This document shows positions 1 through 27,830 of a stretch of DNA of 27,830 nt, in pieces (the first letter of the stretch is position 1; each line of letters opens with the position of its first letter). The notes under the pieces were generated by a model, which was not told where the DNA came from, did not search any database, and saw only the letters and a program-made list of their open reading frames with translations. The stretch comes from a virus. The translations under genes were made by a program, and so were the position numbers. The DNA is taken from IMG/VR virus record IMGVR_UViG_3300021962_000509, positions 1-27,830 of that record; one strand, given 5' to 3'.

Positions 1-178
1 AAGTTAAAGCGAGTTTTTATATTTCCAAACATTTTGTCAAAATATTTTCATTTTTTTTGAAAGTTTCTTGAATCGAAAAACTAGCGAAATGCTGAAACCC
101 CGATAAAATCTATATTCTTTGTTTTTGGGATACGAAAAAAAAATTAAGGTTGAAAGATTTTTTTACAGATGTTAACCC

Positions 179-199
179 TTATTGTAAAAAGTACAATAA
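179..199. repeat. 21-bp palindrome, copy 1
   Basis: Perfect 8-bp inverted arms TTATTGTA and TACAATAA around AAAAG. One base downstream is TAATTTTG (201-208), which fits the Bacteroidota -7 consensus TAnnTTTG. The palindrome would therefore lie over the -33/-7 spacer of a possible promoter, a typical place for a repressor operator. No TTTG -33 element is present at the expected spacing. There is no T-run, so it is not a terminator. Confidence 0.75.
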
Positions 200-311
200 G
201 TAATTTTGTGCAAAGATCTTGCAAAGTAAACTAAACATATACGACGTTTTTTATACGTTACCAGGTTAACAGCCAATGAAAAAAATAAACTATATTTGAG
301 CGAATAGTTAC

Positions 312-332
312 TTATTGTAAAAAGTACAATAA
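312..332. repeat. 21-bp palindrome, copy 2
   Basis: Identical to copy 1, including the AAAAG loop. It starts 133 bp after copy 1 and 32 bp before copy 3, about three helical turns, so proteins bound at copies 2 and 3 would sit on roughly the same DNA face. Likely a binding site for a dimeric regulator or initiator (inference). Confidence 0.75.
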
Positions 333-343
333 CATAAGATCAG

Positions 344-364
344 TTATTGTAAAAAGTACAATAA
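344..364. repeat. 21-bp palindrome, copy 3
   Basis: Third identical copy. DNA downstream of copies 1 and 3 also shares a degenerate block (GCAAAGTAA followed by ACTA or CTA, near 222 and 383), as if a longer unit had been duplicated and had decayed except for the palindrome. Confidence 0.75.
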
Positions 365-415
365 GGTTAGTTTAGAATGTAAGCAAAGTAACTATTTGCA
401 AAGATATAGTTTGCT

Positions 416-539
416 CGTGTGTGTGCGTGTGCGAGCGCGTGCGCGTGTACGTCTGCGCGCGTGTATCTGTGCGTGTGCGAGCGCCCGACGTGTGCGTGTG
501 TGCGTGTGTATATGTGCGTGTGCGCGTGTGCATATGTGC
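416..539. repeat. Alternating purine-pyrimidine GT/GC tract (Z-DNA prone)
   Basis: About 124 bp made almost entirely of GT, GC, AC and AT steps. Positions 488-539 alternate purine and pyrimidine without a break for 52 bp. The earlier part alternates in blocks of about 12-18 bp with single-base breaks near 434, 453, 467 and 480. Such tracts are classic Z-DNA formers under negative supercoiling. The G+C-rich composition contrasts sharply with the flanking A/T-rich DNA. It lies between the palindrome cluster and the first promoter. Confidence 0.85.
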
Positions 540-659
540 CCACAAAAACGCCAAAAAATCCGACGTGTACGACGTAAACGATACCCCACCCATTGAAAAA
601 AAAGTCGCTTTCCGATCGCGGCCCGCTCCGCAAAACCGCTATAGTACCCAAACACTCTA

Positions 660-690
660 TTTGTTTAATCAAAAAGTTTCATTACCTTTG
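660..690 (+). promoter_or_regulatory. Bacteroidota-type promoter for the 722 gene
   Basis: TTTG at 660-663, a 19-bp spacer, and TACCTTTG at 683-690 match the Bacteroidota primary-sigma consensus (TTTG, 19-21 bp, TAnnTTTG) at every fixed position. Transcription would start near 696-698, giving a leader of about 25 nt before the ATG at 722. Confidence 0.8.
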
Positions 691-721
691 CTTCAACGTT
701 AACGATTTAAAACATATAGCT

Positions 722-970
722 ATGAGAGTAAATGGAATTAAGAACAGTATTTACGGCAGTTATGCCGGAGGGGATGGCTTGACCATGAAGAATGGCAGGT
801 TGATTAACAATAGACCATGTGGAGAGACTGGTATCGCTGAGATGGCTAGGGCTAGGAAGATGGCGAAGTATGAGGAGAAGGTGAGTATGATAGCTGAGGG
901 ATATGCACGTGGGGAGATGATGAGTGAGGCATCGGAGATGATGATGATGCCAATAAAGGTTAGGCGTTAG
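722..970 (+). CDS. Small hypothetical protein (82 aa)
   Basis: I do not recognise a characterised family. The N-terminal part (MRVNGIKNSIYGSYAGGDGLTMKNGRLINN) is Gly/Asn-rich. The C-terminal half is a helical, Met/Glu/Arg-rich stretch containing EMARARKMAKYEEK and ending EMMMMPIKVRR. The ATG at 722 is chosen because it follows the consensus promoter; the frame is open back to 593, but that upstream part would precede the transcription start. The gene is monocistronic, with its own promoter and a strong terminator 18 bp after the stop. An isolated, well-transcribed small gene next to a control region could encode an early host-takeover or regulatory protein (inference). Confidence 0.6.
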   Translation: MRVNGIKNSIYGSYAGGDGLTMKNGRLINNRPCGETGIAEMARARKMAKYEEKVSMIAEGYARGEMMSEASEMMMMPIKVRR

Positions 971-987
971 TTAGTATTTCATAATTA

Positions 988-1014
988 GGGCATCCTTCGG
1001 GGTGCCTTTTTTTT
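988..1014 (+). terminator. Rho-independent terminator after the 722 gene
   Basis: Stem GGCATCC/GGGTGCC (989-995 with 1000-1006, one T-G wobble) closed by a stable TTCG tetraloop and followed by eight T residues (1007-1014). Confidence 0.9.
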
Positions 1015-1287
1015 GATACATATTTAATACAGGTTTTCAAGAATAATACATAAAACGTAGTGGATGTCGTGTACTATTTCTATATATTTCTTATTATTAT
1101 TTATTATTATGTCGATTATTGACATAAAAAATGTCAATATAATGTCAATTATATTGATATAAATAATTGATTATTAAGAGAAATGTCGAAAATGTCGAAA
1201 ATAAAACCAAAATGAAATTTAAAAATAAATTCGCGTTAAATAATAAAATATATATAGAATATAGAAATTCAAAATATGAAAATCGGT
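1015..1287. promoter_or_regulatory. groEL upstream region with ATGTCRA motif cluster
   Basis: Very A/T-rich, no gene. Six ATGTCRA motifs occur within 90 bp: forward at 1109, 1131, 1142, 1183 and 1192, and inverted (TTGACAT) at 1119-1125. They build a 7-bp inverted repeat TTATGTC/GACATAA (1107-1127), a 9-bp inverted repeat TCAATATAA/TTATATTGA (1134-1157) and a 9-bp tandem repeat (1183-1191, 1192-1200). The cluster ends about 90 bp upstream of the groEL promoter, consistent with activator or repressor binding. No known operator is recognised. Confidence 0.55.
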
Positions 1288-1318
1288 TTTGGATATTTAA
1301 AAAGTAGTTTTATCTTTG
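1288..1318 (+). promoter_or_regulatory. Bacteroidota-type promoter for groEL
   Basis: TTTG at 1288-1291, a 19-bp spacer, TATCTTTG at 1311-1318: a full match to the Bacteroidota consensus with the same spacing as the promoter at 660-690. The predicted start near 1324-1326 gives a leader of about 35 nt, which has no Shine-Dalgarno sequence. Confidence 0.85.
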
Positions 1319-1358
1319 TGGCATAGAAATCATTTTATCAAATCAAATCGAATTTATT

Positions 1359-3002
1359 ATGTTTGACAGTTCAGGTTATTCACCCAAGGATTTGGTCTTT
1401 GGAGAGAAGGGTCGCAACAAGTTGATTGATGGCATCACTAAGATTGCTGATGCAGTAAAGAGTACCCTTGGCCCAGGGGGCAATACGGTGTTGATAGAGT
1501 CACCTCATCACACTCATGGTATCACGGTTACAAAGGATGGGGTTACAGTTGCAAAGGCTGTTGACCTATTTGATCCGGTAGAGAACCTTGCGGTTAGGAT
1601 GATGAAGGAGGCGGCTGAGCGTACCGCTACTAGTGCAGGTGATGGGACTACTACCTCGATTATCTTAACAGAGGCTATGGTCCTTGAGGGGACTAAGAGG
1701 CTAACGCCTGACGTGAATCGCACTGCGGTGCTGAGGTATTTGCATAATATGTGCAATGAGGTGGTCAGTCAGTTATCGGCAAAGGCTAAGAAGGTGACAA
1801 GTAAAATGATAGCTGACGTGGCGACTATATCAGCTAATAATGACAAGGAGATAGGGCGAATAATCGCTGAGGTGTATAAGGACATCGGGAGAGATGGCAT
1901 TGTCACTGTGGAGAAGAGCCAGACCCATGAGACGTATGCTGAGACCACCAAAGGTCTAAAGATTGACAGGGGCTATCTGTCAAATATGTTCATCAACGAC
2001 CAGAAAAAGGACGAGTGCGTATTTGAGGATGTGATGGTCTTGGTTGCTGACATTGAGATAAGTAATATCTTGCAGATTGAGAACATACTAAAGCCAATTA
2101 TCACTGAGGGCAAAAAGCTACTCATCATATCGCCATGCAGCGTGAATGTGGTTAATACTCTTGCGGCAAATGTTGTAAAGGGTAACGTCAAGGTCTGCGC
2201 CATTGCTCCGCCTAACTTTGGGTATAAGCAGCACGAGCTGATGCAGGACATCGCAATAAGTGTTGGGGCCAACTACTTCAGTGAGAAAACAGGTGACGAC
2301 TTGTCGCTCATCAACTATAGCGACTTAGGCCATGCGGCAAAAGTCATTATCTCATCTGACAAGACCATTCTTCTAAAGTCAAATGCGAGAGCAAAAGCTG
2401 AGCAGGTTGACGAGAGGGTCAAGCAACTATGGGCTGGTCATGGTCTTGCAAAGCGCAAAGCTGACAAAGACTTCATACTTGAGCGCATCGCTTCACTTAC
2501 TGGTGGTATCGGTGTGATATATGTCGGAGGTAATACTGACCTGGAGCAAAAGGAGCTGTATGATCGAGTTGACGATGCAGTATGCGCAGTGAGGTCTGCC
2601 TTAGAGGAGGGTATCCTTCCAGGAGCCGGCAAAGCACTCTACGAGATTGACCATAGTAAACTATTAGGTGACTATGACAATCATGAGCTAAACGTGGCAT
2701 GGCATATCATGGACGCAGCACTTGAGGCTCCAATCAAACAGATACTTAAAAATGTTGGGCTTGACTTTGAGACGGTGTATGAGTTCTTTACTCCTGAGGG
2801 ATATGACAAGGTGCCTGACGGTTATGGGTACAATGTCAAGACCGGTGAGTTCGGAGACCTCATCAAGATGGGTATCGTTGACCCATTGAAGGTCACAAGG
2901 AGCGCGCTGCAAAACGCAGTAAGTGTGGCATCAACAATTCTTAGCACTAACGCCATCATCACAATGGGTAGGAGCTTTGAGATTAGTAATTCTAAACAAT
3001 AA
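1359..3002 (+). CDS. groEL: Phage-encoded chaperonin GroEL (Cpn60, group I)
   Basis: Cytoplasmic ATP-driven folding chamber; 547 aa, the usual GroEL length. Visible landmarks are the nucleotide-site loop STLGPGG, TKDGVTVAK (the catalytic-region Asp equivalent to E. coli D52), AGDGTTT (D87 equivalent), apical-domain blocks ADIEISNILQIENI and LLIISP, and DRVDDAVCAVRSALEEG (D398 equivalent). The family GGG just after this is GAG here (PGAGKAL). The C-terminus ends SFEISNSKQ and lacks the GGM-repeat tail of bacterial GroEL. It is the first gene after a consensus promoter and is followed 5 bp later by the MazG-like gene. Its divergence and its location with virion genes make it a phage gene rather than host contamination. 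A partner GroES lies at 4860. Likely clients are virion proteins (inference). Confidence 0.95.
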   Translation: MFDSSGYSPKDLVFGEKGRNKLIDGITKIADAVKSTLGPGGNTVLIESPHHTHGITVTKDGVTVAKAVDLFDPVENLAVRMMKEAAERTATSAGDGTTTSIILTEAMVLEGTKRLTPDVNRTAVLRYLHNMCNEVVSQLSAKAKKVTSKMIADVATISANNDKEIGRIIAEVYKDIGRDGIVTVEKSQTHETYAETTKGLKIDRGYLSNMFINDQKKDECVFEDVMVLVADIEISNILQIENILKPIITEGKKLLIISPCSVNVVNTLAANVVKGNVKVCAIAPPNFGYKQHELMQDIAISVGANYFSEKTGDDLSLINYSDLGHAAKVIISSDKTILLKSNARAKAEQVDERVKQLWAGHGLAKRKADKDFILERIASLTGGIGVIYVGGNTDLEQKELYDRVDDAVCAVRSALEEGILPGAGKALYEIDHSKLLGDYDNHELNVAWHIMDAALEAPIKQILKNVGLDFETVYEFFTPEGYDKVPDGYGYNVKTGEFGDLIKMGIVDPLKVTRSALQNAVSVASTILSTNAIITMGRSFEISNSKQ

Positions 3003-3007
3003 GACCA

Positions 3008-3367
3008 ATGCTTAATACACTAGCTAAAAATATCTACGAGGGGAATAAGGCCAGAGGATTTTGGGACAATGAGCGCAATATTGGTGAGACGCTCATGCTT
3101 GTCGTTACAGAGCTGTCTGAGGCACTTGAGGCGCATCGGTCAGGGAAACTATGCGCTTATAGTGACAAAGTTGCTTACGCGGAGTCTGATGACGCTGTAC
3201 AGGCATTCAAGCATCACATCAAGGACAGCTTTGAGGATGAGATAGCTGACGCTGTCATCCGGCTGCTTGATATGTGTGGTGGTCTTCGCATTGACATAGA
3301 CTTCCATGTGACATCAAAACTTATGTTCAATGCATCAAGGCCATACAAGCACGGTAAGAGTTATTAG
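3008..3367 (+). CDS. MazG-like nucleotide pyrophosphohydrolase
   Basis: 119-aa all-helical protein of the MazG / all-α NTP-pyrophosphatase superfamily, which hydrolyses (d)NTPs to (d)NMP and PPi with Mg2+. The metal-binding ExxE (ELSE, residues 35-38) sits in the typical ETLMLVVTELSEALEAHR helix. The second motif ExxD (E78, D81) sits in FEDEIADAVIRLLDMCG. The segment between the helices (about residues 45-72) is longer than in compact MazG domains. It starts 5 bp after groEL, so the two are co-transcribed. Phage MazG proteins are proposed to clean up non-canonical nucleotides or adjust the host starvation response. The substrate cannot be read from sequence. Confidence 0.8.
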   Translation: MLNTLAKNIYEGNKARGFWDNERNIGETLMLVVTELSEALEAHRSGKLCAYSDKVAYAESDDAVQAFKHHIKDSFEDEIADAVIRLLDMCGGLRIDIDFHVTSKLMFNASRPYKHGKSY

Positions 3368-3394
3368 TTCATTTTTTAAAACCAATTTCACAAC

Positions 3395-4243
3395 ATGAAG
3401 CATTCTTTGCATTCCTCGTTTTATCCGCACATTGACGCACATAAATTTACTGCTGTAGTAAGAAAGCTAAGACAGTTTTTTGACAATAAAGGCCTACTTG
3501 AGGTGCATACGCAAAATAGGCTGAGCATATTGGCGGCCTGCGAGGACCCATTTAATATTCGAACCTTTGCATACAATGGCAACGTGTATCCACTACCGCA
3601 GACTGGGCAGATGTGGTTAGAGCATGAGCTGCTGACACAGCCACAGGAGAAAGGGTTCTACTGCGTATCGACTAGCTATCGCAATGAGAAGAACCCAATT
3701 GAGGGGAGACACTGTTTGATATTCCCAATGTTTGAGTTTGAGTTCCATGGTACAATGAGCGACCTTGTTAAAATGGAGCATGAGCTGCTACAGTTCTTAG
3801 GCTTCGAGGGAGTAAAGGAGATGAACTACGAGGACGTGTGTAATGAGTATGGTGTTGGTATCATTGACAACGAGACAGAGGGTGCTTTGTATAAAGACCA
3901 TTCTGATGCGGTGTTGTTGATGAACTTCCCAGAGCGTACCAATCCATTCTGGAATATGGCTAGAAGCGAGGAGACAGGTCTTGCTAAAAAGATTGACGTG
4001 ATCCTCTGTGGTCAGGAGACCATTGGCTCTGCCGAGAGAGGTTGTGACATCGAGAAGATGAGAACAAAGTTCTACTCGATTGAGGGAGGCAAGTATGCCG
4101 AGAAGCTGTTCGACCTGTTCAGCCATAGCAGAGTGATGAGCGAACTTGAGGAGTTCTTTACTAATAACTTCATCCCTAGAGTAGGTGGTGGTATTGGTAT
4201 CACTAGACTTATCAGAGCTATGGAGATAAATAAATTGATTTGA
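3395..4243 (+). CDS. Minimal class II aaRS-like / asparagine synthetase A-like ligase
   Basis: 282 aa containing only the class II aminoacyl-tRNA-synthetase catalytic fold (Asp/Asn/Lys subgroup). A PQTGQMWLEHELL segment (68-80) matches the substrate-loop region (PQSPQ in AspRS). Motif 2 is FYCVSTSYRNE (88-98), followed by the FPMFEFEF strand. Motif 3 is GGGIGITRLIR (264-274), and the GGGIG form is closer to AsnA than to the GLDR of AspRS. There is no N-terminal OB-fold anticodon-binding domain, so ordinary tRNA charging is unlikely. The best candidates are ammonia-dependent aspartate-to-asparagine conversion (AsnA or the archaeal AspRS-like asparagine synthetase), or amino-acid transfer to a protein as in EpmA/GenX. 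It follows the MazG gene by 27 bp and ends at a terminator. Confidence 0.7.
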   Translation: MKHSLHSSFYPHIDAHKFTAVVRKLRQFFDNKGLLEVHTQNRLSILAACEDPFNIRTFAYNGNVYPLPQTGQMWLEHELLTQPQEKGFYCVSTSYRNEKNPIEGRHCLIFPMFEFEFHGTMSDLVKMEHELLQFLGFEGVKEMNYEDVCNEYGVGIIDNETEGALYKDHSDAVLLMNFPERTNPFWNMARSEETGLAKKIDVILCGQETIGSAERGCDIEKMRTKFYSIEGGKYAEKLFDLFSHSRVMSELEEFFTNNFIPRVGGGIGITRLIRAMEINKLI

Positions 4244-4261
4244 TTTTGTTTTCTAAGCGTT

Positions 4262-4289
4262 AGGGGTTGAGGCGACTCGGCCCCTTTTT
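4262..4289 (+). terminator. Rho-independent terminator after the ligase gene
   Basis: Stem GGGGTTGAG/CTCGGCCCC (4263-4271 with 4276-4284, two T-G wobbles) on a GCGA (GNRA) tetraloop, followed by five T residues. It closes the groEL-mazG-ligase unit. No clear -7 element is seen before the next gene, so the genes after it may depend on read-through. Confidence 0.88.
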
Positions 4290-4311
4290 ATCTAATTAAA
4301 TTTAATTCAAT

Positions 4312-4848
4312 ATGAAGTATGCAATATTTTTTCTCTTGTTTATTACGGCACTCTCCCTTTCCGGTCCAATGCAGGAAAAGAAAGAGATACATGATAGGCA
4401 GGAGCCGGTACAAGAGATTATTGAGGAAGTGGTATTAGATTACTCCATCAACAAAAAACCAAAGGCTGAGTGGACTGAGGTGGACTGGATGGCGAAGATG
4501 CTAATGTCAGAGACACCTGACTCAACTGACGTAGAGGGTCTGCGATACATGGCAATATCCGCAGTCGTCAGGGCAGAGATGATGAAAACGGATGTCATCA
4601 AAGCGATAACATACCCAAGAGCTTACAGTGGTGTGAACTTAGAGAGCTATGTTTGGTGGAGAGCTGAGCCAACAAGTATACACAAAGCAATTGCGAGAGA
4701 CTTAGTTGAGAATGGTCTCAGAGAAAGCGACCCGAAGATATTTGCATTCTGCAATATGAGCATCATCTCCGAGAAAAACAAGAGATGGTTTAGAACGCTA
4801 AAGTTTTATAAGAAGGTCGGACAAGTAACATTTTTTCTATTAAAATAA
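4312..4848 (+). CDS. Exported SleB-like cell-wall hydrolase (putative)
   Basis: 178 aa. The N-terminus KYAIFFLLFITALSLSG is a signal peptide or membrane anchor, without a lipobox Cys. A charged linker follows, then a domain beginning about residue 55: WMAKMLMSETPDS, GLRYMAISAVVRAEMMK, TYPRAYSGV and IHKAIARDLVENG. That order (early E, the A-x-VV helix, a P-x-x-YSGV segment, a late A-x-x-L-x-x-G) resembles the SleB/CwlJ cell-wall hydrolase family, with E61 the candidate catalytic acid. The match is partial, so the function is tentative. It lies between the terminator at 4262 and groES, away from the lysis cassette at 8842-10662. The start follows an A/T leader, AAATTTAATTCAAT. Confidence 0.5.
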   Translation: MKYAIFFLLFITALSLSGPMQEKKEIHDRQEPVQEIIEEVVLDYSINKKPKAEWTEVDWMAKMLMSETPDSTDVEGLRYMAISAVVRAEMMKTDVIKAITYPRAYSGVNLESYVWWRAEPTSIHKAIARDLVENGLRESDPKIFAFCNMSIISEKNKRWFRTLKFYKKVGQVTFFLLK

Positions 4849-4859
4849 AATTCAATTCA

Positions 4860-5117
4860 ATGCAACCAATAGGAAAATACATAGTCGTTTCGTCAATTGA
4901 CGAGGAAATCAAAACAGATTCAGGCATCATCCTTTCAGGAGACGATGCTAGCCAGTTCAGATACAAAAAGGGCAAGGTAGTAAAACCTGGCACTGATGTG
5001 TCGGTGATAAAAGAGGGTGATGTTGTCTACTACGACAAGGGCTTTTCATTCACGATGATTATCAATAACGAACAGCATACAATCATTCGGGAGAACGATG
5101 TCGTTGTTGTTTGTTAA
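4860..5117 (+). CDS. groES: Co-chaperonin GroES, roofless Gp31-like form
   Basis: 85-aa GroES, the lid of the GroEL chamber. The mobile loop EEIKTDSGIILSGDDAS (15-31) keeps the hydrophobic tripeptide as IIL (IVL in E. coli), which docks on the GroEL apical domain. Core strands match GroES: YIVV near the start, KGKVV, KEGDVVYYDKG, NNEQHTIIRENDVVVV. Between KGKVVKPG and KEGDVV there are only a few residues where E. coli GroES has the roof β-hairpin. T4 Gp31 also lacks the roof hairpin. The gene is not adjacent to groEL; the MazG, ligase and SleB-like genes lie between. The stop lies inside the convergent gene 5083-5529. The leader is A/T-rich (AATTCAATTCA). Confidence 0.93.
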   Translation: MQPIGKYIVVSSIDEEIKTDSGIILSGDDASQFRYKKGKVVKPGTDVSVIKEGDVVYYDKGFSFTMIINNEQHTIIRENDVVVVC

Positions 5118-5529
5118 AGTTATTCATTTCGATAATCATATCTTTGTAAACCTTCTCGCTATACTTAGCTTTCCTTTTTAGGAAAATAGGGTTATTACAT
5201 TTTTGAACAGGGATGTCTTGTCCGTTTAGCTTTCTGTATAAGTCAGCAACGAGAAGCTTCCCCTTATCGCTCATTTGGTAGATGGTAGCTCTCTGACCTA
5301 CCTTCTTTCGAAAGACTTCGAACCATCCGTCCTTGAGCATTTGTTGGAACCTTTGCTTGTTCCAAGGTAAAGTCTTCTCGAAATCAGCGAATCTCTCTCT
5401 ATTGAAGTAGCCTTCGGAGTACATAAAGATTAAAACATCCAGTTCTGCCTGAGATATTTTATGTTTTGCCTTGAAGTACTGACGTATTACCTTGTAATAT
5501 TTCAGATAGTCTCTTGGTGGTAAAGCCAT
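5083..5529 (-). CDS. Winged-helix-like DNA-binding protein (putative regulator)
   Basis: 148 aa and the only gene on the minus strand. The segment ISQAELDVLIFMYSEGYFNRERFADFEKTLPWNKQRFQQMLKDGWFEVFRKKVGQRATIYQMSDKGKLLVADLYRKL (25-101) has the helix-turn-helix-wing layout of MarR-like winged-helix proteins, with GQRATIYQMSDKG as the wing and next helix. The C-terminal tail is basic. It faces the long rightward operon across 79 bp containing mirrored -7 elements, so it could govern its own expression and that of the late genes. The palindromes at 179-364 are other possible targets. Its last 35 bp overlap the end of groES tail to tail. Regulatory function is inferred from fold and position. Confidence 0.65.
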   Translation of the reverse strand: MALPPRDYLKYYKVIRQYFKAKHKISQAELDVLIFMYSEGYFNRERFADFEKTLPWNKQRFQQMLKDGWFEVFRKKVGQRATIYQMSDKGKLLVADLYRKLNGQDIPVQKCNNPIFLKRKAKYSEKVYKDMIIEMNNFNKQQRHRSPE

Positions 5530-5555
5530 TTTATTAAATTTTATTAAATTTTATA

Positions 5556-5586
5556 CAAATATAATCAAGAAAACTTATTATATTTG
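5556..5586. promoter_or_regulatory. Mirrored -7 elements between divergent genes
   Basis: TATATTTG occurs on the + strand at 5579-5586 (22 bp before the ATG at 5609) and, as CAAATATA, on the - strand at 5556-5563 (26 bp before the start of the minus-strand gene). Both fit TAnnTTTG. Neither has a TTTG -33 at 19 bp; the position holds CAAA in each case because the two elements mirror each other. The 31-bp dyad could be two overlapping, mutually exclusive promoters or a regulator site. Confidence 0.55.
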
Positions 5587-5608
5587 ACCGAAATAAAAAA
5601 ATATTCAC

Positions 5609-5833
5609 ATGGCAGACGATAAAAAAACTAAGGAAAAGCCAGTATCAGGTAGCATAGACTTGGCTAAAAAGCTGAATGATATCACATTCAACAACAAGCA
5701 GGTTAAGATGATTGCTGAGATGCAGGCTGAAAATAACAGAGTCAAAGCGATGATGGGTAGAAAGAAAAGTGGGCAGGCAGGTATGCCAAAAATAGCAGGA
5801 CTAGCAACTTTAGGCAATCAGATTATTAAATAA
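5609..5833 (+). CDS. Small charged hypothetical protein (74 aa)
   Basis: Lys-rich N-terminus (ADDKKTKEKP) followed by a predicted helix rich in Asn, Gln, Lys and Glu (LAKKLNDITFNNKQVKMIAEMQAENNRVKAMMGRKK) that could form a coiled coil, and a flexible Gly/Ala tail. No family recognised. It is the first gene of the long rightward operon, 22 bp after the -7 element. It begins a run of seven small genes that precedes the virion genes, so a minor virion or assembly role is possible. Confidence 0.7.
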   Translation: MADDKKTKEKPVSGSIDLAKKLNDITFNNKQVKMIAEMQAENNRVKAMMGRKKSGQAGMPKIAGLATLGNQIIK

Positions 5834-5847
5834 TAAACTAGTTTATC

Positions 5848-6018
5848 ATGAAAAAGACAGCATCAACTCCAAATCTTCCATCTTCTTCTCGTATGCAAAT
5901 GGCTGCTGGTGGCGACAAGATGGCTCCAATGGCAAAAAAGGCTGGCAAAGCCGGTGCTACTACAAAGATGATGAAAGGAGCTTCAAAAAAAGCAATGCCT
6001 GCGAAGAAAGGCTACTAG
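5848..6018 (+). CDS. Very basic 56-aa Lys/Ala/Gly/Met-rich protein
   Basis: ATG at 5848, stop TAG at 6016-6018. The C-terminal two-thirds is low-complexity, with AKKAGKAGATTKMMKG and SKKAMPAKKGY, reminiscent of histone H1-like or DNA-condensing tails. No acidic cluster and no membrane segment. It lies 14 bp after the previous gene and 1 bp before the next, which supports it as a real gene despite its size. It may bind packaged DNA (inference). Confidence 0.65.
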   Translation: MKKTASTPNLPSSSRMQMAAGGDKMAPMAKKAGKAGATTKMMKGASKKAMPAKKGY

Positions 6019-6019
6019 T

Positions 6020-6289
6020 ATGAAGCTAGAAACTCAAAGGTTTATGGGGAAGGACCAGCTTGTGAGCAGGCTTGCAGCACAGGTTGGTTCCATAAACCAA
6101 GCAAAAGCAATTTTAATCAAGCGTGGTGACATGAATCCTGACGGCAAGACACTCACAGCGAAAGGAATGAAGCGAAATGCGATGACCGCAAGCGAAAGAG
6201 CGGTAGACAGAGCGGCAAAAGCGTCAGGAAAACCAAAATCAAACTACAAATATAACCCATTAACAAATAGAGCAACCTTAAAAAAGTAA
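6020..6289 (+). CDS. Conserved phage hypothetical protein (89 aa)
   Basis: Basic protein with an N-terminal helical part (GKDQLVSRLAAQVGSINQAKAILIKRG) and a C-terminal half with DGKTLTAKGMKRNAMTASERAVDRAAK and YNPLTNRATLKK. The LTAKG..RN.MTA.ERA.DRAAK and YNP.TNRATLK pattern is familiar from uncharacterised proteins of Bacteroidota and marine phages, but I know no assigned function. Position suggests a virion component. Confidence 0.75.
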   Translation: MKLETQRFMGKDQLVSRLAAQVGSINQAKAILIKRGDMNPDGKTLTAKGMKRNAMTASERAVDRAAKASGKPKSNYKYNPLTNRATLKK

Positions 6290-6293
6290 AATT

Positions 6294-6461
6294 ATGGCTA
6301 AGTCAAAGAAACAAGAGGTCGTAGAGGATGAGGTAATCGAGCAACCTGTGGTATCCGAAGAGGCACAAGAGGAAAAAGTAGAGGAGACCAAGCAAGAAGA
6401 GGTGCATCCTCACAAAGTAGGACTACAATCAAGAGACTATAGAAGCAAATATGGCAAATAA
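6294..6461 (+). CDS. Acidic 55-aa hypothetical protein
   Basis: ATG at 6294, stop TAA at 6459-6461. The middle is Glu/Gln/Val-rich and disordered-looking (EDEVIEQPVVSEEAQEEKVEETKQEE), and the C-terminus is basic (KVGLQSRDYRSKYGK). It overlaps the next gene by 11 bp. It is the only clearly acidic member of a run of basic small proteins, so it might serve as a partner or chaperone for one of them (speculative). Confidence 0.6.
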   Translation: MAKSKKQEVVEDEVIEQPVVSEEAQEEKVEETKQEEVHPHKVGLQSRDYRSKYGK

Positions 6462-6741
6462 AGCGACAATGAAATGCAATAGCCCTCGATCATCAGACCG
6501 ACCAGGTAAAAAGATGATGGTTAAGGCTTGCTCCGGTGGGCAAGAGAAGCTTTTGCACTTCGGGGCCAAGGGTTATGGTAACAACTACTCCGAGGCAGCT
6601 AGAAAAAGCTTTAAGGCAAGACATAAATGCGATACAGCAGACGATAAGCTAACGCCAAGGTATTGGGCCTGTAAAAAACTATGGGCAGGGCCTGGTGGTA
6701 GCACAACAAGTAACCCTAAAGGAAGACAAGGTAAGTACTAA
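6451..6741 (+). CDS. Conserved Cys-containing basic phage protein (96 aa)
   Basis: Contains KACSGGQEKLLHFGAKGYGNNYSEAARKSFKARHKCDTADDKLTPRYWACKKLW. The FG..GYG...S.AARKSFKARH.C.....L..RYWACK..W pattern recurs in uncharacterised phage proteins, including marine ones. Four cysteines (MKCNS, KACSG, HKCDT, WACKK) could bind a metal ion. The A of the next gene's ATG is the last base of this gene's TAA stop (TAATG junction). No function can be assigned. Confidence 0.75.
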   Translation: MANKATMKCNSPRSSDRPGKKMMVKACSGGQEKLLHFGAKGYGNNYSEAARKSFKARHKCDTADDKLTPRYWACKKLWAGPGGSTTSNPKGRQGKY

Positions 6742-7076
6742 TGAAGGATAGTTGCTATAAAAAAGTCAAAGCACAGTACGATGTGTTCCCATCTGCAAGA
6801 GCGTCACAGGCTATAGCTAAATGCCGCAAAGAGTCGGGCAATGTCGTGAAGTCAGAGAAGGGTACAAGTCTAAAGAGATGGGAGAAAGAGAACTGGGTTG
6901 ACACAAAAACAAATAAGCCTTGTGGGGCAGGAGGGAAAAACGAGTATTGCAGACCTACAAAGAGAGTATCTGCACAGACTCCAAAGACAAAGAGCGAGAT
7001 TAGCCCTGCAAAACTAGAGAGTAAGAAAAGAGAGAAGTCAATTGTGGGTATGGGTAACAGAGTAAAAAAAGTATAG
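6741..7076 (+). CDS. DUF5872-like Cys-containing basic protein (111 aa)
   Basis: The N-terminal block is SCYKKVKAQYDVFPSARASQAIAKCRKESG. It is followed by a second block, SLKRWEKENWVDTKTNKPCG, then EYCRPTKRVSAQTPKTKSE. The second block matches the pattern I associate with DUF5872, found in phages and algal viruses, whose function is unknown. Cysteines are paired within each block. The C-terminal tail is Lys-rich. Overlaps the previous gene by one base. Confidence 0.75.
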   Translation: MKDSCYKKVKAQYDVFPSARASQAIAKCRKESGNVVKSEKGTSLKRWEKENWVDTKTNKPCGAGGKNEYCRPTKRVSAQTPKTKSEISPAKLESKKREKSIVGMGNRVKKV

Positions 7077-7078
7077 CT

Positions 7079-7252
7079 ATGAATCAGAATATCAAAAGCA
7101 GAGGCGTAGGAGATACCATTGAGAAAATCACCAAAGCCACAGGCATAAAGAAAATTGTCGATACAGTGTCAAAAGCTACAGGGCAAGACTGTGGATGCGA
7201 CAAAAGAAGAGACTCATTGAATAGATTATTCCCATATAATAATAACAAATAA
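7079..7252 (+). CDS. Small protein with C-terminal CGC...LFPY motif (57 aa)
   Basis: ATG at 7079, stop TAA at 7250-7252. The N-terminal half is an amphipathic helical repeat-like stretch (VGDTIEKITKATGIKKIVDTVSKATG, with KATG twice). The C-terminus is DCGCDKRRDSLNRLFPYNNNK. The CGC.(K)RR..LN.LFPY ending is a recurring pattern in Bacteroidota phage proteins as I recall it. The CxC pair could be redox-active or metal-binding. Joined to neighbours by a 2-bp gap and a TAATG overlap. Confidence 0.7.
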   Translation: MNQNIKSRGVGDTIEKITKATGIKKIVDTVSKATGQDCGCDKRRDSLNRLFPYNNNK

Positions 7253-7743
7253 TGGCAAACGTAAGAATACAACCAAGTAGAGCATTGGCAGTTATAAAGT
7301 CAAATAATGCTAACATCCCATACCCAGCAGAGACAGCAACTGGTAGCTCAGGTGGTCCTGTTGCTAACTTCCTTGTTGATGCAACTAAAAACTTCCTGAC
7401 ATTACAGGTTGCTCCTGGTGATATTGTTTACAATCTAACTACAGGATTGGCTGCTACAGTTACAGCAGGTGCCACTTCAGCAGCAACTGATAGAGTTGGA
7501 TTGAATGCTAATATATTTTTAGCAGCAGGTAACTCATATGTTATCTACCAATCAAGCCCATTTAATGGTGGTCAGAACACAGGCTGTGTTCTTTATGTTG
7601 GCAACACAGGTGATGTTGTTGTAACCACAGCAGGGAATGACATTGTTACATTTTTTAATGTTCAGAACGGAGCATTCCTTCCGGTGCAAGTTTTAAAGGT
7701 TTGGGCAGCAACATCAGCATCAAATATATTAGCTCTTTGGTAA
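7252..7743 (+). CDS. Predicted β-rich virion protein (163 aa)
   Basis: Gly/Ala/Thr/Val-rich protein with no charged core, typical of a capsid-surface or tail β-protein. Residues 40-102 (FLVDATKNF...VAPGDIVYNLTTG...IFLAAGNSYVIYQSS) resemble a segment of the connector protein encoded at 21232 (LIDAGASF...VSVGDVVVNTTL...IFTAIGQDYKVYKAS), so the two share a module. Possibly a head decoration or minor structural protein. I cannot name the family. Confidence 0.65.
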   Translation: MANVRIQPSRALAVIKSNNANIPYPAETATGSSGGPVANFLVDATKNFLTLQVAPGDIVYNLTTGLAATVTAGATSAATDRVGLNANIFLAAGNSYVIYQSSPFNGGQNTGCVLYVGNTGDVVVTTAGNDIVTFFNVQNGAFLPVQVLKVWAATSASNILALW

Positions 7744-7744
7744 A

Positions 7745-8845
7745 ATGACAACAGTAACCTTATCAGTAACAACTACATCAAGGCCTGTTATAGGGAATGG
7801 AGGAGGAGGAGGAATGCCACCTTCAAATACCGTTGCTCCTTTATTGTCAGGAACTCCAACTGTAGGACAAGTGCTATCTTGCTCTACAGGCACTTGGGTA
7901 GGGACATTACCAATAACATATGCCTATCAGTGGAGAAGAGGTGTTTCTAATATATTAGGAGCTACCTCATCGACTTATACATTAGTGCAAGCAGATGCTT
8001 CTTTTGCAGTTACCTGCATTGTAACAGCAACAAATGGAGCAGGTTCAGCAGATTCAACAAGCAACTCATTGACAATATTTGATGCTGATGCACAGGCGTT
8101 CATTACGGCTGCAGGCATAACAGATAATACGCAAAAGACAGCTATAAATACCTTAGTGTTAGACCTTAAAGGGTATCTAATATGGACAAAATTCAAAGCT
8201 ATATACCCTTTCGTTGGTGGTACGGCAAGTACTCATAAGTGGAATTTAAAAGACCCACGTGATTTAGATGCGGCTTACAGACTTGTGTTTAATGGGGGTT
8301 GGACTCATAGCAATTCAGGTGCTTTACCAAATGGTACAAATGGTTATGCTGATACTAAATTTAATATAAGTACAGGATTTACATCTGCTAATAAAGGTTC
8401 AGCAGGAGGATATTGGAGAACAGCTGCTCCAAATACAGGTTATTTCTTTGGTGTAAATGACCCTGTTGGAGGTAATAGTTCAAGGTTTTGGATAAGAAAC
8501 GTAGGAGTTCCAAATAAAGACCATTACGCAGGTGGAGCAACTCTTTTAAGAGATACTACTGCTACTGATTATAGTGGATTTTCTGCTATGTGTAGAAGGT
8601 CAACAACAGATATGTTTGCAATAAAAAAAGATGGAACTTATATTACTCTTGCTACATCTGTAACAATTGGATTTAGTAATAGGTCATTACCTTTTGCTGC
8701 ACAGGATTCATCAGGAGTTATTAGCACTTTCTCAAATGCAGAAATAGCTTTAGGATATATATCAGATGATATAACTCAAGCAGAAATGACAAATCTAAGA
8801 ACAGCCGTTCAAACATTTCAAACAACTTTAGGTAGACAAGTATGA
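7745..8845 (+). CDS. Ig-domain adhesin / tail-associated protein (366 aa)
   Basis: Residues about 25-115 form an Ig-like domain of the bacterial-surface type: PPSNTVAPLLSG.P.VGQVLSCSTGTW, ITYAYQWRRG, STYTLVQADAS..VTCIVTATNGAGS. The remainder begins DAQAFITAAGITDNTQKTAINTLV and continues with LWTKFKAIYPFVGGTASTHKWNLKDPRDLDAAYRL. From memory, this C-terminal module is shared by many Bacteroidota phage structural proteins. A β-rich tail resembling a concanavalin/LamG-type fold follows. Likely attached to the virion surface and binding host glycan or protein. Starts 2 bp after the previous stop and overlaps the next gene by ATGA. Confidence 0.75.
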   Translation: MTTVTLSVTTTSRPVIGNGGGGGMPPSNTVAPLLSGTPTVGQVLSCSTGTWVGTLPITYAYQWRRGVSNILGATSSTYTLVQADASFAVTCIVTATNGAGSADSTSNSLTIFDADAQAFITAAGITDNTQKTAINTLVLDLKGYLIWTKFKAIYPFVGGTASTHKWNLKDPRDLDAAYRLVFNGGWTHSNSGALPNGTNGYADTKFNISTGFTSANKGSAGGYWRTAAPNTGYFFGVNDPVGGNSSRFWIRNVGVPNKDHYAGGATLLRDTTATDYSGFSAMCRRSTTDMFAIKKDGTYITLATSVTIGFSNRSLPFAAQDSSGVISTFSNAEIALGYISDDITQAEMTNLRTAVQTFQTTLGRQV

Positions 8846-9066
8846 CATACGTAGGACTTTTAACAGAATCGCAAAAAGATAGCTTGGTAGGTCAGCTTTA
8901 TGACGATGACAGCTATTTTAACCCTATTCAGGATGATTTTGACCAATGGATAATTTCAGTTGAGGAAATGGAATTTTGCGTAAATCCCGAATTTCAATGG
9001 GTAAAAACACTACCTTTAATAGAATATAAACCTAAACCATCACCACCGTTCCCACCAGTAGAATAA
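8842..9066 (+). CDS. Small protein, paralogue of the 9694 product (74 aa)
   Basis: Begins GLLTESQKDSLVGQLYDDDSYFNPIQD, has a central WII and ends W-V-K-T-L-P-L-I-E-Y-K plus a Pro-rich tail (KPSPPFPPVE). The product at 9694-9885 has the same frame: GLLDEDERKYLLNKYYVEGHIFTPL, a central WIL, and WVKYLPIIEYK. The two flank the endolysin gene. Acidic and Trp-containing with no membrane segment; function unknown. ATGA overlap with the adhesin gene and TAATG overlap with the endolysin gene tie it to both. Confidence 0.72.
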   Translation: MTYVGLLTESQKDSLVGQLYDDDSYFNPIQDDFDQWIISVEEMEFCVNPEFQWVKTLPLIEYKPKPSPPFPPVE

Positions 9067-9692
9067 TGAAAGCATTTCAACAGATACTCAAAGATAGAGG
9101 ATACTACTCAGGTGCCATAGATGGCATAATTGGTCCTCTTAGTCTTGCAGGTGCAAAACAATGGATTGATGCCGAGATGAATATCAGAGGCTGGGTTAAG
9201 CCTGTTAATGACTTTGTTTGGATTAGAACAGATCAATCCTTCGATAATAAGTTTTCAGATTATGTTGTTCGATTTTCGAACAGAATAGCTGATATGATTA
9301 TGCCTTGCAGCACAACACCTGGAGACTTTTACATCTTCAATCCGCTCACAGTTGGAGGCATAACAGGAGCAGCAATAGCCTGTGAGCAGCAAGTTCTCGC
9401 ATCACATAAATTTATGACATCCCCGAATTGGAAAAGTCTATGGCTTGGTGCTCCTTACTTCTTTCAATCCGGTGCTATTGAAATATACAGAGACGGTAAT
9501 AAGGATAGAAAGCTAGATACTGCAATTAAAACTAAAGGACATTTTGGAATAAACTTTCATCGTGCAGGCGCAGGTTCATTTGTTGACAATTGGTCAGCAG
9601 GTTGTATGGTTGTACCAGATGCTCGTTGGTTCGAAGCTATCAAAATATTTCAACCAAATCAATTGATTAACTTTACACTTATAGAATTATGA
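9066..9692 (+). CDS. Endolysin with peptidoglycan-binding domain
   Basis: 208 aa. The N-terminal PG_binding_1 motif FQQILKDRGYYSGAIDGIIGPLSLAGAKQWI (4-34) binds peptidoglycan. The C-terminal region has HFGINFHRAG...NWSAGC (159-180), an H...S-x-G-C arrangement (H165, S177, C180) like the catalytic centre of L,D-transpeptidase-fold (YkuD-like) enzymes. The His-Cys spacing is slightly shorter than in canonical YkuD. This combination is common in phage lysins of Bacteroidota. No signal peptide is visible, so release would depend on the holin candidates at 9891 and 10204. Exact bond specificity is uncertain. Confidence 0.8.
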   Translation: MKAFQQILKDRGYYSGAIDGIIGPLSLAGAKQWIDAEMNIRGWVKPVNDFVWIRTDQSFDNKFSDYVVRFSNRIADMIMPCSTTPGDFYIFNPLTVGGITGAAIACEQQVLASHKFMTSPNWKSLWLGAPYFFQSGAIEIYRDGNKDRKLDTAIKTKGHFGINFHRAGAGSFVDNWSAGCMVVPDARWFEAIKIFQPNQLINFTLIEL

Positions 9693-9693
9693 G

Positions 9694-9885
9694 ATGCTCG
9701 GTGGATTACTTGATGAAGACGAGAGAAAATATTTATTAAATAAATATTATGTCGAAGGTCATATTTTTACTCCATTAAGAATAACAAATGGAAATTGGAT
9801 ATTACCTTTGTATCAAATTCATTATAATGAAAACATTGATTGCTGGTGGGTAAAATATCTCCCTATTATTGAATATAAATTATAA
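9694..9885 (+). CDS. Small protein, paralogue of the 8842 product (63 aa)
   Basis: Same layout as the 74-aa product upstream: GLL.E near the start, a Tyr-rich helix, F-x-P-[LI], W-I-[LI], and the conserved ending W-V-K-x-L-P-[LI]-I-E-Y-K. It lacks the Pro-rich tail and is Tyr/Trp-rich. Starts 1 bp after the endolysin stop. Its base composition is more A/T-rich than the 8842 copy, so the duplication is not recent. Function unknown; position suggests a lysis accessory or lysin-binding role. Confidence 0.7.
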   Translation: MLGGLLDEDERKYLLNKYYVEGHIFTPLRITNGNWILPLYQIHYNENIDCWWVKYLPIIEYKL

Positions 9886-9890
9886 GAACC

Positions 9891-10202
9891 ATGAACGTAC
9901 TATTTCTTCAAGTTGAACCACTCCCCTCGTATTTGAATTCACTCGCAAATTATGGTGTCCTTGGCATTTTCGCCATTTTAATGATTGCCTTAATTTACTT
10001 CATGGGTAAGCAATTCTTCGTATGGCATAAGAAAAACGAGAATAGAATACAAGAGCTTGAGAAAAAACTTGAAGAATATTTATCAGAAGACAGATCAAAA
10101 CTTTTAGAGACAGTAGCATCGAACAACCATGTGATTGAGAACAATACGTCAATGATGAAAAAGCTTCTCAATCTTGTTGAAAGAATGGAAAAATCATACT
10201 AA
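9891..10202 (+). CDS. Single-pass membrane protein, holin-like (103 aa)
   Basis: One hydrophobic segment at about residues 18-40 (LANYGVLGIFAILMIALIYFMGKQFF), a basic junction HKKNENR, then a coiled coil (IQELEKKLEEYLSEDRSKLLETV) and a second helix (MMKKLLNLVERMEK). This layout resembles BhlA/UviB-type holin-like proteins. It starts 6 bp after its neighbour and immediately precedes a second membrane protein, so the pair may be holin plus antiholin or accessory lysis protein. Assignment rests on topology and context. Confidence 0.6.
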   Translation: MNVLFLQVEPLPSYLNSLANYGVLGIFAILMIALIYFMGKQFFVWHKKNENRIQELEKKLEEYLSEDRSKLLETVASNNHVIENNTSMMKKLLNLVERMEKSY

Positions 10203-10203
10203 T

Positions 10204-10662
10204 ATGAAAGAAAGAAAAAAATTTAAAGATACAAAGGTAGGTAAGTTCCTTTCGGAAAAGGCCCCAAAAGTTCTTCAAACCATAGGAGATATTCTCCCAA
10301 GCAATGGGACCCTAGGTATCGTAAAGAATATCATAAATCTTTCTGAAGAATTAACTGACGAAGATAAAGAGATTGTAACAAAAGAGCTGATTGAAATGGA
10401 GCAGATAATGCTAAAAGATAGAGATTCAGCAAGAAATAGAGAGATAGAAATAGCAAAAATTCAAAAATTTGATATTTTGTTTTATCTTACAGGGCTAGTA
10501 GGTCTAGCATCGTTCTGTTTTATGATTTATGCAATCGTGTACCTTACAATACCAACAGATAATAAAGAAGTATGGATCCATCTTATCGGTATCACTGAAG
10601 GTATTGTAATCTCAATATTCGGTTATTATTTTGGTAGTTCAATTAAAAGAAATTCAAATTAA
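10204..10662 (+). CDS. Holin-like protein of the GTA 3TM-holin type (152 aa)
   Basis: The N-terminal half is amphipathic (FLSEKAPKVLQTIGDILPSNGTLGIVKNII). It is followed by a charged segment, EDKEIVTKELIEMEQIMLKDRDSARNREIEIAK, and two strong membrane segments (FDILFYLTGLVGLASFCFMIYAIVYLTIP and WIHLIGITEGIVISIFGYYFGSS). The DRDSAR.REI...K element followed by TM segments ending YYFGSS fits the family annotated as GTA_holin_3TM. ATG 10204 is preferred, 1 bp after the previous stop; an in-frame TTG at 10174 would add ten residues overlapping the upstream gene. Likely forms the membrane lesion that releases the endolysin. Confidence 0.72.
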   Translation: MKERKKFKDTKVGKFLSEKAPKVLQTIGDILPSNGTLGIVKNIINLSEELTDEDKEIVTKELIEMEQIMLKDRDSARNREIEIAKIQKFDILFYLTGLVGLASFCFMIYAIVYLTIPTDNKEVWIHLIGITEGIVISIFGYYFGSSIKRNSN

Positions 10663-10667
10663 ATCAA

Positions 10668-10901
10668 ATGGAAAAGAATTATGTTTTACAAGAAGAGCTT
10701 GATAAAATTCAAGCAATGAATGGAGAATTTGCTAAAGCAAAGATGGCATTAGGAGAACTAGAATTAAACAAGCAAGGAATCTTAGGTCAGATTAACGCTA
10801 TGCGTCAGGAGTTCTCTGAATATGAAAGGATGTTAATTTCAAAATATGGCCAAGACTCTGTGATAAATTTACAAACAGGGGAGGTCACCAAAAAAACATA
10901 A
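10668..10901 (+). CDS. Small coiled-coil hypothetical protein (77 aa)
   Basis: Almost entirely helical and heptad-like: LQEELDKIQAMNGEFAKAKMALGELELNKQGILGQINAMRQEFSEYERMLISKYG. A short β-like end, SVINLQTGEVTKK, follows. Coiled-coil proteins of this size between lysis and fibre genes can be spanin-like or fibre-assembly factors, but there is no signal peptide or membrane anchor here. The leader AAATTAAATCAAATGG has no Shine-Dalgarno. Confidence 0.7.
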   Translation: MEKNYVLQEELDKIQAMNGEFAKAKMALGELELNKQGILGQINAMRQEFSEYERMLISKYGQDSVINLQTGEVTKKT

Positions 10902-10904
10902 ATA

Positions 10905-12038
10905 ATGGCAAAGATAAGTACATACGCTACTACAGCACCGGCTCTTGGTGATATGCTCATTGGCACCGATGTCAATGACATGAACAGTACTAAGAATTTT
11001 ACTATAGGAAGTTTGTTATCCCTCCCTGGATCAACAGCATATGTACCTTATACTGGTGCCTTATATAATGTTAATTTAGGAGGCAATGACATTACAGCAT
11101 TAGGATTTATAGTTCCTGGTGGACTAGGTACTGATTTCTTAAAAGCGGATGGGTCACTCGATAACACTGCTTATTTGCCTGTGTCTACTGCCGCAGCAAC
11201 TTATGTTCCATATACTGGAGCAACATCAAATGTTGACTTGGGATTACTTAAACTCACGTCTAATAGTTTAGAGGTAACTACAGATGATGTTATAATGCAA
11301 GGCATCCAATGTTTCTCTGGTGATTTCTTCCAAATTGGTAGTAATGGATGGTTAGCCTCAGGGTTCTTAGTTGACTTTGTTAATAATAATTATTATTTAG
11401 GTGATTACCAAATTAACAATAATGGAACATTTATCCATGTTGATGATACTAATGAGCAGATTGTAATAAGTGGAGCAATAAAAACAAATGGGTCTGTAGG
11501 CGCTCCAGGAAACATCCTTGTTAGCCAAGGCGCTGCGACTCCTCCAACTTGGGCAGTACCAGCTTACTTGGTTCCTATTTATGGGTCGTTTTATGATACA
11601 ACAATTCAGGGGACTGTTGGTACCACGCAAGAACTAATGCAGTTTAACTCAACCGACTTGTCTTATGGAGTGTCAATTGTAAATGATGCTTTTGGAGATC
11701 CTAATGAAATAACATTTGCTCATACAGGAATCTATAACATACAGTTCTCTGCACAGCTTAAAAAGACAGGTGGTGCAGGAGCTACTATTTTCTACATATA
11801 TCTAATAAAAGATGGAATTGCTGTTCCAAACTCAGCCACAGCAGTAACGCTTGAGAATAATGGGGACTTATTGGTTGCTGCATGGAATTGGTATATTGAC
11901 ATTCCAAGCACTCCATCTTACTGCCAAATAGGTTGGTACACAAATAATGCTAATGGAGAATTACATTATGACGCATCACCTGTGGTTGGTATACCAGCTA
12001 TCCCATCAATAATATTGACAGTTAATAAAATAGCATAA
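10905..12038 (+). CDS. Tail fibre protein with VPYTGA repeats and C1q-like head (377 aa)
   Basis: The N-terminal block AKISTYATTAPALGDMLIGTDVND is a likely virion-attachment part. Two copies of the fibre-shaft repeat follow: AYVPYTGALYNVNLGGNDI near residue 46 and TYVPYTGATSNVDLGLLKL near residue 100. I associate this repeat with Bacteroidota phage fibres. The C-terminal ~150 residues (FNSTDLSYGVSI, ITFAHTGIYNIQFSAQLKKTGG, FYIYLIKDG) have the strand order of a C1q/TNF-like jelly roll, typical of trimeric receptor-binding tips. Likely a second host-recognition protein besides the 7745 adhesin. Confidence 0.78.
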   Translation: MAKISTYATTAPALGDMLIGTDVNDMNSTKNFTIGSLLSLPGSTAYVPYTGALYNVNLGGNDITALGFIVPGGLGTDFLKADGSLDNTAYLPVSTAAATYVPYTGATSNVDLGLLKLTSNSLEVTTDDVIMQGIQCFSGDFFQIGSNGWLASGFLVDFVNNNYYLGDYQINNNGTFIHVDDTNEQIVISGAIKTNGSVGAPGNILVSQGAATPPTWAVPAYLVPIYGSFYDTTIQGTVGTTQELMQFNSTDLSYGVSIVNDAFGDPNEITFAHTGIYNIQFSAQLKKTGGAGATIFYIYLIKDGIAVPNSATAVTLENNGDLLVAAWNWYIDIPSTPSYCQIGWYTNNANGELHYDASPVVGIPAIPSIILTVNKIA

Positions 12039-12259
12039 TGGATGTAAGGAAGATATCGATAGGTGCTGATTATAAGAACGCAATGCATTATGTTGTCGGG
12101 CAGAAAGTCTTAGGCGACACGAATGAGATTCATCTTATAAGAAGAGACCAATCGGGATCTATCCGCATCTACATAGTAAATAAGAAGCAGGAAATAGTCT
12201 TGTGGAAAGAGTTTAATGATACAATTCCAATTTCAATCGAATTTAATATAGATTTTTAA
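12038..12259 (+). CDS. Conserved small phage protein (73 aa)
   Basis: MDVRKISIGADYKNAMHYVVGQKVLGDTNEIHLIRRDQSG opens the protein. A β-rich second half follows (IRIYIVNKKQEIVLWKEFNDTIPISIEFNIDF). The DVRKISIG.DYKNAMHYVVGQ opening is familiar from Bacteroidota phages next to packaging genes; function unknown. TAATG overlaps on both sides tie it tightly to the fibre gene and the GroES-like gene. Confidence 0.75.
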   Translation: MDVRKISIGADYKNAMHYVVGQKVLGDTNEIHLIRRDQSGSIRIYIVNKKQEIVLWKEFNDTIPISIEFNIDF

Positions 12260-12831
12260 TGAAATCACCGACTCAGTTTATAGTAAAGCCTGTAAATGGG
12301 AGTCGATATAACAACACAAAAAGTATAGCTGGTGTTGAGTTCATTGTAAATACCTCTGAAGAGGAATCAAAGTTCTCAAATCGTTATGCTGAGGTTATAG
12401 AGACACCTATAGATTACAGCGGTCCAATAAGACCAGGTGACACCTTAATCGTCCACCACAATGTCTTTAAGTTTTACAATGACATAAAGGGAAGACGCAA
12501 AAGCGGTAAGAGCTTTTTTAAGGAGGATCTGTTCTTTATTGATGATGAACAGTTTTTTTTATATAAAAGTAATGGCAAGTGGCAAGCATATGATAGGTAT
12601 TGTTTCGTAAAGCCTATCCCTGCTGAGAAGAGTTATATAGTAAAGCCGTTCACACTTGAGCCTTTAATGGGTACAATGAAGTACCCTAACGAATATTTAA
12701 AAAGTAAAGGTGTCAACGAAGGAGATACCGTGTGCTTTGCCCCTAACGGTGAGTACGAATTTGAAATTGATGGTGAAAAGCTATATAGGATGTATGACCA
12801 TTTTGTGACAATGAAACTAAATCCAGTATGA
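12259..12831 (+). CDS. Putative double-domain GroES-like protein (190 aa)
   Basis: Two halves repeat the same order of motifs. Half 1 has FIVKP (7-11), a loop KSIAGVEFIVNTS (21-33) reminiscent of the GroES mobile loop, RPGDTLIV (58-65), FIDDEQFFLY (93-102) and YDRYCFVKP (111-119). Half 2 has YIVKP (126-130), NEGDTVCF (153-160), EIDGEKLYRM (169-178) and YDHFVTMK (179-186). Each corresponds to the GroES core order: first strand IVK, VGDIVIF, IDNEEVLIM, then the last strand. Tandem GroES domains are known in chloroplast Cpn20. It is encoded five bases upstream of neither promoter nor terminator but within the packaging operon, joined to the TerS candidate by ATGA. Co-chaperone function is inference; an OB-like virion protein is the alternative. 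Confidence 0.5.
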   Translation: MKSPTQFIVKPVNGSRYNNTKSIAGVEFIVNTSEEESKFSNRYAEVIETPIDYSGPIRPGDTLIVHHNVFKFYNDIKGRRKSGKSFFKEDLFFIDDEQFFLYKSNGKWQAYDRYCFVKPIPAEKSYIVKPFTLEPLMGTMKYPNEYLKSKGVNEGDTVCFAPNGEYEFEIDGEKLYRMYDHFVTMKLNPV

Positions 12832-13106
12832 GCAACAGAGAGCTAAAGCTTAAAATAATAAACTCTGGATACAAAGCCATAGAGGAATTGATAAAGGTTG
12901 CAGAGGAGAGTATCGTCACCCACGAAGAGGGCGATATATCAGCAGATAAGTTAAAGAATGCAGCAGCATCCAAGAAGTTGGCAATATTTGACGCATTTGA
13001 AATACTTAGCAGAATAGAATCCGAGAAAGAATCTCTTGATTATATAGAGAGAGGTATTAGTAAAGTAGACTCAAAACAAGGCTTTGCAGAAAGACGATCA
13101 AAATAG
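12828..13106 (+). CDS. Terminase small subunit candidate (92 aa)
   Basis: Small helical charged protein: NRELKLKIINSGYKAIEELIKVAEESI, EEGDISADKLKNAAASKKLAIFDAFEILSRIESEKESLDY. Its size, helical character and place directly upstream of and overlapping TerL suggest a TerS, which recognises genomic DNA for packaging. The helical block SADKLKNAA.SKKLAIFDAFEIL recurs in proteins next to TerL in Bacteroidota phages as I recall. No clear helix-turn-helix is visible, so the assignment rests mainly on position. Confidence 0.55.
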   Translation: MSNRELKLKIINSGYKAIEELIKVAEESIVTHEEGDISADKLKNAAASKKLAIFDAFEILSRIESEKESLDYIERGISKVDSKQGFAERRSK

Positions 13107-15330
13107 ACTTTATTATGTCGTGAAGGATTTAATTCCTTTAAATGCGATTACTAATAAAAATAGGGTTCGCTCTTGGCTGTACGGTTACAATGAGCAGTAC
13201 GACATTGTTGTTATCTCAAAGAATGGTCAGATAGGTGAGGTTATAAACATCTCAGGGGTAAACATAGCCCTTCCTCCTGCACCAGAGAATTGCCACAAAA
13301 GGAGCGACTCAAAAGCAGAGCAGTATTGGGAGCGTGTTCCAGTGCCTAAAGAACTCGATAAGATAAACTCAATCTTCCAATGGAATGAAAAGCCAAACGA
13401 GTTCAAAAATAAATGGGTTGACTATATAGAGAATGAGTTCGATTATCGTGAGCAAGGTTATTGGTTCATGAATAATGGGAATCCTTGCTATATCACAGGG
13501 TCTCATTATATGTACCTACAATGGTCAAGCATAGACGTTGGCTATCCTGACTTCCGAGAAGCGAATAGAATCTTCTTTTTATTCTGGGAAGCTTGCAAGG
13601 CAGACCCAAGATGTTTTGGAATGATATACCTCAAGATAAGACGCTCAGGTTTCTCTTTCATGTCATCCTCAGAGTGCGTAAATCTCGCAACATTAGCAAA
13701 GGACGCTCGCTTGGGTATCTTATCAAAGACAGGTGCTGATGCCAAGAAGATGTTTACCGATAAGGTGGTCCCAATCAACAACAAGCTACCATTCTTCTTC
13801 AAGCCAATAATGGATGGTATGGACAAGCCAAAGGTAGAGTTGGCGTTCCGCGTACCGGCATCGAAGATTACCAAGAAGAATATGCACGAGATCAACAACA
13901 ATGACATAGTCGGATTGGATACTACTATTGACTGGAAGAATACTGAGGAGAACTCTTATGACGGTGAGAAGCTATTATTCTTAGCGCATGATGAATCTGG
14001 TAAGTGGGTCAAGCCAAACAATATTCTTAATAACTGGCGTGTAACAAAAACTTGTTTACGTTTGGGTAGCAAGATTATAGGCAAGTGCATGATGGGGTCT
14101 ACCTCAAATGCCTTGAACAAGGGTGGTGATAACTTCAAGTCCTTGTACTATGACTCAAATGTAGAGAACAGAAATGCCAATGGTCAGACAAAGAGTGGGC
14201 TATACTCATTGTTCATCCCGATGGAGTGGAACATGGAGGGCTTTATTGACAAGTACGGTATGCCTGTATTCAGAAAGCCTGAGAAACCAATAGAGGGAGT
14301 AGATGGTGGCAAGATATCAAATGGAGCGATTGACTACTGGGAGAATGAGGCAGCGTCACTAAAGAACGATGCCGATGCACTGAACGAGTTCTATCGTCAG
14401 TTTCCAAGGTCAGAGTCCCATGCATTTAGAGATGAGAGTAAGCAGGCGATATTTAACCTGACTAAAATATATCAGCAAATTGATTACAATGACTCGTTAA
14501 TCAAGGAGCAGTATTTGACAAGAGGGTCATTCTCATGGAAAGACGGAATTAAAGACACAAAGGTTGTATGGACTCCAAATAAACATGGAAGATTCTTAAT
14601 TAGTTGGTTCCCTCCTGCGCATTATGCAAACAATGTGCATACAAGGAATGGAATGAAGTATCCAGGGAATGAGCATTTAGGGTCGTTTGGATGTGACCCA
14701 TATGACATCTCAGCAGTTGTTGGAGGAAGAGGGTCAAGTGGATCGCTGCATGGGATGACAAAATTCCATATGGATGATGCTCCAGTGAATGAGTTCTTTT
14801 TGGAATATATAGCAAGACCACAAACAGCAGAGATATTTTTTGAAGAGATACTTATGGCTTGCGTTTACTACGGAATGCCAATACTTATAGAGAATAATAA
14901 ACCAAGGTTATTGTACCATTTTAAAAACAGAGGATACAGAGGATTTTGTATGAACAGACCAGACAAGCAGTTGAACAAGTTGACAAAGACAGAGCGAGAG
15001 CTAGGTGGTATACCTAACTCATCTGAGGATGTCAAGCAGTCTCATGCTTCTGCAATCGAGTCGTACATCGAGAAGTTTATAGGGTTTGATTATACCGGTG
15101 CATATAGAGAACCTGATGTAATTGGCAATATGCCATTTACAAGAACACTTGAAGATTGGGCAAAGTTTGATATAAATGACAGGACTAAATTCGACGCTGC
15201 AATCAGCTCAGGATTAGCAATTATGGCAAATCAGAAACACCTTTATATGCCAGAGAAGAAAGAATCAAAAATAATTATTAACTTTGCTAGATATACAAAC
15301 GATGGGTTAACAAGTCAAATAATGAAATGA
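13084..15330 (+). CDS. terL: Terminase large subunit (packaging ATPase/nuclease)
   Basis: 748 aa; cuts concatemeric DNA and pumps it into the prohead at the portal. The ATPase region has a Walker-A-like KIRRSGFSF (184-192), then SKTGADAKKMF, and Walker B LFLAHDE (D303, E304). The nuclease domain starts with GCDPYD (Asp near 538), followed by ILIENNKPRLLYHFKNRGY. Variants of RR.GF.F instead of GKT/GKS occur in this terminase group. No in-frame ATG exists before the conserved N-terminal region (RSWLYGYNEQYDIVVISKNG...), so I use TTG 13084, which overlaps the upstream gene by 23 bp. The end overlaps the portal gene by ATGA. Confidence 0.88.
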   Translation: MQKDDQNRLYYVVKDLIPLNAITNKNRVRSWLYGYNEQYDIVVISKNGQIGEVINISGVNIALPPAPENCHKRSDSKAEQYWERVPVPKELDKINSIFQWNEKPNEFKNKWVDYIENEFDYREQGYWFMNNGNPCYITGSHYMYLQWSSIDVGYPDFREANRIFFLFWEACKADPRCFGMIYLKIRRSGFSFMSSSECVNLATLAKDARLGILSKTGADAKKMFTDKVVPINNKLPFFFKPIMDGMDKPKVELAFRVPASKITKKNMHEINNNDIVGLDTTIDWKNTEENSYDGEKLLFLAHDESGKWVKPNNILNNWRVTKTCLRLGSKIIGKCMMGSTSNALNKGGDNFKSLYYDSNVENRNANGQTKSGLYSLFIPMEWNMEGFIDKYGMPVFRKPEKPIEGVDGGKISNGAIDYWENEAASLKNDADALNEFYRQFPRSESHAFRDESKQAIFNLTKIYQQIDYNDSLIKEQYLTRGSFSWKDGIKDTKVVWTPNKHGRFLISWFPPAHYANNVHTRNGMKYPGNEHLGSFGCDPYDISAVVGGRGSSGSLHGMTKFHMDDAPVNEFFLEYIARPQTAEIFFEEILMACVYYGMPILIENNKPRLLYHFKNRGYRGFCMNRPDKQLNKLTKTERELGGIPNSSEDVKQSHASAIESYIEKFIGFDYTGAYREPDVIGNMPFTRTLEDWAKFDINDRTKFDAAISSGLAIMANQKHLYMPEKKESKIIINFARYTNDGLTSQIMK

Positions 15331-17762
15331 AAGATATAATCATAGACATACAGTACTCGGACTTCCCTAAACAATGGGCAACTGACGCAGAAAAGGCATC
15401 AGAAAGCTATGGGCTGCAAGTTGGACAAGCAATTCAATATGAGTGGTTTAGAAAGGATGGGTCGTCTTGTAGATACTATAGCAGATGGAACGAGTTCCAT
15501 AAGCTTAGGCTCTATGCTAGAGGTGAGCAGTCAGTAGCAAAGTATAAGAATGAGCTAGCGATTGATGGCGACTTGTCTTATTTGAATATCGACTGGACTC
15601 CTGTTCCTGTTATACCAAAGTTTGTTGACATCGTAGTGAATGGAATGGCTGACAGGTTATTCAAGCCAAAGGCGTATGCTCAAGATGCTATGTCATTAGC
15701 GAAGCGCAATAAGTACCAAGACATGATAGAGACTCAGATGATTGGCAAGCCAATATTTGAGACGATTCAAAAGTTCACAGGTGCTAATCCATTTGTTACA
15801 GACCCGAACACGCTACCTGAGAATGACGAGGAGCTGTCATTGTATATGCAAATAAATTACAAACCTGCAATTGAGATAGCAGAGGAGGTAGCAATAAACA
15901 CAATATTTGACGAGAACCACTACTACGACACAAGAAAGCGCTTAGACTATGACATGACTGTACTTGGTATAGCAGTAGCAAAGCACGAGTTCTTACTAGG
16001 AGAAGGCGTAAGGGTTTCTTACGTAGACCCAGCTAATGTGGTCTATAGCTATACTGAGGACCCATTCTTTGAGGACTGCTTCTATTGGGGTGAGATTAAA
16101 ACTGTGCCTCTTACGGAGCTATATAAAATCAATCCAAAACTAACGAAAGATGACCTACAAAAAATCTCACAATACAGTCAATCTTGGTACGATTACTACA
16201 ATGTTGCAAGATTCTATGAGAATAGCTTGTTTAGTAGGGACACTTGCACTCTGCTATATTTTAACTATAAGACAACCAAAAAAGTAGTCTATAAGAGAAA
16301 GACGACAGAAACTGGTTCTGTCAAGATGATACCAAAAGACGATACATTTAATCCTCCGGTAGAGATGATGGAGGAGGGCAACTTCGAGAAGGTTGATAAG
16401 ACTATTGACGTATGGTATGAGGGGGTGATGGTAATGGGTACCAATTACTTGATTAAATGGGAGATGGCTGAGAATATGGTCAGACCAAAATCATCAACAC
16501 AACACGCAATGCCAATGTATGTGGCGTGCGCTCCAAGGATGTATAAGGGTGTTATTGAGTCATTGGTTAGAAGAATGATACCATTCGCTGACTTGATTCA
16601 AATCACCCACCTAAAGCTACAGCAAGTCATCAACAGAGTTGTCCCTGATGGTGTGTTCATTGACGCTGACGGCCTCAATGAGGTTGACCTAGGTACAGGT
16701 GCCGCATATAATCCTGAGGATGCACTAAGGCTATACTTCCAAACAGGTAGTGTTATCGGTAGGAGCTTCACTCAAGATGGTGACTTCAATAATGCTAGGG
16801 TGCCGATCACTCAGCTTACATCAAACTCAGGAGCAGCAAAGACGCAAATGCTCATTGCCAACTACCAGCATTATATGGACATGATTAGGACCGTAACAGG
16901 TCTTAATGAGGCGAGAGATGGCTCAACACCTGACCCGAACTCTTTGGTTGGGCTACAGAAGATGGCAGCACTCAACTCAAATACAGCAACAAGACATATC
17001 CTTGAGAGCGGCTTATTTATTTATAGAAGACTAGCCGAGGCAATCACATATAGGGTGTCTGACATATTAGAGTATGCAGACTTCAAAGAGGACTTTGCCA
17101 TGAGGATTGGCAGGTATAATACCTCTATCCTAAATGATATCAAGGACTTGTACCTATATGACTTTGGTATATTTATTGAGGTCACTCCTGACGAAGAGCA
17201 GAAAGCACAACTTGAGGCCAATATACAGGTGGCATTATCGAAAGGGGACATCAACCTTGAGGATGCTATTGACATCAGAGAGCTTAAAAATCTCAAGTTA
17301 GCCAATCAATTGTTAAAGCTCAAGAGAGTTAAGAATGCTGAGAGAATGGAGCAGATGATGATGCAAAAGCAGGCGATGCAGTCACAGCAACAGTTGCAAT
17401 CTCAACAGATGGCAGCCGAGATGGCAGTACAGAAGATACAACTTGAGGCCCAATCAAAGACAATGGTTATCCAAGCAGAGATAGAGGGGCAAATGAAGAA
17501 GATGGAGTTCGAAGCAGGCATTAAGTCTAAGCTGATGGCAGAGGAGTTCCAATACAATCTAAAGATGCACGAGATGCAATCAAGTTTACTGACAAGCAGG
17601 GAGACTAAAAGAGAGGAGGAGAAAAATAAGCGTATAGGGATTCAGAATACTCAGCAGTCAAAACTCATCAATCAGAGGAAGAACAATCTTCCTCCACTTG
17701 ACTTCGAAAGCAATGAAGATAGCTTAGATGGCTTTGATTTAGCAGAATTTAATCCAAGATAA
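15327..17762 (+). CDS. Portal protein
   Basis: 811 aa; forms the dodecameric ring at the capsid vertex through which DNA enters and leaves. Recognised from its position between TerL and scaffold/MCP, its size, and its layout: an α/β core with IPKFVDIVVNGMADRLFKPKAYA, YDMTVLGIAVAKHEF, VRRMIPFADLIQITHLKLQQVINR and MRTVTGLNEARDG. A long Gln/Met-rich helical tail runs from about residue 670 (QMMMQKQAMQSQQQLQSQQMAAEM), ending in a disordered acidic tip. Such barrel-like helical tails occur in podovirus portals. Arg codons are almost all AGA/AGG, unlike the capsid gene. Confidence 0.85.
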   Translation: MKDIIIDIQYSDFPKQWATDAEKASESYGLQVGQAIQYEWFRKDGSSCRYYSRWNEFHKLRLYARGEQSVAKYKNELAIDGDLSYLNIDWTPVPVIPKFVDIVVNGMADRLFKPKAYAQDAMSLAKRNKYQDMIETQMIGKPIFETIQKFTGANPFVTDPNTLPENDEELSLYMQINYKPAIEIAEEVAINTIFDENHYYDTRKRLDYDMTVLGIAVAKHEFLLGEGVRVSYVDPANVVYSYTEDPFFEDCFYWGEIKTVPLTELYKINPKLTKDDLQKISQYSQSWYDYYNVARFYENSLFSRDTCTLLYFNYKTTKKVVYKRKTTETGSVKMIPKDDTFNPPVEMMEEGNFEKVDKTIDVWYEGVMVMGTNYLIKWEMAENMVRPKSSTQHAMPMYVACAPRMYKGVIESLVRRMIPFADLIQITHLKLQQVINRVVPDGVFIDADGLNEVDLGTGAAYNPEDALRLYFQTGSVIGRSFTQDGDFNNARVPITQLTSNSGAAKTQMLIANYQHYMDMIRTVTGLNEARDGSTPDPNSLVGLQKMAALNSNTATRHILESGLFIYRRLAEAITYRVSDILEYADFKEDFAMRIGRYNTSILNDIKDLYLYDFGIFIEVTPDEEQKAQLEANIQVALSKGDINLEDAIDIRELKNLKLANQLLKLKRVKNAERMEQMMMQKQAMQSQQQLQSQQMAAEMAVQKIQLEAQSKTMVIQAEIEGQMKKMEFEAGIKSKLMAEEFQYNLKMHEMQSSLLTSRETKREEEKNKRIGIQNTQQSKLINQRKNNLPPLDFESNEDSLDGFDLAEFNPR

Positions 17763-17784
17763 TACTACTTAATAAAATTTTTTA

Positions 17785-17792
17785 TAAATTTG
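17785..17792 (+). promoter_or_regulatory. Possible -7 element before scaffold gene
   Basis: TAAATTTG fits TAnnTTTG and lies 22 bp before the ATG at 17815, in the first sizeable gap (52 bp) after the packaging genes. No TTTG -33 is found at 19-21 bp, so it is weaker evidence than the promoters at 660 and 1288. It would give scaffold and capsid their own late transcript. Confidence 0.45.
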
Positions 17793-17814
17793 CAAATAAT
17801 TAAAATAAAATCAA

Positions 17815-18888
17815 ATGGAATTTAAAGCAGTAAGAGTATTAGACTCAACAGAACCCAAGAGTGTACAAGAGGTAGAAAAGGAACTTCTTGAGAAACATGA
17901 GCAATCATTATCGCAAGATATACCGCAAGAAGAATTTATTGCACCACAGCAGGAGATTGAGTTAAGAGAAGAAGACGTTCTTTCATATATAGGTAAAAGA
18001 TACAATAAGCAGATTAGCTCATTCGATGAATTGATGGCTGAGCGCAACTCAGAGGAGATGCCAGAGGATGTGGCTGCTTATATGAAATATAGAAAAGATA
18101 CAGGAAGAGGATTTGAAGACTTTCTCAAGTTGAAGAAAGATTTCGATTCTGTTCCGGAAGAACAGCTGCTTAAAGAGTATTTGTTATCTACACAAGAGGG
18201 TCTTGACGAAGATGACGTTGAGATGATGTTGGATGAGTACAGGTATGACGAGGACCTTGATGACGAGTCTTATATTAAGAAGACGAAGATATCAAGAAAG
18301 AAAGCTGTTAATGAGGCAAAGAAGTTTTTCAATTCTCAGAAAGAGATGTATAAGATGCCCCTTGAGTCAAGTACGGCAGGTATGTCTCAGGAAGAGAAAG
18401 AGGAGTTCAATGCTTATCGTCAATATATGCAACAGGCTAAGACGATCGAGGAGGAGAATAATCGTAAGCGTCAATGGTTTGAACAAAAAACCAATGAGGT
18501 ATTTGATGGTAATTTCAAAGGTTTTGAATTTAGTGTCAATAACAAAAAGCTTAATTTTAATCCTGGTGATGCTAATGAGCTTAAAAAGTTACACTCAAAT
18601 CCATCAAGCTTTATCGGTAAGTTTATCGATGATAGCGGCTTGATTAAAGATGCAGGTGGCTACCATAAAGCTTTGGCTGTTGCAATGAACCCTGAGAGGT
18701 TTGCCAAGTTCTTCTATGAGCAAGGTATGACTGATGCAGCAGATGACTTTATGCGTAAGACAAAAAATATCAATATGTCTGAGCGTAGAGCAAATGAGAC
18801 AACGAGGGTGAATGATGGGTTTCAGGTTAAAGCGGTTAATCCTGACCATGGAAAAAGCTTAAAAATCCGCAGCATAAAAAAATTGTAG
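17815..18888 (+). CDS. Capsid scaffolding protein (putative)
   Basis: 357 aa, strongly acidic and helical: long Glu-rich stretches (EVEKELLEKHEQSLSQ, EEGLDEDD-type blocks), a middle coiled-coil-like region (AYRQYMQQAKTIEEENNRKRQWFEQ), and a basic C-terminus (GKSLKIRSIKKL). Scaffolds are typically acidic, helical and bind the capsid protein through a basic C-terminal helix. The position directly before MCP fits. No protease domain is seen. Arg codons are AGA/AGG early but include CGT from about 18416 on, approaching the usage of the following MCP gene. Confidence 0.75.
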   Translation: MEFKAVRVLDSTEPKSVQEVEKELLEKHEQSLSQDIPQEEFIAPQQEIELREEDVLSYIGKRYNKQISSFDELMAERNSEEMPEDVAAYMKYRKDTGRGFEDFLKLKKDFDSVPEEQLLKEYLLSTQEGLDEDDVEMMLDEYRYDEDLDDESYIKKTKISRKKAVNEAKKFFNSQKEMYKMPLESSTAGMSQEEKEEFNAYRQYMQQAKTIEEENNRKRQWFEQKTNEVFDGNFKGFEFSVNNKKLNFNPGDANELKKLHSNPSSFIGKFIDDSGLIKDAGGYHKALAVAMNPERFAKFFYEQGMTDAADDFMRKTKNINMSERRANETTRVNDGFQVKAVNPDHGKSLKIRSIKKL

Positions 18889-18908
18889 ACAAATTAAAAA
18901 TTTAAAAA

Positions 18909-20327
18909 ATGCCAGGTTCAGTATTACCAAGTCCTACGTTTGCGTTGCAACCAGCAGCGGAACAAGTGGCCTTACAGACAAACTATATTACCAACTTCAA
19001 CTTCTTGAATCAGTATCTTCCTGATACTTATGAGAAGGAATTTGAGCGTTATGGTAATCGTACAATTGCATCATTCTTGCGCCTTGTAGGTGCTGAGATG
19101 CCTTCAAACTCTGACCAAATCAAATGGGCTGAGCAAGGTCGTTTGCATATCAAATATGTAAACTGCGCTGCTTCTGCTGTTGCTGGTGGTGTTGGTACAT
19201 TTACAATTTCTGATGCAGGTGCAACAACGGCTGCAATCCGTGTAGGTCAAACTTTGTTTATTCAAGTTAATACTACAGGTGTTACAAATAAAGCTATCGT
19301 AACAAGTGTTGTTGGATTGGCTGTAACTGTAGCATTCTATGAGACTGTTGTAAACATAGTGAATACTAACGTTTGTACAATTTTTATCTATGGTTCTGAG
19401 TTCAAGAAAGGAACTACTGGCATGGTAGGTTCTCTTGAATCCGAAGACTCAATCTTCTCTAACAACCCAATCATCCTAAAAGACCGTTACGCTGTAAATG
19501 GGTCTGACATGGCTCAGATTGGATGGGTTGAAGTAACAACTGAGAATGGTGCGACCGGGTACCTTTGGTACCTAAAATCAGAGCATGAGACTCGTCTTCG
19601 CTTTGAGGACTACCTTGAAACAGCTATGATTGAAGCCGTTCCTGCTGTGGCTGGTTCTGGTGCTGCTACTGCTGGATATATTGGGTCTGAAGGTATCTTC
19701 TATGCAGTAAACAACCGTGGTAACGTATGGGCTGGTGGTACGCCAACATCTCTTGCTGACTGGGATACAATCGTACAACGCCTTGACAAGCAAGGAGCTA
19801 TCGAAGAGAATGTTGTATTCTGTAATCGTCAATTGAGCTTTGACATCGATGGTATGCTTGCAGGTCTTAACGGTGCTAGCTCTGCTGCTGCAACTACTCC
19901 TTCTTATGGTGCTTCTTACGGTTTATTTGACAATGACGTAACTATGGCTTTGAATCTGGGGTTCTCTGGCTTCAGACGTGGTTATGACTTCTACAAATCA
20001 GATTGGAAGTACTTGAATGATCCAACTATGCGTGGCGGTCTTTCTGCTGCCGCTGCTACAGCTACAGGTACTGTAACAGGTCTTTTGGTTCCTGCCGGTT
20101 CAACTTCTGTTTACGACCAGATTATGGGCAAAAACGCTAAGCGTCCATTCCTTCACGTTCGCTACCGTGCAACTGAGGCTGAAGATCGCAGATACAAGAC
20201 TTGGATTACAGGTTCTGCCGGTGGTGCTTACACTAGCGACCTTGATGCAATGGAAGTAAACTTCCTTTCTGAGCGTTGTGTTTGTACACTTGGTGCTAAT
20301 AACTTCGTTCTGTTTAGATATGGTTAA
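18909..20327 (+). CDS. Major capsid protein
   Basis: 472 aa, HK97-fold candidate by context (portal, scaffold, MCP) and by features: N-arm LQTNYITNFNFLNQYLPDTYEKEFERYGNRTIASFLRLVGAEMPSNSDQIKWAEQGRLH, and a later YAVNGSDMAQIGWVEVTTENGATGYLWYLKSEHETRLRFEDYLE. An inserted Gly/Ala/Val-rich β-stretch (about residues 82-168) could be a surface domain. About 18 of 21 Arg codons are CGT/CGC, against nearly all AGA/AGG in portal, consistent with very high expression. A strong terminator follows 13 bp after the stop. Confidence 0.85.
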   Translation: MPGSVLPSPTFALQPAAEQVALQTNYITNFNFLNQYLPDTYEKEFERYGNRTIASFLRLVGAEMPSNSDQIKWAEQGRLHIKYVNCAASAVAGGVGTFTISDAGATTAAIRVGQTLFIQVNTTGVTNKAIVTSVVGLAVTVAFYETVVNIVNTNVCTIFIYGSEFKKGTTGMVGSLESEDSIFSNNPIILKDRYAVNGSDMAQIGWVEVTTENGATGYLWYLKSEHETRLRFEDYLETAMIEAVPAVAGSGAATAGYIGSEGIFYAVNNRGNVWAGGTPTSLADWDTIVQRLDKQGAIEENVVFCNRQLSFDIDGMLAGLNGASSAAATTPSYGASYGLFDNDVTMALNLGFSGFRRGYDFYKSDWKYLNDPTMRGGLSAAAATATGTVTGLLVPAGSTSVYDQIMGKNAKRPFLHVRYRATEAEDRRYKTWITGSAGGAYTSDLDAMEVNFLSERCVCTLGANNFVLFRYG

Positions 20328-20340
20328 TAAGGTGAATACT

Positions 20341-20372
20341 GGGGAGTGTCTTATGGCACTCTCCTTTTTTTT
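20341..20372 (+). terminator. Rho-independent terminator after the major capsid gene
   Basis: Stem GGGGAGTG/CACTCTCC (20341-20348 with 20357-20364, one G-T wobble), 8-nt loop, then eight T residues. No promoter motif lies between it and the next ATG at 20395, so it may be leaky and set a high capsid-to-downstream ratio. Confidence 0.88.
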
Positions 20373-20394
20373 AAAATTAAATTAAATTAAATAT

Positions 20395-21147
20395 ATGTCT
20401 GAGTTAAAAAAAATGGTACCTACAGATAAGGTATATAAGCTAAGAGGCAATGCTACACCGCTTTCATACACACTAGCATCAAGAAACCATCCAAGGTTTC
20501 CTTTGATGTGGTATGATGAAAAGAATAATATAAATAGAGCGCTTAGATATGCATCAAATCAAAAGTCACCATTCGAGGATGAGCAAGATGGAAATGCTAT
20601 TTTAGAGCCTATTATCTTTGAAGATGGATTCCTGAGTGTTCCAAAAACAAATCCTGTTTTGCAATCATTCTTGCATTATCACCCATTAAATGGAAGAGCA
20701 TTTGAAGAGGTAGACAAGGAGAGAGAAGCATTTGAAGAAGTTGAAGACTTAAACATTGAAGTTGATGCTTTGATTGCTGCTAGAAATTTAAGTATAGAGA
20801 AGCTTGAGATTATGACAAGGGTATTATTTGGTAAAGACCCATCAGTTATATCAACAGCAGAATTAAAAAGAGATATGCTTATTTTTGCCAAGATGAATCC
20901 AAAAGAGTTTATGCAAACCATAAATGACCCTGAGTTAAACTACCAAGGCAAGATTATGCTATTCTTCGAAAAGAAACTATTGGCTCTCCGTAATAATGAC
21001 AGAGAGATTTGGTTTAGTACACCATCCAATAAAAAGAAAATGTGTTCAATACCATTCGGTGCTGACCCATATGATTTTGCTGGACAGTTCTTACAAAGTG
21101 ACGAAGGCCTTGATGCGCTAAAGATGTTAGAGACATACTTATCGTAG
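20395..21147 (+). CDS. Conserved virion-associated protein (250 aa)
   Basis: Opens with KLRGNATPLSYTLASRNHPRFPLMWYDEKNNINRALRYASNQKSPFEDEQDG. A helical middle follows (AFEEVEDLNIEVDALIAARNLSIEKLEIMTRVLFG, ELKRDMLIFAKMNPKEFM). It ends KKMCSIPFGADPYDFAGQFLQSDEGLDALKMLETYL. From memory, the FPL.Y.D......R.IRYA.NQ.SPF.DEQDG opening and the C-terminal WFTSDEG-like end recur in a family found beside MCP genes in Bacteroidota phages; function unassigned. Its A/T leader is AAATTAAATTAAATAT. A terminator follows, so it forms a short unit of its own. Confidence 0.72.
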   Translation: MSELKKMVPTDKVYKLRGNATPLSYTLASRNHPRFPLMWYDEKNNINRALRYASNQKSPFEDEQDGNAILEPIIFEDGFLSVPKTNPVLQSFLHYHPLNGRAFEEVDKEREAFEEVEDLNIEVDALIAARNLSIEKLEIMTRVLFGKDPSVISTAELKRDMLIFAKMNPKEFMQTINDPELNYQGKIMLFFEKKLLALRNNDREIWFSTPSNKKKMCSIPFGADPYDFAGQFLQSDEGLDALKMLETYLS

Positions 21148-21178
21148 TCAAGTGAAAATATTTTAGAGTTATAGTAAG

Positions 21179-21209
21179 AGAGGGTGTGAATATATGCCCT
21201 CTTTTTTTT
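21179..21209 (+). terminator. Rho-independent terminator after the 20395 gene
   Basis: Stem AGAGGG/CCCTCT (21179-21184 with 21197-21202), extended by two wobble pairs, with an A/T-rich loop and a T-run through 21209. Confidence 0.85.
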
Positions 21210-21216
21210 ATATTTG
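21209..21216 (+). promoter_or_regulatory. Possible -7 element overlapping the terminator T-run
   Basis: TATATTTG fits TAnnTTTG and begins in the last T of the terminator tract, 15 bp before the ATG at 21232. There is no TTTG -33 at 19-21 bp. If used, the terminator hairpin forms its upstream region, giving a compact terminator-promoter joint. Confidence 0.45.
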
Positions 21217-21231
21217 TAAAAAAAATAGAGA

Positions 21232-22194
21232 ATGATCAACTCAGTAAGAAATACAGTGCAGTCTGTTCTAAACAAGAACAACTATGGGTACATCTCACCG
21301 GCTGACTTCAACCTGTATGCACTGCAAGCTCAGATGGAGATATTTGAGGAGTACTTTGCCGCATACAACAAGGTTATAAATATGGAGAATGGTCGCATGG
21401 CAGGTACTGACTATGCAGACTTAGAGCAACCTATAGCAGAGCTGCTAGAGACATTTATTACTACTAAGTTCCTTGTACCAAGCCCTGCGGCATCAGGGTA
21501 CATCGGGAATAATTTCTTCGCTCCATCGCTAACAACAACAGGGTCTGACTACTACTTAATAAATAGAGTTAACTGCTACACCACTGTGTTGGCATCAGGA
21601 GCCAATACAAACACTGTACCGTCATACCAATTGATTGATGCCGGTGCGAGCTTTGTTACGGCAGGCGTATCTGTTGGTGACGTAGTTGTCAACACCACGC
21701 TCTATGAGGGGGCATTTGTAACAGGTGTATCGGCTACAGCTCTTGACATAACAGATAATATCTTTACAGCTATAGGCCAAGACTATAAGGTATACAAGGC
21801 ATCAGCAATCAGCGAGGCTGAGAAGGTGACAATGGGTAAAATACTTATGCTAAACCAATCCCTGCTCACTACTCCATCTGCTCAGTATCCTGCTTATACA
21901 TTGTCTAATAGCAATGTTCTTACTGTGTATCCAGTTAGCGTGTCAGGGTATGGTGCTGTGCAGGCGGTCTATTTCAGATATCCTAAGCCACCAAAATGGA
22001 CATATATCTCACTTGCTAGTGGTGAGCCTGTATTTGACCAAACGCAGCCTGACTACCAGGACTTTGACCTACCGCTTGAGGATGAGTATAAGCTTGCAAT
22101 GAAAATATTACAGTACTGTGGTATTAGCATTAGAGAGACTGAGGTGGCGCAATTTGCTATGTCTCAAGAGCAACAACAATCAGCAAATTCATAA
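21232..22194 (+). CDS. Head-tail connector / ring protein (320 aa)
   Basis: N-terminal helices SVRNTVQSVLNKNNYGYISPADFNLYALQAQMEIFEEYFAAYNKVINMENGRMAGTDYADLEQPIAELLETF resemble adaptor/ring proteins of Bacteroidota podoviruses. A β insert at about 130-190 (LIDAGASFVTAGVSVGDVVVN..., IFTAIGQDYKVYKAS) resembles part of the 7252 product. The C-terminal part (AVQAVYFRYPKPPKWTY, EPVFDQTQPDYQDFDLPLEDEYKLAMKILQYCGISIRE) ends with a helix and a Gln-rich tail. It is 4 bp upstream of the next tail gene. The role in the neck or tail tube is inferred from order and size. Confidence 0.7.
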   Translation: MINSVRNTVQSVLNKNNYGYISPADFNLYALQAQMEIFEEYFAAYNKVINMENGRMAGTDYADLEQPIAELLETFITTKFLVPSPAASGYIGNNFFAPSLTTTGSDYYLINRVNCYTTVLASGANTNTVPSYQLIDAGASFVTAGVSVGDVVVNTTLYEGAFVTGVSATALDITDNIFTAIGQDYKVYKASAISEAEKVTMGKILMLNQSLLTTPSAQYPAYTLSNSNVLTVYPVSVSGYGAVQAVYFRYPKPPKWTYISLASGEPVFDQTQPDYQDFDLPLEDEYKLAMKILQYCGISIRETEVAQFAMSQEQQQSANS

Positions 22195-22197
22195 AAG

Positions 22198-23172
22198 ATG
22201 GCATATATATCAAATTTTCAGTACTACACCAATAATGGCAACAATCCAACGGATGCCAATTGGGGGTCGTATCAGTATGTTAGCCTATTTGACATCGTCA
22301 ACAACTTTCAGTTGATGTACACCGGCAATCACTCATTGGTCAATAATGAGGAGCGGTATAAGATATTGTTCCACGCAAAGAGAGCTATCCAGGAGTTGAA
22401 CTACGATGCGTTCAAGGAGATTAAAGCCCTTGAGCTTAGCGTCTGCGATCAGCTACGCTACGTGCTGCCGCATGACTTTGTCAACTGGGTGCGCATCTCG
22501 CTTTACGTGAACGGAACGCTGTTGCCTCTTTCTGAGAATATTCAAACACTATCATCAAAAGCATATTTGCAGGACCACAACTGCAATATTTTGTTTGACC
22601 AAAATGGTAACATATTGGAGCCGCAATATTCCAACATTGACTACGATAGAATCAAAGGAACCAAGAAGAGTATCTACCTCAATTATGGCCATCAGTTTCA
22701 CGGACATGAGGGATATTGCTGTGATGGTAATTGGTATTTTGAGCATAGCATAGGCGCTAGATTTGGTCTCAATACAGAGACAGCTAATCGCAATCCTACG
22801 TTTAATATTGACAAGAAAGCAGGGGTAATAAACTTTGACAGCGCAATCTTAGGTTATAACCACTACAATAACAATAACGACCCAAATCACCCTCACAATC
22901 TCTCTGCAACAGTTATCCTTGAGTATGTGTCTGATGGCATGGAGAACGGTGACAACTCAGCTATATCGGTAAATAAACTATTTGAGCAGTATGTGTATGC
23001 CTATATCAGATATGAGATACTAAATGCTAAACTTGGTGTACAGGAGTACATTGTGGCTAGAGCGAGAAAGGAGAAGCAGGCGCTTTTGAGAAATGCAAAA
23101 ATAAGAATTAGCAACATTCATCCAGGGAGGCTCTTAATGAATATGAGAGGAATGGATAAGATAATCAAATAA
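22198..23172 (+). CDS. Tail tubular / neck structural protein (324 aa)
   Basis: Begins AYISNFQYYTNN. A helical segment follows (SLFDIVNNFQLMYTGNHSLVNNEERYKILFHAKRAIQELNYDAFKEIKALEL), then LRYVLPHDFVNWVRISLYVNGTLLPL. The C-terminal part has LEYVSDGMENGDNSAISVNKLFEQYVYAYIRYEILNAKLGVQEYIVARARKEKQALLRNAKIRI. The VLP.D.V.W.RI...V.G.L.PL and the late A..R.EK..A.RNAKIR elements fit a conserved podovirus tail protein next to the muzzle gene. Exact homologue (T7 gp11-like gatekeeper or ring) is not settled. Confidence 0.72.
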   Translation: MAYISNFQYYTNNGNNPTDANWGSYQYVSLFDIVNNFQLMYTGNHSLVNNEERYKILFHAKRAIQELNYDAFKEIKALELSVCDQLRYVLPHDFVNWVRISLYVNGTLLPLSENIQTLSSKAYLQDHNCNILFDQNGNILEPQYSNIDYDRIKGTKKSIYLNYGHQFHGHEGYCCDGNWYFEHSIGARFGLNTETANRNPTFNIDKKAGVINFDSAILGYNHYNNNNDPNHPHNLSATVILEYVSDGMENGDNSAISVNKLFEQYVYAYIRYEILNAKLGVQEYIVARARKEKQALLRNAKIRISNIHPGRLLMNMRGMDKIIK

Positions 23173-23174
23173 CA

Positions 23175-26100
23175 ATGGCGAATTTTACAAGGAACTTTAT
23201 TGCCGGTAAAATGAATAAGACATTCGATGAGCGAGTAGTCCCTGATGGGGAGTACATTGACGCTATGAATGTCAGGATGGGATCGACAGAGAAGTCGGAG
23301 GCAGGAGTTATTGAGAATACGAATGGTAACTTGCCATTGACTGCGTTAGCTTATAATGGTACTCAATTGAGTACTGATGCAAGATGCATAGGTGCTATCA
23401 ATGACAGCGCAAGAGAGACCTTGTATTGGTTTGTTCACGACCCTAATTTCCAAGGCAGTAAAACAACAAATAAGATCGACCTTGTTGTTTCTTTTAATAT
23501 GGTGTCTCAGGCATTGACATATCATATTGTTAGTGTAAATGATGGCGGAGGGGTAAATACTACATTGAATTTTAATCCTTACTATTTGATTACAGGAGTT
23601 GACATTGTTGAGGATTTATTATTTTGGACTGACGACTATAATCAGCCTAGATTTATAAATATCAATAGAGGATACGCCAATCCTGATGGCTCAGGCATTG
23701 ACTATAATGGGCAGCCTGATCTGCTCAGAGAGACAATCCTTGTTATTAAGAAGCCACCTACCGAAGCGCCAACGATAGCTCTTTTAAATACTGTAGGAGA
23801 GGAGAATTATTTAGAGGACAGATTTATTTGTTTTGCTTATAGATATAGATATGCAGACGGACAATACAGCGCTACGTCACAATGGTCTGAGCCTTCTTTT
23901 TTGCCAAAACCTTTTTCGTTTAGTCCAAGTAGTTTTTTAAATGAAGGAATGATAAATGATTATAATGGAGTTAATTTCTATTATAACACAGGAGGTCCTT
24001 TAGTAGTTGGTATCGATTTGCTTTTTAAGCAAGCAACAGGTAACGTAATAAATATAATTGAAAAGGTTGATAAAAGCATTATGGGCCTTTCAGATAATAC
24101 TATTGTTACTTATTTTTTTAATAATAGCAAGATTTATACCATACTTCCAGAGTCTGAACTACTTAGATTATATGACAATGTCCCAAGACTCGCTAAGGCT
24201 CAAACAATTATGGGTAATAGGTTAATGTATGGGAATTATGTGGATGGATATGATTTAGTTGATAGTAATGGATTTCCTACTTTGCTAGAGTATACTACAA
24301 GTTTAATTAGTGAAGAAATAAATAATTCTATAATTCCTAGTACTTTAGATACAACAACATACACTTGGGATGTTCCTTACACGGTCGTTAATTCTTCATT
24401 GATTGTTGATTTCTCAGGAGTTGATTTAATCGAAGGCGTATTGATTACTTTTACAGTTTCGATTTTTCACGATTCATTTACAGGGTCTACTCCGTATCCT
24501 ACACAAACAACAGGAACTACACAAGTAGATTTTTCAATATACCTGCAAAATACATACTCCTCAGTTTATGCCTTTGCAACAAGTACTGAGTTTTTAGAAG
24601 CAATAGGAACTTCATTGCCTAGTGGCAACATTCAATTAGTTTACAATCCAAGTGGTAACGATTCATGTGATGGGATTACGTTTACTGATGCATATAATTG
24701 CTATCTCCCTTACTCATTAGATGCGCTTGTAAAGGTAGATACAGGAATAAGTACAGGCGGTCAATCTATACAAATAATAGCAACTCCATCTTCAAACCAA
24801 GTACAATTTTTATTTTTAGCCGCAAAATACGTTGACAACCCAACAACTCCAACTAAAACGGTATATGAATACTATAAAATTGTAAACCATGTTGTTCAGT
24901 ATTTAGGAATAGGAGTTCCAAAAAGCTTGCATAGTAATAGAGGGTATGAGATAGGAATGGTTTATATGGATGAATTTGCAAGATCTACCCCTGCAAACGT
25001 AAGCCCTTTAAATAATGTTTTTGTTCCTTGTTCTTATTCAAAGAATAAAAACTCAATTACAGTAACAATACCCCCTGCTCAAGTAGCTCCTTTTTGGGCA
25101 ACTCGTTATAAGTTCGTATGTAAAGCTGACCAACACATATATGAAACTATTTATTCTAATATTTATTTTGAGGATCCAGATAGTAACGATGTTTATTTTT
25201 TACTAGAGGGTGAAAACGCAAGAAAAGTAGAAGAAGGAGATAGGCTTATTGTAAAAGCAGATTCTGCTGGACCAAAAGATAATTGTACATATATAACTGT
25301 TTTAAATAAAGAAGCTCAGCAATCAGGTTTTATTAGCCCATTGAATAATGTAGTACCTCCATCAGGAGTTTACATGAAAATAGTTTCTAGTGAGATATCT
25401 GTGGATCCAAGCGCTTCTGCAAATGTAAGCAGGTTTAGTAGAAGATATACAGCAGATGGCACTGTAACGTTAGATATAACAATGAATGTTACTGGAACGG
25501 ACCCATTAAATCCAACATGGACTTATATCGATTATCCTGTTCCTACCGGAAGTAGAATAAAATTAAAAGTAGATAATCATGTAAACGGCAATACTGTATG
25601 TGAAGAAAGAAGATATAATTTAGATAAGGAATATATAGTTGAAAATGACTATGCTAATATATATGATTGGTTTATAGGAGATGGAATAGCTTCAACACTA
25701 ACAGGGACAGTTACACCAAGCGCAGTTTCTGCAACATTTTTATCAGGACTAGGCCCTATTCCTACTCCCCCATTTTCAGGGTACGATGAGGTATATGATG
25801 TAGTTTATAAATTTGATAGAAATCTAACAACAAATAAACTTACATTAAGGATAAGGTCATTTAGAGCGTGTAATACTTGGTTCCCTGGTCCTAATACAAG
25901 GACAATAATATCGTGTGATTTTGATTTTGTTTCAGGCGGTAATAATATTTTTATATTTGAAACTCAGCCAATTGACACACTACCTGATGTATTCTTCGAG
26001 AATAACCTATCGTTCCCGATTGATGCAAATGGCAATCACCTGTCAAATGGTGCATTTGGAGACCAATCGCAAGACATAGCAACAAGTACCCCTGCAATAA

Positions 26101-27830
26101 TTCAAACAGGGTTCTTTAACTGCTTCGCTTTTGGCAATGGTGCCGAGAGCTACAAGATAAGGGACTCAATCATTGGTAGAGACTTTAACCTTGGCAATAG
26201 GGTGACAACAGTAGCCGCTCAGGACTATAAAGAGTCAAGGCGCTTTGCTGACATCACCTATAGTGGTGTGTATAATCCTGAGACCAATGTCAATAAGCTC
26301 AATGAGTTCAATGGGGCATTGCTCAATTATAAGAACCTTGAGCTGTCATTTGGCACCATATACATCCTTGATGGTAGAGAGACTGACGTGCTAGTCCTAC
26401 AAGAGGACAAGGTGTCATACGTTCTTGCAGGTAAGAATCTATTATCTGATGCTGCTGCCGGTGGTGCTATCACCTCAATCCCTGAGGTATTGGGTACGCA
26501 GATAGCGAGAGTCGAGAACTATGGCATAAGCTTCAATCCTGAGAGCTACTCTAAGTGGGGTTATGACAAGTTCTTTACTGATGCCAAAAGAGGCGCAGTG
26601 ATACAGCTTAAAGGAAACTCATACTCTAATGAGCAGCTCGCAGTCATCTCTGATATGAATATGAGGACATGGTTTAGAGATGAGTTTATCGCAAGGTTCA
26701 ATACACAAAAGCTCGGAGCATTTGACCCATACATGAACGAGTATGTGCTGACGCTTAACGACAGGGAGATACCAATGGAGGAGGAATGCATCAAGTGTGG
26801 TGTTACTAGAACTTTCACGTTTGCTCAAGGCAAGATAACATCTGAGATAAATTTCTGCGTAGACTTTGCTACTAAAATTGGTCCTGTAAATGTGGATTGG
26901 ATTGTGCAGACTATTGACGGTGATGCTGACTTTGTTATTGATGTAGAATATGATGGCAATACTTATACGTCAGGATTGCAAACTTCATCAGGATATTTTG
27001 ACTTTTTTAAGGCTACTCAATTGCCATCTACAGGGAACGTTACCATTACAGCTACAGGCAATATTGTGCTTAGTGTAACTGTTGGATGTCCAGTGCCAAT
27101 ACCAATGACACTTGTAGAGGTGGTACTCACAGATGATTGCGATGCAGGATTGGCTACATTGAAGCAGTTTAATTATGTCAATGGGCCATTTACCTCACCA
27201 ACACAGTCCAACTTCTTTATCTTCACGTCAGGGACAAATAACCCATTGGTGTCATACTACCTTACAACGAGTGGCTTTGAGGGGCAGGGTAGCTTACCAC
27301 CGGAGGGAGCGCTAATGACATTGCAGATAAATGAGACACCACCATATGTGTCGTATGTATTTGAGCCAGGACAGAATAAGTTCAGATATCTAAGGTCAAA
27401 CGTACTATATGGAAACAATGATGGGGATATGCAGACATTGCTATCGTTAGATAGTACAGCTACGCCTATTGTCAATCCATCACCAGGTATCTATAATGCT
27501 ACATTTACAGTACCTCCAACGGTTGATGGGCTGTATCTGTACGCTATATGGGACTTGCGCTCATCTATTGGTGTACAACTTTGTTATGACCCTGAGTCGT
27601 TAGAGGCTGTGTGCTGCGAATGTCTGCCATGTACAGAGCTATGCAACTCTTATGTATTCTCAAATCCAAAACAGGCAACTGAGAATGCAATTATAGAGTT
27701 TCCTCTTGGCTTATGTGGATCGCCTGAGACACACACAGAGACCCTAGCGCCTAACGCGTCAATAATTTTGTGCATACCAAATGACAAAGACAATTATATT
27801 ATTCTACAAGGAAGTCCAATCATTTACATG
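23175..27830 (+). CDS. Phage stabilisation / tail muzzle protein (partial, open at right edge)
   Basis: Uninterrupted frame of at least 1552 codons from ATG 23175 to the window end. The N-terminus NFTRNFIAGKMNKTFDERVVPDGEYIDAMNVRMGSTEKSEAGVIENTNGN is the signature of proteins annotated as phage stabilisation protein and, in crAss-like virions, tail muzzle. Further conserved blocks: LLFWTDDYNQPRFININRG, FICFAYRYRYADGQYSATSQWS, LPESELLRLYDNVPRLAKAQTIMGNRLMYGNYVDGYD. Later comes SYSKWGYDKFFTDAKRGAVIQLKG, typical of host-contact β-regions. Cysteine clusters occur at ECIKCG (near residue 1205) and CCECLPCTELC (1480-1490). The stop codon and any further domains lie beyond the window. Confidence 0.85.
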   Translation, partial: MANFTRNFIAGKMNKTFDERVVPDGEYIDAMNVRMGSTEKSEAGVIENTNGNLPLTALAYNGTQLSTDARCIGAINDSARETLYWFVHDPNFQGSKTTNKIDLVVSFNMVSQALTYHIVSVNDGGGVNTTLNFNPYYLITGVDIVEDLLFWTDDYNQPRFININRGYANPDGSGIDYNGQPDLLRETILVIKKPPTEAPTIALLNTVGEENYLEDRFICFAYRYRYADGQYSATSQWSEPSFLPKPFSFSPSSFLNEGMINDYNGVNFYYNTGGPLVVGIDLLFKQATGNVINIIEKVDKSIMGLSDNTIVTYFFNNSKIYTILPESELLRLYDNVPRLAKAQTIMGNRLMYGNYVDGYDLVDSNGFPTLLEYTTSLISEEINNSIIPSTLDTTTYTWDVPYTVVNSSLIVDFSGVDLIEGVLITFTVSIFHDSFTGSTPYPTQTTGTTQVDFSIYLQNTYSSVYAFATSTEFLEAIGTSLPSGNIQLVYNPSGNDSCDGITFTDAYNCYLPYSLDALVKVDTGISTGGQSIQIIATPSSNQVQFLFLAAKYVDNPTTPTKTVYEYYKIVNHVVQYLGIGVPKSLHSNRGYEIGMVYMDEFARSTPANVSPLNNVFVPCSYSKNKNSITVTIPPAQVAPFWATRYKFVCKADQHIYETIYSNIYFEDPDSNDVYFLLEGENARKVEEGDRLIVKADSAGPKDNCTYITVLNKEAQQSGFISPLNNVVPPSGVYMKIVSSEISVDPSASANVSRFSRRYTADGTVTLDITMNVTGTDPLNPTWTYIDYPVPTGSRIKLKVDNHVNGNTVCEERRYNLDKEYIVENDYANIYDWFIGDGIASTLTGTVTPSAVSATFLSGLGPIPTPPFSGYDEVYDVVYKFDRNLTTNKLTLRIRSFRACNTWFPGPNTRTIISCDFDFVSGGNNIFIFETQPIDTLPDVFFENNLSFPIDANGNHLSNGAFGDQSQDIATSTPAIIQTGFFNCFAFGNGAESYKIRDSIIGRDFNLGNRVTTVAAQDYKESRRFADITYSGVYNPETNVNKLNEFNGALLNYKNLELSFGTIYILDGRETDVLVLQEDKVSYVLAGKNLLSDAAAGGAITSIPEVLGTQIARVENYGISFNPESYSKWGYDKFFTDAKRGAVIQLKGNSYSNEQLAVISDMNMRTWFRDEFIARFNTQKLGAFDPYMNEYVLTLNDREIPMEEECIKCGVTRTFTFAQGKITSEINFCVDFATKIGPVNVDWIVQTIDGDADFVIDVEYDGNTYTSGLQTSSGYFDFFKATQLPSTGNVTITATGNIVLSVTVGCPVPIPMTLVEVVLTDDCDAGLATLKQFNYVNGPFTSPTQSNFFIFTSGTNNPLVSYYLTTSGFEGQGSLPPEGALMTLQINETPPYVSYVFEPGQNKFRYLRSNVLYGNNDGDMQTLLSLDSTATPIVNPSPGIYNATFTVPPTVDGLYLYAIWDLRSSIGVQLCYDPESLEAVCCECLPCTELCNSYVFSNPKQATENAIIEFPLGLCGSPETHTETLAPNASIILCIPNDKDNYIILQGSPIIYM

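Follow-up and report, generated by a model that had tools for sequence, protein, structure and literature searches.

Exchangeable palindromic sites between divergent gene blocks of an Elemovirus-like phage form a putative control cluster

Operators of dimeric MarR-family regulators are typically AT-rich palindromes of about 20 bp, and the iterons of plasmid and phage replication origins are tandem units of about 22 bp located in an AT-rich intergenic region. In Cluster A mycobacteriophages, which are temperate, the sites called stoperators are spread through the genome and mostly share one orientation relative to transcription, according to a published account (PMC6550527). Gene control is poorly charted in the phages of aquatic Bacteroidota. 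Here, we describe in one such phage a cluster of palindromic sites of which no published description was found in the literature searched.

Three A-type palindromes and their genomic setting

The analyzed stretch of DNA (the window, 27,830 bp) comes from an Elemovirus-like phage of about 60 kb and forms the left end of a fragment of its genome. It encodes GroEL (Cpn60; 1359-3002, + strand), GroES and a class II tRNA-synthetase-like protein, as well as a portal protein, virion proteins and a terminase. The latter shares 78% identity with its counterpart in MW202828, a circular genome of 60,850 bp from Manatee Spring, and 45% with those of the Flavobacterium elemo phages; terminase matches occur in 87 of 50,697 phage records. 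On the basis of this terminase comparison the fragment was assigned to an Elemovirus-like phage of Bacteroidota, and the predicted host group is aquatic Bacteroidota. The phage gene at 3395-4243 has a class II (D, K, N) tRNA-synthetase domain (Pfam), and its product may be an asparagine synthetase A-like enzyme.

The 21-mer TTATTGTAAAAAGTACAATAA, which consists of two arms around a short loop (TTATTGTA-AAAAG-TACAATAA), has three + strand copies, located at 179-199 (copy 1, in what we call slot 1; its arms reach 9 bp when counted as 178-200), 312-332 (copy 2) and 344-364 (copy 3). We refer to it as the A type. No further copy with up to three mismatches is present in the 27,830 bp of the window. 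Dinucleotide-shuffled sequences gave a mean of 0.03 matches and never three (0 of 100 shuffles), and in 300 shuffles of positions 1-420 no 21-mer reached two copies. Three exact copies are far beyond chance, and the three identical palindromes reported in the initial annotation are thus real; scatter of the 21-mer through coding regions, which would have spoken against a functional role, is not seen in the window, and the copies are conserved in close relatives. The starts of copies 2 and 3 lie 32 bp apart, as had been noted, and this spacing is also kept in three related loci (L017, L019 and L022). The loop had been called invariant, which holds for the copies in the window but not for the relatives, where it reads AAAAT (L017), AGAAG (L019) or CAAAG/TAAAG (L002, L003 and L006).

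In those relatives where both sides are present, the palindromes lie between the leftward early genes and a rightward block of groEL and structural genes, which opens with a conserved gene for a putative 82-aa product (722-970, + strand) followed by groEL. Directly 3' of copy 3 is a unit overlooked in the initial annotation, TTAGTTTAGAATGTAAGCAAAG (367-388, + strand; slot 4), an imperfect palindrome of the C type that is related to copies 1-3. Copies 2 and 3 and this C unit are enclosed by a 27-nt inverted repeat spanning 287-412, whose arms (287-313 and 386-412) are 85% complementary; a similar framing is visible in L010 and L019.

Site types, slot exchange and distribution among phages

The A palindromes are part of a cluster of related 21-23-bp units, to which relatives add the B type, TTAGTGT-N7-ACACTAA, and the C and D types, TTAGTTTA-N5-TAAACTAA or TTAGTTTA-N5-TAAGCAAAG (C) and CTTTGCTTA-N5-TAAGCAAAG (D). 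Alignment of eight regions, the window included, revealed that the types are exchanged at fixed positions. Slot 1 contains A in the window, L017, L019 and L010, D in L018, C in L022, and no unit in L020 and L023. The slot after copy 3 contains C in the window and L018, B in L017, L020 and L022, a B-like variant in L010 and L023, and an expanded series in L019. The GroEL proteins of L017, L018, L019, L020 and L022 are 95-97% identical to that of the window, and phages this closely related can have A, C or D in the same slot. In slot 1, the exchange alters both arms together, at four pairs between A and D, within similar flanks. Such co-variation of arms is expected for the sites of a symmetric dimer and equally for hairpins, and the units might accordingly act as RNA or single-strand hairpins, that is, as processing sites, leader structures or hairpin promoters of an injected RNA polymerase. 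The A, B and D units and the C unit of L018 could fold into hairpins of -4.0 to -9.4 kcal/mol; however, many copies have mid-arm mismatches that weaken the stem, and the units lie between the divergent promoters described below rather than downstream of either. The orientation of the AAAAG loop relative to groEL is opposite in the clade of the window and in L002/L003/L006/L011, which argues against a transcribed RNA element. No relevant Rfam match was found; the only matches were low-scoring, all below the gathering score and most of them to a GT-rich tract, and a known RNA family was rejected. The tolerated half-site variants, TTATGGTA/TACAATAA and TTATTGTA/TACTATAA, are as for DNA operators. 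Hairpin function is thus improbable, and the mid-arm mismatches, the opposite orientations and the location between promoters together favor sites that act in DNA.

The exact 21-mer was found in 11 IMG/VR contigs, nine of which are groEL-carrying relatives with the 21-mer at the same place upstream of groEL (for L010 the groEL link was taken from L051 on the same contig). The proteins that L009 shares with the window are identical, and the two may represent the same virus. The remaining two contigs are other phages: L005 has a lone copy inside an 818-residue ORF, and L001 has two A-type palindromes 43 bp apart (4085-4148), with 15-17% of one of its proteins matching records such as Crassvirales phage cr85_1. 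Arrays of 5-8 A copies with up to two mismatches, all in one orientation, were identified in L002, L003, L006 and L011, where in L003 one of the eight copies lies far away from the array; L175 is an additional array carrier. Of the 89 loci that include the start of groEL, 18 have A sites upstream of it, and these represent 11 distinct records when the window is counted; many of these loci hold less than 1 kb of upstream sequence, so that absence of A there is uninformative. No A units are present in the groEL-upstream parts covered of L024-L031 and L054-L112, and in G023-G026 there are no B units and a single C-like match with two mismatches (in G024). The units are thus missing from more distant relatives, which means that the phage group does not depend on them.

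In scans of whole records, the divergent region was the sole location of A in G008 (60.2 kb) and G010 (63.6 kb), and of B and C in G008, G010 and G018 (60.7 kb); in G021 (66.9 kb), B is likewise restricted to the divergent region and C was not found. The A content of G018 was read from its loci only, and that of G021 from locus L175 only. When any loop was allowed, A palindromes were detected in 75 IMG/VR contigs, 11 known and 64 new. A screen of neighboring sequence (130 loci, C-pattern hits included) showed that only two of the new contigs, L175 and L180 (the contig of L019), have both neighboring units and proteins of the phage group; the lone palindromes are therefore mostly chance occurrences. 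Thus, the proposal that the palindromes follow the pattern of repressor operators or origin iterons is sustained as far as it concerns their clustering in one divergent intergenic region of genomes of 60-67 kb, their positional conservation and the symmetric exchange of their arms.

The phage may alternatively have borrowed the targets of a host transcription factor. The exact 21-mer also occurs in 10 GTDB contigs, nine of them Bacteroidota by title, and it is paired in L001, which has no match to nine proteins of the window's phage group. However, each of six genomes checked has one exact copy, and matches with up to two mismatches (the pre-selected exact site included) number 14, 1, 13, 7, 14 and 8, as compared with 7, 0, 8, 7, 7 and 9 for the control, at most a slight excess. 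The any-loop palindrome is found in 3 of 395 Bacteroidota genomes, one of them being the pre-selected center, versus 4 for the reversed control, and 3 of the 10 GTDB sites fall within ORFs. Without clear enrichment in Bacteroidota, a host transcription factor was not supported, and we regard this origin of the sites as very improbable.

Flanking promoters, replication proteins and a candidate binder

The site cluster is flanked, on its outside, by two putative promoters, which we take to be of the host type from their agreement with the Bacteroidota promoter consensus. The leftward promoter PL (1-29, - strand; TTTG-N19-TAACTT) is truncated by the window edge, and its whole form, as read from L022, is TAACTTTG. 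The rightward promoter PR (661-690, + strand; TTG-N19-TACCTTTG) follows copy 3 at a distance of about 300 bp, and its TAnnTTTG element is kept in the eight aligned regions. As in an operator cluster, the repeats are two-fold symmetric, located between divergent promoters and confined to control regions; however, none of the sites overlaps or abuts PL or PR, the smallest distances being about 150 bp for PL and 270-300 bp for PR, which is unusual for simple repression. The element TAATTTTG indeed adjoins copy 1 (201-208), as described initially, but it is absent from L017, L019 and L010. A promoter at this element was considered and rejected: it is just 16 bp from the TTG at 182, fails a scan for TTG-N17-22-TAnnTTTG and is not conserved. 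The transcription start suggested near 208 is not supported, given the wrong spacing and the lack of conservation at this element.

Between the palindromes and PR is an alternating purine-pyrimidine GT/GC tract (412-545, no strand assigned). Similar tracts are present in L017, L018, L006, L254 and L032; the tract is replaced in L019, L020, L022 and L010, ACGAC-rich sequence standing in its place in some relatives.

This arrangement of AT-rich DNA, repeated units and a GT/GC tract brings in the main rival to the operator reading, namely that the cluster is part of a replication origin with initiator-bound iterons. A protein with DnaA domain IV (Bac_DnaA_C), together with a primase/helicase set, both encoded by the left-arm genes of relatives, could act there. 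Such a stand-alone protein is encoded in the early arm at L251:6398-6733, and also in L252, L253, L254 and L032. That the left arm encodes a Bac_DnaA_C protein, homologues of which are found in L252, L253, L254 and MW202828, is consistent with an origin, as are the arrays of 5-8 units in one orientation: L002, L003, L006 and L011 have several direct repeats in the size range of iterons (about 17-22 bp). In addition, the cumulative GC skew minimum of MW202828 (43,910) lies within its divergent region; however, wherever transcription diverges such a minimum is to be expected, and its position is thus confounded by gene orientation. The array spacing, 23-57 bp from start to start plus larger gaps, shows no strict helical phase, in contrast to the regular spacing near the helical repeat or its multiples that iterons have. 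The arms do not match the DnaA box, TTATNCACA. Moreover, the putative DNA-reading helix of the DnaA-C protein, whose contact residues we presume from E. coli DnaA, differs among phages that share A (NHVP, SHVP, KSPP and NHST in L251-L254, respectively), and relatives without units must replicate too. An origin function is therefore a minority reading that we consider rather unlikely.

For the operator reading, the binder suggested initially was the protein encoded at 5083-5529 (- strand). Its identity as a winged-helix protein was upheld: the AlphaFold model (mean pLDDT 69.5, pTM 0.59) retrieved 50 listed Foldseek matches, mostly of the MarR/SarA type, with query TM scores of 0.35-0.50 and a best E value of 1.3e-3, none being at or below 1e-3; the sequence profile match has an E value of just 0.06. 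We predict a MarR-like winged helix with modest confidence. The protein is a candidate because its fold suits such sites and because helix 4 (58-66) is the most variable of 140 nine-residue windows among eight distinct close homologues (12 extra residue types). Synonymous change is higher in this part as well, with 1.04 per site (44-66) versus 0.58 overall. No correlation of A sites with helix 4 residues was seen; the helices of L040, which has A, and L044, which does not, differ solely by K/R at 58. L034, on the contig of L020, encodes a 97% identical protein and has B and C units, yet no A site, so that the MarR-like protein is at most the binder of several types, and its relatives do not consistently co-occur with A sites in the small part examined of the 553 stretches in which it was found. 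Its role as binder of A sites is possible but not favored, and we found no gene that varies with the site type in either presence or sequence.

A second motif better fits as the target of this protein. A cluster of ATGTC[AG]A/T[TC]GACAT sites upstream of groEL (1109-1200, no strand assigned), with overlapping palindromes at 1117-1139 and 1134-1157, is an instance of a motif shared by relatives: 39 of 63 distinct relatives have at least two of its heptamers (ATGTC[AG]A) in the 450 bp preceding groEL, whereas the control windows gave 0 of 54 and the reversed motif 1 of 63. Its breadth matches that of the MarR-like protein, and we propose the cluster as a candidate groEL operator. A lysogeny repressor, as first implied, is not indicated; the closest complete relative is annotated with one 'repressor protein', a homologue of the 5083-5529 protein, and with no integrase.

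A putative control region and its comparison with known systems

The palindromes are most likely control sites, and with moderate confidence we interpret the three of them as putative sites of a dimeric protein within a cluster of A, B and C/D units in a divergent control region. Their occurrence, their confinement to this region, their conserved positions and the slot-by-slot exchange of types are observed directly. From these we infer binding by a dimeric protein and control of transcription as the output. A two-fold symmetric protein would occupy the 21-23-bp units of the cluster in the region between the leftward early genes and the rightward groEL/structural block; once bound, these sites, which are located upstream of PL and PR and not at the promoters themselves, would adjust or time transcription in the two directions by cooperative binding or DNA bending. 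More tentatively still, the region may be a modular switch whose site specificities are swapped by slot between near-identical genomes. Together with the fast change of the DNA-reading helix of the MarR-like protein, these swaps would record a phage control that was redirected again and again, as heteroimmunity or as an escape from a rival regulator, in phages that show no trace of lysogeny; we hold this to be a doubtful proposal. The natural swaps at fixed positions lend themselves to comparisons aimed at finding the regulator, and raise the question of why site specificity changes so fast in phages that seemingly do not lysogenize.

Other repeats were observed in the relatives. In MW202828 (43745-55154, L032), GTGTCGTTAACGACAC occurs 14 times, all in the early arm and several just 3' of stop codons. 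Phage-specific 16-bp palindromes, such as GTGTCTTCAAAGACAC, GTGTCCTCAAGGACAC, GTCTCTTCAAAGAGAC and GTCCGTTCAAACGGAC, are carried by L056, L057, L059, L063, L064, L067, L068 and L073, and further by L083, L088, L089, L095, L097, L103 and L108; 52 of 81 are intergenic (17 records, L061 and MW202828 included). Between two + genes their center is TCAA in 25 cases, TTGA in 2 and other in 14, a bias by which the orientation of the palindromes follows transcription. They resemble stoperators or RNA hairpins.

In comparison with known systems, the A, B and C/D units combine likenesses to each. Like MarR-family operators, they are AT-rich palindromes of about 20 bp in a phage that has a MarR-like protein; unlike that case, a 97% identical copy of the protein is present in a phage without A sites. 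With iterons they share the tandem arrangement of units of about 22 bp and the AT-rich intergenic location, which in a relative coincides with the GC-skew minimum, but the units are palindromic, irregularly spaced, of several exchangeable types and missing from relatives. As in Cluster A stoperators (PMC6550527), the repeats are short and their sequence varies from one close relative to another, as would be the case if binding specificity diverged. Unlike stoperators as described there, which are spread through the genome within or after genes, the sites of the window phage are found in one region only, are palindromic and occur as several types per phage. Thus, operator-like sites of this kind are known; as far as the literature searched indicates, the mixture of types and their swapping at fixed positions are new.

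Follow-up and report, generated by a model that had tools for sequence, protein, structure and literature searches.

A G+C-rich simple-sequence insert of changing wording at one control-region site in a family of GroEL-encoding podophages

Z-DNA-prone tracts and simple-sequence loci are kinds of element that are already known, and so are viral control regions rich in repeats. In viruses, the hrs of baculoviruses and the reiterations of herpesviruses are non-coding, repeat-rich control or origin regions that lie beside palindromic sites; they are polymorphic in length and lineage-specific in sequence, and their layout persists. In bacteria, microsatellite or contingency loci carry unit-length slippage alleles in or near promoters. 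An element equivalent to the one presented here was not described in the open-access literature searched, outside of which most subscription papers lie.

The DNA analysed, hereafter the window, spans all 27,830 bases of an IMG/VR record that is classed as linear. It codes for GroEL and GroES, a pyrophosphatase, a large terminase and a P22-like portal, and for the beginning of a giant protein. The contig belongs to a podophage that encodes GroEL and has Elemovirus and Pachyviridae as relatives. The nearest deposited genome is MW202828.1, which is circular and 60,850 bp long (L113; TerL 78%, GroEL 61%), and in which two gene arms diverge at the place matching the control region of the window. 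Among cultured phages, the closest are Elemovirus (Flavobacterium; TerL 45.5%) together with Cellulophaga phi18:3 and phi19:3 (TerL ~39%). The family seems to have Bacteroidota-type bacteria as hosts; identification of the host through bacterial genomes gave no match. Searches with P0001, the first protein of the right arm, returned no Pfam or PHROG match; its family has a GRLINN...KVSMIAEG core and is present in at least 124 viral stretches. At the other end of the window, the giant open frame (23175-27830, 1552 aa, open at the contig end) is homologous in place to a 3859-aa protein of MW202828.1, for which no significant family match was obtained. The idea that this giant right-end protein is an N4-like virion RNA polymerase, with the palindromes as hairpin promoters, was dropped, since it found no support in Pfam, PHROG or PDB.

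Table 1. Features of the control region and of the first genes of the right arm (positions in the window).
Feature	Position	Strand	Remarks
Leftward Bacteroidota-type promoter (inferred)	1-29	-	TTTG at 29-26, 19-nt spacer, then TAACTT.., truncated by the end of the contig; read from sequence
Perfect 21-bp palindrome TTATTGTA-AAAAG-TACAATAA, copy 1	179-199		putative operator/initiator site
Perfect 21-bp palindrome, copy 2	312-332		
Perfect 21-bp palindrome, copy 3	344-364		
G+C-rich alternating purine/pyrimidine simple-sequence tract	416-539		low-complexity G+C-rich site in relatives too, with other sequence
Conserved A-block (AAAAACGCCAAAAAATC)	543-560		delimits the hypervariable tract sharply on its right
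Conserved C-block and A-run (ACCCCACCCATTGAAAAAAAA)	583-603		family consensus acCCCCaCCCCc..aaAAAAAa
Conserved element upstream of the rightward promoter (TCG.TTTCGG...CCGCTATA..ACCCAAACACT)	604-655		
Rightward Bacteroidota-type promoter TTTG-N19-TACCTTTG	660-690	+	also given as TTTG-N19-TANNTTTG
P0001, 82-aa protein	722-970	+	first gene of the right arm; no Pfam or PHROG match
GroEL	1359-3002	+	PHROG 5725, E 1.9e-132; phylogenetic marker for the family

The initial annotation had described a G+C-rich island between a group of palindromes and a promoter, and the layout of Table 1 agrees with it. Both recognisable promoters are directed away from the tract. For the leftward one, a complete -7 motif, TAACTTTG, is found at the homologous place in a relative (L107); for the rightward one, the -7 motif TAtcTTTg is present in the family consensus. 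Another leftward promoter, TATCTTTG at 402-395, is not kept in the related loci L025 and L023 and was set aside. On the right side of the tract, positions 543-655 and their homologues form a conserved non-coding stretch, AAAA.GCCAAAAAATC ... ACCCCCACCCCC..AAAAAA ... GCTATATAGCCC, which precedes the groEL-arm promoter family-wide. The consensus of the A-block in 64 loci is AAAA.GCcAAAAAatc, and a diverged form of the A/C-block also occurs in Elemovirus NC_055853.1. In the conserved block and the 604-655 element, no consensus RNA structure was found, RNAalifold giving no pairs.

The left side is more particular to each lineage. By pattern search, exact copies of the 21-bp palindrome are few among the relatives, G006 (60.2 kb) having both at its control region. 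In most relatives, the tract has on its left a palindrome particular to the lineage: GTGTCTTYRAAGACAC is the commonest, and TTAGTGT-N7-ACACTAA, TTAGTTTACATTCTAAACTAA, TGCAACAATGTTGCA and AACTAACRTTYGTTAGTT also occur; these lineage-specific palindromes stand ~95-260 bp left of the conserved block (L039, L040, L055, L061, L067, L072, L082 and others). Judging by them, it is as if operator specificity were also quick to change. In MW202828.1, a perfect 16-bp palindrome, GTGTCGTTAACGACAC, occurs 14 times between 43745 and 55154, always in the early arm, and five of the copies (45596, 45886, 47653, 48929 and 49874) begin exactly 4 bases past an annotated gene end. Two small proteins of the same early arm (18034-18336 and 27108-27677) match the C-terminal DNA-binding domain of DnaA and are candidates for binding the palindromes of the control region.

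In the tract of the window, 112 of the 123 steps alternate between purine and pyrimidine, mostly as GT and GC (91%, vs. 49% on average in the window). As the initial annotation had it, alternation is unbroken for 52 bp, exactly from 488 to 539, and nearly so in the preceding part, where runs of 18, 18, 13 and 12 bp follow one another. Such a tract is indeed unusual for the contig: the best other 124-bp window has 80/123 alternating steps, no alternating run elsewhere is longer than 12 bp, and the longest in 200 contigs simulated by a first-order Markov model is 21. With a GC content of 64%, vs. 39% for the contig, the tract also contains the G+C-richest 120 bp (0.64; next 0.55) and the simplest 120 bp (37 distinct 4-mers; next 45), and its low complexity exceeds what composition gives (z -11.8). 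It is not the artefact of a single assembly, because contig IMGVR 3300021961_001593 (L003) carries an identical tract and different alternating tracts occupy the same site in other contigs. The words used in the lineage of the window, GTGCGTGT, account for the near-perfect alternation and make Z-DNA possible. Since GT/GC words avoid stops, open frames span the tract; a coding function was nevertheless rejected, the alleles being fully replaced without a shared frame. In MW202828.1, a deposited hypothetical protein (UOF82531.1, 42896-43219) is annotated across the simple-sequence tract, and is probably spurious.

The site was compared among relatives by anchoring on the conserved block and taking the 120 bp that precede it. 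This was done in 69 loci recovered by way of GroEL and, after the hypothesis had been formed, in 28 new loci found through the 82-aa protein, with the same 120-bp cut-off. In the GroEL-anchored set, whose loci are related so that counts are not independent, GC is above the local mean in 68/69 loci (by at least 0.08 in 60/69), simplicity lies more than 3 sd below shuffles in 60/69 (background mean ~-1), and G exceeds C in 64/69. In the new loci, the series of tests gave 28/28, 27/28 and 23/28, of which 28/28 refers to GC above the local mean and 23/28 to simplicity; these figures are approximate, as the anchor caught a slightly different point in a few of the loci. Of 90 tracts, 58 have G as their commonest base, and no G bias is seen in the tracts of L057, L064 and L037. 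From the nearest palindrome on the left to the block, the distance is mostly 95-165 bp. The words themselves vary by lineage, for instance GTGCGT, GCAGG, GGACGG, GAACCAAC or CGTTACG, and also GACG/CAG (L022), GGGAGCGGGAG (L042), GGCAGG (L055), GGACGGAC (L043), GAGCGAGC (L074), CGTTACGTGAAACC (L075), ACTAACGGGGACG (L095), GAACCAACG (L146 and L151) and GGCTGTAGC (L152). As far as these loci are representative, a ~125-base G+C-rich, repeat-like, non-coding insert is present at one site family-wide, conserved in position and physical character, and the GT/GC stretch of the window is one lineage's version of it.

The initial annotation had pointed to conservation of alternation, rather than of sequence, among related phages as a check on the tract. 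Such conservation holds only weakly. Strong alternation is found in only ~13 of 87 tracts, and 8 of the 69 GroEL loci reach 0.8 or more; it is confined to the clade of the window, L033, L012, L101/L102/L105, L149, L168 and L179, while L111 and L175 fall in between. Full alternation has recurred in ~7-9 lineages. Most relatives have no alternating tract at this place, an outcome that the initial annotation had named as speaking against its view, with alternation at ~0.35-0.69 and longest runs of ~4-16 bp. They include L022, whose GroEL is 96% identical to that of the window and whose GACG/CAG tract alternates at 0.67. On the GroEL tree, the alternating state changes at least six times, and non-alternating L022 nests among the window, L025 and L023, where the nearest branches have a support of only 84-91. 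A weaker bias is nonetheless shared. Tracts with less than 70% alternation still alternate more than their composition would give (mean z 1.83; background -0.19). Because short repeats by themselves inflate this measure, steps between unlike bases were compared alone: the log2 ratio of alternating to non-alternating unlike steps is 0.63, vs. 0.02 both in the background and in equally simple background windows. Among hand-picked clade representatives, 36 of 43 are positive for the bias (p=4e-6, for loci that are related). The alternation bias of the family is real but modest, and an origin as a mere by-product of short repeats is mostly excluded, since the enrichment among unlike steps is limited to the alternating kind and background windows of equal simplicity do not show the effect.

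These data bear on whether the tract is a selected Z-DNA element, whose left-handed flip would absorb negative supercoils between the two divergent promoters. The extent of alternation in the tract of the window speaks for it, as do the appearance of strong alternation in several separate lineages and the bias kept by non-alternating tracts. With approximate textbook energies, the B-to-Z transition of 488-539 is estimated at a superhelical density of ~-0.04 to -0.05, which would be physiologically reachable. Moreover, the window and L025 differ at 42 tract positions, by 31 transitions and 11 transversions, and both remain ~90% alternating; however, aligning two alternating sequences in phase gives mostly transitions by construction. 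The runs of most relatives are too short for a 50-bp Z segment, one of these relatives being L022, and the repeated changes on the GroEL tree point the same way. The view of the tract as Z-prone in the initial annotation therefore stands for the tract of the window and not as a conserved feature. Z-DNA is possible in this tract, yet it cannot be the shared function, and we regard a selected Z-DNA element as unlikely.

Comparisons between close relatives indicate how the letters change. L079 and L080 are 93-100% identical over the 700 bp right of the tract and ~50% within it, and L037/L038 follow a similar pattern. L022 and L025 are 88-97% identical just left of the tract, 31-32% inside it and 82% in the block; L055 and L067 are 75-98% identical to the left (several bins), 33-63% in the tract and 97% in the block. 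Between L168, which alternates, and L169, which has AGCAACGAAGG words and does not, identity is 100% over more than 1 kb starting at the block, against ~29% in the tract. The A-block is the recombination border in this pair; left of the block the two are unrelated, and their left contig ends are close by, which leaves the exchange bounded on the right only. In L079/L080, L168/L169, L022/L025 and L055/L067, the tract thus turns over faster than its flanks. Recombination is also indicated by L067, which shares its tract type with L054 and not with its nearest relative, L055. On a finer scale, the two contig ends of G004, like those of G001, both reach across the tract. Their copies of it differ by one 6-base unit in G004 and by 3 bases, within a CAGGG repeat, in G001; these differences may reflect population alleles or assembly error. 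Finally, left ends of contigs cluster near the site: a segment 600-1300 bp upstream of groEL, 14% of the span, contains 16 of 44 (p=1.8e-4). Either a polymorphic site or a repeat that breaks assemblies would be expected to have this effect. Replacement of sequence is established by these comparisons, and the two overlaps point to possible alleles of unit length.

The main alternative to a maintained element is that the tract is neutral, hypermutable filler, re-created by slippage and recombination and tolerated as nothing important lies inside. Complete turnover between near-identical phages and apparent alleles of unit size speak for it, and neither conserved words, a conserved RNA fold nor an essential reading frame was found. 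However, the tract is present in nearly every sampled relative, at one place, with similar length, and is G+C-rich and G-biased in A+T-rich genomes, where unconstrained filler would be expected to drift toward A+T or to vanish. Its alternation bias also exceeds that of equally simple background windows. We consider neutral filler unlikely, while keeping it as the first explanation to be weighed against ours.

Conversely, change itself could be selected. The tract might be a diversifying non-coding determinant, such as a tag for origin compatibility or exclusion, or a means of escape from a host defence that reads sequence. Replacement of the whole tract with intact flanks, tract types common to separate lineages, and word sets as unlike as GTGCGT and GAACCAAC at one site are consistent with this. 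However, a search that was not systematic found no co-varying partner gene, simple repeats are poor carriers of specific information, and mutation with recombination is enough to account for the pattern; we give this reading very little credence. A related version, an actively diversified non-coding module at the origin or early switch, swapped and regrown again and again, whose physical character is needed and whose sequence is pressed to differ, for example through origin compatibility in co-infection or escape from a sequence-reading defence, appears quite improbable as well. Alternating poly(CA/GT) DNA is known as a product of the host defence DRT3 (PMC13174585); a link with the tract was considered and set aside, as nothing connects the two.

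The strand bias raises the question of whether the tract acts as RNA, as a G-rich leader or primer whose R-loop would start replication. The excess of G over C, the frequency of G as commonest base and the position at a skew minimum would suit such a role. However, the recognisable promoters face away on both sides and none was seen for the tract, and the three tracts without G bias do not fit. Folding of the tract RNA is not consistently better than that of shuffles on either strand (mean z -0.76 on the plus strand and 0.02 on the minus strand, with wide spread). A conserved or Rfam RNA was rejected, the Rfam matches being sub-threshold and of low complexity. A transcribed element is accordingly very improbable in our view.

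An origin of replication had also been suggested at this site, and the suggestion is plausible. In MW202828.1, the minimum of the cumulative GC skew falls in the bin at 43,251, beside the tract (42,966-~43,230), which is the simplest 120 bp of that genome. In Elemovirus, the minimum is at 18,251 and the diverged block at ~18,690. Since divergent transcription alone also yields such a minimum, an origin is not proven by it; the minimum fits either a replication origin or a mere point of divergent transcription. The palindrome array at 179-364, made of putative initiator sites, lies in A+T-rich DNA, and no excess of DnaA boxes was seen. Two other roles proposed in the initial annotation, in packaging and in the exclusion of nucleosome-like proteins, received no support here.

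The reading that we favour, and to which we give about even chances, takes the tract for a spacer of G+C-rich simple sequence, hypermutable and subject to recombination, which is kept for its length and physical properties in the bidirectional control region of this family of GroEL podophages. To its left the spacer would have the array of palindromes, as sites of protein binding, and to its right the conserved block and late-arm promoter; its place would be the GC-skew minimum, possibly a replication origin, from which the gene arms diverge. Place, length (~95-165 bp), G+C-richness, the strand bias of G over C, repetitiveness and the mild alternation bias would be maintained, while the words would turn over through repeat slippage and whole-tract recombination, with a sharp border at the A-block. 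The tract could then act as a physical element, responsive to supercoiling, resistant to melting or simply spacing, between a left unwinding or operator region and the right block. We infer that the region may be an origin and the tract a physical element, most likely a supercoil-responsive or non-melting G+C-rich spacer between the A+T-rich palindrome side and the right block. An architecture of this kind can do without the tract, since Elemovirus has a diverged A/C-block near its skew minimum without a G+C-rich simple tract.

A physical property of the DNA, rather than its letters, thus appears to be kept at this site. If the spacer reading is true, a large uncultured phage family keeps a non-coding element by its physical character while the letters are rewritten even between near-identical phages. 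Natural swaps, such as L168 vs. L169, would then let one ask whether DNA mechanics, and not base recognition, counts at a phage control region. The same reading may explain why assemblies of the family's genomes frequently break near the tract.

How does the locus compare with known systems? The related phages Elemovirus and Baltivirus (Pachyviridae; Cellulophaga phi18:3) are, like this family, podophages of ~60-75 kb, with TerL 45.5% and 39% identical. Elemovirus further shares GroEL, divergent arms and the diverged A/C-block near the skew minimum, and differs by the missing G+C-rich simple tract at the corresponding place; in Cellulophaga phi18:3, no conserved block was found in the 43 kb examined. 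With Z-DNA-forming tracts, the window has in common long CG/GT alternation, G+C-richness and a position upstream of promoters, where negative supercoiling is expected, whereas at this fixed, hypervariable site the alternating words are one set among many, and most relatives carry tracts that are not Z-prone. Bacterial contingency loci have unit-length slippage alleles near promoters, which the phage tract may share; in contrast, the phage tract is made of degenerate mixed words instead of a single clean unit, its whole set is replaced, and no phase-variable gene is apparent. Compared with baculovirus hrs and herpesvirus reiterations, the phage tract is single, ~125 bp long, present in tailed phages and sharply bounded by a conserved block, and its origin or enhancer role is putative; like them, it is repeat-rich, adjacent to palindromes and polymorphic in length, and its layout is kept while its sequence differs.
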